NCBI GenBank assembly: GCA_017412585.1 | Contig: JAFPXK010000033.1 | Span: 1 to 46,709 of the forward strand | Length of the DNA stretch: 46,709 nucleotides | Reading direction: 5' to 3' | Source: Oscillospiraceae bacterium | GTDB lineage: Bacteria > Bacillota > Clostridia > Oscillospirales > Oscillospiraceae | In this document: piece by piece, positions 1 to 46,709 of the stretch | Numbering within the stretch: the first letter of the stretch is position 1 | How the letters are laid out: each line of letters opens with the position of its first letter | Translations under genes and position numbers: made by a program | Notes under the pieces: model-generated | Told to the model about the DNA's origin: nothing | What the model saw: only the letters and a program-made list of their open reading frames with translations | The model's database searches: none

Positions 1-4
1 CGCT

Positions 5-1106
5 ATTTCAATCCACCCGCCCCTTGCGGGGCGGGACATTACAGCAGCTTGCCTCCGCCCTTAAAGACCTTATTTCAATCCACCCGCCCCTTGCGGGGCG
101 GGACCAATGTGGTCGCATTCTGCGTCATAAAACGCCATATTTCAATCCACCCGCCCCTTGCGGGGCGGGACAGTGTAAAAGTCCACGATCTGGGCGCGGA
201 TGGAATTTCAATCCACCCGCCCCTTGCGGGGCGGGACCAGCCGCAGACAGTAGGAGCAGACAAGGCCCCAATTTCAATCCACCCGCCCCTTGCGGGGCGG
301 GACGAGGAGTCATTATAGACCATAGCTGTCACCTCAATTTCAATCCACCCGCCCCTTGCGGGGCGGGACGTTTTTTAGGGGAGACGCGCGCGCAAACATG
401 GAGATTTCAATCCACCCGCCCCTTGCGGGGCGGGACCTGGTAATCTGCGGCACTTGATAAGTAGTTTCGGATTTCAATCCACCCGCCCCTTGCGGGGCGG
501 GACCTGGGCGTCTTCCACCAGCTCCTTCGTCACGGCATTTCAATCCACCCGCCCCTTGCGGGGCGGGACACTTTCAAGACGATAACTGTTGATAATGGCT
601 CTATTTCAATCCACCCGCCCCTTGCGGGGCGGGACCCAGCTTGCGCTGTCCGGCGCAGGCGGCGCACATTTCAATCCACCCGCCCCTTGCGGGGCGGGAC
701 CCCCACCAAGACCGACAGGCTGATAAACCGCATATTTCAATCCACCCGCCCCTTGCGGGGCGGGACGTATCCCCGGATTGCTACTTCATTGTTCGCCTGA
801 TTTCAATCCACCCGCCCCTTGCGGGGCGGGACCATTGCAGGTCGTCAAGTGTTTGTTGTTGGTGTTATTTCAATCCACCCGCCCCTTGCGGGGCGGGACA
901 AATGGCAAATGTTAAGCTGCGGGACGGCGCTTTCATTTCAATCCACCCGCCCCTTGCGGGGCGGGACTTACTTCACCGGTTTTTGGATCGGTCACCGGCT
1001 CTATTTCAATCCACCCGCCCCTTGCGGGGCGGGACTCCACGACAGCCTGAAGGAGGCCCAGTGGCTTATCGACATTTCAATCCACCCGCCCCTTGCGGGG
1101 CGGGAC
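5..1106 (-). CRISPR. Type I-C CRISPR array, 17 repeats, continues past window edge
   Basis: Seventeen copies of one 33-nt repeat start at 5, 72, 139, 205, 271, 337, 404, 471, 537, 603, 668, 734, 800, 867, 935, 1003 and 1074; I see no variant among them. On the minus strand each repeat is GTCC, a GC-rich stem (CCGCCCC, loop GCAA, then GGGGCGG) and the tail TGGATTGAAAT, the classic I-C form. Sixteen complete spacers of 32-38 nt lie between them. Bases 1-4 belong to a further spacer, so the array is longer than seen. The handle orientation and the cas genes to the right mean transcription runs leftward from about 1107, so the newest spacer is the one at 1036-1073 (38 nt, the longest). Several spacers are open in one frame, as phage coding fragments would be; their sources cannot be named from here. 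Confidence 0.98.
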
Positions 1107-1280
1107 AGCAAAAGTTCACAAAAATCGGTTGCAAACTTTTACACTTATAACAATTTTTGCCCTGTCAGGGCAGTGCGGCTCGTGTTTTCTCGGGCAGCAC
1201 TGGTTATTTTCGGGGCACGATCGTCTATATTCCCGGTGCGAACCGATGGGAAAACAGATGATCGCTTCCCCTTCGCACGG
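1107..1280 (-). promoter_or_regulatory. CRISPR leader between cas2 and first repeat
   Basis: This 174-nt stretch separates the cas2 stop from the leader-proximal repeat and is AT-richer near the repeat. Read leftward it contains a perfect GCCCTG-T-CAGGGC palindrome (1159-1171), a TATAAG-like -10 candidate (1144-1149) and an inverted pair AAAAGTT/AACTTTT (1110-1116 and 1133-1139) just before the first repeat. I could not place a good -35 box at normal spacing, so the exact start of pre-crRNA is uncertain. Its position makes it the leader that should drive the array and guide new spacer insertion. Confidence 0.7.
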
Positions 1281-1571
1281 CTAAATCATCAGCACGCCTT
1301 CCGGCTCATAACCCGCTTTGACGCCGAAGTGCTCTATTCTGGTCTGGTATTTATTGCCCAGATAGTAGAAGCGTAGGCTGTCTTTTGAGGCATCCATCAG
1401 CGTCAGCAGCGTGGCTTGCAGCTTTTTGCACTGGGCGGCGTCCACAACGCATTCAAACACTGAATTTTGCACGCGCTGCCCATAATTGACGCACTGTTTC
1501 GCAATTTGGCGCAGGCGTTTTCTGCCGCCGGCATCCTCCGTATTCACGTCATAGGTGATCAAAACCATCAT
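1281..1571 (-). CDS. cas2: CRISPR-associated endoribonuclease/integration factor Cas2
   Basis: This 96-residue protein begins MMVLITYDVN, the ferredoxin-like first strand of Cas2 with the conserved Asp at residue 8, and it has the usual family length. Cas2 dimers bridge two Cas1 dimers in the spacer-integration complex. Two adjacent ATGs are possible (1571 and 1568); I chose the first because GAGG lies 8 nt upstream of it. An in-frame extension to 1655 runs into cas1 and has no support. The gene follows cas1 by 10 nt and is the last gene before the leader. The C-terminus (EPEGVLMI) is typical of I-C Cas2. Confidence 0.96.
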   Translation of the reverse strand: MMVLITYDVNTEDAGGRKRLRQIAKQCVNYGQRVQNSVFECVVDAAQCKKLQATLLTLMDASKDSLRFYYLGNKYQTRIEHFGVKAGYEPEGVLMI

Positions 1572-1581
1572 ATTCCGTTCC

Positions 1582-2613
1582 TCATTTCCACAAAAAGGGC
1601 GGGTAGGCATCCACGTCGCCCCGCAGATACCGGGCCAGCAGCAGCGCCTGCACATAGGGTGCCAGCCCCCAGGCGATTTTCTCCTGTAGGAACGGGTGCT
1701 GGATGGTTTCCTGCTTTCGCTCCTGCCACGCCTTCAGGAATTTGTGGCGGCCCTCGTCCTCCATGCGCACGGCGCCGCTCTCCTCCGTCCGGAAATCCGA
1801 AGGTGTTACGATGCGATTATTGATGGCGGTCAGCACAAAGCGGTCCGCGAAGGCCGGGCGCAGCTCCTCCATCAGATCCAGGGCCAGAGATCGCCGCCCC
1901 GGACGGTCCCGGTGCAGAAAGCCCACGTAGGCGTCAAGGCCTACACTCTCCAGCGCGGAAGCGCAGTCATGGGCCAGCAGGTTATAGGCGAAAGACAGCA
2001 TGGCATTAACGTTGTCCAGGGGCGGGCGGCGATTTCTCCCGCGGAAGAAAAAGTCCTCCTTGCTGCGCAGGATCATCTGGTCAAAAACGCCGAAGTAGGC
2101 CGCGGCGGCTACGCCCTCGATGCCCCGCAGAGAATCCAGCTGCTGCTCCTCCAGGGTCAGGGCCAACTGCTGTTTGATGATCGCAATGGCGTTGGCAAAG
2201 TCCTGTTCGCTTATGCGGGGGCGGTGGTCGCGGACGGTGCGCTCCAGGCTCCACCGGGCATTATAGAGTTTTCCGGCAATCATGCACCGGGCCACGCGGC
2301 AGCTCTGGGCCGGATCGTCCGCCACCCGGTATTGCTGGCGGCGAAGCAGCACATTGCCGCTGGCGATGCCCGCCGTACGGGCCAGGAATTTCCCTCGCGG
2401 CGTACAGAACGCAAGGCCGATGCCCCGCTCTGCACACGCGCCCATCAGCGCCGGAGACGCACCGGAATAGGAAAAGGTCACGATGCTTTGCAGCGTATGG
2501 AGGGGATAGCGGGCCACCTGTGTTTTGTCCCGGTTGGCCACCACGTTTTCCCCATCCAGGGAGAGGTAGACATCTTCCGAGGTGACGAACAGTGTGTTGA
2601 GGAGATGTTTCAT
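1582..2613 (-). CDS. cas1: Type I-C CRISPR integrase Cas1
   Basis: This 343-residue protein is the metal-dependent integrase that inserts new spacers at the leader end. The expected active-site residues are visible: Glu166 in LRGIEGVAAAAYFGVFD, His234 in GFLHRDRPGRRSLALDLMEE, and the acidic cluster around Asp246 and Glu249. The N-terminal beta domain (about 1-95) and C-terminal helical domain (about 100-340) fit the usual length of about 340. The ATG at 2613 overlaps the cas4 stop as ATGA, which signals translational coupling and fixes the start. The open frame continues to 2889, but that part lies inside cas4 and is not coding here. Confidence 0.97.
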   Translation of the reverse strand: MKHLLNTLFVTSEDVYLSLDGENVVANRDKTQVARYPLHTLQSIVTFSYSGASPALMGACAERGIGLAFCTPRGKFLARTAGIASGNVLLRRQQYRVADDPAQSCRVARCMIAGKLYNARWSLERTVRDHRPRISEQDFANAIAIIKQQLALTLEEQQLDSLRGIEGVAAAAYFGVFDQMILRSKEDFFFRGRNRRPPLDNVNAMLSFAYNLLAHDCASALESVGLDAYVGFLHRDRPGRRSLALDLMEELRPAFADRFVLTAINNRIVTPSDFRTEESGAVRMEDEGRHKFLKAWQERKQETIQHPFLQEKIAWGLAPYVQALLLARYLRGDVDAYPPFLWK

Positions 2614-3266
2614 AGCGTATCCTTTACGGCATCCGCCAGGTAGGCTTCGGCAGAGCGATTTTTCAGCAGTTTGGGCAGGCAGATTTCTTTCAGCGAGCAG
2701 GCCTGGCAGGCTTTGGTGGGCTTTACCTTGGGGGTGCGGCCCCGGCGGTATAAGTCGTGCATCTGGGCAAGGTTTTCCTGCACGGCGCGGCGAAGCTCCG
2801 TCGTAAGCGGCACCGTCTCCCGGCGGCGCGTCTGGCCGTAAAACAGCGCCCCCTCCGGGATATCGCAGCACAGCATCTCCTCCAGGCACATAGCCTGACC
2901 GCAGAGCTGTAACCTGTCGGCATCCGTGGCTTTTGCCGTCCCCCGCTTATATTCCACGGGATAGGGCTGCCACAGGCCGTCGCGGCCTGCCAGGGGGATG
3001 CCGGACGCATCCCGCCGGAACTCCAGCACGTCGCATTGCCCGCTGACGCCCAGGGTGGGAGAATGGAAATCTACGCCTCGGGCCACGATCAGGTCTCCCC
3101 TGCTCTCCCGGAGGGAGTCGTCGTGGGCCCGGGCGTGGAGGAGATTGCCCTCCACCGTGCGCAGATTGTCCGCCCACTGGTGCTCGATATGGATCAAGGC
3201 CCACTGACGGCGGCAAAAAGCAAAATGCTGGAGGCCGGAGAGGGGGAGGTAGTCGTCGGGATGCAT
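2610..3266 (-). CDS. cas4: CRISPR-associated exonuclease Cas4
   Basis: This 218-residue RecB-like nuclease is thought to trim and PAM-select prespacers together with Cas1-Cas2. Four cysteines that could hold the iron-sulphur cluster are present: Cys18 (FAFCRRQ) and Cys187, Cys190 and Cys196 (ACQACSLKEIC). The PD-(D/E)XK core is visible as Asp79 (QCDVLE) and Glu105/Lys107 (VEYKRG). The start at 3266 is preceded by GGAGG at 7 nt. It sits 12 nt after cas3 and overlaps cas1 by 4 nt, so the cas4-cas1-cas2 adaptation module is one translational unit. Confidence 0.96.
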   Translation of the reverse strand: MHPDDYLPLSGLQHFAFCRRQWALIHIEHQWADNLRTVEGNLLHARAHDDSLRESRGDLIVARGVDFHSPTLGVSGQCDVLEFRRDASGIPLAGRDGLWQPYPVEYKRGTAKATDADRLQLCGQAMCLEEMLCCDIPEGALFYGQTRRRETVPLTTELRRAVQENLAQMHDLYRRGRTPKVKPTKACQACSLKEICLPKLLKNRSAEAYLADAVKDTL

Positions 3267-3278
3267 TTAATTGCCTCC

Positions 3279-5531
3279 TTAACAGCAAAGAAACTGGGAT
3301 TCTGCTTTCAATTCATCCAAAACCCCTGCCATGACGCCGAGAAAGCTATCGTAGCGCAGGTTCCAGTCAAAAACCCCCTCAGCCAGTTCTTGCAGACGCA
3401 GCTTGCTTGCTCTCGTCCTGCGTATGGAGATGCCAAAGCGCTGTATGTCTTTCCAATCCGCGCAACCATAGCGTAGTTTTTGCTTGAGGGCTTCATCTGC
3501 GATGGCCAGCACGGTATCATCGGGGATAACCTTGAATTTTTCGCACACTTCGGGGAAATTATACTTCTTTTCAGCAGCCATCAGTGTCTGCGAAATCGCT
3601 GTGCCTCGTACCAGTTCACGGCGGATTGCATCAGTGCAAAGATGGGGGCTGATCGTTGTTCCCCTGCGGAAATAATCCTCCAGCACACATTGTGCGTCCT
3701 GCAATGCCGGATTCTGGGTAATCCATTTCTGTTCTTGCAGCTTAAAGGTCCAAATCACCGCGTCGGAATACTCTCCGTTGCGCCCCACCCGGCCTGCAGC
3801 CTGTAGCAGAGACAGCAGGGACGCGAGTTCCCGAAAGCCTGTACGGAAGGAAAAATCCACTCCCGCCTCCACACAGGATGTGGCCACAAGCGTCCAGTCA
3901 TTCTCCGGGTCACTCGGCGAAGCTTTTGCTCTGCCGGCATCCAGTCGCTCTTTTACCCGCTGAATTACCCTTTCTCTGTCTGCAGCACATAGAGCGGTAG
4001 ACAGATGCATTACCTTGCCATTCAGCAGATCGGCATCCGCATCATCCCCGTAAGAGGCACGCAGGCCGTCTGCCAACACGGCTGCTGTCTGCACTGTGTT
4101 GGCAATCACAATACGAGGCCCGGGCGCTGCTTTAATCGCGGCATACAGTGCCTCACAAGATAACGGCTTTTCGAAATGGGATATCTTGATTCGATGCTGC
4201 TCATACGTTGCAAGGCGGCTACGAAGCGCCTGCGGCACAAGTTGCGGCACCAGCCGCGCATCCGCTGTAATCTCCGGCAAATTCCAGAATTCCACAAGAG
4301 AACCGGAGGCAAGCAGCCAATAGCAATCCCATTCATCCGCCAGAATCTGCATCCAGCGCCACGCCAGGGGCAGCAGCTTCACCGGAAGGGCCGCATGGGC
4401 TTCATCCAGAAAAATAACGCTTCCGGGCAACTCATGGAGCCTTCGCAGGGCGGAGGGCATATTGGAGGCAATAGTCTCAAAAAATGCAACGGCAGTGGTC
4501 ACGATGATAGGAGCCCTCCACTGAGCGCTGTAAGCGCGAAACAGCGGGTCCTGAAAATCCGCTCTGTGGTGGATTGCCGCCACCACTTCCTCTGGCTTCT
4601 CGCCAGGCAGCACCAACGCCTCCCGATACACCTTCACCGACTGACTTATGATATTCGTAAATGGCAGGACCACAAAAATCCGCCGGGCACCTCGCTCTTT
4701 GGCCTGGCGCAGCAGGTGGGCCATGACGACGGTGGTTTTGCCGGAACCCACAGGGCTGTCACACGCGGCAATTCTCTCGCAAATCGTCGCGTCACGGCAT
4801 TCCCTGTACATCTCAGTGCGGAGTTCATTTCGTTGACCTGAGGCTGTAAAGCGAGTGTTTACATACCAATCGAGCTGCGCCAGTCTCTCCTCGGCGCGGA
4901 GCTGCGGCGCAGTCATCTTGGCAGGGTATTGATTGTAATGTATTGCCGCATCAGTGTGGTCCGCATCTGCCAGGCACGACAGGGCCATACGGCAAAAAAC
5001 TCTCGCGTCCCCTTGAACCCCCTCTGTCTTGCCGGGCTGGGGAGGAAGCTCCAGCATAGAGCCATGTACGCCTAAAAGCGAATCCAGCTCGTCGCTTACT
5101 TTTTTCCTGACATCCGGGGACTTATCACGAAAGCAGGTTTTTTCGTGGATATACTCCTCCATTAGGCTGGGCAGGCCGCGATGATGCGAATACACCATGA
5201 GGGCTGGAATCATCCCGGCATTGTCGGGGAACTTCAACAGCGCTGCCGCACCAGCATCCACATGATTGGTGGGAAGTCTTTTCCTCCCATCTATCTCATG
5301 CAGTACCTCCTGGTTATCCCTCGAGAGCTTACCTAAATCGTGATAAGCGCCGGCATACGCCGCGCACTGCATCAACGCCGCAGCCTCCTGCGGGGAGCAG
5401 TTGGGACGGCCATCTGCCTTGCAGGCAGCCGCCCTGGCGTTGGCGACTGCCTCGGCGGTCACATGGGAAACGTGATTCACATAGGACTGCGCAGGCACAC
5501 CGTCCCGGGCGCTATGAGCAAGGTACTCCAT
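3279..5531 (-). CDS. cas3: Type I CRISPR helicase-nuclease Cas3
   Basis: This 750-residue effector is recruited to Cascade R-loops to unwind and degrade target DNA. An N-terminal HD nuclease domain (about 1-230) shows His6, His20, the YHDLGK signature (His64-Asp65) and His90. An SF2 helicase follows with Walker A (DSPVGSGKT, about 259-267), DEAH at 376-379, and motif VI QAAGRVGR at 577-584. Length and domain order are those of a standard one-piece Cas3. The ATG overlaps the cas7 stop by one base (TGATG). It lies downstream of cas7, not at the head of the operon as is usual for I-C; this order recalls type I-B, although the effector genes are I-C. Confidence 0.96.
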   Translation of the reverse strand: MEYLAHSARDGVPAQSYVNHVSHVTAEAVANARAAACKADGRPNCSPQEAAALMQCAAYAGAYHDLGKLSRDNQEVLHEIDGRKRLPTNHVDAGAAALLKFPDNAGMIPALMVYSHHRGLPSLMEEYIHEKTCFRDKSPDVRKKVSDELDSLLGVHGSMLELPPQPGKTEGVQGDARVFCRMALSCLADADHTDAAIHYNQYPAKMTAPQLRAEERLAQLDWYVNTRFTASGQRNELRTEMYRECRDATICERIAACDSPVGSGKTTVVMAHLLRQAKERGARRIFVVLPFTNIISQSVKVYREALVLPGEKPEEVVAAIHHRADFQDPLFRAYSAQWRAPIIVTTAVAFFETIASNMPSALRRLHELPGSVIFLDEAHAALPVKLLPLAWRWMQILADEWDCYWLLASGSLVEFWNLPEITADARLVPQLVPQALRSRLATYEQHRIKISHFEKPLSCEALYAAIKAAPGPRIVIANTVQTAAVLADGLRASYGDDADADLLNGKVMHLSTALCAADRERVIQRVKERLDAGRAKASPSDPENDWTLVATSCVEAGVDFSFRTGFRELASLLSLLQAAGRVGRNGEYSDAVIWTFKLQEQKWITQNPALQDAQCVLEDYFRRGTTISPHLCTDAIRRELVRGTAISQTLMAAEKKYNFPEVCEKFKVIPDDTVLAIADEALKQKLRYGCADWKDIQRFGISIRRTRASKLRLQELAEGVFDWNLRYDSFLGVMAGVLDELKAESQFLCC

Positions 5532-6418
5532 CAGGGGTTGACCAGGTCTGTGCAGCTGCTGAGACGGCTGAGCAACGCCTCAGGCAAAGCGGTTTTATCC
5601 TTATAATCGCTCCATGTCTCCGACGGATCGGCGGGATTGCCCACACGCTCCGGCGTCAGCGCTTCCAGCAACAAGTAGTCGGGGCAACTGCCCAGACTGT
5701 TCTTATGCTCCATGTACCACGCATGGCGCAGGCGTACATCCGGCCGGATGGCAGAGCGGTTTAAGTCATATAAATAGGGAATCGCCAGTTTCAGCAGTTC
5801 AATGTCTCTTGCCGTGCAGCCGCTCTTGCCGGCAAAGTTGGGATTCACAAAGAAGGGCATGCAGTAGACGCCGTGCTCCACAACACGATAGGCCAGCGGT
5901 GCCATACCGGCATTTTTGCCCTCCTGGACACCTGCCTTATTGGTGTTGGTGTGCCGAACGATACGGACAGGCGAGAGAGAAAGGCCCATGCCCATCTGGA
6001 CAACACCTGTTTTGATGTAACCCTTGTTGCCGCCCTCCTCCAGGAAGGTATTTCCAAACACGCGGGCATCCCAATACTTTTGTACGAAGGGGCTGGAGAG
6101 GAATTTCTCCTGGTCGAACGTGTTGATGCTCTTTCCCATCTCGGCTTTGATAGCGTTTCTGTCGCGTCCGCGGCTCTCCAGGATCTGATAGCGCTCCGCC
6201 TCCCGGTGGAACTCTTCCGGCAAGGCCTGGAAAAACGGTGCGTCATGCTCCCCGATCAGGTCACGAATCTTCCGCTTTACAGACACGGGAGAAATCTCGC
6301 CGCAGCCGTTATCGCGCATTCTGGGATCGGACTCATGGTCAGGGTCGCCATTGGGATTGGAGTTCACCACTTCAATGACAAATAAACCTGTGGCGCGCTT
6401 CAGTTCGTTTTTCTCCAT
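5531..6418 (-). CDS. cas7: Type I-C Cascade backbone protein Cas7 (Csd2)
   Basis: This 295-residue protein should polymerise along the crRNA to form the Cascade backbone. The N-terminal signature GLFVIEVVNSNPNGDPD and the following KRKIRDLIG are diagnostic of the Csd2/Csh2 Cas7 family, and length matches Csd2 (about 290). The start at 6418 has an AGAAAGGAG ribosome binding site and lies 4 nt after the cas8c stop. The open frame extends to 6637 in cas8c sequence but that part does not resemble the family. As in other I-C systems there is no cas6, so crRNA processing falls to Cas5. Confidence 0.95.
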   Translation of the reverse strand: MEKNELKRATGLFVIEVVNSNPNGDPDHESDPRMRDNGCGEISPVSVKRKIRDLIGEHDAPFFQALPEEFHREAERYQILESRGRDRNAIKAEMGKSINTFDQEKFLSSPFVQKYWDARVFGNTFLEEGGNKGYIKTGVVQMGMGLSLSPVRIVRHTNTNKAGVQEGKNAGMAPLAYRVVEHGVYCMPFFVNPNFAGKSGCTARDIELLKLAIPYLYDLNRSAIRPDVRLRHAWYMEHKNSLGSCPDYLLLEALTPERVGNPADPSETWSDYKDKTALPEALLSRLSSCTDLVNP

Positions 6419-6422
6419 TTCA

Positions 6423-8510
6423 TTATTCTCCTTTCTCAAAACAGGTCTGTTCTTCCGACTGCTGCATTTGCAATGTGTCTTTCTTCGGGAAGGACGCAAG
6501 ATAACCAATGAATAGCTGCGCCTTCTCCGCATCCGTAAAGCGCACATCCGGCGTAAGGGCGGGCAACAGCTTGTCCGCAATTCGGCTGAACACGGACAGA
6601 TAATAGCCTGCCGGTGGACTGTACATCTGCTCACCACCCTGCTTTTCCGTCACCATGGAAGCGCTTTGATGGCTCCTTGCCCAATTGAGATAGGGCTTCA
6701 TTCTTTGCATTAGCTGCACAAGGGTGCGGTTCGGGAACTCTGCTGCGGAGGTGTATAAGCTTCCGCCAATCAACTGCGGCAGCTCGTCGTATTTGTTGCC
6801 CCTTACGCACACGCAGTAAAGCTCATGCAGATAATCGGCGGCCTTCAGCAACTGGCCCAACAGGTAGGGGTACTCGTTCATATAATCATCCTTTCTGCAA
6901 TCCAACCAGAATAGAAGCATGCCCATGAGTGCCAGCGCGGCCCGCAGCTCCGCCATTGGTCGGAGGTCACGTCGCCACGCACTGTTCAGCCGTTCTCCGG
7001 CGTATACCGCAAGCGGCGCAGTGTTTTTGACGAGAAGGCGTAAGTCGTGCCGCAGCACCGACGCGGGAACACCGAAAAAGAGCTCCATGCCGTGAAAGGC
7101 AGGCACCTCCTTGTGCTGCTCGCCTACCGCCGTTCCGTCTCTTTTCCAAACGCGATTAAGCGTAAAAGGGGTTCGAAGAGGAAACAATACCCAGGGGTTT
7201 CCGAAGCGGAAGGCAGGTAAGTTGTCCGCCGCCTTTTGCCAACAATCGCTCTGACGGATGATTTCCTCCGGCGAGGCATTGTAGGTATAAACCACCTTTG
7301 AGCGCGCCTTATCCAGCTTGCGTATAACGAAAAACTGAATCCACTCCGGGTAACATTCCGGGTCAAGCGTCTTTGTGCGTGTCAGATATTCCGCAAAGTC
7401 TTTCGCCTTTGCTTCAAACAGTCCTTCATCAGTCTCCTCGTCAGCGGGTTTCTTGAAGAAAGCGGTCATCGACGGATAGTCTGCAGATAGGCGGGATGGG
7501 AACACGAACATAGCCTCGTTTTTATCAGTTTGAACCCACGTCTTGTCCTCTCGCTCTCCACGGGACACCCACTCCAGTGCCGCGCTGAGCCCCAATCGTT
7601 TCGACTTGGAAAGCGGATAGGATTCGCCCTCAAAGCAGCCATACCGGGATTGACAGGGCTGACCGCGAAACATGGTGCGCAGCGACACCTCAAAGCCGGC
7701 GTTCAGCTTCACGCTGGGCATTGGCTCGTCAAGAGGAATATAGTCCTCACCAAAAGCATCTACTGCGTTCGTCGCTTGTTCCGAATGGGAAAGACTGTCG
7801 GCTTGGAGCAGAGCTTCATTGAGCTGCGCGGCAAACTTGGGGCCTGCGGTAGAATATCCCTCATCTATCAGCTCTTCTGTGTCCAACACCGCAGAAATCT
7901 TACCCGTCTCTGCCTTCTCCTGTTCCTTTTTTGTAGGCAAATAAAACAGGATTTGCAAGGCAGGGACAACGCCGTCCCTATCCTCAAGCATCTCAAATGC
8001 CTTGCGCTCCAACTCTCTATGCAGCACAGTGGGGTCCCGGAAGGGTTCCACCGCACGAATCAGCGACGTAAGCAGCGCATGTCTTTCGCCCAACAATGAC
8101 AGCAGTTCCTGGGGTCTGGAAGTGATGCACTGCCTGTATTTGCTACAAAATTTCTCCGTCCAGTTGTTGGAAATACACCAGGTGTGAATAAGATCGATGT
8201 CCAGGTTCTCTCCCTGGGTGGCAATCAGTGCAGAGATTGCCTTTGCCACGTTTTCATCCGTGATGCGATACAGCGGCGTCAAATTCATCGCTGGAAAAGA
8301 GCCCTGCTTATCACCGTAGCGACGGATATTCACCCCCTTTTCCGAAGAAATGCTGAGCAATCTTGAGACGCGGTTTCCATCAAGGACGACCTGGATACAC
8401 GGCGCATCCCTTTTGATCTTTGCGATGGGGCCGTATCGGTGATGCCAGGGTGATGTGGTAACATGCGCATTCTTCAACGCTGTCGCCAGTTGGTTGATTT
8501 CATTGATCAT
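6423..8510 (-). CDS. cas8c: Type I-C Cascade large subunit Cas8c (Csd1), long divergent form
   Basis: This 695-residue protein should recognise the PAM and help recruit Cas3. It is placed by context (between cas5 and cas7) and by Csd1-like segments: an N-terminal region with RVSRLLSISSEKG and GVNIRRYGDK, a central FPLRTPFTLNRVW, a late MNEYPYLLGQLLKAADYLHELY and a C-terminal DAEKAQLFIGYLASF. Csd1 proteins are often about 570-640 residues, so this one is long. The extra length may lie around residues 190-290, where charged, low-similarity sequence occurs. It overlaps the cas5 end by 11 nt. I am confident of the role but less so of a close match to canonical Csd1. Confidence 0.88.
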   Translation of the reverse strand: MINEINQLATALKNAHVTTSPWHHRYGPIAKIKRDAPCIQVVLDGNRVSRLLSISSEKGVNIRRYGDKQGSFPAMNLTPLYRITDENVAKAISALIATQGENLDIDLIHTWCISNNWTEKFCSKYRQCITSRPQELLSLLGERHALLTSLIRAVEPFRDPTVLHRELERKAFEMLEDRDGVVPALQILFYLPTKKEQEKAETGKISAVLDTEELIDEGYSTAGPKFAAQLNEALLQADSLSHSEQATNAVDAFGEDYIPLDEPMPSVKLNAGFEVSLRTMFRGQPCQSRYGCFEGESYPLSKSKRLGLSAALEWVSRGEREDKTWVQTDKNEAMFVFPSRLSADYPSMTAFFKKPADEETDEGLFEAKAKDFAEYLTRTKTLDPECYPEWIQFFVIRKLDKARSKVVYTYNASPEEIIRQSDCWQKAADNLPAFRFGNPWVLFPLRTPFTLNRVWKRDGTAVGEQHKEVPAFHGMELFFGVPASVLRHDLRLLVKNTAPLAVYAGERLNSAWRRDLRPMAELRAALALMGMLLFWLDCRKDDYMNEYPYLLGQLLKAADYLHELYCVCVRGNKYDELPQLIGGSLYTSAAEFPNRTLVQLMQRMKPYLNWARSHQSASMVTEKQGGEQMYSPPAGYYLSVFSRIADKLLPALTPDVRFTDAEKAQLFIGYLASFPKKDTLQMQQSEEQTCFEKGE

Positions 8511-9177
8511 CTTCCCGCCCCCCCTTCACCGGAAATGTCAAAACACCGTGGCGGATGACAAGGTCAGTATCATAACTCGGGCAAAATGATGTTTGATAGC
8601 CCTGCGAAAACGTCTGACGAAGCATCGATGGGATTACGATACCGTCAACGTCCTTGCACACCTCCGTCTCTGCTCGGAAGGGGCCAAAATAGGAGGGGGT
8701 AAATTCCTGCCAGCCCAGGCAGACGGTTGCGTACATCTGGCCCCGGGACAGGCGCCTGTTGAAAATCTCCTGATAAGCGTGGCCGGGCGACGTTGTACGG
8801 CCGTCCCACTGCCTCGCCGCTTCCGGCAGCTTTGCCTTGTCCGGATTAGGTCTTGCCACCGCGTAGAGCCGGTAACATACGTCCGTCAGCACTGTGGCGT
8901 ATAGCTGGTAGGCGTCCCCCTTTTTTATATTCTGTGGATTACGCAACGGGCCACCATAATTCGTGGCGTAACTGTGGTATCGAAGAGGCGCACAGATTTC
9001 CACCTTTATGGGAACAATCTCCACCGCTGGCCCCCACAGAATGGCTTCAAAGATGCCCTTTACCGCCCCATAGGTGGGCGCGGGATAGGATACCGGTGAA
9101 TCACCCGTATCAGGCCGTGTCCATAACGCTGTGTTACCCGCAATTTCCAGCTGAATGGGGTACTCTTTTTGAAGCAT
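8500..9177 (-). CDS. cas5: Type I-C crRNA endonuclease and Cascade subunit Cas5
   Basis: This 225-residue RAMP-fold protein takes the place of Cas6 in type I-C: it cleaves the repeat and stays on the 11-nt 5' handle. Family features include YPAPTYGAVKGIFEAILWGP (31-50), the YATNYGGPLRNPQ loop, VLTDVCYRLYA, and YQEIFNRRLSRGQ. The segment where many Cas5d proteins carry an Arg/His-rich catalytic stretch reads KKGDAYQLYAT here, so the active-site layout may be modified. It is the first gene of the cas operon, with GGGAGG 6-7 nt before the ATG and a promoter about 60 nt upstream. Confidence 0.94.
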   Translation of the reverse strand: MLQKEYPIQLEIAGNTALWTRPDTGDSPVSYPAPTYGAVKGIFEAILWGPAVEIVPIKVEICAPLRYHSYATNYGGPLRNPQNIKKGDAYQLYATVLTDVCYRLYAVARPNPDKAKLPEAARQWDGRTTSPGHAYQEIFNRRLSRGQMYATVCLGWQEFTPSYFGPFRAETEVCKDVDGIVIPSMLRQTFSQGYQTSFCPSYDTDLVIRHGVLTFPVKGGREDDQ

Positions 9178-9236
9178 AGCTTTCCTCCCTTCAACATATC
9201 AAATATTATTATGATTATCTTTGCCGCTCATGATTT

Positions 9237-9272
9237 CGTTTCCAGAATACAGCAGTCTTTTCTCGCTGTCAA
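9237..9272 (-). promoter_or_regulatory. cas operon promoter
   Basis: Read leftward, a perfect -35 TTGACA (9272-9267) is separated by 17 nt from a -10 TATTCT (9249-9244). The start would fall near 9237, giving a 5' leader of about 60 nt before the cas5 ATG with its GGGAGG ribosome binding site. An AT-rich stretch upstream of the -35 could act as an UP element, and it overlaps the crRNA-like RNA target at 9283 onward. Confidence 0.85.
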
Positions 9273-9282
9273 TAGTAATAGC

Positions 9283-9319
9283 TTCATGTTTTGAAAATTA
9301 TTATGTCACTAAGACTAGA
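9283..9319 (+). promoter_or_regulatory. Predicted Cascade operator: PAM plus partial protospacer for the crRNA-like RNA
   Basis: Bases 9283-9285 are TTC, the known type I-C PAM. They are followed at 9286 by ATGTTTTGAAA, identical to the first 11 guide bases of the crRNA-like RNA (9403-9413). Guide positions 13-15 also match; positions 12 and 16-17 do not. Matching stops after that, so an R-loop confined to the seed region is expected: binding without full interference. The site is 10 nt upstream of the cas -35 and its far end abuts the -35 of the RNA's own promoter. Confidence 0.82.
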
Positions 9320-9348
9320 TTGACAATAGGCCATTTCTTAGGTACAAT
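9320..9348 (+). promoter_or_regulatory. Promoter of the crRNA-like RNA
   Basis: TTGACA at 9320-9325 and TACAAT at 9343-9348 are separated by exactly 17 nt, close to the sigma-A consensus. The predicted start is the A at about 9355. There is no ribosome binding site or credible ORF directly downstream, which fits a promoter for a non-coding RNA. It is divergent from the cas promoter. Confidence 0.85.
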
Positions 9349-9369
9349 CTCCTCATCGGCAAGGTGCCG

Positions 9370-9402
9370 GATATCGCCGTCAATCGCGGTGTGGATTGAA
9401 AC
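9370..9402 (+). repeat. Orphan degenerate type I-C CRISPR repeat
   Basis: The last 11 nt, TGGATTGAAAC (9392-9402), differ from the array handle TGGATTGAAAT only at the final base. As in the array, a stem sits directly before the handle: CGCCG (9375-9379) pairs with CGGTG (9387-9391, one G-U), with a 7-nt loop. The stem sequence is unlike the array stem and shorter (5 against at least 7 bp), so structure is kept while sequence is not. It runs opposite to the main array, some 8 kb away. Confidence 0.85.
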
Positions 9403-9416
9403 ATGTTTTGAAACTT

Positions 9417-9456
9417 AGCAGAAAGAGCACATCGAGAATGGTGTGTTCTTTTTGCT
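9417..9456 (+). terminator. 3' hairpin and terminator of the crRNA-like RNA
   Basis: Bases 9417-9431 pair with 9442-9456 over 15 positions with two G-U pairs, around a 10-nt loop. The inner 10 bp (AAAGAGCACA with TGTGTTCTTT) followed by further T residues would work as an intrinsic terminator. The hairpin begins directly after the 14-nt guide. Confidence 0.7.
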
Positions 9457-9854
9457 TTCACTTCTCCGGCGCATTGTCATCACTATTACTCTTATAGTGT
9501 CGTACAGTGCCTTCTATAGCCCCCGTTTAGACTACTATACATCAGCAGCAGTCCGAAATATGGGACAGCAAATCAGTGGCGGTCTATTTTGCGGCCAGGT
9601 CTGTGCGGTGCGGGGTTGTCTTTGGCCTGATGAAATATACACATTCCGGATGTGTATATGGTCGAAAACGATTTTATTTATTATCGTTTCCGCTTGGTTG
9701 CTTGGATTGGCGGCTGTTTTGGAGATGTTTGGGGGATGTTTCGGGCGGATTGGATATGGACTTTTTGGTTTGGTTGTGAGGATTTTTGCTTTTCTTGTTG
9801 TGAGATAGCACAAAAGATGAGGGTCTTTTTTGTGAGGTTTGGCAATGATTGCCC
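9457..9854. other. Intergenic stretch without a convincing gene; inverted repeats and GT-rich tract
   Basis: Short open frames exist on both strands but none has a ribosome binding site with a recognisable protein. Two inverted repeats stand out: ATATACACAT (9635-9644) with ATGTGTATAT (9650-9659), perfect over 10 bp with a 5-nt spacer, and GAAAACGAT (9664-9672) with ATCGTTTCC (9683-9691), one mismatch. From about 9690 to 9850 the + strand is strongly G+T-rich and poor in C, unlike the surrounding genes. This could be decayed coding DNA, an untranslated leader or regulator sites for the small gene downstream. Confidence 0.5.
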
Positions 9855-9883
9855 TTGTTTTTGGCCCTGGGTGGGGATAGAAT
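9855..9883 (+). promoter_or_regulatory. Promoter upstream of the 40-residue ORF
   Basis: TTGTTT at 9855-9860 and TAGAAT at 9878-9883 are separated by 17 nt. The start codon of the small ORF follows about 35 nt after the -10 box, with GAAAGGA in between. Confidence 0.6.
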
Positions 9884-9918
9884 AACGCCAGCTTCAGAAA
9901 AGAAAGGACGCGATAAAC

Positions 9919-10041
9919 ATGATGAACGATCGCAACATGATCGCCATTGCAGAGCTTGAGAGCGAGGCCCATTTCCCCAACCTGCTGAACGACCGGGACT
10001 TCGTGATGTACTCCTGGACTCTGCCCTTCGCCGAGATGTAA
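9919..10041 (+). CDS. Unrecognised 40-residue protein
   Basis: This ORF begins MMNDRNMIAIAEL and ends LPFAEM. It is preceded by AAAGGA about 10 nt upstream and by a good promoter, and it is followed by two strong hairpins, so it looks like a single-gene transcription unit. The peptide is acidic, carries no signal peptide, membrane segment or cysteine pair, and I do not recognise a family. Two adjacent ATGs (9919 and 9922) are possible starts. It could be a small regulatory or stress peptide, or a remnant. Reality as a gene is moderately supported by the promoter, ribosome binding site and terminator set; function is unknown. Confidence 0.55.
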   Translation: MMNDRNMIAIAELESEAHFPNLLNDRDFVMYSWTLPFAEM

Positions 10042-10111
10042 TCTCGCCCTCACCGCTGCACACAGCGGAGAGAACACTCTACTATTCCGCCGCAAGGCGT
10101 GTATATGAGAA

Positions 10112-10143
10112 CAAGCCCCTCGTTCCACCGAACGAGGGGCTTG
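10112..10143. other. Strong 14-bp hairpin
   Basis: CAAGCCCCTCGTTC (10112-10125) pairs perfectly with GAACGAGGGGCTTG (10130-10143) around a CACC loop. There is no long T run after it on either strand, so it may be an RNA-stabilising or pausing structure and not a classical terminator. Confidence 0.6.
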
Positions 10144-10170
10144 CAATGTATCCCGGGGCTATATCGCGCG

Positions 10171-10209
10171 GAATCCCCCATCCGGACGGATGGGGGATTC
10201 CTGTTTTTT
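10171..10209 (+). terminator. Intrinsic terminator after the small ORF, facing uxaA
   Basis: GAATCCCCCATCC (10171-10183) pairs with GGATGGGGGATTC (10188-10200) around GGAC, followed by CTGTTTTTT on the + strand. It lies 10 nt beyond the uxaA stop, so the hairpin may also end or protect the leftward pectin operon transcript. Confidence 0.8.
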
Positions 10210-10218
10210 GGGGGATGA

Positions 10219-11697
10219 TTACAGCACTACGCCGTCTTTGAAGATGGAGATCTCACGGGCGCCATGGCGCTCGGCCTTGGTCTCCTCGCCGCTGGCCACG
10301 CGGAGGACGTAGTCCAGCAGGCGGTCGCCGGCGTCGTCCAGGCTCTCGCCCTGGGCCACGGTGCCGGCATTGAAGTCGATCCAGTTGTTCTTCTTCTCGT
10401 AGAGGGGGGTGTTGGTGGAGATTTTCACGGTGGGGGCGGGGGCGCCGAAGGGGGTGCCCCGGCCGGTGGTGAAGAGGATGATATGGGCGCCCGCCGCCGT
10501 CAGGGCGGTGGAGGCCACCAGGTCGTTGCCGGGGGCGCTGAGCAGGCTCAGGCCCTTCTTCTCCACGGCCTCGCCGTAGTGCAGCACGTCCACGATCTGG
10601 GCGGAGCCGCCCTTCTGGACGCAGCCGCAGGACTTATCCTCCAGCGTGGTGATGCCGCCGGCCTTATTGCCGGGGCTGGGATTCTCGTAGACCACCTGGC
10701 CGTGGCTGACGAAATAATCCTTGAAGCTGTTGACCATGGACACGGCCTCGTCAAACACCTGGCGGTTCTGGCAGCGGGAGAACAGGATATTCTCGGCGCC
10801 GAACATCTCGGGCACCTCGGTGAGGACGGTGGAGCCGCCCAGGGCCACCAGACGGTCGGAGAAGCGGCCCACGGTGGGGTTGGCGGTGATGCCGGAAAGG
10901 CCGTCGGAGCCGCCGCACTTCAGGCCCACCACCAGCTCGGAGGCGGGCAGCGCTTCACGGCGGAAGGACTGGGCATAGTCCGCCAGCTCTTTCAGCAGAG
11001 CGGAGCCGGCTTCCAGCTCGTCCTCCACCTGCTGGCAGGTGAGGAACTTGACACGGCGGTCATCCCACTGGCCCAGCTCCTCCTTGAACTGCTCCTGGGT
11101 GAGATTCTCACAGCCCAGGGACAGCACCAGCACGCCGCCGGCGTTGGGATGGCGCACCAGGGCGGCCAGCAGCTTGCGGGTCTGGGCGTGGTCGCCGCCC
11201 ATCTGGCTGCACCCGAAGGGGTGTGGGAAGGTGTAGAGGCCGTCGATATTGCCGGTGACAAGGTGCTGGTTCTCCCACACCAGGGCGGCGGCCACGTTGT
11301 TGACGCAGCCCACGGTGGGAATGATCCACAGCTCGTTGCGGACGGCGGCGCGGCCGTCGTCACGGCGGTAGCCCATGAAGGTGCGGGGCTTGACAGCGGG
11401 CAGGTCGTAGGTCTTATGGTCATAGATGTAATCCGCCGTCTCGGAAAGGCCGGTGCGGACGTTATGGACGTGTACCCAGGCACCGGCGGCGATGGGACAT
11501 TTGGCCAGGCCGATGGGGTTGCCGTACTTCATGATGGGGGCGCCTTCGGGGATGGCGGTGAGGGCGATCTTATGGCCCCGCTCCACGTCCTCGATGGCGG
11601 TGACGGCGGCGCCGTCTACGGTGAGGGTCTCCCCTTTTACCAGATTCTCCAGGGCAACGGCCACGTTGTCCGCAGGATGGATCTTGATGAGTTTCAT
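10219..11697 (-). CDS. uxaA: Altronate dehydratase UxaA
   Basis: This 492-residue enzyme dehydrates D-altronate to 2-keto-3-deoxy-D-gluconate (KDG), the last step of the isomerase branch of galacturonate breakdown. The N-terminal part (about 1-95) matches the small SAF-like UxaA domain, starting MKLIKIHPADNVAVAL. The rest is the large dehydratase domain, with GYRRDDGRAAVRNELWIIPTV, PHPFGCSQMGGDH, LKCGGSDGLSGITANP and DKSCGCVQKGG, whose cysteines and acidic residues suit a metal-dependent lyase. The length matches the fused family form. It is the last gene of the leftward uronate operon, following uxaB after about 70 nt that contains a hairpin. Confidence 0.95.
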   Translation of the reverse strand: MKLIKIHPADNVAVALENLVKGETLTVDGAAVTAIEDVERGHKIALTAIPEGAPIMKYGNPIGLAKCPIAAGAWVHVHNVRTGLSETADYIYDHKTYDLPAVKPRTFMGYRRDDGRAAVRNELWIIPTVGCVNNVAAALVWENQHLVTGNIDGLYTFPHPFGCSQMGGDHAQTRKLLAALVRHPNAGGVLVLSLGCENLTQEQFKEELGQWDDRRVKFLTCQQVEDELEAGSALLKELADYAQSFRREALPASELVVGLKCGGSDGLSGITANPTVGRFSDRLVALGGSTVLTEVPEMFGAENILFSRCQNRQVFDEAVSMVNSFKDYFVSHGQVVYENPSPGNKAGGITTLEDKSCGCVQKGGSAQIVDVLHYGEAVEKKGLSLLSAPGNDLVASTALTAAGAHIILFTTGRGTPFGAPAPTVKISTNTPLYEKKNNWIDFNAGTVAQGESLDDAGDRLLDYVLRVASGEETKAERHGAREISIFKDGVVL

Positions 11698-11719
11698 AAT
11701 CGTATCTCCTTATAGGCTG

Positions 11720-11747
11720 ATAGGGGCGGGCAGATGCCCGTCCCTAT
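11720..11747. other. Intercistronic hairpin between uxaB and uxaA
   Basis: ATAGGGGCGGGCA pairs with TGCCCGTCCCTAT, with one G-U pair, making a stable stem in the uxaB-uxaA gap. No T run follows. It probably modulates mRNA stability or partial termination within the operon. Confidence 0.5.
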
Positions 11748-11766
11748 GAAGCCGTTTTTGCTATTC

Positions 11767-13248
11767 TTACAGGCAGGCCTTCATGGCCTCGTACATGCCC
11801 TTGGTCTGGATGGCCTCCAGGGCCTCCACCACGGCGGCCTCGAAGCCGGGGAGGTTGGCCAGGGTGTCGCCCCACATGCGGTCATTGTGGATGACGGCGT
11901 GGGCCAGGGTCTTCAGGTCGTCGTCCTTATGCTGCAGGTAGAAGTCCAGGGTCCAGTCGTCGTCCTTGATGTTGTAGGTGCCCTCGCCCCGGCGGCCGAT
12001 GAGGCAGTTCTCGCCCTTTTCACGGGCGGTGTGATAGAAGGCGATGTAGGCCGCGAAGGAGAAGGTGATGCACTTGGGCAGCTTGCCCAGGCGCTTATAA
12101 TACTCGGTGAGGCTGGGCATGACACGGGCCTTCCACTTGGCGGTGGAGTTCAGGGAGATGTCCAGAAGCTGATGGTCGATGTAGGGGTTATTGAACCGGT
12201 CGATGACGGAGCCGGCGAACTCGGTGAGCTCGTCTTTCGGCAGGTCCAGGGTGGGGATGACCTCGTCGAAGATGGTCTTGTTCATGAAGTCGCGGATGGT
12301 GGCGTCCTCCATGCACTGGCGGACGATGTCCTTGCCGGCCAGGTAGGCGCCCAGCACCATGGAGGTATGGGCACCGTTGAGGATGCGGACCTTGCGCTGC
12401 TTGTAGGGGGTGTGGTCGTCCACCACGATGATGGGCAGGCCGGCCTTCTCGAAGGGGAACTCGTCCTTGATCCACTGGGGGCCCTCGATGACCCAGAAGC
12501 CGAAGACCTCGGCGGTGTCGATGATATTATCCTGGTAGCCCAGCTCCTGGCAGATGGCCTCGGCCTCCTTGCGGGGATAGCCGGTGACGATGCGGTCCAC
12601 CAGGGTGGAGCAGAACACGTTCTCCCGGTCCACCCAGGCGGCGAAGTCATCCTCCAGGCCCCAGAGCTTGATATACTCCTGGACGCAGCGCTTCAGCTCG
12701 TCGCCGTTATGGTCGATGAGCTCGCAGGACAGGATGACAAAGCCCTTCAGGCCCTGCTGCCAGCGCCGGTGCAGGAACACGGTGAGCTTACCGGGGAAGC
12801 TGGAAGGAGGCGTATCGTCGAACTTGCAGGCGGGGTCGAAGACGATGCCGGCCTCGGTGGTGTTGGACACCAGGAAGCGGAGGTCGGGATTCTTGGCCTG
12901 GTCCAGCAGACCCTGGAAGTCCTCATAGGGATTATTGCAGCTCTTGACGCAGGAGATGACACGCTTGCGGTTCACCTTCTCGCCATTCTCGCGGCCCCGG
13001 AGGAACAGGGTGTACAGGCCCTCCTGGGCGTTGATCATGGGGGCCAGGCCCGGGGCGATGGGCTGGGTCAGCACCACCTTGCCGTTAAAGCCGGCCTTCT
13101 CGTTCATCATGTCGATGAAATAATCCACGAAAGCACGGAGGAAGTTGCCCTCGCCGAATTGCAGCACCTTCACAGGGGCCTCGGGCAGCAGGTAACCATC
13201 GTAGCCCTGGTCGCGCAGGGTCTTATAGCTTAACAGTTCCATAGTCAT
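11767..13248 (-). CDS. uxaB: Tagaturonate reductase (altronate oxidoreductase) UxaB
   Basis: This 493-residue polyol dehydrogenase-family enzyme reduces D-tagaturonate to D-altronate with NADH. The N-terminal nucleotide-binding region is VKVLQFGEGNFLRAFVDYF, and NTTEAGIVFD is a family hallmark. The C-terminal mannitol dehydrogenase-like domain includes the KVRILNGAHTSM stretch with the catalytic-site lysine/asparagine/histidine pattern of the group. The start ATG at 13248 has AAGGAG upstream. The gene lies between uxaC (9 nt upstream) and uxaA, matching its place in the pathway. UxuB (fructuronate reductase) is the main alternative; the uxaC-uxaA setting and NGAHTS motif favour UxaB. Confidence 0.93.
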   Translation of the reverse strand: MTMELLSYKTLRDQGYDGYLLPEAPVKVLQFGEGNFLRAFVDYFIDMMNEKAGFNGKVVLTQPIAPGLAPMINAQEGLYTLFLRGRENGEKVNRKRVISCVKSCNNPYEDFQGLLDQAKNPDLRFLVSNTTEAGIVFDPACKFDDTPPSSFPGKLTVFLHRRWQQGLKGFVILSCELIDHNGDELKRCVQEYIKLWGLEDDFAAWVDRENVFCSTLVDRIVTGYPRKEAEAICQELGYQDNIIDTAEVFGFWVIEGPQWIKDEFPFEKAGLPIIVVDDHTPYKQRKVRILNGAHTSMVLGAYLAGKDIVRQCMEDATIRDFMNKTIFDEVIPTLDLPKDELTEFAGSVIDRFNNPYIDHQLLDISLNSTAKWKARVMPSLTEYYKRLGKLPKCITFSFAAYIAFYHTAREKGENCLIGRRGEGTYNIKDDDWTLDFYLQHKDDDLKTLAHAVIHNDRMWGDTLANLPGFEAAVVEALEAIQTKGMYEAMKACL

Positions 13249-13257
13249 TATCTCTCC

Positions 13258-14691
13258 TTACAGATCAAAATAACGGGCGGCGTTGCGGTAGCTGACGCCC
13301 TCCACGATGCGCTGCAGGGCGCTCTCGATGGCGGGATATTCGCCGTTCTCCACCCAGTTACCCACCAGGTTGCAGAAGATGCGGCGGAAATAGTCGTGAC
13401 GGGCATAGCTCAGGAAGGAGCGGGAGTCGGTGAGCATGCCTACGAAGTTGCCCAGGAGGCCCAGGTTGGCCAGGGAGCGCATCTGGTTCTCCATGCCGGA
13501 CTTGGTGTCCATAAACCACCAGGCGCTGCCCAGCTGGATCTTGCCGGGGACCTCGGTGCCCTGGAAGCAGCCCAGCATGGTGCCCAGCACGTCATTGTCC
13601 ACACCGTTGAGGGAGTAGAGAATGGTCTTGGGGCACTGGCCCTCCTTGTCAAGGGCGGACAGGAAGCGGGAAATCTCCACGGCGCAGGAGGTCTGGGCGA
13701 TCATGTCGAAGCCGGTGTCGGGGCCCAGCTTGGCGTACATGCGCTCGTTGGCGTTGCGGTGGCAGGAATAGTGGAGCTGCATGGCGATGTTCAGGCGGTG
13801 ATACGCGCGGCCCAAACACAGCAGCACGGCGGTCTGGTACTGCTCGGCCTCCTCCACGGTGATGGCCTGTCCGGCCATGGCCTTGGCGTAGACGGCCTCC
13901 ACCTGCTCCGCCGCAGCGGGGCGGAAGGGGATGTAGTCCAGGCCGTGGTCGCTGGCGCGGCAGCCCATCTTGGCGAAGAACTCCAGGCGCTCCACCAGGG
14001 CATCGCACACGTCGGCGGCGGTAGGCAGGGCGGTCTTGCCCACGCTCTGGGCCAGCTTGCCGATGTACTCCACGAAGCCGGGCTTATTGATATTGATGGC
14101 CTTGTCGGGGCGGAAGGAGGGGCAGACCTTTACCTTAATGGTGGGGTCGGCGGCGATCTTCTCGTGCCACTCCAGGGAGTCGATGGGGTCGTCGGTGGTG
14201 CCGATGAAGGCCACGTTGGCCTTCTCGATGATGCCGCGGACGGTGAGGGAGGGGTCATGCTGCAGCTTATCGTTGCACCAGTCCCAGCACTCCTTGGCGT
14301 TCTCGGGGGTGAGGGGCTTATCGTAGCCGAAGAACTGACGCAGCTCCAGGTTGCACCAGTGGTACATGGGGTTGCCGATGGCCAGCTGCAGCGCCTCCAC
14401 GAACTTCTCAAACCGCTCGAAGGCGGGCTTGTCACCGGTGACGTATTCCTCGGGGGTGCCGTTGGAGCGCATGACGCGCCACTTGTAGTGGTCGCCGAAG
14501 TAGGTGCCGTCGGGGTTCTTGCCCCCCAGCCAGACCTCTACCAGATTGTTGAAGCGGCGGTTCTCGTAAATCTCCCGGGGGGAGATGTGGCAGTGATAGT
14601 CCACCAGGGGGAGACGCTCGGAATAGTCGTGGAAAAGATGGCGGGCGGTCTCGGTCTCCAGGAGGAAATCCTTATCCATAAACTGCTTCAT
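13258..14691 (-). CDS. uxaC: Uronate isomerase UxaC
   Basis: This 477-residue amidohydrolase-superfamily isomerase converts D-galacturonate to D-tagaturonate (and glucuronate to fructuronate), the entry step for free uronate. It opens MKQFMDKDFLLETETARHLF, followed by LVDYHCHISPREI, whose His33 and His35 form the HxH metal site. Length is typical (about 470). The ATG at 14691 has GAGG 7 nt upstream and lies 4 nt after kdgK. It is co-transcribed with the kinases and uxaBA. Confidence 0.96.
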   Translation of the reverse strand: MKQFMDKDFLLETETARHLFHDYSERLPLVDYHCHISPREIYENRRFNNLVEVWLGGKNPDGTYFGDHYKWRVMRSNGTPEEYVTGDKPAFERFEKFVEALQLAIGNPMYHWCNLELRQFFGYDKPLTPENAKECWDWCNDKLQHDPSLTVRGIIEKANVAFIGTTDDPIDSLEWHEKIAADPTIKVKVCPSFRPDKAININKPGFVEYIGKLAQSVGKTALPTAADVCDALVERLEFFAKMGCRASDHGLDYIPFRPAAAEQVEAVYAKAMAGQAITVEEAEQYQTAVLLCLGRAYHRLNIAMQLHYSCHRNANERMYAKLGPDTGFDMIAQTSCAVEISRFLSALDKEGQCPKTILYSLNGVDNDVLGTMLGCFQGTEVPGKIQLGSAWWFMDTKSGMENQMRSLANLGLLGNFVGMLTDSRSFLSYARHDYFRRIFCNLVGNWVENGEYPAIESALQRIVEGVSYRNAARYFDL

Positions 14692-14695
14692 GTTG

Positions 14696-15784
14696 TTACC
14701 TCTTAATGTCGTAATTCATGTTCATCAGGTTGCGGATGCTCTCGGCGTCGTCGGTGATGTTGCCGTCGCCGTGGATGGTGTGCTTGATGACGCTGCTGGC
14801 CACGGCAAAGTTGACCATGTCCATGGGCTTATAGCCGTTCATCATGGCGTAGATCAGGCCGCTGGCAAAGGCGTCGCCGCCGCCCACACGGTCGAGAATA
14901 TTGAAGGTGAAGAGCTTGCTCTCGAAGGTGTGGCCCTGATACCACATGTAGGCCATAAGGCTGTTTTCGCTGCCGGTATGGGCGTAGCGGACGTGGCGGG
15001 CGATGCACTTGATATTGGGGTAGCGGGCCACGAAGGCCTGGAACACCTCGTCCTGCTGCTCGTAGCTGGGCTGCAGGGGCACGCCGTCCTTCACGTCGCC
15101 CTTGGCATGGTCGTCCTCGTCACGCCACAGGTGATAGGGCTCGATGCCAAAGAGAACGTCCACGTAGGGGAGACACTGGGTACAGAAGTCCCGGGCCTCC
15201 TCCCACGTCCACAGGCGGGAGCGGAAGTTGCCGTCGAAGCTGACGGTGAGGCCCTTCTCCTTGGCCTTGGCCATGCACTTTAAGATAAAGTCGGCGCAGC
15301 TGGGAGACAGGGCAGGGGTGATGCCGCTCAGGTGCAGCCAGTCGAAGCCGTCCAGCAGCCAGTCCAGATCCACCTTGGAGAAGTCGTACTCGGTGATGGC
15401 GCTGTGCTTGCGGTCGTAGGTGACCTTGCTGGGGCGGATGCCGTAGCCCGTCTCCAGATAGTAGGTGCCCAGACGGTGGGTGGGGGTCTCCTCGGGGGTG
15501 CTGAGAATCACCGGGGTGCAGTGAACGTCATTGCTGCGGAGCATGCGGATGGCGCTCTTGCCCAGGGAGTTGTTGGGCACCACGGAGAAGAAGGTGCTGT
15601 CCACCCCCAGGTTGGCCAGGGCCAGGGCGATATTGGCCTCGCTGCCGCCGTAGCTGGCCTCGAAATTGGTGGCCATGCGGATTTTTTCATAGTTGGGCGG
15701 GGTCAGACGCAGCATCAGCTCACCGAAGGTGATGAACTTCTGCCCCGCGCGCTTGCCGCGCAGTAAAGGATTGGAGTGTTCCAT
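14696..15784 (-). CDS. kdgK: 2-keto-3-deoxygluconate kinase, PfkB family (first of a tandem pair)
   Basis: This 362-residue sugar kinase of the ribokinase/PfkB family most likely phosphorylates KDG to KDPG. It has the N-terminal FITFGELMLRL strand, the substrate-side GGSEANIALALANLG, and the C-terminal catalytic motif DRVGGGDAFASG, where the Asp is the general base. It carries a short extra N-terminus (MEHSNPLLRGKRAGQK). Residues 215-245 hold an insertion (YHLWRDEDDHAKGDVKDG) not in its neighbour. The two kinases are only moderately similar, so they are an old duplication, and they may differ in sugar preference. The gap to the next kinase is 4 nt. Confidence 0.85.
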   Translation of the reverse strand: MEHSNPLLRGKRAGQKFITFGELMLRLTPPNYEKIRMATNFEASYGGSEANIALALANLGVDSTFFSVVPNNSLGKSAIRMLRSNDVHCTPVILSTPEETPTHRLGTYYLETGYGIRPSKVTYDRKHSAITEYDFSKVDLDWLLDGFDWLHLSGITPALSPSCADFILKCMAKAKEKGLTVSFDGNFRSRLWTWEEARDFCTQCLPYVDVLFGIEPYHLWRDEDDHAKGDVKDGVPLQPSYEQQDEVFQAFVARYPNIKCIARHVRYAHTGSENSLMAYMWYQGHTFESKLFTFNILDRVGGGDAFASGLIYAMMNGYKPMDMVNFAVASSVIKHTIHGDGNITDDAESIRNLMNMNYDIKR

Positions 15785-15788
15785 GGCG

Positions 15789-16817
15789 TCAGCGCTGGAT
15801 GCGGCCGGAGCCGTCGCCGCCGGCCAGCTTCTCCACCTCGGCGACGGTGACCATGTTGTAGTCGCCCTCGATGGAGTGCTTCAGAGCGGAAGCCGCCACG
15901 GCGAACTCCACCGCCTGCTGGGTGGTCTTGCCGGTGAGCAGGGAGTAAATCAGGCCGCCGCCGAAGCTGTCACCGCCGCCCACGCGGTCGATGATGCGCA
16001 GCTCATACTTCTTGGAGAAGCAATACTCGCCGCTCTTCACGTCGTACAGCATGGCGCTCCAGCCGTTGTCGCTGGCGGAGTGGGACTCGCGGAGGGTGAT
16101 GGCCACCTTCTCGAAGCCGAACTTGTCGGCCAGCTGCTTGGCCACGCTCTTGTAGCCCTCCCGGTTGATCTCGCCGGCGTAGATGTCGGTGGCCTCGGCC
16201 TCGATGCCGAACACGTCCTTGGCGTCCTCCTCGTTGGAGATGCACACGTCCACGTACTGGCACAGGTCGGTCATGGCGGCACGGGCCTGCTCACGGGTCC
16301 ACAGCTTGCCGCGGTAGTTCAGGTCGCAGCTGATTTTCAGACCGTGGGCCTTGGCGGCCTTGCAGGCCTCCCGGCAGATGTCCACCACATTGGGGCCCAG
16401 GGCCGGGGTGATGCCGGTGAAGTGGAACCAGTCGGCACCCTCGAAAATCTTATCCCAGTCGAAGTCGGCGGTGGTGGCCTCCTGGATGGCGGAGTGGGCG
16501 CGGTCATAGATGCAGACGCTGCCCCGCTGGGAGGCGCCCTTCTCGTTGAAGTAGATACCCACGCGGTCGCCGCCCCGGACGATGAGGGAGGTGTCCACGC
16601 CGTAGCGGCGCAGGCTGTTGACGGCGCACTGGCCGATGGCGTGGGCGGGCAGCTTGGTGACGTAGGCGGCATCCAGACCGTAGTTGGCCAGGGACACGGC
16701 CACGTTGGCCTCGCCGCCGCCGAAGGTGAACTCCAGGTGATCGGCCTGGACGAAGCGCTCGTAGTTGTAGGGCTGGAGGCGGATCATGATCTCGCCGAAG
16801 GTGATGACTTTTGCCAT
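15789..16817 (-). CDS. kdgK: 2-keto-3-deoxygluconate kinase, PfkB family (second of a tandem pair)
   Basis: This 342-residue PfkB-family kinase starts MAKVITFGEIMIRLQPYNYERF, has FTFGGGEANVAVSLANYG, and ends with the catalytic IIDRVGGGDSFGGG motif. KDG kinases of Clostridia often look like this. AAGGAG lies about 9 nt before the ATG. It directly follows the KDPG aldolase gene, so its product feeds that enzyme. It lacks the N-terminal extension and mid-protein insertion of its downstream neighbour. One of the two may act on a related 2-keto-3-deoxy sugar acid; sequence alone cannot say which. Confidence 0.87.
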   Translation of the reverse strand: MAKVITFGEIMIRLQPYNYERFVQADHLEFTFGGGEANVAVSLANYGLDAAYVTKLPAHAIGQCAVNSLRRYGVDTSLIVRGGDRVGIYFNEKGASQRGSVCIYDRAHSAIQEATTADFDWDKIFEGADWFHFTGITPALGPNVVDICREACKAAKAHGLKISCDLNYRGKLWTREQARAAMTDLCQYVDVCISNEEDAKDVFGIEAEATDIYAGEINREGYKSVAKQLADKFGFEKVAITLRESHSASDNGWSAMLYDVKSGEYCFSKKYELRIIDRVGGGDSFGGGLIYSLLTGKTTQQAVEFAVAASALKHSIEGDYNMVTVAEVEKLAGGDGSGRIQR

Positions 16818-16883
16818 AGTTGTAATCTCCTTTTTTACGCAATACCGGCATTTTCCGCCGGAGGATTCACAGTGGATACGATT

Positions 16884-17843
16884 TTACAGGCCGATGTGGA
16901 TGGAGAAGCCGTTGAACTCGCCGTTGATATACACGAACTTGGGCTGGCCCTTGTCGTTGTACTTCAGGGTGCTCTCGTCGAAGGTGACGCCGCGGCGGCC
17001 CAGGTGGTACATGGCACGCTCCAGATTGTTGGTCTTGAAGGCGATGTGGCCCTTGGCGCCGGGGGCGGGCTTGAACATGCACTCGATGCCGTCGCCGGCG
17101 AACCAGGACTTGCTGGTCTCCCGGGTGGTGAAGCCCAGCAGGCCGGCAATCAGCTCGGCGGTCTTCCTGGCATTCTCGGCGTCGCCGCAGGGCACGCCCA
17201 CATGATCCAGGCGGATGCCCAGCATGGTCTTGACGGCCTCCTGGCAGATGGCGGTGATCTCATCCCACTTCTCGCCGTCGATGAGCTCCTTCTTTACCAT
17301 CCAGGTGCCGCCGCAGGCCACGATCTTATCGAAGGAGAGGTAATCCATCATGTTCTTGGTGTTGACGCCGCCGGTGGGCATCCACTTCAGGTTGCGGTAG
17401 GGACCGGCCAGGGACTTCAGCTTCTTCACGCCGCCGTTGTCCTCGGCGGGGAAGAACTTCACCACGTCCAGGCCCATGGCCATGGCCTGCTCCATCTCGC
17501 CGCCGGTGGCGGTGCCGGGCAGCATCAGCGCGCCCTTGGACAGGCCGTAGCGCACCATATCGGGGTTGAAGCCGGGGGAGACGATGAACTGGCAGCCGGC
17601 ATCCAGAGCGCGGTCCAGCTGCTCGTGGGTCAGCACGGTGCCGGCGCCCACCAGCATCTCGGGCACTTCCTTGATGATGGCGCGGATGGCGTCCTCGGCG
17701 GCGGCGGTGCGGAAGGTGACCTCGGCGGCGGGCAGGCCGCCGGCCACCAGGGCCTTGGCCAGAGGCACGGCCTTGCTGGCGTCTTCAATGGCGATGACGG
17801 GGACGATGCCGATCTGGGAAATCTTGCGCAATACTTCGTTCAT
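16884..17843 (-). CDS. eda: KDPG/KHG aldolase fused to a C-terminal VOC (glyoxalase-like) domain
   Basis: Residues 1-205 form a class I aldolase that splits 2-keto-3-deoxy-6-phosphogluconate into pyruvate and glyceraldehyde 3-phosphate. AEVTFRT (40-46) supplies the catalytic Glu41, and LDVVKFFPA holds the Schiff-base Lys129. Residues about 209-319 start IRLDHVGVPCGDAENARK and continue IECMFKPAPGAKGHIAFKT, a vicinal-oxygen-chelate fold like glyoxalase/bleomycin-resistance proteins. Normal Eda is about 210 residues, so this is a fusion. The VOC part may bind metal or a keto acid, or serve as an oligomerisation domain. The ATG at 17843 begins MNEVLRKISQIG; the longer open frame to 18110 lies in the esterase gene and is rejected. 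Confidence 0.92.
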   Translation of the reverse strand: MNEVLRKISQIGIVPVIAIEDASKAVPLAKALVAGGLPAAEVTFRTAAAEDAIRAIIKEVPEMLVGAGTVLTHEQLDRALDAGCQFIVSPGFNPDMVRYGLSKGALMLPGTATGGEMEQAMAMGLDVVKFFPAEDNGGVKKLKSLAGPYRNLKWMPTGGVNTKNMMDYLSFDKIVACGGTWMVKKELIDGEKWDEITAICQEAVKTMLGIRLDHVGVPCGDAENARKTAELIAGLLGFTTRETSKSWFAGDGIECMFKPAPGAKGHIAFKTNNLERAMYHLGRRGVTFDESTLKYNDKGQPKFVYINGEFNGFSIHIGL

Positions 17844-17856
17844 GTGGGGATACCTC

Positions 17857-18636
17857 CTATGGAAAATAATGAAATCTTTCGTTGAGCCAGGTTTGGCAAA
17901 GGGGCACCCTGGGGGCGCAGGCGGGGGTGGGGGTCTCCGTCTCCTGGGTGCAGACGGAGATGCCGTGGGCGCCGCCGGCAAAGAGGTGGCACTCGTAGTC
18001 CACCCCGGCGCGCTGCATGGCGGTGACCAGCAGCAGGGTGTTCTCCACCGGTACACTCTCATCCCCCACGCAGTGCCACACGAAGGTGGGGGGCATGGCG
18101 GGCGTGACACGGCGCTCCAGCGACAGCTTATCCCGCAGGGCGGCGTCGCCGCCGCTTACGTTGTCCACCGACTCCCGGTGGGCGTATTCACCGGTGGTGA
18201 TCACCGGGTAGGCCAGCACCACGGCGTCGGGGCGGCAGCGCCGGTCAAGGGCTAAATCCGGGTCGTCCCACAACGTGGCAAGGCTGGCGGCCAGGTGGCC
18301 TCCGGCGGAGAAGCCCAGCACGGCGATATGGTCAGGCTCTATATGCCACTCCCCTGCCCTTTCCCGAAGCGCAATCACCGTCCGGGCCAACTGCCGCAGA
18401 GGCCGGTACGCTCCCGCCTGGGGAGCCACGGCGTAGGACAGCAGGAAAACCTGGTAGCCCTGGGCCAGAAAGGGCAGAGCCGCCGGGTCGGCCTCCCGGG
18501 GGGAAAGGTGGTTATACCCCCCGCCGGGGCAGACGATGAGGGCAGGACGGGTCTTGTGGTGGACAAGGCGGGGATGATCCTCTTGCAGATAGCCGGTGAC
18601 GGCGGCGCCGTCAGCGGAAAAGGTGACGATTTGCAT
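17857..18636 (-). CDS. Alpha/beta-hydrolase, probable cytoplasmic pectin or sugar acetylesterase
   Basis: This 259-residue serine hydrolase belongs to the BD-FAE/acetylesterase type. The oxyanion-hole stretch is LIVCPGGGYNHLSPRE, the nucleophile is Ser110 in GFSAGGH, and the likely acid and base are Asp192 (GDESVPVEN) and His224 (GGAHG). There is no signal peptide, so it should act on imported oligosaccharides. It sits inside the uronate operon, 13 nt before the aldolase gene, which suggests removal of acetyl groups from galacturonate residues. That substrate is inferred from context; xylan or other acyl esters are possible. Confidence 0.78.
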   Translation of the reverse strand: MQIVTFSADGAAVTGYLQEDHPRLVHHKTRPALIVCPGGGYNHLSPREADPAALPFLAQGYQVFLLSYAVAPQAGAYRPLRQLARTVIALRERAGEWHIEPDHIAVLGFSAGGHLAASLATLWDDPDLALDRRCRPDAVVLAYPVITTGEYAHRESVDNVSGGDAALRDKLSLERRVTPAMPPTFVWHCVGDESVPVENTLLLVTAMQRAGVDYECHLFAGGAHGISVCTQETETPTPACAPRVPLCQTWLNERFHYFP

Positions 18637-18710
18637 AGCGCCTCCCGTGGAATGGAGCCGCCTCTCCCCTGCCCTGCCGGGGCGGGAAAAGGGGCCTTAT
18701 CGCAACGTGT

Positions 18711-18735
18711 CCGTGCGCCGGAGGTCGGCGCACGG
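18711..18735. other. Hairpin between kduD and the esterase gene
   Basis: CCGTGCGCCG pairs with CGGCGCACGG around GAGGT, 10 perfect base pairs, about 20 nt after the kduD stop. No T run follows on the minus strand, so it is more likely an mRNA-stabilising or attenuation structure than a full terminator. The gap of about 120 nt around it is the widest inside this operon. Confidence 0.5.
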
Positions 18736-18755
18736 GCAGCGTAGCACTATTTCAT

Positions 18756-19556
18756 TCAGGGCTGCTTGCCGATGTAGGCAAGGATGCCGCCGTCCACATA
18801 CAGGATGTGGCCGTTGACAAAATCGGAGGCCTCGGAGGCAAGGAACACGGCGGGACCCATCAGATCCTCGGGGGTGCCCCAGCGGGCAGCGGGGGTCTTG
18901 GCCACGATGAACTGATCGAAGGGATGGCGGCTGCCATCGGCCTGGCGCTCCCGCAGAGGCGCGGTCTGGGGCGTGGCAATATAGCCGGGGCCAATGCCGT
19001 TGCACTGGATGTTGGCCTCGCCGTACTCGGAGCAGATATTGCGGGTGAGCATCTTCAGGCCGCCCTTGGCGGAAGCGTAGGCGGAGACGGTCTCACGGCC
19101 CAACTCGCTCATCATGGAGCAGATGTTGATGATCTTGCCGTGGCCTTTCTTAATCATGCCGGGGATGACGGCCTTGGCGCAGATGAAGGGACCCACCAGG
19201 TCGATATCCACCACCTGGCGGAAGTCCTCGGCGGACATCTCCGTCATGGGGATGCGCTTGATGATGCCGGCGTTGTTCACCAGAATGTCCACGCCGCCCA
19301 GGTCGGCCTCGATTTTGGCCACCAGGTCGGTGACCTGGTCCTCACGGGTGACGTCGGCGATATAGCCGTAGGCCTCGATGCCCTTGGCCTTATAGTCGGC
19401 CATGGCCTTATCCAGATTCTCCTGGTTGCGGCAGTTGAACACGATCTTGGCGCCTGCGCCGGCCAGGGCCTCGGCGATGGCAAAGCCGATGCCGTAAGCC
19501 GCGCCGGTGACCAGGGCTACCTTGCCCTCCAGGGAAAAGCTCTTCATAATATCCAT
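18756..19556 (-). CDS. kduD: 2-dehydro-3-deoxy-D-gluconate 5-dehydrogenase KduD
   Basis: This 266-residue short-chain dehydrogenase reduces 2,5-diketo-3-deoxygluconate to KDG, the last step in using unsaturated uronates. The dinucleotide motif TGAAYGIG (17-24), NNAG (94-97), and the catalytic Ser147, Tyr160 and Lys164 (SAYASAK) are all present, and the C-terminal VNGHILYVDGGILAYIG is typical of KduD. I start at the ATG at 19556; an in-frame GTG at 19568 is in fact the GTGAGG ribosome binding site. It follows kduI by 12 nt, the normal pairing. Gluconate 5-dehydrogenase is the alternative name for close relatives. Confidence 0.92.
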   Translation of the reverse strand: MDIMKSFSLEGKVALVTGAAYGIGFAIAEALAGAGAKIVFNCRNQENLDKAMADYKAKGIEAYGYIADVTREDQVTDLVAKIEADLGGVDILVNNAGIIKRIPMTEMSAEDFRQVVDIDLVGPFICAKAVIPGMIKKGHGKIINICSMMSELGRETVSAYASAKGGLKMLTRNICSEYGEANIQCNGIGPGYIATPQTAPLRERQADGSRHPFDQFIVAKTPAARWGTPEDLMGPAVFLASEASDFVNGHILYVDGGILAYIGKQP

Positions 19557-19568
19557 TGTGTACCTCAC

Positions 19569-20411
19569 TTAGCGAAGCTGATTGGTGGGAATGTTGTCCA
19601 TGTCGTCGAACTCCTGGTTCTCGCCGCCCATGGCCCAGATAAAGGTATAGTTGCAGGTGCCGGCGCCGGCATGGATGGACCAGGAGGGGCTGATGACGGC
19701 CTGCTCGTTGGTCATGACGATGTGGCGGGTCTCCTGGCCCTGGCCCATCATGTGGAACACCACCTGATCCTCGGGCACCTCAAAGTACATGTAAATCTCC
19801 ATGCGGCGCTCGTGGGTGTGGGCAGGCATGGTGTTCCACACGCTGCCGGAATCCAGGACGGTCATGCCCATGGAGAGCTGGCAGGTCTTGAGGACGGCGG
19901 GGTGGATGAACTGGTTGATGGTGCGCTTATTGGAGGTGGCGGCGTCGCCGCAGGGCTTCTTGTTGGCGTCGGCGATCTTCAAAAGCCGGGTCTCATAGCT
20001 GCGGTGAGCCGGGGCGGACACCATGTAGAACTTGGCGGGGCTGGCGGCGTCGTCGCTACTGAAGCGCACGTCCTTGGCGCCCATGGTGATATACAGGCAG
20101 TCCTTATAGCCCAGCTCGTAAACGGTGCCGTCCACGGTGATCTTGCCGGCGCCGCCGATATTGAAGATGCCGATCTCCCGGCGCTCCAGGAAGAACTTGG
20201 TGCCGAAGTTGGCCCAGATGTCGATGCCCTTGTCGATGGATACGGTCTCATGGACGGGCATGCAGCCCAGGGTGACCATGCGGTCCACGTGGCTGTAAAC
20301 GGCTACCACCTCGTCGGGGCGGTAGAGGTTCTCAATGAGGAATTCACGGCGGAGCTCCTCGGTGGTGTAGCGCTTAACGTCGCGGGGGCTGGCAGAATAG
20401 CGAATATCCAT
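19569..20411 (-). CDS. kduI: 5-keto-4-deoxyuronate isomerase KduI
   Basis: This 280-residue cupin-fold isomerase converts 4-deoxy-L-threo-5-hexosulose uronate, formed from unsaturated galacturonate, into 2,5-diketo-3-deoxygluconate. Zinc ligands line up with the known enzyme: His198, His200 and Glu205 in PAHTHERRMEIYMYFE, and His247 in SPSWSIHAG. Length is exactly that of the family. Together with kduD and the GH105 hydrolase it shows that pectin-lyase products, not only saturated galacturonate, are used. Confidence 0.97.
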   Translation of the reverse strand: MDIRYSASPRDVKRYTTEELRREFLIENLYRPDEVVAVYSHVDRMVTLGCMPVHETVSIDKGIDIWANFGTKFFLERREIGIFNIGGAGKITVDGTVYELGYKDCLYITMGAKDVRFSSDDAASPAKFYMVSAPAHRSYETRLLKIADANKKPCGDAATSNKRTINQFIHPAVLKTCQLSMGMTVLDSGSVWNTMPAHTHERRMEIYMYFEVPEDQVVFHMMGQGQETRHIVMTNEQAVISPSWSIHAGAGTCNYTFIWAMGGENQEFDDMDNIPTNQLR

Positions 20412-20432
20412 TGATGATCTCCTCCCGTTTGC

Positions 20433-21512
20433 TTAGTCGATGACCCGCTCGGTCTCGCCGTCGAACAGGTAGACGCTGTCGTAGGGGATGGAGAAGGTGA
20501 TGTCGCTGTCCATGGCGGGGGTGTCATGGGGATCTACCTTCAGGATGGCGTGGACGTCCTCCATGACGATGTAGACGTTGGTATTGTCGCCCAGCATCTC
20601 GGTGAGCTCCACGTTGGCCTTGAGCACATAGGCGTTGTCGTGGCTGCCCAGCTTGATGGCCTCGGGACGGAAGCCAAAGGCGATCTCCTTGCCCTCATAG
20701 GAGGCCAGCTTGCTGCCCAGCTTGTGGCTCAGGTCCACCACGGTGCCGCCGATGTTCATCTTGCCGCCCTGGACCTTGCCGCGGACGAAGTTCATGGGAG
20801 GCTCGCCGATGAAGCCGGCCACGAACATGTTGACGGGGTTGAAGTACAGCTCCCGGGGAGTGCCCACCTGCTGGACGTAGCCCTCCTTCATGACCACGAT
20901 GCGGTCGGCCATGGTCATGGCCTCGGTCTGGTCGTGGGTGACGTAGATGGTGGTGGCGCCGGTCTCGCGGTGGATCTGGGTGATCTCGGAGCGCATGGTC
21001 ACGCGCTGCTTGGCGTCCAGGTTGCTGAGGGGCTCGTCCATCAGGAAGATGCCCACCTTGCGGATCAGGGCGCGGCCGATGGCCACACGCTGGCGCTGGC
21101 CGCCGGACAGGGCGCGGGGCAGACGGTCCAGATAGTCGGTGAGGCCCAGGATACGGGCGGTGTTGCGCACCTTCTCGTCGATGTAATCCTCGTCAGCGCC
21201 CTGGAGCTCCAGGCCGAAGGCGATGTTGTCATACACGGTCATCTGGGGATACAGAGCGTAGCTCTGGAACACCATGGCGATGCCGCGCTCACGGGGGCCC
21301 TGCTCGTTGGCGCGCTTGCCGTCGATGAGGAACTCGCCGTTGCTGATGTCCTCCAGGCCGGCGATCATGCGCAGCGTGGTGGACTTGCCGCAGCCGGAGG
21401 GGCCCACGAAGACGATGAACTCGCCCTTTTCCATGTCCAGATTGAAATCATGGACGGCGTGGAAACCGTTGGGATAGATCTTGTTGATGTTCTTCAGAGT
21501 TAAGTATGCCAT
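20433..21512 (-). CDS. msmK: ABC transporter ATPase, MsmK/UgpC type, for carbohydrate import
   Basis: This 359-residue nucleotide-binding protein energises CUT1-type sugar importers. It has Walker A (VGPSGCGKSTTLRM), the LSGGQRQRVAIGRAL signature, Walker B (IFLMDEPLSNLD), switch His (YVTHDQTEA) and a C-terminal TOBE/MOP domain of about 120 residues. Two ATGs are possible, at 21518 and 21512; I prefer the second because AAGGGGG lies about 9 nt before it but only 3 nt before the first. No permease lies beside it; it may serve the LplBC permeases of the second operon, alone or in exchange with the ATPase at 27785-28873. Confidence 0.93.
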   Translation of the reverse strand: MAYLTLKNINKIYPNGFHAVHDFNLDMEKGEFIVFVGPSGCGKSTTLRMIAGLEDISNGEFLIDGKRANEQGPRERGIAMVFQSYALYPQMTVYDNIAFGLELQGADEDYIDEKVRNTARILGLTDYLDRLPRALSGGQRQRVAIGRALIRKVGIFLMDEPLSNLDAKQRVTMRSEITQIHRETGATTIYVTHDQTEAMTMADRIVVMKEGYVQQVGTPRELYFNPVNMFVAGFIGEPPMNFVRGKVQGGKMNIGGTVVDLSHKLGSKLASYEGKEIAFGFRPEAIKLGSHDNAYVLKANVELTEMLGDNTNVYIVMEDVHAILKVDPHDTPAMDSDITFSIPYDSVYLFDGETERVID

Positions 21513-21550
21513 TTTCATTATCCCCCTTGATCATTGATCGATTTGGATTT

Positions 21551-22966
21551 TTACTTATTTATACTTATTTCATTCCATGCGGAAAGGTCATACCAGGGTT
21601 GGAGGTCGGCGGCGGTGCCCCGGAGCATCTCGCCGAAAAGCTGACGGGCATCCTCCACGGTGAGGCCGGCGCACAGGGGCTGGGCCAGGAAGCACTCGAA
21701 GATGCGGTGCAGGTCCCGGGCCTTGATGGCCTCGTAGAGGTTATCTGTGCCCAGGGCGTGGGGCATCACCAGGGACAGCACGCCACCCGGCAGGGGCCGG
21801 GCCGCCACGGGGGTGACGGCGTCGCTGTCGAAAACGCAGTTGGTCTCCACCACGGTGCCCAGGGGAAGCTGGGGCATCTGGCCCACGTTGGGCAGATTGG
21901 CGTTGGACACCACCCTGCCCCGGCCCAGGATGGCCAGGACGAACTGCACCAGTTCCTCGTTGCTGCGCTGAAGCTGCACCGGTTGGGCCCCGGAGGCCAT
22001 GGCCAGGGACTGGGCGATGCGCTTCTCCCGGTCGGCCTTGCGGTAGTCCACGGTGGTCAGGTGGTAGAGCCACTTTTCCGCGTCGGCGGGGCCGCGCAAA
22101 TACTGGGCCTGGGGGAGAAACTCCACCAGGTGCCGGTCGCCGGCGGCGGCCAGGACGCCGAAGCGGCGGAAGAGGTCCATTTTAACCTTGTTGCCGTAGC
22201 AGAAGGGGTCGTCACGCCAGCCGTCGGGGTCGCGGTCCGGCTTCTCGCAGTAGCCCCGGTCATAGTATTTTTCCATGAAGGAGGGCAGCAGGGAGAGAAG
22301 GTCGGTGTCCCGAAGGCGGGCCTTGGTGATCCAGGTGAAGTGGTTGACGCCGGAGGCGTCCACCGTCAGCTCACGGCGGTGGGGCCGGGGTATGCCCAGC
22401 TCGCTTGCCGCCACGCAGCAGAGGAAGTCCTCCGCGTTGAACACCTCGTGGCAGCAGCCGAAGGCCTTGATGCCGGGGAACACGTCATACAGCGTCTTGA
22501 CCAGAATGGTCATGGGATTGGTGAGATTGATGACCCAGGCCTTGGGGCAGCAGCGCTGAATGGCCCGGGCGAAGCCCTCGAACAGGGGCACGGCCCGCAT
22601 GGCCCGCACCACGCCGCCGGGGCCGGTGGTGTCGCCCACGCTCTGATAGATGCCGTAGCGCTCCGGCGTGTGGACGTCCACCGCCATGGCGTCAAAGGTG
22701 CCGGGCAGGATGGAGATGGCCACAAAGTCGGCGCCGGTGAGGGCGGTGTCAATATCGTCGTACACCACGTAGTCCCACTGGGACCGGGCGTCGGGGTGGG
22801 CGTTGATGCGCTGGCCGATCTGGCGGTTCAGCTCCGCCGCGGCGAGGTCGATGTCATAGAGGGCCAGCTCGCCGGAGAGGCCCTCCGTCAGGGCCAGGTC
22901 GTTCATAAAAACCCGGGCCCAGGCCTTGGAGCCGCCGCCGATATACACCAATTTAATGCGCTTCAC
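21551..22966 (-). CDS. lplD: GH4 alpha-galacturonidase (LplD-like)
   Basis: This 471-residue NAD- and metal-dependent glycosidase of family GH4 probably releases galacturonate from saturated oligogalacturonides. The N-terminus KRIKLVYIGGGSKAW is the NAD site, NLTNPM (148-152 region) and GCCHEVFNAE (170-179) supply the metal/cysteine site, and the CHEVF form resembles LplD-type alpha-galacturonidases. I start at GTG 22966 because AAGGAAGG lies 7 nt before it; an upstream ATG at 22984 has no ribosome binding site. It is the first gene of the uronate operon, divergent from an AraC regulator. Other GH4 specificities cannot be excluded. Confidence 0.88.
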   Translation of the reverse strand: MKRIKLVYIGGGSKAWARVFMNDLALTEGLSGELALYDIDLAAAELNRQIGQRINAHPDARSQWDYVVYDDIDTALTGADFVAISILPGTFDAMAVDVHTPERYGIYQSVGDTTGPGGVVRAMRAVPLFEGFARAIQRCCPKAWVINLTNPMTILVKTLYDVFPGIKAFGCCHEVFNAEDFLCCVAASELGIPRPHRRELTVDASGVNHFTWITKARLRDTDLLSLLPSFMEKYYDRGYCEKPDRDPDGWRDDPFCYGNKVKMDLFRRFGVLAAAGDRHLVEFLPQAQYLRGPADAEKWLYHLTTVDYRKADREKRIAQSLAMASGAQPVQLQRSNEELVQFVLAILGRGRVVSNANLPNVGQMPQLPLGTVVETNCVFDSDAVTPVAARPLPGGVLSLVMPHALGTDNLYEAIKARDLHRIFECFLAQPLCAGLTVEDARQLFGEMLRGTAADLQPWYDLSAWNEISINK

Positions 22967-23058
22967 GACTGCGCCTTCCTTCATTTTTCGGATTTAGATA
23001 TGGACAAATCGGATATCTTTTGATATAATGCGTGGAAGTAACCGAAAGGAGCGGAGAA
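22967..23058 (+). promoter_or_regulatory. Divergent control region between the uronate operon and araC-type regulator
   Basis: On the + strand TGGACA (23001-23006) and a perfect TATAAT (23024-23029) at 17-nt spacing form the regulator's promoter. The leftward GH4 side has no good -35/-10 pair, as is common where an AraC activator is needed. A repeated TCGGAT motif (within 22988-22993 and 23009-23014) could be part of the regulator's binding site. Confidence 0.7.
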
Positions 23059-23817
23059 ATGAACGAATTTATTTACGCCGGAAAGCACCTTTTGACCTTC
23101 TCGGTGGCGCAGCATGAGCACGATACGTGGGAGTTCATCTACTGCACCAGCGGCGAGGGCGTGCTGGATTTCGCGGATGGTTCTCTGCCCTACCGGGAGG
23201 GGGACATCGCGCTGATTCCGCCCCACACACCCCACACCAACCAGAGCCAGGGGGGCTTCACCAACATTCATATCAACGTCGGCAACCCCACGTTCTCCTT
23301 CCAGGCGCCCACGCTGGTGAGGGACGACTCCAACGGCTTTATCCGCAATGCGTTTCAGGCCGCATTTTTCCTTTACAGCGAGTCGCACCAGCAGCAGACT
23401 TCCCTGCTGAACGCCTACGGCAACGTGATCGTGTGCCATCTGGCGGCCCACAGCTCCGAGCAGAAGCTCAGCACCGTGACGCGGGAGATCCGCAGCAATA
23501 TCATCAACAACTATCCGGACTGCAACTATGAGCTGGACGCCTATCTCCACTCGCTGCCCTTCAACTACGACTATCTGCGCAAGCTGTTCAAGAAGGAGAT
23601 GGGGGTGACGCCCCACAAGTTCCTGATGGACATCCGGCTGCAGACGGCGGCGGAGACGTTGGAATCGGACTACGGCGACGCCTCCAGCATCTCGGAGGTG
23701 GCCCGGATGTGCGGCTTCCGGGAGCCGCTGTACTTCTCCCGGGTGTTCAAGACCCGGTTCGGGGTCTCCCCCACCGCGTACCAGCGCCACGGCGCAGGCG
23801 GCGAGGAGGAAGCGTAA
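23059..23817 (+). CDS. AraC-family transcriptional regulator of the pectin operon
   Basis: This 252-residue protein has an N-terminal cupin sensor domain (about 1-140; EHDTWEFIYCTSGEGVLDF, YREGDIALIPPHTPHTN) and a C-terminal double helix-turn-helix (about 150-245; YLRKLFKKEMGVTPHKFLMD, ISEVARMCGFREPLYFSRVFKTRFGVSP). The ATG at 23059 is preceded by AAGGAG at 8 nt. It is transcribed away from the GH4-led operon and converges on the GH105 gene, leaving only 4 nt between stops. From position it probably activates one or both pectin operons in response to a uronate-derived ligand. Confidence 0.92.
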   Translation: MNEFIYAGKHLLTFSVAQHEHDTWEFIYCTSGEGVLDFADGSLPYREGDIALIPPHTPHTNQSQGGFTNIHINVGNPTFSFQAPTLVRDDSNGFIRNAFQAAFFLYSESHQQQTSLLNAYGNVIVCHLAAHSSEQKLSTVTREIRSNIINNYPDCNYELDAYLHSLPFNYDYLRKLFKKEMGVTPHKFLMDIRLQTAAETLESDYGDASSISEVARMCGFREPLYFSRVFKTRFGVSPTAYQRHGAGGEEEA

Positions 23818-23821
23818 AGGC

Positions 23822-24946
23822 TCAGCCCAGGCGCTTGATCTCGGTGTAGGCCAGGATGAAGGGGGCCACGCCCTTGGCGTCGTTCTCCACCACCGGCTCG
23901 GAGATGTAATACTCGTAGGAGCCGTCACGGCGGCGGTTGTTCTCCGGGCCAAGGCCCGCCACAAGGCAGATGCCGCCCAGATTCAGATTGCCATCGGTAA
24001 AGGACAAATATTTCTCCACGATGCCGCGGAAGGTCTTCTGGCCTTGCGCGGCATATTCCTTGCCCAGCACGCCCAGGCGGGCGCCCTTGAGCATGGCGTA
24101 GGCGATCATGCAGGAGCCGCTGGTCTCCAGATAGTTGCCATCGCGGCCGCACTGGTCCACCACCTGCCAATACATGCCGGTTTCCTCGTCGGCATAGCGG
24201 CGGACGCCGGCCATCAGCTCCACGAAAATGGCGCGGAGGCGGTCATTATCCTCCCCGGCGGGAACGATCTCCATCAGATCCGCCAGAGCGACAGCGAACC
24301 AGCCTATGCTGCGGAGCCAGAAGTTGCGGCTGCGGCCGGTGACGGGGTCCGCCCAGAAGGCGGTGCGGCTGGCGTCGTAGCCGTGGTAATAGAGGCCCTT
24401 TTCCTCGTCGAACATCCTGGCGCGGACCGTCTCCACCTGGCGCAGGATATCGGAGAAGTCGCCGGAGCCGAAATGGCGCTCATACAGGGCGTAGAAGGGC
24501 TGGGCCATATACAGGCCGTCCAGCCAGACCTGGTTGGGGTAAATCTGCTTATGCCAGAAGTTGCCCTCCACGGTGCGGGGCTGGCGCAGGAGCTGACCGC
24601 GCAGCACGTCGGCGGCCTTGCGGTATTTCTCCTTATGGGTCTTTTCATAGAGGGCGAAGAGAACGCGGCCCTCGTTGACGTCGTCCAGATTGTACTTGCT
24701 CTCGTCGTAGGTGAGGATAGCGCCGTCCTCGGCCACGAAATGGTCGATGAAATGCTCGGCAAAGTCGAAATAGCGGCCATCACCGGTGATCTCCGCCATG
24801 GAGAGCAGGGCGGTGATCATGCAGCCGTCGATGTAGTTCCAGTCCGCCGGCTTACCCTGGCGGATTTTCTCTACGTTCCAGACGGTGCGCTCCGGGGTGG
24901 ATTCCCGGATGAGCCGCAGGACATAATCGTCAATCTGCTGATACAT
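23822..24946 (-). CDS. GH105 unsaturated galacturonyl/rhamnogalacturonyl hydrolase (YteR-like)
   Basis: This 374-residue (alpha/alpha)6-barrel enzyme removes the unsaturated uronic residue from lyase-generated pectin oligosaccharides, yielding the substrate for KduI. Asp143 in VWLDGLYMAQPF aligns with the catalytic Asp143 of YteR, and Asp88 in YNLDDVNEGR with its partner. There is no signal peptide. The ribosome binding site GAGGAG overlaps the end of the GH28 gene, whose stop lies 2 nt before this ATG. It is the last gene of the uptake operon. Confidence 0.94.
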   Translation of the reverse strand: MYQQIDDYVLRLIRESTPERTVWNVEKIRQGKPADWNYIDGCMITALLSMAEITGDGRYFDFAEHFIDHFVAEDGAILTYDESKYNLDDVNEGRVLFALYEKTHKEKYRKAADVLRGQLLRQPRTVEGNFWHKQIYPNQVWLDGLYMAQPFYALYERHFGSGDFSDILRQVETVRARMFDEEKGLYYHGYDASRTAFWADPVTGRSRNFWLRSIGWFAVALADLMEIVPAGEDNDRLRAIFVELMAGVRRYADEETGMYWQVVDQCGRDGNYLETSGSCMIAYAMLKGARLGVLGKEYAAQGQKTFRGIVEKYLSFTDGNLNLGGICLVAGLGPENNRRRDGSYEYYISEPVVENDAKGVAPFILAYTEIKRLG

Positions 24947-24948
24947 AG

Positions 24949-26514
24949 TCAGTTCTCCTCGATAAATCCGTCTTTTGCAATATCCTCATAGTGGTTGGCG
25001 ATGAGGCCGTCGCCGTCGGCGCCGGTGACCGTCACGTTCTTGATGCGGATGTGCTTCACGTTATCCAGGTACAGGCCCAGGCGGCAGCGGGGCTTGGCGA
25101 AGTTCTCCATGATGGGGATGCCGGGCTGGGCGTCGGGCTTGAAGCCGATGTTGACATTGCGGAACTCCACCGCCTCGATGGGGGACTCGGGCAGGCCGTC
25201 GATATAGCAGGCGGCCACCTCCGCGTTGGTGCAGTCGATATTGATGAAGTGGAACCGGCCCATGCGGGGGGTGCGGTCGTCCACCGGGAGATGCTCACGG
25301 GACCAGACGTACTCGCTCTCCCGGTCAGGGTCGCAGCAGTTGTACCACAGGTTGACGGCGATGGGGGTCAGCACGCCGTCCATGCGGATATTGTGGAAGG
25401 ACACGTTGTCGATCCAGCAGTTCTTGCCCCGGCCGCGGCGGGACTTGATGCGCAGGCCGCGGTCGGTGCCGTGGAAGACGCAGTGGGACACGCTCAAATT
25501 GCGGACGCCGGCGCCGATCTCGCTGCCCAGGGTGACGGCGCCGTGGCCGAACTCCATGAGGCAGTTGCGGATGGTGTGATGGTCGGCGGGGCGATTCAGC
25601 TTGCTGCCCAGCTCGATCTTGCCGGACTTGATGGCGATGCAGTCGTCGCCCACGGTGAAGCGGCAGCCGATGATCTCCACGCCGTCGCAGGACTCGGGGT
25701 CGCAGGCGTCGGTGTTGGGGCTGACCTTGGGGGCGGTGATGGCCACGTCGTAGATGCCCACGTTCTTGGAATAATAGGGATGGAGCTGCCAGGAGGGGGA
25801 GTTGCACCCCAGGACGCCGTGAAGATTCACGTTCTGGCAGCGGTTGAAGAACATCAGGCGGGGACGGGCGGCGGGAAAGTCCTTGAAGCCCTCCCACCAA
25901 TGGCCGCCCTGGCCGTTGCCGTCGATGGTGCCGGGGCCCACGATGGTGATGTCCTCGGCGTACTCGGCGGTGATGAGGGACTGGTACATGGCCTTGGTCT
26001 CCCCCTCGAAGCCGCCGAAGAACACTTCCTTATCCCCATCCGGGACGGAGCCGGGTATGATGGGGTATTTCTCCCGCTCCGGGGAGCCCAGGATGGTGGC
26101 TCCCTGGGCCAGCTCCAGGGTGATATGGCTCTTGAGGAACAGGGGCAGGCTCAGATAGGTGCCCGCCGGGAACAGCAGACGGCCCTGGGGGGGCAGGCAG
26201 TTGATGGCGGTCTGGATGGCCTGGGTATCGTCATGGACGCCGTCGCCCACGGCGCCGAAGGAGCGCACGTCCACCACGCAGCGCTCGGGCTTGGTGGTGA
26301 AGGTATAGGCGGCCTCCAGATAGTCGCCCCGGGCGATGACGGTATAGGTGGTGTCGGGGGTCAGGCCGAAGAGGGAGAACACGTTGGTCTCGCACTGGCG
26401 GATCTCCTGGTCGTCCAGGTATATGGTGAATTTCTCCGGGGCGTAGTAGGGCGCACGATTGACCAGTTCAAGGCACGCGGAAGTGGCGCCGGAAAACAGA
26501 AGTTGCAAATTCAT
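24949..26514 (-). CDS. GH28 polygalacturonase, cytoplasmic, with N-terminal fibronectin-like domain
   Basis: This 521-residue protein joins an N-terminal beta-sandwich (about 1-76, ending LTPDTTYTVIARGDYLEAAY) to a right-handed beta-helix GH28 domain opening VDVRSFGAVGDGVHDDTQAIQ. GH28 signatures are present: NTD at 267-269, DDCIAIKSG with the Asp290-Asp291 pair, GHG at 323-325, and RIK at 355-357. No signal peptide is seen, so it probably acts as an exo-enzyme on imported oligogalacturonides. The ATG overlaps the upstream gene's stop (TAATG). The open frame continues to 26979 but that part lies in the neighbouring gene. Confidence 0.95.
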   Translation of the reverse strand: MNLQLLFSGATSACLELVNRAPYYAPEKFTIYLDDQEIRQCETNVFSLFGLTPDTTYTVIARGDYLEAAYTFTTKPERCVVDVRSFGAVGDGVHDDTQAIQTAINCLPPQGRLLFPAGTYLSLPLFLKSHITLELAQGATILGSPEREKYPIIPGSVPDGDKEVFFGGFEGETKAMYQSLITAEYAEDITIVGPGTIDGNGQGGHWWEGFKDFPAARPRLMFFNRCQNVNLHGVLGCNSPSWQLHPYYSKNVGIYDVAITAPKVSPNTDACDPESCDGVEIIGCRFTVGDDCIAIKSGKIELGSKLNRPADHHTIRNCLMEFGHGAVTLGSEIGAGVRNLSVSHCVFHGTDRGLRIKSRRGRGKNCWIDNVSFHNIRMDGVLTPIAVNLWYNCCDPDRESEYVWSREHLPVDDRTPRMGRFHFINIDCTNAEVAACYIDGLPESPIEAVEFRNVNIGFKPDAQPGIPIMENFAKPRCRLGLYLDNVKHIRIKNVTVTGADGDGLIANHYEDIAKDGFIEEN

Positions 26515-27158
26515 TATGATTTCTTTCCTTTGGCACTGATTTTGGCGTCGGCCACCATTTGGCGGAAGAGACGCTTCATAGTGATGAAAAGCAGGTCGAA
26601 GCCGGTATAGAAGATACCGAACAGGATGGGCTCCACGCCTATGGGGGGCATGGAGGTTTTGAAAAGGGCCATGAGGGCCATGTTGAGAAGAGTGTAGAAC
26701 ACGTCCACGCACAGCAGCAAGAGGACGGCGTAGACAATATTTAGCGGGAAGGTGTAATACTTTTTCTGGGGGAACATCATCCACCGGTCGTTGGCGGTGG
26801 GCGTTTTGGCGAAGTAGCGCAGGATGCTGTTGGTGAGTACGTCGGTGACCACGCCCAGGACGATGCCGAACACCACCATCAGATCCAGCCGGGCGCCGAT
26901 ATAGGCGCTGAGACCCCAGAACACAAAGAAACAGACCGAACCGGCAAACCACATCTTTACGAGGATCGCCTTGGCCCAATCCGCCAGGCGCAGCTTGGGG
27001 CCGGAGAGATACTGCCGCAGCTCCTCCTCGGACACTACGGGAGAGTTGCTCTCATCTGCGTTTACCAGGTCGTCAACTGCGTTGGTATGAAGTTTGTAGT
27101 ACTCGGCGGTGGCCTTGATATCGTCACGCGCCGCCGCCTTTTTCTTCTTCGATGCCAT
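26514..27158 (-). CDS. Four-helix membrane protein of unknown function in the pectin uptake operon
   Basis: This 214-residue protein has a lysine-rich start (MASKKKKAAARDD), a polar stretch to about residue 60, and four hydrophobic segments (about 63-87, 91-113, 137-166, 174-194), ending in a basic tail. I do not recognise a family. It follows a strong intercistronic hairpin and is translationally coupled to the GH28 gene. It is one of four small four-segment membrane proteins flanking the second MsmK-type ATPase, so an accessory role in oligosaccharide import is plausible but unproven. Confidence 0.8.
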   Translation of the reverse strand: MASKKKKAAARDDIKATAEYYKLHTNAVDDLVNADESNSPVVSEEELRQYLSGPKLRLADWAKAILVKMWFAGSVCFFVFWGLSAYIGARLDLMVVFGIVLGVVTDVLTNSILRYFAKTPTANDRWMMFPQKKYYTFPLNIVYAVLLLLCVDVFYTLLNMALMALFKTSMPPIGVEPILFGIFYTGFDLLFITMKRLFRQMVADAKISAKGKKS

Positions 27159-27171
27159 ATTCTTATCCTTG

Positions 27172-27202
27172 GGTCCGGGAGGCTGCCACAGCCTCCCGGA
27201 CC
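27172..27202. other. Strong 14-bp intercistronic hairpin
   Basis: GGTCCGGGAGGCTG pairs perfectly with CAGCCTCCCGGACC around CCA, between the stop at 27222 and the next start at 27158. No T run follows on the minus strand, so it likely protects the upstream mRNA segment or tunes read-through to the hydrolase genes. Confidence 0.6.
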
Positions 27203-27221
27203 ATATAGGTTTTGATGGGGA

Positions 27222-27788
27222 TCAGTCCTCGCCGGAGATGTCGATGGCACCCAGCTTGCCGTAGTCCTCCACGGTGACGGAGGTGTTGATCTTGCGCAGC
27301 AGCTTGGTGTACAGGGGCATCAGCAGGATCAGCGCCACGCCGATGCACTCCACGATAATGTGGTCCATGAGCATGTTATACGCCTTGGCGATATACTCGG
27401 TGCTCTTGTCCAGCTTGATGGGGTTATCGGCACGGTTGATGGCATTCTCGATGAGGCCCATATAGTGCACGTCGCAGAAGATGATCACGGCGAACATGCA
27501 GAACATGACGATCACCATCACCAGCACCGGCTTTTTGCGGCGGGGGAAGGCATTGAGGAAGCAGACCAGCGACAGCAGCGAGAACAGCATGGTCGCAAAG
27601 CCGCACAGACCCATGCCGGGGCCCTGAATCTTGGCGGTGGTGTTGGAGATGTAGGTCAGGTTCAGAGAATAGATGAGGAAGGCCACCACCAGGGCCACCA
27701 GGGCGATGATGGAGGGACGGCGCTTCAGAGCCACGAAGAACTTGCGGAGGAACTCCGGCATTTTGGCGTTGGTATTCTTGGCACTCAT
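27222..27788 (-). CDS. Four-helix membrane protein of unknown function
   Basis: This 188-residue protein begins with a basic amphipathic stretch (MPEFLRKFFVALKRRP) and has four hydrophobic segments (about 27-45, 59-80, 87-106, 143-160). Between the third and fourth lies a polar loop of about 35 residues, ENAINRADNPIKLDKSTEY. The ATG overlaps the end of the ATPase gene by 4 nt (ATGA), so the two are translationally coupled. No family recognised. Coupling to an importer ATPase suggests it belongs to the transport complex. Confidence 0.8.
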   Translation of the reverse strand: MSAKNTNAKMPEFLRKFFVALKRRPSIIALVALVVAFLIYSLNLTYISNTTAKIQGPGMGLCGFATMLFSLLSLVCFLNAFPRRKKPVLVMVIVMFCMFAVIIFCDVHYMGLIENAINRADNPIKLDKSTEYIAKAYNMLMDHIIVECIGVALILLMPLYTKLLRKINTSVTVEDYGKLGAIDISGED

Positions 27789-28873
27789 GCGTTCTCCTCC
27801 TTTCTGATGGCGACTCCGGTTTCCTTATCAAAGAAGTGCTTGCGGCTGAAGGAGACGCTGATGTTGTCGCCCTCCTTGTAGTCGCACCAGCCACGGAGCT
27901 TGGCGGAAATCTTGTTGCTGGCGGCCTCGCTGTGGCCGATATGGCCGTGGACCAGGGTGTTCATGCCCAGGTTCTCGTTGGAATACACGGTCATGGCGAT
28001 ATCGCCGCCGGCCTGTACGTCCTCGGGACGGACGCCCAGGTCGATCTCCTTGCCGGCGTAGGGGGCCAGAACGGCCTTCTCCTCGGCGGTGAGGGGGACG
28101 GTGAAGCCCTTGCCCTCCAGATGATCGGCACGAACGGTGACGTCGAAGAAGTTCATGGGCGGCAGACCGATGAAGCTGGCCACAAACTTATTGGCGGGCT
28201 TATCGTACAGCTCGATGGGGGTGCCCACCTGCTGGACGTGGCCCATGGACATGCAGACGATACGGTCAGCCAGGGTCAGAGCCTCGGTCTGGTCGTGGGT
28301 GACGTACAGCATGGTGGCCTTCAGCCGCTTGTGCAGCAGCAGGATCTCACGGCGAGTGGCGCCGCGGAGCTTGGCGTCCAGGTTGCTGAGGGGCTCGTCA
28401 AACAGGAAGACCTTGGGGTTGCGGACGATGGAACGGCCCATTGCCACGCGCTGACGCTGGCCGCCGGAAAGCTGGGAGGGCTTCTTGTTCAGCTGGCTGG
28501 TCAGGCCCAGGATCTCGGCTGCGGCGAGAACCTTCTTGTGGATAACGTTGGGATTCTCCTTGCGCAGGGTCAGGGAGAAGGCCATGTTTTCATAGATGGT
28601 CATGTGGCCATACAGTGCGTAGTTCTGGAACACCATGGCCATATCGCGGTCCTTGGCGGGGGCGGAGGTGATGTCCTTGCCGTCCAGCAGCAGCTTACCG
28701 GCGGAGATATCCTCCAGGCCGGCAATCATGCGCAGGGTGGTGGACTTACCGCAGCCGGAAGGGCCCACGAGAACGATCAGCTCGCCGTCCTTGACGTCAA
28801 GATTGAAGTCAAAAACCGCCTGAACGTTATTGTCGTAGATCTTGTCTACATGCTGGATATTCAGCGTTGCCAT
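27785..28873 (-). CDS. msmK: ABC transporter ATPase, MsmK/UgpC type (second copy)
   Basis: This 362-residue importer ATPase has Walker A (VGPSGCGKSTTLRM), LSGGQRQRVAMGRS, Walker B (VFLFDEPLSNLD), YVTHDQTEAL and a C-terminal TOBE region. It resembles the ATPase at 20433-21512 but differs throughout, so this is not a recent duplication. It lies in the same operon as the LplBC permeases and binding protein and is the natural partner for them. It is framed by two small membrane proteins on each side. Confidence 0.94.
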   Translation of the reverse strand: MATLNIQHVDKIYDNNVQAVFDFNLDVKDGELIVLVGPSGCGKSTTLRMIAGLEDISAGKLLLDGKDITSAPAKDRDMAMVFQNYALYGHMTIYENMAFSLTLRKENPNVIHKKVLAAAEILGLTSQLNKKPSQLSGGQRQRVAMGRSIVRNPKVFLFDEPLSNLDAKLRGATRREILLLHKRLKATMLYVTHDQTEALTLADRIVCMSMGHVQQVGTPIELYDKPANKFVASFIGLPPMNFFDVTVRADHLEGKGFTVPLTAEEKAVLAPYAGKEIDLGVRPEDVQAGGDIAMTVYSNENLGMNTLVHGHIGHSEAASNKISAKLRGWCDYKEGDNISVSFSRKHFFDKETGVAIRKEENA

Positions 28874-28888
28874 ATCGTTCTCCCTCCT

Positions 28889-29377
28889 TTACGCGGCCTT
28901 GGATTCCAGGGTGGCCAGGTGGCCAGCCAGGGCGCGGCTGCGGATGATGCCCACCACGGCGCCGGCGAACAGGCAGGCGGCGGACAGCACCAGATACAGC
29001 ACCGTGCGGATAAACTGGGCGGTGCCCATGACCACGATGGCCTGCTCCTGAATGGTGACCGTGGCGGCATGGGCGCGCATGGGATAGATGAAGATGCGCG
29101 CCAGCTGAATGACGCCCAGGATGATCATCGCATAGGAATAGCCGATTTTATAGTTCTTGACGCCCTCAGAGGAGAGGAACGCAGCAAGCATGAAAACCAG
29201 GTTATAGAGAATAGAGGCGCCGATGAGGATGTTGTAGTACCAGGAGCCCACGTCGCTCTCATAGATGCTGATGAAGTAGAACACATTGAACAGAATGGCC
29301 AGCAGCGCCAGGCCGGAGGCCGTGGTGTTCTTGGTGTAGCGCATCCGGTCCAGCCGAATGTTCTTATCCTCGTTCAT
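28889..29377 (-). CDS. Four-helix membrane protein of unknown function
   Basis: This 162-residue protein has four hydrophobic segments (about 19-38, 48-69, 79-98, 122-145), a short charged N-terminus (MNEDKNIRLDRMRYTKN) and a polar C-terminal tail. The start overlaps the preceding gene's stop by 4 nt and the stop lies 15 nt before the ATPase start. I recognise no family. Location and coupling are the only clues to a role in transport. Confidence 0.8.
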   Translation of the reverse strand: MNEDKNIRLDRMRYTKNTTASGLALLAILFNVFYFISIYESDVGSWYYNILIGASILYNLVFMLAAFLSSEGVKNYKIGYSYAMIILGVIQLARIFIYPMRAHAATVTIQEQAIVVMGTAQFIRTVLYLVLSAACLFAGAVVGIIRSRALAGHLATLESKAA

Positions 29378-29964
29378 GCCGCAGCCCCCTTTCCTTGCGC
29401 CAGAAGCGCCGCTTCTTCCTTCATGAGCTTCACCTTCCAGACGGCGCAGGCCACCAGGCAGACGGAGACCAGAAGGGAAATGCCGAACACCAGATAGTGA
29501 ACGTCAAACCAGAACGTGGACTCCGTGTAGGCGGTCTTCCACATTTCGGCGTGAGCCTTCAGCGCCTCAAAGTCGACGCGCAGGAAGCGCTCCTTGAAGG
29601 CCTCGATGTACATGTGGCCCCAGATGGCCACGTAGCAATTTGCCGCGGCAAACAGGCCGATGGGAATATAGTTGCCGATGTAATATCTCCGTCTCACATG
29701 CGTGTTCGTGATGAACAGGAGGCAGGCGAGCAGGATCAGGACGATGCTGTAGCTAAGGAAAATGCTGTTGAAGCTCTGCATGTTATAGTAGACGATGGAT
29801 CCCGGCACGTCGGTCTGGGTCAGGTCGTTGGGGTTACGCATCGTCGAATACAGCGTGTCGTACAAATCGGTCATGATACCGAGCGCATACAGGAACGTGA
29901 GCACGCTGGAGAAAATCGCCAACAAGCAAAGGAGCTTTTGCAGTTTTAATTGTTTCTTATACAT
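29374..29964 (-). CDS. Four-helix membrane protein of unknown function
   Basis: This 196-residue protein has hydrophobic segments at about 10-31, 66-86, 95-116 and 155-176. A loop between the first two (DLYDTLYSTMRNPNDLTQTD) and one between the third and fourth, of about 38 residues, may face outside. GGGAGG precedes the ATG at 29964. It follows the binding-lipoprotein gene after a hairpin-bearing gap of 70 nt. Unrecognised family. Confidence 0.8.
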   Translation of the reverse strand: MYKKQLKLQKLLCLLAIFSSVLTFLYALGIMTDLYDTLYSTMRNPNDLTQTDVPGSIVYYNMQSFNSIFLSYSIVLILLACLLFITNTHVRRRYYIGNYIPIGLFAAANCYVAIWGHMYIEAFKERFLRVDFEALKAHAEMWKTAYTESTFWFDVHYLVFGISLLVSVCLVACAVWKVKLMKEEAALLAQGKGAAA

Positions 29965-29991
29965 TCTGACCTCCCTGCTGCGGGGTACCCC

Positions 29992-30017
29992 GCCCGGGAG
30001 AGCTCACTCTCCCGGGC
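29992..30017. other. Hairpin just after the binding-protein gene
   Basis: GCCCGGGAGAG pairs with CTCTCCCGGGC around CTCA, 18 nt beyond the stop of the solute-binding lipoprotein gene; a GCGGGGTACCCCGC palindrome adjoins it. Such structures after binding-protein genes often stabilise the upstream mRNA and lower expression of the downstream genes, which would suit the need for excess binding protein. Confidence 0.6.
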
Positions 30018-30034
30018 AGGTGAACCCGATTCGA

Positions 30035-32194
30035 TTAGCCGATCGCGTTGTAGTAGGCGAGCAGACGATCCCAAGCGTCCTGCTTGAGCTGCAGGTACTG
30101 CTTGCCGCCCCACTCGTCAGCAACCTTGGAAGCGGAAGCTGCGGCGTTGCCCATGCCCTCTTCGGCATAGCCGGCAACGATCTGGTTGACGAACAGGTTC
30201 TCGCCGCCCTTGGAGGAGGAGAATCTGCCGTTGGAGGTGAGCTGGGTGTAGGAGTTGATCATATCGTTCTCAGCCTTGGTGTTGGGCAGAACGGTGGGAA
30301 CGGACATGTACCAGGGGTTGGAGGTGACAGCCAGCTCGGGGTGCTTGATGGTGCCCAGAGCGATAGCGTTGGAGATGTAACCGGCGCCCTCACGGCCCAC
30401 ATCGGTGGTGCACTGGAACTCGAAGGCCTGGCTCTTGGCGAAGCTCAGAGTGGAGCCCAGGTACTGACGGGCGTAGTTGGTGTAGTTGCCGCTGGCCTTC
30501 TCCCACAGCTCGGCGCGGGTGGCGTCAGCGATCTCGGGCATCTGCTGGCCGTTGAAGTTGAAGGTCACGTAGCTGCCGTCGGCATTGGTCTTGATGAAGG
30601 CGTCGGGGCCGTAGGACATGAGGATCATGCCCTTGGGGGAGTAAGCGAAGTCGATGAGGGACAGAGCGGCATTCAGCTTGTCGGTGTCATCGCCGATACC
30701 GGCCACGGACAGGCCCCAGCCGTCGGTCTTGACGGAACGCCAGGACTCGGTGAAGCGCATGTACTTGCCGCCGTTGGTGCCGTCATTCCAGCGGGCCACG
30801 GGAACCATGACAGCGACGTACTTCTCGCCATCCTGGAACACGCCCTGGCTGGGATCGTTGTACAGGGTCTGGGTCTGGTTGTAGTCGTAGTGCATGAAGC
30901 CGGAGTCGTTCTCCAGATACTGCTTGGTCTTGCCCTCGGCGGTGTTCATGAAGTTGACGGACAGCAGGCCCTCCTTGGCCATGTTGTTCATACGCTCCAG
31001 AGCCTCATAGGCCTCGGTGTCCTGACGGGCATCGCGCAGCTTGCCGTCGGTGTCGAAGTACAGGTAATCCTGGCGGGACTCCATGCCGCGGACGCCGAAC
31101 AGGTGGCCGGCGAAGCGGAACATATCCACGCGGCGCTGGTTGTTGTCATCCTCGCGGGAGAAGATGCCCTGGATGGAATCGGTGCCGTTCAGGGTCTGGG
31201 GGTTGGCCACCACGCAGCGCAGCAGGGCCACCAGCTCATCGGCGTCCCAGGCGGCGTTCTGGCCCACGAACAGGTTGGAACGGGTGGTGCCGTAGTAGCC
31301 GGCATAGGCCTCGTCGATGTAGGTGCGGAGCATGTTGACAGCGGTGACGCCGTCGATGGAGCCAGCCTCGTTCATCTTGGCGATGATGTTGCCGGCGGCA
31401 TCATAGTCCTTGGTGATGCTCTCCACGCTGGTGCCGTCCAGGGAGACGACCTCAACGGGAACCTTGCCGGAGGTGGGCATGTAGGGCTGATAGACGGGGT
31501 CAGCGGTGTTGTTGCTGGCGGAGGCGGTGAACTCGCCCTCGCCGTCCAGCAGCTTGGCCACCATGTCAGCGCGCATCAGAGGCATACGCTCGATATCGTT
31601 GACACCGTCGAAGTAGGGGGAGAAGTAGATGGCGCCGGTAGAGGTGTTACCGGTGATGGACAGGCGGACGATGGGGTTGGCCTCCAGGTACGCCTTGAAG
31701 TTGGGCATGGAATCCAGATACTGGGCGATGTCCACGATGACACCCTGCTCGCCGTACTCCGTCAGCTTGCTGGCGGTACCGGACAGGACGTCGATGTTGG
31801 CCATCTGCTCTTTCCAGAAGTCGAACTCCTTGGCAGCGCTGTTGCCCTGGTAGTTATCCTCGATGTTGATACCCAGGACGTTCATGACCTCAACCCAGGT
31901 GGGCTTGAAGTCGCCGGCGTGATAGGTGACGCCGTCGGCCAGGGTGATGCCCTCACCGGCAACCTCGGGATCCAGGCGCAGGCCGGTCTTGGTGGAGTTG
32001 TAACCCACGGCCATGCGGAGGGTGGTGCCCTCGGCGTAGGTCAGCTCGGCAGCGGGAGCAGCGGTCTCGCCCTCACTGGACTGGGCGTCGGTACCGTCGC
32101 CGTCCACGTTGATCTTGCCGCCGCAGCCTGCCAGCAGGGCGACCAGCATCGTTGCGACCAGCAACAGTGCAATCAGGGATTTGCTCTTTTTCAT
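30035..32194 (-). CDS. Large ABC solute-binding lipoprotein for pectic oligosaccharides
   Basis: This 719-residue protein starts with a lipoprotein signal (MKKSKSLIALLLVATMLVALLAGC, cut here for length at the lipobox LLAGC; lipidated Cys24), then a Ser/Gly/Thr-rich linker, then a long binding domain. Regions such as LRMAVGYNSTKTGL, FDFWKEQMANIDVLSG and YSPKGMILMSYGPD resemble LplA-type extracellular binding proteins. Those are usually nearer 450-560 residues, so this one carries extra sequence. TAGGAGG precedes the ATG. It follows lplC and should deliver oligogalacturonides to the LplBC channel. Confidence 0.9.
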   Translation of the reverse strand: MKKSKSLIALLLVATMLVALLAGCGGKINVDGDGTDAQSSEGETAAPAAELTYAEGTTLRMAVGYNSTKTGLRLDPEVAGEGITLADGVTYHAGDFKPTWVEVMNVLGINIEDNYQGNSAAKEFDFWKEQMANIDVLSGTASKLTEYGEQGVIVDIAQYLDSMPNFKAYLEANPIVRLSITGNTSTGAIYFSPYFDGVNDIERMPLMRADMVAKLLDGEGEFTASASNNTADPVYQPYMPTSGKVPVEVVSLDGTSVESITKDYDAAGNIIAKMNEAGSIDGVTAVNMLRTYIDEAYAGYYGTTRSNLFVGQNAAWDADELVALLRCVVANPQTLNGTDSIQGIFSREDDNNQRRVDMFRFAGHLFGVRGMESRQDYLYFDTDGKLRDARQDTEAYEALERMNNMAKEGLLSVNFMNTAEGKTKQYLENDSGFMHYDYNQTQTLYNDPSQGVFQDGEKYVAVMVPVARWNDGTNGGKYMRFTESWRSVKTDGWGLSVAGIGDDTDKLNAALSLIDFAYSPKGMILMSYGPDAFIKTNADGSYVTFNFNGQQMPEIADATRAELWEKASGNYTNYARQYLGSTLSFAKSQAFEFQCTTDVGREGAGYISNAIALGTIKHPELAVTSNPWYMSVPTVLPNTKAENDMINSYTQLTSNGRFSSSKGGENLFVNQIVAGYAEEGMGNAAASASKVADEWGGKQYLQLKQDAWDRLLAYYNAIG

Positions 32195-32266
32195 AGTATC
32201 CTCCTATAAAATAAATATGATTTTTCCGGTCGTTCCGGTGGAACTACTATAAAGGGATTTGGCGGA

Positions 32267-33157
32267 TTACTCCTTGACGCCGCCCACGTTGGTGCCCTTG
32301 GCGAAGTACTTCTGAATGAAGGGGTAGATGATCAGAATGGGCACAATGGAGCAGACGATCAGGGCGTAGATCACGGAGTCGGAGGCATAGGGCTGATTCC
32401 AGCCGGCCATGGCCTCGGCGTCGGTGAACTCCTCCAGGCGGAGGCGGATGAACACCTGCAGGGGATGCTCGTTGGCGTTGGAAATCATCTGGCGGGCCCA
32501 GAAGTAGCCGTTCCAGCGGCTGATGCCGAAGAACAGGGCCACGGTGGCGATGGTGGACTTGCTCATGGGCAGGTACACCTTGCTCAGCACCTGGAACTCG
32601 CTGGCGCCGTCCACGATGGCGGCCTCTTCGATTTCGCTGGGCACGCCCTCGAAGGCGTTACGCAGCAGGATGATGTTCATGGCCGCCATACCCATGGCGA
32701 TGACCACCAGCCACTTGTCGTCGGTGATGCCGATGCCGTTGAACACGGCCTTGGTGTCCAGATAGTTCAGGTACTGGGGCACGATACCGGCGGAGAACCA
32801 CATGGTGAACACCAGGAAGAAGTTGAACACCTTGCGGAACAGCAGGCGGCGCTTGGACAGGGCGTAGGCGCCCAGGATGGAGTACAGCAGGGCCCAGACG
32901 GTGCCGTAGAAGGTGATGAACAGCGTGTTGGAATAGGCATTCCAGAACATATTGTCGCCGAACATACGCTTGAAGGCATCAAACTGAATGGCCTTGGGGA
33001 GGATCACGATCTGGCCGTATTCCACGGCGCTGCGGCCGGAAATGGCGGCGGAGATGGCGTAGACGAAGGGATACAGGCACGCCAGGGCGAACACGGTAAG
33101 GAGCGTGTAGCTGATGATCTTGAAAATCAGCTCGGAGACCTCAAGTTTTCTTTTCAT
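32267..33157 (-). CDS. lplC: ABC sugar permease, LplC/YtcP type
   Basis: This 296-residue CUT1-family inner-membrane permease has six predicted helices and the EAA loop EAAIVDGASEFQVLSKVYLPMSK that contacts the ATPase. Its C-terminus FIQKYFAKGTNVGGVKE is typical of LplC/YtcP proteins. It lies 15 nt after its partner permease. B. subtilis LplABC-type importers handle rhamnogalacturonan or related oligosaccharides, which fits this locus. Confidence 0.93.
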   Translation of the reverse strand: MKRKLEVSELIFKIISYTLLTVFALACLYPFVYAISAAISGRSAVEYGQIVILPKAIQFDAFKRMFGDNMFWNAYSNTLFITFYGTVWALLYSILGAYALSKRRLLFRKVFNFFLVFTMWFSAGIVPQYLNYLDTKAVFNGIGITDDKWLVVIAMGMAAMNIILLRNAFEGVPSEIEEAAIVDGASEFQVLSKVYLPMSKSTIATVALFFGISRWNGYFWARQMISNANEHPLQVFIRLRLEEFTDAEAMAGWNQPYASDSVIYALIVCSIVPILIIYPFIQKYFAKGTNVGGVKE

Positions 33158-33172
33158 GCCGATCTCCTTTCC

Positions 33173-34225
33173 TTAATACAGAGAGACGTCGGACGCCTTG
33201 CGGGCAATGGTGTTGGCGCCGATGACCAGCAGCATGCCCACGACGTTGTTCATCATCTCGGCCGCGGAGGCGATACCCTTGGCAGCGCCGGCCAGGCCGT
33301 AACGCTGGGCGAAGGTGGAAACCACGTCGGCGGTGACATAGGTGTTGGTGTTGTACAGCAGCAGCACCTTCTCATAGCCGATGTTCAGCAGGGAGCCGAT
33401 ACGGGTGATGAGCATGATGACGATGGTGGACAGGATGCTGGGCAGCACCACGTAGCGCATCTGGGCCATCTTGCCGGCGCCGTCGATCTGGGCGGCCTCG
33501 TAGCTGGTGGGCGAGATGGCGATGATGGCGGCGAAGAAGACGATGCTGTCGTAGCCCGCGCCCTCCCAGATGCCGCTGATGATGTAGATCGGGCGGAAGA
33601 AGGCGGGGTTATTCAGCAAACCTGCGTTGGCCACCTCCTGGGAAACCACGCCCAGAGAGGCCAGGGCCTGGGACACGATGCCCATGCCGCTGGTGAGGGA
33701 GCCCTGCTTGACCAGCATGACCACCAGAGAGGTCATAACGACGGTGGACATGAACTTGGGCAGGTAGGTCAGCACCTGGTAGACGCTGCGGGCGATGTCG
33801 GACTTGATCTCGTTGAAGAACAGGGCCAGGATGATGGGCATCGGGAAGCCGAAGCACAGGCCGTAAAAGCTGAGGGTGAAGGTGTTGCGCATGGCGCGCC
33901 AGAACTCGCGGGACAGGTCGTCGCCGCCCACCAGCAGGCGCTTGAAGTACGAAAAGCCGGAGAACAACTGCTGGGACACGGGCAGCACCTCGTCGGATAC
34001 CTTGAAGCAGCCCAGCAGCTCGTACATGGGGAAGTAACGCCAGAACAGGAAGACCAACAGCATGGGGATGAGCATGATGTACAGCCGCCAGTCTTTTAGG
34101 ATCGTGCGCCCGACGTGGAGCCAATAATGCTTCTCCACATCGTCACGCACCACCTGCTCCGGATTACTGCGGTACGAATCCGTCGCTTGGTCGTAGATGA
34201 GAAAATCTGCCGCTTTTGCTTTCAT
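33173..34225 (-). CDS. lplB: ABC sugar permease, LplB type
   Basis: This 350-residue CUT1 permease has six predicted helices, an N-terminal cytoplasmic extension of about 45 residues, the first helix LYIMLIPMLLVFLFWRYFPMY, and the EAA loop EAAQIDGAGKMAQMRYVVLP. It is longer at the N-terminus than most LplB proteins (about 320). Its ATG overlaps the stop of the upstream membrane gene by 4 nt (ATGA). It should form the translocation channel with the LplC-type permease. Confidence 0.93.
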   Translation of the reverse strand: MKAKAADFLIYDQATDSYRSNPEQVVRDDVEKHYWLHVGRTILKDWRLYIMLIPMLLVFLFWRYFPMYELLGCFKVSDEVLPVSQQLFSGFSYFKRLLVGGDDLSREFWRAMRNTFTLSFYGLCFGFPMPIILALFFNEIKSDIARSVYQVLTYLPKFMSTVVMTSLVVMLVKQGSLTSGMGIVSQALASLGVVSQEVANAGLLNNPAFFRPIYIISGIWEGAGYDSIVFFAAIIAISPTSYEAAQIDGAGKMAQMRYVVLPSILSTIVIMLITRIGSLLNIGYEKVLLLYNTNTYVTADVVSTFAQRYGLAGAAKGIASAAEMMNNVVGMLLVIGANTIARKASDVSLY

Positions 34226-34803
34226 CTAATTCCTCCTTTTTCCTCCTCTCCGTTGATGCGGAGAAGATAATGCTTTTGATCTTCAAATATCCCGTCGAGC
34301 CGCCGGGCGATCCAGATGATGACCGCGGTGAAGAGGCCCGAAAGAACATCCGTGGTGATAAAGCCCACGCAGCGGGAGAGCTCGTGGCCCAGAGCCAGGG
34401 CCACAAGGCCGCGGCTAAGTTGCATGCAAAGCTGCGTGGCGACGGCGAAGGCAAGGGAGCGGATCACATCCTGGCGGATGGCCTCCTTGCCCCACAGCCG
34501 AATGAGGAGCAGGCCCGCCAGGGCGCCCAGGTTGCCGATACAATAAATAATGAATTGGCCGGCGGTGGCGCCGGAGACAAAGCAGAACACCGCGCCGCCC
34601 AACACGGCGTGGATGGCGGCCCAGGGGCCCCAGCGCATCATGACGATGGCGGTGAGGGCGGCCACCACGGACACCGTGTACAGCTGGTCGGGGAACCAGA
34701 AGCGGGCCGCCGTGACGATGACCGCCTCGGAGAACACCATCATTACGGCGAAGAGGATCAGGTCGATGGTGCGGTACTGCTGAAACGAAAAACGTCGGTT
34801 CAT
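34222..34803 (-). CDS. Membrane protein resembling ECF-transporter S components
   Basis: This 193-residue hydrophobic protein has about five to six membrane segments (for example TIDLILFAVMMVFSEAVIVTAA, shortened, and FIIYCIGNLGALAGLLLIRLW). Small size, an N-terminal MNRRFSFQQYRTIDL and a mid-protein GPWAAIHAVLGG loop recall ECF S components. No ECF ATPase or T component is present in the window. I start at ATG 34803, which has AAGGAT upstream; longer starts lack a ribosome binding site. It leads the oligosaccharide uptake operon and overlaps lplB by 4 nt. Family assignment is tentative. Confidence 0.6.
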   Translation of the reverse strand: MNRRFSFQQYRTIDLILFAVMMVFSEAVIVTAARFWFPDQLYTVSVVAALTAIVMMRWGPWAAIHAVLGGAVFCFVSGATAGQFIIYCIGNLGALAGLLLIRLWGKEAIRQDVIRSLAFAVATQLCMQLSRGLVALALGHELSRCVGFITTDVLSGLFTAVIIWIARRLDGIFEDQKHYLLRINGEEEKGGIR

Positions 34804-34848
34804 GGGGAAAAATCCTTTTCTTACATACCCGGGCATTTTGACTTGATT

Positions 34849-34854
34849 ATTATA
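34849..34854 (-). promoter_or_regulatory. Probable -10 box of the oligosaccharide uptake operon
   Basis: Read leftward, a perfect TATAAT occupies 34854-34849, about 46 nt before the ATG at 34803. The -35 region at proper spacing (around 34872-34877) reads GTACGG, a poor match, which suggests that an activator such as one of the AraC-type regulators is required. Confidence 0.5.
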
Positions 34855-34930
34855 AATGTGTGAACGGGCCACCGTACATAGCGAAAACGATGGTGTTTAT
34901 GCACAAAAGGGACATCTTCTCCCTGCCCAC

Positions 34931-34959
34931 TTTTCATCCATTTGTCAATATGCTACAAT
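34931..34959 (+). promoter_or_regulatory. Pectinesterase promoter
   Basis: TTTTCA (34931-34936) and TACAAT (34954-34959) are separated by 17 nt on the + strand. The GTG start of the pectinesterase follows about 48 nt after the -10 box, with GGAGG between. Confidence 0.6.
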
Positions 34960-35007
34960 TAGGGCCATCAAATTTGTGCAACATAGAAAAACGGAGGTGT
35001 CCGAATC

Positions 35008-35880
35008 GTGCATGACATCCATATCCGGCCCGGGCAGGATTTGCAGGCTGCCCTCAACGGCGCCCCTGCCGGGGCCACCGTCTATCTGGCGGAGGGCGAG
35101 TACCGGCAGAAGGTGATGATCACCGTGCCGGGGCTGACCATCGTGGGCCGGGGGGCGGGGAAAACCGTTATCGCCTGGGACGACTACGCCCAGAAGATCC
35201 ACGCCGACGGCAAGGAGTACAACACCTTCCGCACCTGGACGGTGGCGGTGTGCGCCGACGGCGTCACCATGCGGGACCTCGCCATCGTAAACGACGCGCT
35301 GCATCCGGAGGTGAAGGGCCAGGAGGTGGCGCTGACGGTGTACGGCGACGACTTCGTCATGGCCGACTGCGTCCTCTCCTCCACCCAGGACACGCTGTTT
35401 GTGGGGCCGCTGCCCCGCGACCTGATCGCCCGGTACGACGGTTTTCTGCCCGACATTCTGCGGCAGGACCGACTGCTGCGCCAGCGGTTTGACCGGTGCC
35501 GCATCGAGGGCACGGTGGACTACATCTTCGGCTGCGGCGAAGCCACGTTTACCGACTGCGAGATCCGCAACGTGTACGACGCCCGGCACATCGGCTACGC
35601 CGCCGCGCCGGCCCACGCTTTGGAGCAGACAGAGGGCTTTCTGTTCCGCAACTGCCGCTTCACCTGCGAGGCGGGGGTGGACACGGATTCCATTTTCCTT
35701 GCCCGGCCCTGGCGGGACTACGGGCTGGCCAGGTTTGTGGACTGCCAATATGACAGGCACATCGCCAAGGTGGGCTTTGACAAGTGGAACGACACCCACC
35801 GGGACGAGACGGCCCGGTTCATCGAGCAGCCTGCGGTGCCGGGGCGGGTGGCCTGGGCCAACCGTCAGACGGAGGCGTAA
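35008..35880 (+). CDS. Cytoplasmic pectin methylesterase (CE8)
   Basis: This 290-residue right-handed beta-helix enzyme removes methyl esters from galacturonate residues. CE8 motifs are present: GQEVAL (104-109), TQDTLF with Gln127-Asp128, DYIFGCGEATF with Asp171, and LARPWRDY with Arg233 and Trp235. It starts at GTG, with GGAGG 10 nt upstream; no in-frame ATG is nearby. No signal peptide, so it should act on imported methylated oligogalacturonides. It is transcribed away from the uptake operon and its last 16 nt overlap the end of the opposing TIM-barrel gene. Confidence 0.93.
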   Translation: MHDIHIRPGQDLQAALNGAPAGATVYLAEGEYRQKVMITVPGLTIVGRGAGKTVIAWDDYAQKIHADGKEYNTFRTWTVAVCADGVTMRDLAIVNDALHPEVKGQEVALTVYGDDFVMADCVLSSTQDTLFVGPLPRDLIARYDGFLPDILRQDRLLRQRFDRCRIEGTVDYIFGCGEATFTDCEIRNVYDARHIGYAAAPAHALEQTEGFLFRNCRFTCEAGVDTDSIFLARPWRDYGLARFVDCQYDRHIAKVGFDKWNDTHRDETARFIEQPAVPGRVAWANRQTEA

Positions 35881-36719
35881 ATCTGCTGGATAAGCCGGCG
35901 GGAGGCCACGGCGTTATCGTTGGAGGTGTTCTCCAGGGTGGCCTGGATATAGGGCTTGCGGGCCTTTAAGAAGGCGGCGATGGCGCGGTAGTCCATCTCG
36001 CCGGTGCCGGCGGCCACGCTGGTGAGCTTGCCGCCGTCGCGGACGAAGTCTTTAATATGTACCATGGCGATATGGTCGCACAGCTTCTCCATGGCCTCGC
36101 CGATGACACGCTCCCGGTCGTCCACGTTCTCCATGCCCAGCAGGTTCACCGGGTCGAAGATGATGCGCAGGTTGGGGCTGCCCAGGCCGCGGATGACCTC
36201 CAGGGCCCGGTCGGCGTTATAGACGATATGGTTCCACACCGGCTCAATGGCCATGGTGACGCCGTAGTGCTCGGCGCAGGCCACCACCGGCTCTAAGTTG
36301 TGCATGAAGGTGCGCAGGGCCTCGTCGGTGTGGGTGTTGGCGTCTAGCTTGTAGGCCTCGTTGGGGGCGCCGGTCTCGGTGCCCACCATGCCGATGCCCG
36401 CCAGGGCGGCCACGCGGAGATTGCCGTAATAGCGGGACTGGAATTCCGCAATTTTGCCGGGGTCGGGGTGGGCCAGATTGAGGTAGCAGCCCAGCACCGC
36501 CACGTCCAGATCGTATTGGCGGAAGGTGCGGCGCAGGTAGGCCGCCAGGCCCTCGGTGAGGGCGGCGCCGTCGAAGGTGACGCCCTTGATGACCTTGGCC
36601 AGGGCCAGATGGACACAGGAGAAGCCCTCCTCATTGGCCTTGGCAAGGCGCTGCTCCAGCGTCTGGTACTCAGGGCCCAGGGCCGCGTTCACGTCATGGA
36701 GACGGATTCCGATTTGCAT
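35865..36719 (-). CDS. TIM-barrel sugar epimerase/isomerase (xylose isomerase-like, AP endonuclease 2 superfamily)
   Basis: This 284-residue protein has the layout of the superfamily: MQIGIRLHDVNAALG at the start, metal-ligand candidates Glu/Asp in TMAIEPVWNHIVYN and LRIIFDPVNLLG, then HIAMVHIKDFV and GTGEMDYRAIAAFLK near the end. These proteins often epimerise or isomerise ketoses and keto sugar acids. AGGGAGG precedes the ATG. Its substrate is not evident; being beside pectin genes, a uronate-derived sugar is plausible. It converges on and overlaps the pectinesterase gene by 16 nt. Confidence 0.8.
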   Translation of the reverse strand: MQIGIRLHDVNAALGPEYQTLEQRLAKANEEGFSCVHLALAKVIKGVTFDGAALTEGLAAYLRRTFRQYDLDVAVLGCYLNLAHPDPGKIAEFQSRYYGNLRVAALAGIGMVGTETGAPNEAYKLDANTHTDEALRTFMHNLEPVVACAEHYGVTMAIEPVWNHIVYNADRALEVIRGLGSPNLRIIFDPVNLLGMENVDDRERVIGEAMEKLCDHIAMVHIKDFVRDGGKLTSVAAGTGEMDYRAIAAFLKARKPYIQATLENTSNDNAVASRRLIQQIYASV

Positions 36720-36786
36720 ATTGACTCCTCCCTTTTATTTTGATAAGGTATGTGCCGTCAAAATCTTCCAATGATTGGTGGTTGCT

Positions 36787-37725
36787 ATGAATAGTCTGAC
36801 CATTTGCCTAGGGGCCATCACCCCGTTGTTCCTCACCATGGCGGCGGGCTTTGCCGCCAAGCGGGCGGGGATCGTTAAGGAGAGCGACATCTCCCGGATG
36901 AACGCGGTGGCCTTCAAGGCCTTCATGCCGGTGATGTGCTTTTATAACATCTACAACTCCGACCTGTCCTCCGCCGTGCGGCCCCGGCTGATTTTGTTCG
37001 CCGTCTGCGCCATCTTCGCGGTGTTCGGCCTGAGCCTGGGCTTCGCTGCCCTGTTCGTGCCGCGGCGGGACCGGCGGGGCGTGGTGGTGCAGGGGCTGTA
37101 CCGGTCTAACTTCGTGATACTGGGGCTGCCCTTCGTGTCGGGGCTGATGGAGGGCGCCGACGTGGGCGTCACCGCCGTGATGAGCGCCATCGTGGTGCCG
37201 GTGTTCAACGTGCTGGCGGTGATCGTTTTAGAGAGCTACAACGGCAAGAAGCCCAGCGGGAAGAAGCTGGCTCTGGACATCGCCAAAAATCCGCTGATCG
37301 TAGGCAGCGTGCTGGGCATCCTGACCCTGGCCACGGGGCTGAAGCTGCCCTTCCCTATCGTCAACTTCCTGCGGGACATGGGCAAGGCCGCCAGCCCGCT
37401 GATGCTGTTTCTGCTGGGGGCCTTCTTCCGCTTCAACGGCGCCAAGGACCACTGGAAGGAGCTGCTGGCGGTGTCGCTGGGGCGGCTGGTGGTCATCCCG
37501 GCGCTGGTGCTGGGCGCAGCCATCGCCCTGGGCTTCCGGGACATCGAGCTGGTGACGCTGCTGGCCATCTTCGCCTCCTCCACCGCCGTGGCGTCCTTTA
37601 CCATGGCCGAGCAGATGGGCGGCGACGCCGCCCTGGCAGGGGACATCGTGGTGGCTACCAGCACGCTGGCCTCCTTCACCCTGTTTGGCTGGAGCTTCCT
37701 GTTCAAAGTGCTCAATCTATACTGA
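36787..37725 (+). CDS. AEC-family membrane transporter
   Basis: This 312-residue hydrophobic protein of the auxin efflux carrier family has about ten membrane segments arranged as two halves, with the first helix ITPLFLTMAAGFAAKRAGIV, a central YRSNFVILGLPFVSG and a late FASSTAVASFTMAEQMGGD that are characteristic. AEC proteins move organic anions such as malate or other carboxylates. The ATG at 36787 has GGTGG 5 nt upstream; an in-frame TTG at 36775 is less likely. Its role here might be export or uptake of an organic acid from fermentation, but that is a guess. Confidence 0.9.
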   Translation: MNSLTICLGAITPLFLTMAAGFAAKRAGIVKESDISRMNAVAFKAFMPVMCFYNIYNSDLSSAVRPRLILFAVCAIFAVFGLSLGFAALFVPRRDRRGVVVQGLYRSNFVILGLPFVSGLMEGADVGVTAVMSAIVVPVFNVLAVIVLESYNGKKPSGKKLALDIAKNPLIVGSVLGILTLATGLKLPFPIVNFLRDMGKAASPLMLFLLGAFFRFNGAKDHWKELLAVSLGRLVVIPALVLGAAIALGFRDIELVTLLAIFASSTAVASFTMAEQMGGDAALAGDIVVATSTLASFTLFGWSFLFKVLNLY

Positions 37726-37830
37726 GCAGCGTTGCTATTTTATTGTAAATCATTCATAATAGATACAGTTTTACCATGATTCTCTCCGTAGAATTACAGA
37801 TATTTCAACACTATGGAGGATTTCGTAGGA

Positions 37831-38667
37831 ATGCACAAAGATACACGTCAAAATTTTGGCACCATCGCCCGGGTGTACGCGGACCGGGCAGTGCGGCAGT
37901 CGGGCTGCGAGATGCGCCGCCACCACAGCCACGAGTATTTTGAGCTGTTTTACCTGGAGCAGGGGGTTTGCCGCTTTTTGATCGACGACCGGCTGTATGA
38001 CCTGCGGGAGGGGGATTTTGCCCTGATACCGCCCCGGGTCTTTCATCACAGCCAGTACGCCCAGGGGGTGTGCCGGCGGGTGACGGTGTATTTCCGCCGG
38101 GAGGACGTGACGGCGGAGGCGTTGGCGTGGCTGCCGGGAGGCGAGGCCTTTCTGGACCGGGCCCAGGTGTTCCACGTGGTGCAAAGCTACCGGGAGCCGG
38201 TGGCGGCACTGGTGGGGCGGATGGTGGCCGAGAGCAAATCGGACGACCGGCACAGCGGTATGCTGCTGTACTGGCAGCTCCAGGAGTTGCTGGTGCTGTG
38301 CCGGCGGTGCTGCGACTTCTCCCAGGAGGCCCCGGAGGCCATCCCCACCGGCGACCATCAGGTGCTGCTGGCGGCCCGGTTTATCGCGGAGAACTACATG
38401 CGTACCCTCACCGCCGCCGACATCGCCGCCGCGGCGGGCTTCAGTCCCAACTATTTAAGCCGCCGGTTCCGGCAGGTGACGGGGGTGAGCATCCACGAAT
38501 ACCTGGTGTTCACCCGGCTGCACCACGCGGCGGAGCAGCTTGTCACCACCGGCGACACCATCACCCAGATCGCCCTGCGGTGCGGCTTCTCGGGCAGCAA
38601 TTACTTCAAGGACGCCTTTAAGAAAAAGTACGGGGTGACGCCCCGGGAATACAGGAACGAACAATAA
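37831..38667 (+). CDS. AraC-family transcriptional regulator (second)
   Basis: This 278-residue protein has an N-terminal cupin domain (RRHHSHEYFELFYLEQGVC, LREGDFALIPPRVFHHS) and a C-terminal AraC helix-turn-helix (LTAADIAAAAGFSPNYLSRR, IAQIALRCGFSGSNYFKDAF-type second half). I start at ATG 37831, preceded by GGAGG; the ATG at 37813 lies in that GGAGG region and lacks its own site. It follows the AEC gene on the same strand after about 105 nt and ends at a strong bidirectional terminator. Targets are unknown. Confidence 0.9.
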   Translation: MHKDTRQNFGTIARVYADRAVRQSGCEMRRHHSHEYFELFYLEQGVCRFLIDDRLYDLREGDFALIPPRVFHHSQYAQGVCRRVTVYFRREDVTAEALAWLPGGEAFLDRAQVFHVVQSYREPVAALVGRMVAESKSDDRHSGMLLYWQLQELLVLCRRCCDFSQEAPEAIPTGDHQVLLAARFIAENYMRTLTAADIAAAAGFSPNYLSRRFRQVTGVSIHEYLVFTRLHHAAEQLVTTGDTITQIALRCGFSGSNYFKDAFKKKYGVTPREYRNEQ

Positions 38668-38712
38668 AACAACACCCTTCGGGCGCGGCGTCCGAAGGGT
38701 GTTGTTTTATTT
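38663..38712. terminator. Bidirectional terminator between araC-type gene and DUF362 gene
   Basis: Bases 38663-38682 pair perfectly with 38692-38711 over 20 bp (AATAAAACAACACCC... with its complement) around a 9-nt GC-rich loop. Each strand ends in a T-rich run, so it stops both converging genes. Confidence 0.92.
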
Positions 38713-38714
38713 GG

Positions 38715-39740
38715 TTATCTGCGGCGGTTGCGGCCCCAGAACACGTTGTAGCGGTCGGGCTTCCACTCCGGCTTCACGTCCTGCACTGCCTGGGCGGCGG
38801 TGATAACAGCGTCGCCGTTGTCGATGTCGATGAGGGTATAGCGGTCGTTGCCCATGCCCAGCTCCTTCATGTAGCTGAGCTGGCGCAGGCCGTGGCGGCT
38901 CTCGATGCGCTCTATCATGGCCTTGCCGCCGCCGTCGGGCAGGTTGTACAGCAGGTCCACGCAGGCGTTGTCCACCGCCAGGATGTCCAGGGAGGCCAGA
39001 ATGCCCACGTCGGGAGTGACCACAGGCTCCGCCTCGGGGCCCTCGCAGTCGCAGGACACGGACATATTGCGCATGGTGTTGATGAAACAGACGTGGGGGG
39101 CGAAGTGGTCCACGGTGGCCTTGGTGGACTCGGAGATGCGCTCCATCAACTCCTCCTCGGCGATGTCCCACATATCCACGTGGGAGTGAATCTCCTTCTT
39201 GCCGATGCGGCCGTCGGCGCAGCCGATGCCGATGTTCTTGTTGCTGCCGCCGAAGCCGCCCATGGTGTGGCCCTTGAAGTGGGTCAGCACCACGAGAGAA
39301 TCGTAGTCGGCCAGGGTCTTGCCCACGTGCATCTCGGTAAACCACTTGCCGCCGTTCACCGGGAAGGTGGTGACGCCCTGGGCGTCGGTGATATCCACGG
39401 GGCAGAAGGTCCAGCCGTTGATCTCCAGGGTCTGGCGGTGGGCCTCGGTGGTGTAGCGGCTGCCCTCATAATAGGTGTTGGTCTCCACGATGGCGGCGCC
39501 GGGCAGCCGGTCGTCCACCAGGGCCTTCACCCAGGGGCGGGGGATGATGTTGGGGCCATGGGCCTCGCCGGTGTGGAGCTTGATGGCCACCTTGCCGGAG
39601 ATGACGGAGGCCACCCGGTCGTAGATCTTCTTCAGACCGGCCTCGGACAGGTCCCGGGTGAAGAACACCACGGAGCTGTCTCCGGTGCGCCGGTCAAAGG
39701 GGATATAGCGATTGCCGTCTTTGCCGGGAACAGGACTCAT
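38715..39740 (-). CDS. DUF362 domain protein
   Basis: This 341-residue protein belongs to the DUF362 family: SVVFFTRDLSEAGLKKIYDRV, KVAIKLHTGEAHGPNIIPRPW, VVLTHFKGHTMGGFGGSNKNIGIGC (given in part), and DILAVDNACVDLLYNLPDG. Some relatives carry ferredoxin-type cysteine clusters; none is visible here. Function of the family is not established, though a role linked to iron-sulphur or redox proteins is often proposed. It begins 28 nt after the transketolase C-terminal gene with AGGAGG upstream, so it is probably in the same transcript. Confidence 0.85.
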   Translation of the reverse strand: MSPVPGKDGNRYIPFDRRTGDSSVVFFTRDLSEAGLKKIYDRVASVISGKVAIKLHTGEAHGPNIIPRPWVKALVDDRLPGAAIVETNTYYEGSRYTTEAHRQTLEINGWTFCPVDITDAQGVTTFPVNGGKWFTEMHVGKTLADYDSLVVLTHFKGHTMGGFGGSNKNIGIGCADGRIGKKEIHSHVDMWDIAEEELMERISESTKATVDHFAPHVCFINTMRNMSVSCDCEGPEAEPVVTPDVGILASLDILAVDNACVDLLYNLPDGGGKAMIERIESRHGLRQLSYMKELGMGNDRYTLIDIDNGDAVITAAQAVQDVKPEWKPDRYNVFWGRNRRR

Positions 39741-39768
39741 ATTTGTTTCCTCCTATTGGAAATAATGA

Positions 39769-40740
39769 TTATTTGCGGGAAATGGCCTTTTGCACTGCCG
39801 CCACGATGTTGGCGCTGCGCAGGCCGTATTCATCCATCAGGTACGCCTGGGGGCCCACCTGGCCGAAGCGGTCGTCCACGCCCACGAACTCCTGGGGCAC
39901 CGGGCAATGGCGGATGAGGCTGTTGGCCACCACGCTGCCCAGGCCGCAGGTGAGATTGTGATTCTCGGCGGTGACGATGGCGCCGGTGTCACGGGCGGCC
40001 TTCAGGAGCAGATCCTCGTCCAGAGGCTTCCAGGTGAACATATCGATGACCCGGACGGTGATGCCCTGGGAGAGCAGCGCCTCATAGGCCTTCAGGGACT
40101 CGTCCACCATGATGCCGGAGGTGATGATGGTGGCCTGGTCGTGGTCACTCTCGTGGAGCACCACGCCCTTGCCTACGGCGAACTCGGTGTCGTCGCCATA
40201 GACCTGCACCACGCCCTTGCGGACGAAGCGGGTATAGGTGACGGTGCGGATATCCGCCTGGGCCCAGGTGACGAAGGCCAACTGGGCATAGTCGCAGGCG
40301 TCGAACACCACGGACTGGGGGATGGACAGGTACATGGCGCCGTCCTCCAGGGGCATGTGGGTGCCGCCGTTGAAGGCGGCCACCACGCCGGCGTCGCTGC
40401 CCAGCACGTGGACGGGCAGGTCGGCATAGGCGGCGGACATATAGATCTGGTCGTAGATGCGGCGGGAGGCAAAGGTGCCGAAGGAGTGGAGATACACCTT
40501 CTTGCCGGTGGCGGCAAGACCGGCGGCGATACCGGCGGCGTTGGCCTCGGCGATGCCCGCCTCGATGGCACGGTCAGGCCACAGCTGCCTCAGGGACTTG
40601 GTGCCCAGGCAGCTCATCAGGTCGCAGTCCACGTAGACCACGCTGTCATCAGCGGCCATCAATTTCTTCAGCTCTTCCACCAGGCCGTCACGGCAGGCCC
40701 GGGGATCGTTTTCATGCTTGCCAATCAGATTCAGTTTCAT
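39769..40740 (-). CDS. Transketolase, C-terminal subunit
   Basis: This 323-residue protein matches the pyrimidine-binding and C-terminal domains of transketolase. The catalytic region shows IEAGIAEANAAGIAAGLAATG with the Glu that activates thiamine diphosphate, LHSFGTFASRRIYDQI, and a C-terminal TAENHNLTCGLGSVVAN. The ATG at 40740 has GGAGG 8 nt upstream. With its partner encoded 13 nt upstream it forms a split transketolase, common in Firmicutes, which links the pentose phosphate pool with the glyceraldehyde 3-phosphate made from KDPG. Confidence 0.94.
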   Translation of the reverse strand: MKLNLIGKHENDPRACRDGLVEELKKLMAADDSVVYVDCDLMSCLGTKSLRQLWPDRAIEAGIAEANAAGIAAGLAATGKKVYLHSFGTFASRRIYDQIYMSAAYADLPVHVLGSDAGVVAAFNGGTHMPLEDGAMYLSIPQSVVFDACDYAQLAFVTWAQADIRTVTYTRFVRKGVVQVYGDDTEFAVGKGVVLHESDHDQATIITSGIMVDESLKAYEALLSQGITVRVIDMFTWKPLDEDLLLKAARDTGAIVTAENHNLTCGLGSVVANSLIRHCPVPQEFVGVDDRFGQVGPQAYLMDEYGLRSANIVAAVQKAISRK

Positions 40741-40753
40741 TTCCGGCACCTCC

Positions 40754-41587
40754 TCACGCATTTTCGGCATCACGCAGGGCTTGTTCGGCAGCGGCAAGGG
40801 CCTCCTGCCACTGGTCCTCCTTGGGCTGGGAGGAATGGTCGTGCTTGGGCTCGGCAAAGGTGGCGCCCCGGCCCTTGCTGGTGCGCAGCACGATGCAGGA
40901 GGGCACGCCCTTGGCGGCCTTGGCCTTCTCGATGGCGTCATAGATGGCGGCGGTGTCGTGGCCGTCGATCTCCTGGACGTGGAGGCCGAAGCCCGTCACC
41001 TTGGCCGTCAGGTTGCCGTGGGGCAGGATGTCGTCGGTGGGACCGTCCAGCTGATAGCCGTTGCAGTCGATGAAATAGATGATATTGTCCAGCTTGTGAG
41101 CGCAGGCGAAGTGGAACGCCTCCCAGACCTGGCCCTCGTCGGCCTCGCCGTCGCCGATGACGCAGTAGACGAAGCTGTCACGGCCGTCCAGCCGATTGCC
41201 CAGGGCGGCGCCGGTGGCGGTGGACACGCCCTGGCCCAGGGAGCCGGTGGTCAGGTCCACGCCGGGGGTCAGCTTGCGGTCGGTGTGGCTGGGGAAATGG
41301 GTGCCGGGAAAGTTGAGGGTGTAGGCGTCGGCCAGGGGATAGTAGCCCATGAGCCCCAACGTGGCATAGGACACGGGGCCGGCGTGGCCCTTGCTGAGCA
41401 CCAGCCAGTCACGGTCGGGCCAGCGGGGTTGTTTCGGGTCGAAGCGCATCTCCGCGCCGTACAGCACGGCCATCAGCTCCGCCAGATCCACGGAGCCGCC
41501 CACGTGGCCGAAGCCCCGGGAATGGATGACCTTCAGCGTCTCCAGCCGGATTTTCGCGGCCAGAATATCGATTTTTTTCTTGTCCAT
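40754..41587 (-). CDS. Transketolase, N-terminal subunit
   Basis: This 277-residue protein carries the thiamine diphosphate domain: HSRGFGHVGGSVDLAELMAVL, LSKGHAGP, DLTTGSLGQGVS, and the metal/cofactor motif VIGDGEADEGQVWEA...NIIYFIDCN. The start MDKKKIDILAAKI at 41587 has GAGG 8 nt upstream and a strong promoter about 70 nt further up. The open frame continues to 41815 but that lies across the terminator and is not coding. Confidence 0.95.
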   Translation of the reverse strand: MDKKKIDILAAKIRLETLKVIHSRGFGHVGGSVDLAELMAVLYGAEMRFDPKQPRWPDRDWLVLSKGHAGPVSYATLGLMGYYPLADAYTLNFPGTHFPSHTDRKLTPGVDLTTGSLGQGVSTATGAALGNRLDGRDSFVYCVIGDGEADEGQVWEAFHFACAHKLDNIIYFIDCNGYQLDGPTDDILPHGNLTAKVTGFGLHVQEIDGHDTAAIYDAIEKAKAAKGVPSCIVLRTSKGRGATFAEPKHDHSSQPKEDQWQEALAAAEQALRDAENA

Positions 41588-41657
41588 CGTCGATACCTCA
41601 TTCCTCTCGTGCCTGTTTTTCGGTAATGGGCGCCCGTGCGCCTGGATATACGGATAC

Positions 41658-41686
41658 AGTATAACCCAATTTTGCCATAAAGTAAA
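41658..41686 (-). promoter_or_regulatory. Promoter of the transketolase-DUF362 operon
   Basis: Read leftward, TTTACT (41686-41681) and TATACT (41663-41658) are separated by 17 nt. The N-terminal transketolase ATG is about 70 nt downstream. Confidence 0.75.
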
Positions 41687-41700
41687 GCCGGAGAGGGCAG

Positions 41701-41730
41701 AAAAAGAGCCGCCGGTCGGCGGCTCTTTTT
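41701..41730 (-). terminator. Intrinsic terminator after the beta-propeller/PstS lipoprotein gene
   Basis: AAAAAGAGCCGCC (41701-41713) pairs with GGCGGCTCTTTTT (41718-41730) around a 4-nt loop, about 12 nt past the stop at 41742. The leftward transcript ends in a T-rich run. Confidence 0.9.
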
Positions 41731-41741
41731 TGAGAGGGTTT

Positions 41742-43559
41742 TTAGTTTTCGTGGAGGGGGGTGACGCCGGACTGGATGAGGATGTCGTCGCAGGTGGGGC
41801 AGCCGAACCAGTCATACAGCCGCCGGGCGGGGCTGCCGGCCGGCTCGTCGGAGCGGATGACCACGTAGCCCTTGGTGCCCAGGGGATAGGTGCTGTCGGC
41901 CACGCTTTCCGGGGTGGGGGCCACGCCGTCCAGGGACAGGACGCGGACGTCGGTCTCGCCGTAGACGCTGTCCAGATAGGTCATGATGGAGTAGCCTATG
42001 GCATAGGGGTCATACTCCACGGCCCCCACGATGGTGCTCATCTCGTCCAGCCGCTCAAAGCCCGACAGATCCGGGGCGTTGCCGCCGAAAAGCAGCTTGT
42101 CGAACAGCCGCTGGCTGCCGGACTGGTCGTCACGGTACAGCACGTGGATGGAGGCGTCCACGCCGCCAAGCTGGCTCCAGTTGGTGATCTCGCCGCGATA
42201 CACGGCCCGGAGATCCTCCAGGGTGACGTTCGTCACGCCGCAGGCACTGTTGACGATGAACACCAGGCCGTCGCCGCCATAGAGCTTCTGCTCCACGGCA
42301 ACGCCCTTTTCCTGGAGGTAGGCCGCCTCCTCTTCCGTGGGGGCCGCCAGCAGGGCGATGTCCGCCACGCCGTCAGCGATGTTCAGCCACGCCCCGTGGG
42401 TGGTGGAGCAAAGGGGCTGACTGCCCTCCACGCCCTGCTCCTGGCAGAAGAACTGCCAGAGGCGGGAGGTGACGGGCTTGCGGGCAGTGGAGGAATCCAT
42501 CACGGGGAAGGAGCCGTCGGCAAAGAGGCTGCCCTCCACGCCGGGGCGGGTGACCTCCGTGCATGCGCCGCTGGACAGGTCGATGAGATAGCGGTGGACG
42601 CGGAAGCCGTAGTAAGGCTCGCCCCACAGGTCGGTGGTGGCCTCCACGCTGCCGGAGAGCAGCACGTGGTCGCCCAGCACGTCCTCGGTGCGGACGCCCC
42701 AGCCGCTGTTCTCCACCGGGAGAAGGGTGGCGTTGCCGTCCAGGTCGTAAAAATAGGTGTCGGTGGTGCCGGCGGTATCGTTATCCCGCAGAACCAGATA
42801 GCCGCCGCTGCCTACCGCCAGGACGGTGGCGCCGTTGAGATCAAAGGGCAATTCCACGTCGGTCTCCTCGCCGGTGGCCGGGTCGATGCTGACCATGCGG
42901 GAGACGGTGACGCTGCTGCCGTCCATGGCAGAGGTCCAGGTGCGGCGGTGGGCCCAGAGGCGGTCGGCGGCGTTGACGAAGTAATACAGGTCGTCGTCGG
43001 AGGGGTTGGTCTTTTCCCACAGCGTCTCACCGGTGACGGGGTCCATGGCGCACAGCCGGTTGATCACGGTGTCGGAGGTCTCGTCATAGGTGCTTTCGCA
43101 GTAGATGATGGTGTTGCCCCGGGCCGCCAGCTGGTAGGCGCTCTCGGGAAAGGCGATGGCGCGGATGGTTTGGCCGTCATAATAATAGCTGCTGTAGCCG
43201 TCTATCATGGTGAAGGTCCGCACCAGCACGCCGTCCTCCAGGGGCAGAATCTCGCCGGCGCTGGTGCCCACGGCGGCATCAGCCACGGTGCCGTCTTCAT
43301 GGAGGCACAGCAGGCTGCCGCCGCTGAGCATCACCAGCGTGTCACCCCAACGGTAGACCTTGCCGGTGGCGGTGTCCAGCAGGCGGACGGCCTCACCGCC
43401 GTCCACGGGCTGGGCGTAGGGGCGGCCCTGCTCCTGGGTAAAGTAGAGGTAGTCCGGCCCGGTGGGGACGGCGGGGTCGGTGTTCTCTTTTTGCCCGCCG
43501 CAGCCCGCCAGCAACAGCAGGCACAGCAGTGCGGCAGCGATAGGAATGATTGTTTTCAT
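41742..43559 (-). CDS. Lipoprotein fusing a beta-propeller-like domain to a PstS-like binding domain
   Basis: This 605-residue protein has a lipoprotein signal (MKTIIPIAAALLCLLLLAGC; lipidated Cys20). Residues about 35-340 hold repeated short beta units with DG, GD and DPxTGE turns (AMDPVTGETLW, SIDPATGEETDVE), as in PQQ- or DUF5050-type propellers. Residues about 345-605 resemble the periplasmic phosphate-binding PstS fold: GVADIALLAAPTEEE, VFIVNSACGVTNVTLEDLRAVYRGEITNW, RDDQSGSQRLFDKLLF, YPLGTKGYVVIRSD. Plain PstS is about 280-320 residues. No pstCAB genes are near, so it may be a surface sensor or scavenging protein. GGAGG precedes the ATG. Confidence 0.82.
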   Translation of the reverse strand: MKTIIPIAAALLCLLLLAGCGGQKENTDPAVPTGPDYLYFTQEQGRPYAQPVDGGEAVRLLDTATGKVYRWGDTLVMLSGGSLLCLHEDGTVADAAVGTSAGEILPLEDGVLVRTFTMIDGYSSYYYDGQTIRAIAFPESAYQLAARGNTIIYCESTYDETSDTVINRLCAMDPVTGETLWEKTNPSDDDLYYFVNAADRLWAHRRTWTSAMDGSSVTVSRMVSIDPATGEETDVELPFDLNGATVLAVGSGGYLVLRDNDTAGTTDTYFYDLDGNATLLPVENSGWGVRTEDVLGDHVLLSGSVEATTDLWGEPYYGFRVHRYLIDLSSGACTEVTRPGVEGSLFADGSFPVMDSSTARKPVTSRLWQFFCQEQGVEGSQPLCSTTHGAWLNIADGVADIALLAAPTEEEAAYLQEKGVAVEQKLYGGDGLVFIVNSACGVTNVTLEDLRAVYRGEITNWSQLGGVDASIHVLYRDDQSGSQRLFDKLLFGGNAPDLSGFERLDEMSTIVGAVEYDPYAIGYSIMTYLDSVYGETDVRVLSLDGVAPTPESVADSTYPLGTKGYVVIRSDEPAGSPARRLYDWFGCPTCDDILIQSGVTPLHEN

Positions 43560-43589
43560 ATTCTATCCTCCTTGAAAAATGGGTCTCGG

Positions 43590-44270
43590 TCAGCGCTCCT
43601 CTACGGGCACACTGGCCAATACCTTGGTGAAAAATTGATAAAAGGGCACCAATTCGGTGAGACCGTTTATCACGTCGTCCGCCAGCGCCGGGTCGAAGAT
43701 GCGGTCATCCAGGGGGGTGACGGTGCGGACCAGCATGATGTTTTTCTTCTGATACCAGGGGTACAGCAGCTTGCCGGGGTCCCCCTTGGGCCGGGCGTAG
43801 CTCTCCCCTTCCAGCACGAATTCGCTCTGGCGGTTGAACCGGCGCACCAGCTTGGCAAACTCGTCGGCGTGTTCATCCACGTACTTGCGGTACTGGGCCA
43901 GCACCGCCGCCCCGGGGGCCCAGAAGCCCAGGCCGTACTGGTAGAAGTCAGGGCCGATCTCAAACCAGAAGGTGGGGCGGCCCTGCCAGTCCTCCTCCCC
44001 GGAGCGGACGGCAAACCAGAGATTATCCTTGTAGGGGCCCCGGCCGAAGAGGCGGCGGGCGTCCCGGTAAATGCGGCTGACCTTGCAGATCAGGGGCTCG
44101 TCGGGCAGGGCGGCGTGGATGGCGTCATACACCTGATCCGCCAGGGCCTTGGTGGGGGCCAAAAAGTGGTCGGTATAGTCGGACTTGTGGGCCATGAACC
44201 AATCCCGCTCATTGTTGAAGCGGATGCCCCACATGAAGTCCACAGTGGTCTGGTCGTATCCTTGAAACAT
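43590..44270 (-). CDS. DUF2461-family protein
   Basis: This 226-residue soluble protein starts MFQGYDQTTVDFMWGIRFNNERDWF, a typical DUF2461 opening, and has VSRIYRDARRLFGRGPYKDNLWF and FWFEIGPDFYQYGLGFW in the middle. No catalytic role is established for the family. I start at 44270 with AGAGGA 7-8 nt upstream; the frame extension to 44330 covers the promoter. The lipoprotein gene starts 30 nt downstream and may be co-transcribed. Confidence 0.85.
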   Translation of the reverse strand: MFQGYDQTTVDFMWGIRFNNERDWFMAHKSDYTDHFLAPTKALADQVYDAIHAALPDEPLICKVSRIYRDARRLFGRGPYKDNLWFAVRSGEEDWQGRPTFWFEIGPDFYQYGLGFWAPGAAVLAQYRKYVDEHADEFAKLVRRFNRQSEFVLEGESYARPKGDPGKLLYPWYQKKNIMLVRTVTPLDDRIFDPALADDVINGLTELVPFYQFFTKVLASVPVEER

Positions 44271-44301
44271 TTTCTTTTCCTCTTTCGTTTTCTTTGACGG
44301 T

Positions 44302-44330
44302 ATTGTAATCCTTTTTGTTCCGGTCGGCAA
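44302..44330 (-). promoter_or_regulatory. Promoter of the DUF2461 gene
   Basis: Read leftward, TTGCCG (44330-44325) and TACAAT (44307-44302) are separated by 17 nt, about 32 nt before the ATG at 44270. Confidence 0.7.
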
Positions 44331-44346
44331 GGGCGGAAAAGCATGG

Positions 44347-44374
44347 AAAAGAGCCGCTGGACAGCGGCTCTTTT
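44347..44374 (-). terminator. Intrinsic terminator after the aminotransferase gene
   Basis: AAAAGAGCCGCT (44347-44358) pairs with AGCGGCTCTTTT (44363-44374) around a 4-nt loop, about 20 nt past the aminotransferase stop, ending in T residues on the minus strand. Its core GAGCCGC/GCGGCTC is shared with the terminator at 41701-41730. Confidence 0.88.
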
Positions 44375-44395
44375 AATGTCGCGGGGAGATAATCA

Positions 44396-45595
44396 TTATT
44401 TGCCCTGACGCTTATTATACGCCTCGATGCCCAGGGCCAGCAGATCCATGGCCCGCTCCAGGTCGGCCTGCTTCAGCACATAGGCCAGGCGGACCTCATT
44501 TTTGCCCTTGCCTGAGCCGCCGTAGAACCCCTCGCCGGGGGCGAACATGACGGACTCGCCGTGGTCGTTCCACTCATCCAGGAGGAAGTATTGCAGCTTT
44601 TCGGCGTCGTCCACCGGCAGGGCCGCCATGACGTAGAACGCGCCCTTGGGGCACTCGCACACCACGCCGGGAATCTGGGAGAGCTTATGCATCACCGTGT
44701 CGCGGCGGATGTGGTATTCGTCACGGACGGCGGCGAAATAGCCGGGGTCCACGTCGTAGAGGGCGGCGGAGGCGATCTGGTCCAGGGTAGCCACGCTGAG
44801 GCGGGCCTGGCAGTATTTCATGATGTGGTCCAGCAGCTCATGGTTGCGGCTGATAACGCAGCCCACCCGGGCGCCGCAGGCGCTGAACCGCTTGGAGACG
44901 GTGTCGATGAGGATGACGTTGTCCGCCACGTCGTCAAACCGGCCCATGGACTCCAGGGGCTCCCCGGCGTAGACGAACTCCCGGTACGTCTCGTCGCTGA
45001 CGATGAACAAATCATGCTCCTTGGCGATGTCGGCAATGAGGCGCATCTCCTCAGGGGTCAGCACGGTGCCGGTGGGGTTGCCGGGGTTGGTGAGCATGAT
45101 GGCACGGGTGCGGGGGGTGATCTCCCGCTCGATGCGGTCACGGTCGGCGTAGAAGTAACCCTCCTCCGGGTAGGTGGGGATGGGGTGGATGGACGCGCCG
45201 GTGAGGCTGGTCATGGTGTGGTAGTTGGGATAATAGGGCTCGGGGATGAGTATCTCGTCGCCGTCGTCCAGAATGGCGGCGAACACCATCAGCAGCGCCT
45301 CGCTGCCGCCGGCGGTGATATAGATCTCGTCGCTGCCGTAGTGGATGCCCAGGTTGTCGTAATACCGCTGTATGGCGGCGATCAGCTCCGGCACACCGGC
45401 GGAGGGGGCGTAGGCCAGGGTAGGGGCGCTGAAACGCTTCACCGCGTCGAAAAAGGCGGGCGGCGTGACGATGTCCGGCTGGCCGATGTTCAGATGATAC
45501 AGCTTAACGCCCCGCTGCGCGGCAGCCACGGCGCGGGTGTGGAACTTGCGCATGGGGGACAGGCGGCTCTCCACGATCTTATGGGAAAATTGCAT
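44396..45595 (-). CDS. Class I/II pyridoxal-phosphate aminotransferase
   Basis: This 399-residue fold type I aminotransferase has the family landmarks: KLYHLNIGQPDIVTPP, AGGSEALLMVFAAI, LTNPGNPTGTVLTPEEM, IVSDETYREFVYAG with the cofactor-contacting Asp and Tyr, the PLP lysine in DTVSKRFSACGARVG, and a C-terminal NEVRLAYVL. Most such proteins act on aspartate, aromatic or branched amino acids; specificity cannot be read here. GGAGGG precedes the ATG and a consensus promoter lies upstream; it is a single-gene unit. Confidence 0.92.
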   Translation of the reverse strand: MQFSHKIVESRLSPMRKFHTRAVAAAQRGVKLYHLNIGQPDIVTPPAFFDAVKRFSAPTLAYAPSAGVPELIAAIQRYYDNLGIHYGSDEIYITAGGSEALLMVFAAILDDGDEILIPEPYYPNYHTMTSLTGASIHPIPTYPEEGYFYADRDRIEREITPRTRAIMLTNPGNPTGTVLTPEEMRLIADIAKEHDLFIVSDETYREFVYAGEPLESMGRFDDVADNVILIDTVSKRFSACGARVGCVISRNHELLDHIMKYCQARLSVATLDQIASAALYDVDPGYFAAVRDEYHIRRDTVMHKLSQIPGVVCECPKGAFYVMAALPVDDAEKLQYFLLDEWNDHGESVMFAPGEGFYGGSGKGKNEVRLAYVLKQADLERAMDLLALGIEAYNKRQGK

Positions 45596-45646
45596 TGTCG
45601 GCTCCCTCCTGTTCGTAGCATGTTGAGAATGAATACTAATGCGTGT

Positions 45647-45675
45647 ATATTAGCCTATTTTGGTAAAAAATGCAA
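45647..45675 (-). promoter_or_regulatory. Aminotransferase promoter
   Basis: Read leftward, TTGCAT (45675-45670) and TAATAT (45652-45647) are separated by 17 nt. The ATG at 45595 is about 50 nt downstream, preceded by GGAGGG. Confidence 0.75.
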
Positions 45676-45709
45676 CTGAAAAACGCATAAAAGTGGGGAA
45701 CAATTCTAC

Positions 45710-45740
45710 AAAAAATGCGGGCATTTCGCCCGCATTTTTT
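45710..45740. terminator. Bidirectional-type intrinsic terminator
   Basis: AAAAAATGCGGGC (45710-45722) pairs with GCCCGCATTTTTT (45728-45740) around ATTTC. Both strands carry a 3' T run. It separates the aminotransferase promoter from the leftward mreB transcript. Confidence 0.88.
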
Positions 45741-45765
45741 AGACCGCTTGAAAAGCTTCGCAGAA

Positions 45766-45922
45766 TTCGCGCCTCGAAAGGCGCGAACCTATTCCAATCA
45801 AAATTTCTGACGACATGCGCGTCAGAAATTTTACTTCTCAGACCGCGCAGTGTGCGAGCGAAGCGAGTGCATGGAGCGGGCTGCCAACCCAGTCTTCAAA
45901 AATGACAGCGTCATTTTTGAAG
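45766..45922. repeat. Three further tandem inverted repeats between the terminator and mreB
   Basis: In about 160 nt lie an 8-bp stem (TTCGCGCC with GGCGCGAA, 45766-45787), a 12-bp stem (AAAATTTCTGAC with GTCAGAAATTTT, 45800-45832), and a 13-bp stem (CTTCAAAAATGAC with GTCATTTTTGAAG, 45894-45922). No ORF of note is present. It may be a repetitive non-coding element or a series of mRNA 3'-end structures for mreB. The rest of the 45596-45926 gap holds only the promoter and terminator listed separately. Confidence 0.6.
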
Positions 45923-45926
45923 AGAA

Positions 45927-46709
45927 TCAGTTCATCTGGCGGCGACGGCTCAGGTTCACGGTGCCGTCGGTCATGGAGTTGAGGCTGTCCAGGCTGCGGC
46001 CGGTGCCCTCCGCCACGCAGGAGATGGCGTTCTCCGCCACGATGGTGTGGATGCCGGTGCGGGCGGTGATCAGCTTGTCGAAGCCGTCCACCAGGGAGCC
46101 GCCGCCGGTCATGACGATGCCGTTATTGGAGATGTCGGCCACCAGCTCGGGGGGCGTGCGCTCCAGCACGCCGTGAACGGCCTCCATCACCCGCTCCACA
46201 GGCTCCTCAAAGGCCTCCAGCATCTCGGTGGAGGACACGGTGATGGTGCGGGGCAGGCCGGTGAGCATGCAGCGGCCCTTGATCTCGAGGCTGGTCTCCT
46301 CCTCCTTGGGGAAGACGCAGCCGATCTCCATCTTCATCAGCTCCGCGGTGCGCTCACCGATGAGCAGATTGTGCTTGCGGCGCATATACTTGACGATGGC
46401 CTCGTTGAACTGGTCGCCGGCCACCTTGATGGAGGCGGACTCCACCACGCCGCTGAGGGAGATGACGGCGATGTCGCTGGTGCCGCCGCCGATATCCACC
46501 ACCATGTGGCCGTCGGGCTTGGCAATGTCGATGCCGGCGCCGATGGCGGCGGCCACGGGCTCCTCGATGAGGTACACACGGCGGGCGCCGGCCGGGATGC
46601 CGGCATCCACCACGGCGCGCTCCTCCCCCTCGGTGATGCCGCTGGGCACGCAGATGATGACCCGGGGCTTGAACAGCTGGAAGCCGCCCTGCACCTTATG
46701 GATGAACTC
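45927..46709 (-). CDS. mreB: MreB/Mbl cell-shape protein, C-terminal part (start beyond window)
   Basis: The reading frame enters at the right edge and gives 260 residues. Actin-family motifs of MreB are clear: PRVIICVPSGITEGEERAV, YLIEEPVAAAIGAGIDI, DIGGGTSDIAVISL, and the late NNGIVMTGGGSLVDGFDKLI. MreB forms membrane-associated filaments that guide cell-wall synthesis in elongating cells. The missing N-terminal part should hold the first phosphate loop. MreB, Mbl and MreBH cannot be told apart from this part. Confidence 0.95.
   Translation of the reverse strand, partial: EFIHKVQGGFQLFKPRVIICVPSGITEGEERAVVDAGIPAGARRVYLIEEPVAAAIGAGIDIAKPDGHMVVDIGGGTSDIAVISLSGVVESASIKVAGDQFNEAIVKYMRRKHNLLIGERTAELMKMEIGCVFPKEEETSLEIKGRCMLTGLPRTITVSSTEMLEAFEEPVERVMEAVHGVLERTPPELVADISNNGIVMTGGGSLVDGFDKLITARTGIHTIVAENAISCVAEGTGRSLDSLNSMTDGTVNLSRRRQMN

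Follow-up and report, generated by a model that had tools for sequence, protein, structure and literature searches.

Positions 9320-9455 of the window, the whole stretch of 46,709 nucleotides analyzed here, very probably encode a CreR, an RNA predicted to guide the cell's own type I-C Cascade to positions 9286-9302 and to repress the cas operon. This reading is drawn from sequence and is supported by a promoter consensus, a repeat stem with its handle, a guide, a hairpin, a unique PAM-flanked match, and guide-target covariation across loci. CreRs have been described as crRNA-like cas-regulating RNAs (mini-CRISPRs) with partial complementarity to a cas promoter (excerpts of PMC13131331, PMC12737573, and PMC12948488), and the available excerpt of PMC13131331 names them for types I-B, I-E, and V-A. 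Like the CreRs of these excerpts, the unit in the window is crRNA-like, carries a degenerate repeat outside an array, adjoins the cas genes, and shows partial complementarity to the cas upstream region beside a PAM; the mechanism we propose for it is also the published one. Unlike the CreRs reported there, it belongs to subtype I-C. It may also stand apart in holding a single repeat, with a terminator-like hairpin in the place of another, and a six-base mismatch register is documented here over many loci. No report of a CreR in type I-C was found among the literature matches listed, which were mostly titles and the beginnings of abstracts, and the primary CreR paper may hold an I-C entry. We consider the RNA to be of a known kind; its occurrence in type I-C appears new and is accompanied by unusually clear evolutionary evidence.

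A solitary crRNA-like unit adjoins a divergent type I-C operon

The window corresponds to contig C25 of a 1.66-Mb assembly. On its minus strand, the genes run in the order cas5-cas8-cas7-cas3-cas4-cas1-cas2, followed by a CRISPR array:

8500..9177, minus strand: cas5 (Cas5c-like), which opens the operon predicted to be regulated
6423..8510, minus strand: cas8c (variant; PADLOC PDLC01562, 608 bits)
5531..6637, minus strand: cas7 (profile matches)
3279..5531, minus strand: cas3 (profile matches)
2610..3266, minus strand: cas4 (profile matches)
1582..2889, minus strand: open reading frame with cas1 (Cas1c; profile matches); the bounds are those of the frame
1281..1655, minus strand: cas2 (profile matches)
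5..1127, minus strand: CRISPR array with 17 repeat copies ending GTGGATTGAAAT, extending to the contig end

The assignment to type I-C follows from Cas8c (PADLOC, 608 bits), a Cas1c above the NCBIfam cut-off, and repeats ending GTGGATTGAAAY. Cas5 and Cas7 score below the NCBIfam I-C cut-offs (61.6 versus 85 bits and 121.2 versus 182.25 bits, respectively), Cas8 has no Pfam or NCBIfam match, and cas3 is the fourth gene of the operon, after cas7, and not the first. The predicted operon is a divergent type I-C variant. Upstream of cas5, the opposite strand carries the putative RNA gene:

9320..9348, plus strand: predicted small-RNA promoter TTGACA-17-TACAAT (11/12 consensus)
9375..9391, plus strand: degenerate repeat stem CGCCGT-caatc-GCGGTG (6 pairs including G-U), abutting the handle; predicted Cas5 processing hairpin
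9392..9402, plus strand: type I-C 5' handle TGGATTGAAAC, the only place in the assembly where the repeat end occurs outside an array
9403..9419, plus strand: first 17 nt of the guide, ATGTTTTGAAACTTAGC, read from the sequence
9418..9455, plus strand: terminator-like hairpin where a second repeat would stand

The promoter boxes (TTGACA at 9320-9325 and TACAAT at 9343-9348) are separated by a 17-nt spacer. Of the 22 copies of GTGGRTTGAAAY in the assembly, 17 lie in the window array, 4 are regularly spaced on contig C40, and the last is the solitary handle. Rfam returned a single CRISPR repeat match, below threshold (16.8 versus 45 bits). A simple terminator scan of the region found no terminator; the hairpin at 9418-9455 is called from the folding z-score (z = -6.2 for 9404-9455) and from a separate hairpin detector, which agrees. 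On its far side, the element is neighbored by a galactarate-dehydratase-like gene and a tagaturonate reductase gene.

The guide matches a PAM-flanked site upstream of cas5

The predicted target of the guide lies between the unit and the cas operon, ~105 nt upstream of cas5:

9283..9285, plus strand: TTC, PAM of the predicted regulatory target, read from the sequence
9286..9302, plus strand: protospacer of the predicted target, ahead of cas5; it agrees with the guide in 14 of its first 15 positions and differs at position 12

The first 11 bases of the guide, ATGTTTTGAAA, are repeated at 9286-9296 directly after the TTC. The promoter, the I-C handle, the guide, and this 11-base recurrence had all been proposed in the first-pass annotation, and each was recovered at the same positions; the match proved longer than the 11 bases given there, as positions 13-15 pair again beyond the mismatch at position 12. 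The combined PAM and seed pattern, TTYATGTTNTGAAA, occurs once in the 1.66-Mb assembly, at the target itself. Across 20,000 dinucleotide-shuffled versions of 9181-9392, the 11-mer was present 5 times, in no case preceded by a TTC. A chance match was rejected on the basis of these shuffles and, more firmly, of the covariation described below, since the guides of the relatives match their own targets.

Two candidate cas promoters were identified around the target, both by consensus only:

9297..9326, minus strand: candidate cas promoter 1, TTGTCA-18-AATAAT (10/12 consensus); the target spans about -12 to +8
9244..9272, minus strand: candidate cas promoter 2, TTGACA-17-TATTCT (10/12 consensus); the target would lie just upstream of its -35 box

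The window target thus covers one of the two candidates. Across the 29 loci with an accepted element (see below), the target overlapped a consensus promoter on the cas strand in 10, compared with 6.1 expected from random placement, and in 2 of these 10 (L191 and L211), the promoter hit was the element's own. The site is located only 13-50 nt before cas5 in L024, L025, L081, L198, and L228. An overlap of the targets with predicted cas promoters is, overall, weakly supported.

Two side observations concern promoters other than that of cas5. In L191 and L211, the target overlaps the RNA's own predicted promoter, and some such RNAs may limit themselves. In L232 (cas-oriented 60-600), the target is near the -35 box of a promoter-like sequence that precedes an open reading frame of 85 codons, and the RNA gene is situated between this frame and cas3; the operon may, therefore, begin with an unnoticed small gene.

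Guides and targets covary across cas5-linked loci

Scanning the species genomes with the window's Cas5 yielded 20 relative loci, six of which (L006, L007, L013, L017, L024, and L025) carry an exact handle in divergent orientation within 450 nt of cas5. No handle was found near cas5 in the other 14 close relatives, where the available upstream stretch was only 538 nt in L009 and 418 nt in L010. Arrays were listed for four genomes (L011, L014, L015, and L020, all without the element), and they end in the same GTGGATTGAAAT. The guides of all six relatives are unlike that of the window, and each matches its own upstream region beside a TTC or a TTT. When the guides were exchanged in a 7x7 swap, the own seed scored 10, 10, 10, 10, 9, 10, and 10 of 10 (for the window, L006, L007, L013, L017, L024, and L025, respectively), as opposed to a mean of 6.0 and a maximum of 8 of 10 seed positions among the 42 foreign pairings. 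With shuffled guides, the score of the own guide was attained in 0, 1, 0, 0, 23, 0, and 2 of 3000 trials, in the same order. The first-pass annotation had named independent drift of seed and target in related genomes as the outcome that would speak against it; the opposite was observed, as the guides vary and each fits its own target.

The survey was then widened to 148 cas5-linked loci, comprising the window, the 20 first-round loci, 1 locus from a class-wide Cas8c scan (L027/L032), 19 loci from a 100-genome scan, and 107 Cas5c loci. The window's Cas8 protein was found in 3 of 400 genomes of its family besides G000 (2 of them partial), and the PADLOC Cas8c profile in 5 of 391 genomes of the class besides G000 (1 of them strong); since these matches were too few, sampling was performed with the Cas5c profile PDLC01264. 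This profile was present in 35 of 150 family genomes and 80 of 249 phylum genomes, from which 107 upstream regions were fetched. The Cas5c samples leave out hits weaker than 1e-15, G000, G003:C17 (the same contig as L010), a repeat of G066, and partial hits of G955 (two) and G1140. The 100-genome scan gave 31 places in 29 of the 100 genomes; of the places given with loci, 19 were used, and L064, which is L025's own place, was excluded. Fewer than 700 nt were available upstream in 8 of the 148 loci.

Exact solitary handles, defined as TGG[AG]TTGAAA[CT] outside arrays, numbered 28, in 28 of the 148 loci. A seed match of at least 9/10 at a TTC, TTT, or CTC site within 600 nt was obtained for 24 of the 28 own guides and for 5 of 756 foreign pairings, and handles with one mismatch added 5 of 38 with such a seed match (foreign pairings, 7 of 1396). 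To avoid building in the answer, the search was repeated without the PAM and without masked positions. In this PAM-free, mask-free search, at least 13 of 17 bases were matched in 21 of 28 own pairings compared with 40 of 756 foreign ones, and the 21 sites were flanked by TTC (16), TTT (4), or CTC (1) and by no other trinucleotide. L024, L025, and L154 were accepted only by the masked, PAM-restricted test (12/17 otherwise), and the best PAM-free site of L025 differs from its accepted site. No clear target was found for 4 of the 28 exact handles (L196, L213, L238, and L248).

In type I Cascade, guide and target are left unpaired at positions 6 and 12, where the bases are turned out of the duplex. 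Within the 21 PAM-free sites, mismatches occurred in 15 of 21 at position 6 and in 16 of 21 at position 12, compared with 10 of 294 at the other 14 positions of 1-16 together, as expected of a guide held in Cascade. These two positions look unconstrained (71-76% mismatch). The match fades from position 17 onward, with mismatches in 8, 16, 16, and 19 of the 21 sites at positions 17-20, and position 18 is, therefore, uninformative on its own. Relative to the cas genes, 12 of the 21 protospacers are on one strand and 9 on the other, an arrangement that fits DNA targeting and not antisense pairing to an mRNA. The 29 accepted guides are all different, the closest pair being identical at 14 of 17 positions; the 120 nt preceding cas5 differ among all 148 loci, and no 40-mer near cas5 occurs in more than one of the 29 accepted loci.

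Occurrence and architecture of the element

Accepted elements were identified in 29 of the 148 loci, distributed over the family Cas5c sample (10/36), the phylum sample (8/71), the first round (6/20), and the 100-genome scan (3/19), together with L027 and the window. The remaining 119 loci are without an accepted element, indicating that it is dispensable. For the 24 exact-handle cases with a target, the element is placed between cas3 and cas5 in 9 and upstream of cas3 in 6; in 8, no cas3 was seen upstream on the available stretch (only 301 nt in L024), and in 1 (L151), cas3 is off the fetched stretch.

A promoter consensus ending 12-34 nt before the handle was detected in 19 of 29 accepted loci, compared with 2.7% of 1563 control positions; the window itself counts as a miss in this range, its -10 box ending 43 nt before the handle. 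A terminator follows the guide in 25 of 29 loci (13.4% of controls), and both signals occur together in 16 of 29 (0.1% of controls). In addition, 20 of 29 loci have a stem of at least 4 pairs directly adjoining the handle (21% of control positions), and a G directly precedes the handle in 28 of 29. Because promoter, stem, and terminator are enriched around the handles relative to controls, the predicted unit is composed of a promoter, a mini-stem, the handle, a guide, and a terminator.

Proposed mechanism of cas autorepression

In the window, transcription of the RNA would start near 9355, and Cas5 would cut it at the stem, before the handle, at about 9391/9392. The processed RNA would then be loaded into Cascade, which may bind upstream of cas5 through ~14 base pairs in the six-base register. 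Such pairing is probably too short for a full R-loop, so that no Cas3 cutting would be expected and Cascade would act on the target as a transcription roadblock only, leaving the cas genes repressed. As published, the CreR model has array crRNAs competing for Cascade and anti-CRISPR proteins lifting the repression (excerpts of PMC13131331, PMC12737573, and PMC12948488). By the same logic, array crRNAs would compete with the CreR-type RNA for Cascade, so that any shortage, occupancy, or anti-CRISPR blockade of Cascade would raise cas expression.

The first-pass annotation had put forward an autoregulator of the CreR type for type I-C. The regulatory part of this proposal is strengthened by the guide-target covariation and by the register at positions 6 and 12, and the subtype has to be qualified, given that the operon is a predicted divergent I-C variant. 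A CreR-type reading that covers both this divergent system and canonical I-C appears to be the best one. We see about even chances for a broader proposal, namely that an unreported CreR, with guide and target coevolving in the six-base register, is common in the type I-C systems of the window's phylum (18 of the 107 sampled Cas5c loci). According to this proposal, the element of canonical operons would often be placed between cas3 and cas5, as it is in 9 of the 24 target-bearing exact-handle cases, so that the feedback would act on Cascade and the adaptation genes and cas3 would be controlled separately.

If true, these findings would extend RNA-guided cas autorepression to subtype I-C, where it would have persisted through changes of guides and targets. 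The 29 guide-target pairs would then form a natural record of the minimal pairing for Cascade binding without cutting, that is, ~16-17 bases next to a TTC or TTT with positions 6 and 12 free. Such a record would be useful for I-C-based gene repression and for predicting which systems regulate themselves; it would also suggest how these cells could answer anti-CRISPR proteins.

Cas effectors are also reused as transcriptional repressors with a short guide in the repression exerted by Cas9 with scaRNA or tracr-L. Those systems involve type II Cas9 and tracrRNA-derived RNAs, whereas the window would rely on a type I Cascade and a repeat-derived RNA.

Alternative explanations

The window unit shares its anatomy with CreA (CreTA/CrePA), in which the RNA of a degenerate ectopic repeat directs Cascade to a partially complementary promoter (excerpts of PMC9458426 and PMC12737573). 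It could accordingly be an antitoxin RNA guarding an unseen toxin (a CreT RNA or a CreP protein) in the cas5 leader, such that the loss of Cascade would harm the cell, yet we regard this as improbable. CreA represses a toxin, whereas the window target is upstream of cas5 and not in a toxin-gene promoter, and no toxin gene was seen at the window locus. A 19-codon open frame on the minus strand does start inside the target, but the leader between the target and cas5 spans only ~105 nt and the next gene is cas5, although a very short toxin RNA could still fit. Suggestive in favor of a CreA-type arrangement is L211, which combines two repeats, a 17/17 guide match within the element's own promoter region, and downstream DUF3791 and DUF3990 genes. 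In this locus (G1108:C296, cas-oriented ~340-1210), the two repeat ends are 69 nt apart, the own-promoter match of the first guide is flanked by TTT, and cas3 follows the two DUF genes; this may be a toxin-type module guarded by a crRNA and embedded in a type I-C locus.

Three further explanations were rejected on the evidence against each. Given its lone repeat end beside a cas operon, the unit might be the relic of a decayed array, consisting of the last repeat and a spacer from the cell's own DNA, and self-matching spacers do exist. However, the unit has its own predicted promoter and terminator-like hairpin, its match stops after ~16-17 bases instead of covering a full spacer, the mismatches are concentrated at positions 6 and 12, and the arrangement recurs in 29 loci with different guides (closest pair 14/17), making a relic very improbable. 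Equally improbable is an RNA anti-CRISPR (Racr), here a lone repeat unit that a mobile element left behind and that titrates Cas proteins. Racrs are solitary repeats behind a promoter, as is the window unit, and a type I-C Racr has been tested (excerpt of PMC10651486). They reside on viruses or plasmids, and the viral units are described in the same excerpt as not associated with cas genes, whereas the window element adjoins cas5 with a guide-target pair at the cas operon, and the galactarate-dehydratase-like and tagaturonate reductase genes on its far side point to a chromosomal placement, judged from these metabolic neighbors. Finally, the window guide is complementary to a cas-strand transcript, provided that this transcript starts upstream of the site, and an ordinary antisense small RNA could pair with the cas mRNA leader without any Cas protein. 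Against this stand the 9 of 21 loci in which guide and cas mRNA are of the same sense, as well as the PAM flank and the mismatch register, neither of which is expected of RNA-RNA pairing, and we assign antisense control a nearly negligible probability. A CreR remains our preferred reading of the unit.

Plasmid-borne and atypical loci

A Cas5c match was present in 52 plasmid records, 10 of which were fetched and scanned over their first 4400 nt. Within these stretches, 9 of the 10 plasmid I-C loci showed no element; L254 has an array ending AGGATTGAAAC, and L256 has two handle-like strings without a target. A weak candidate was detected at ~4105 of L259 (plasmid pTM3 of the alphaproteobacterium Tistrella mobilis), just before cas5c, with a TTC, a 9/10 seed, and 11/17 bases matched.

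Two of the loci without a guide target, L213 (cas-oriented ~1000-1040) and L238 (~1250-1290), carry a perfect repeat hairpin and handle shortly before the predicted cas3 start. In these loci, Cas5 might cleave the cas mRNA leader itself at this hairpin. In L025 (3001-3503; Merdimmobilis hominis Marseille-P2769T), the 6.5-kb locus yielded no cas8 match and cas5 is split into two frames, while the handle, guide, and seed match remain, suggesting either a regulator that outlived its operon or a recent break.
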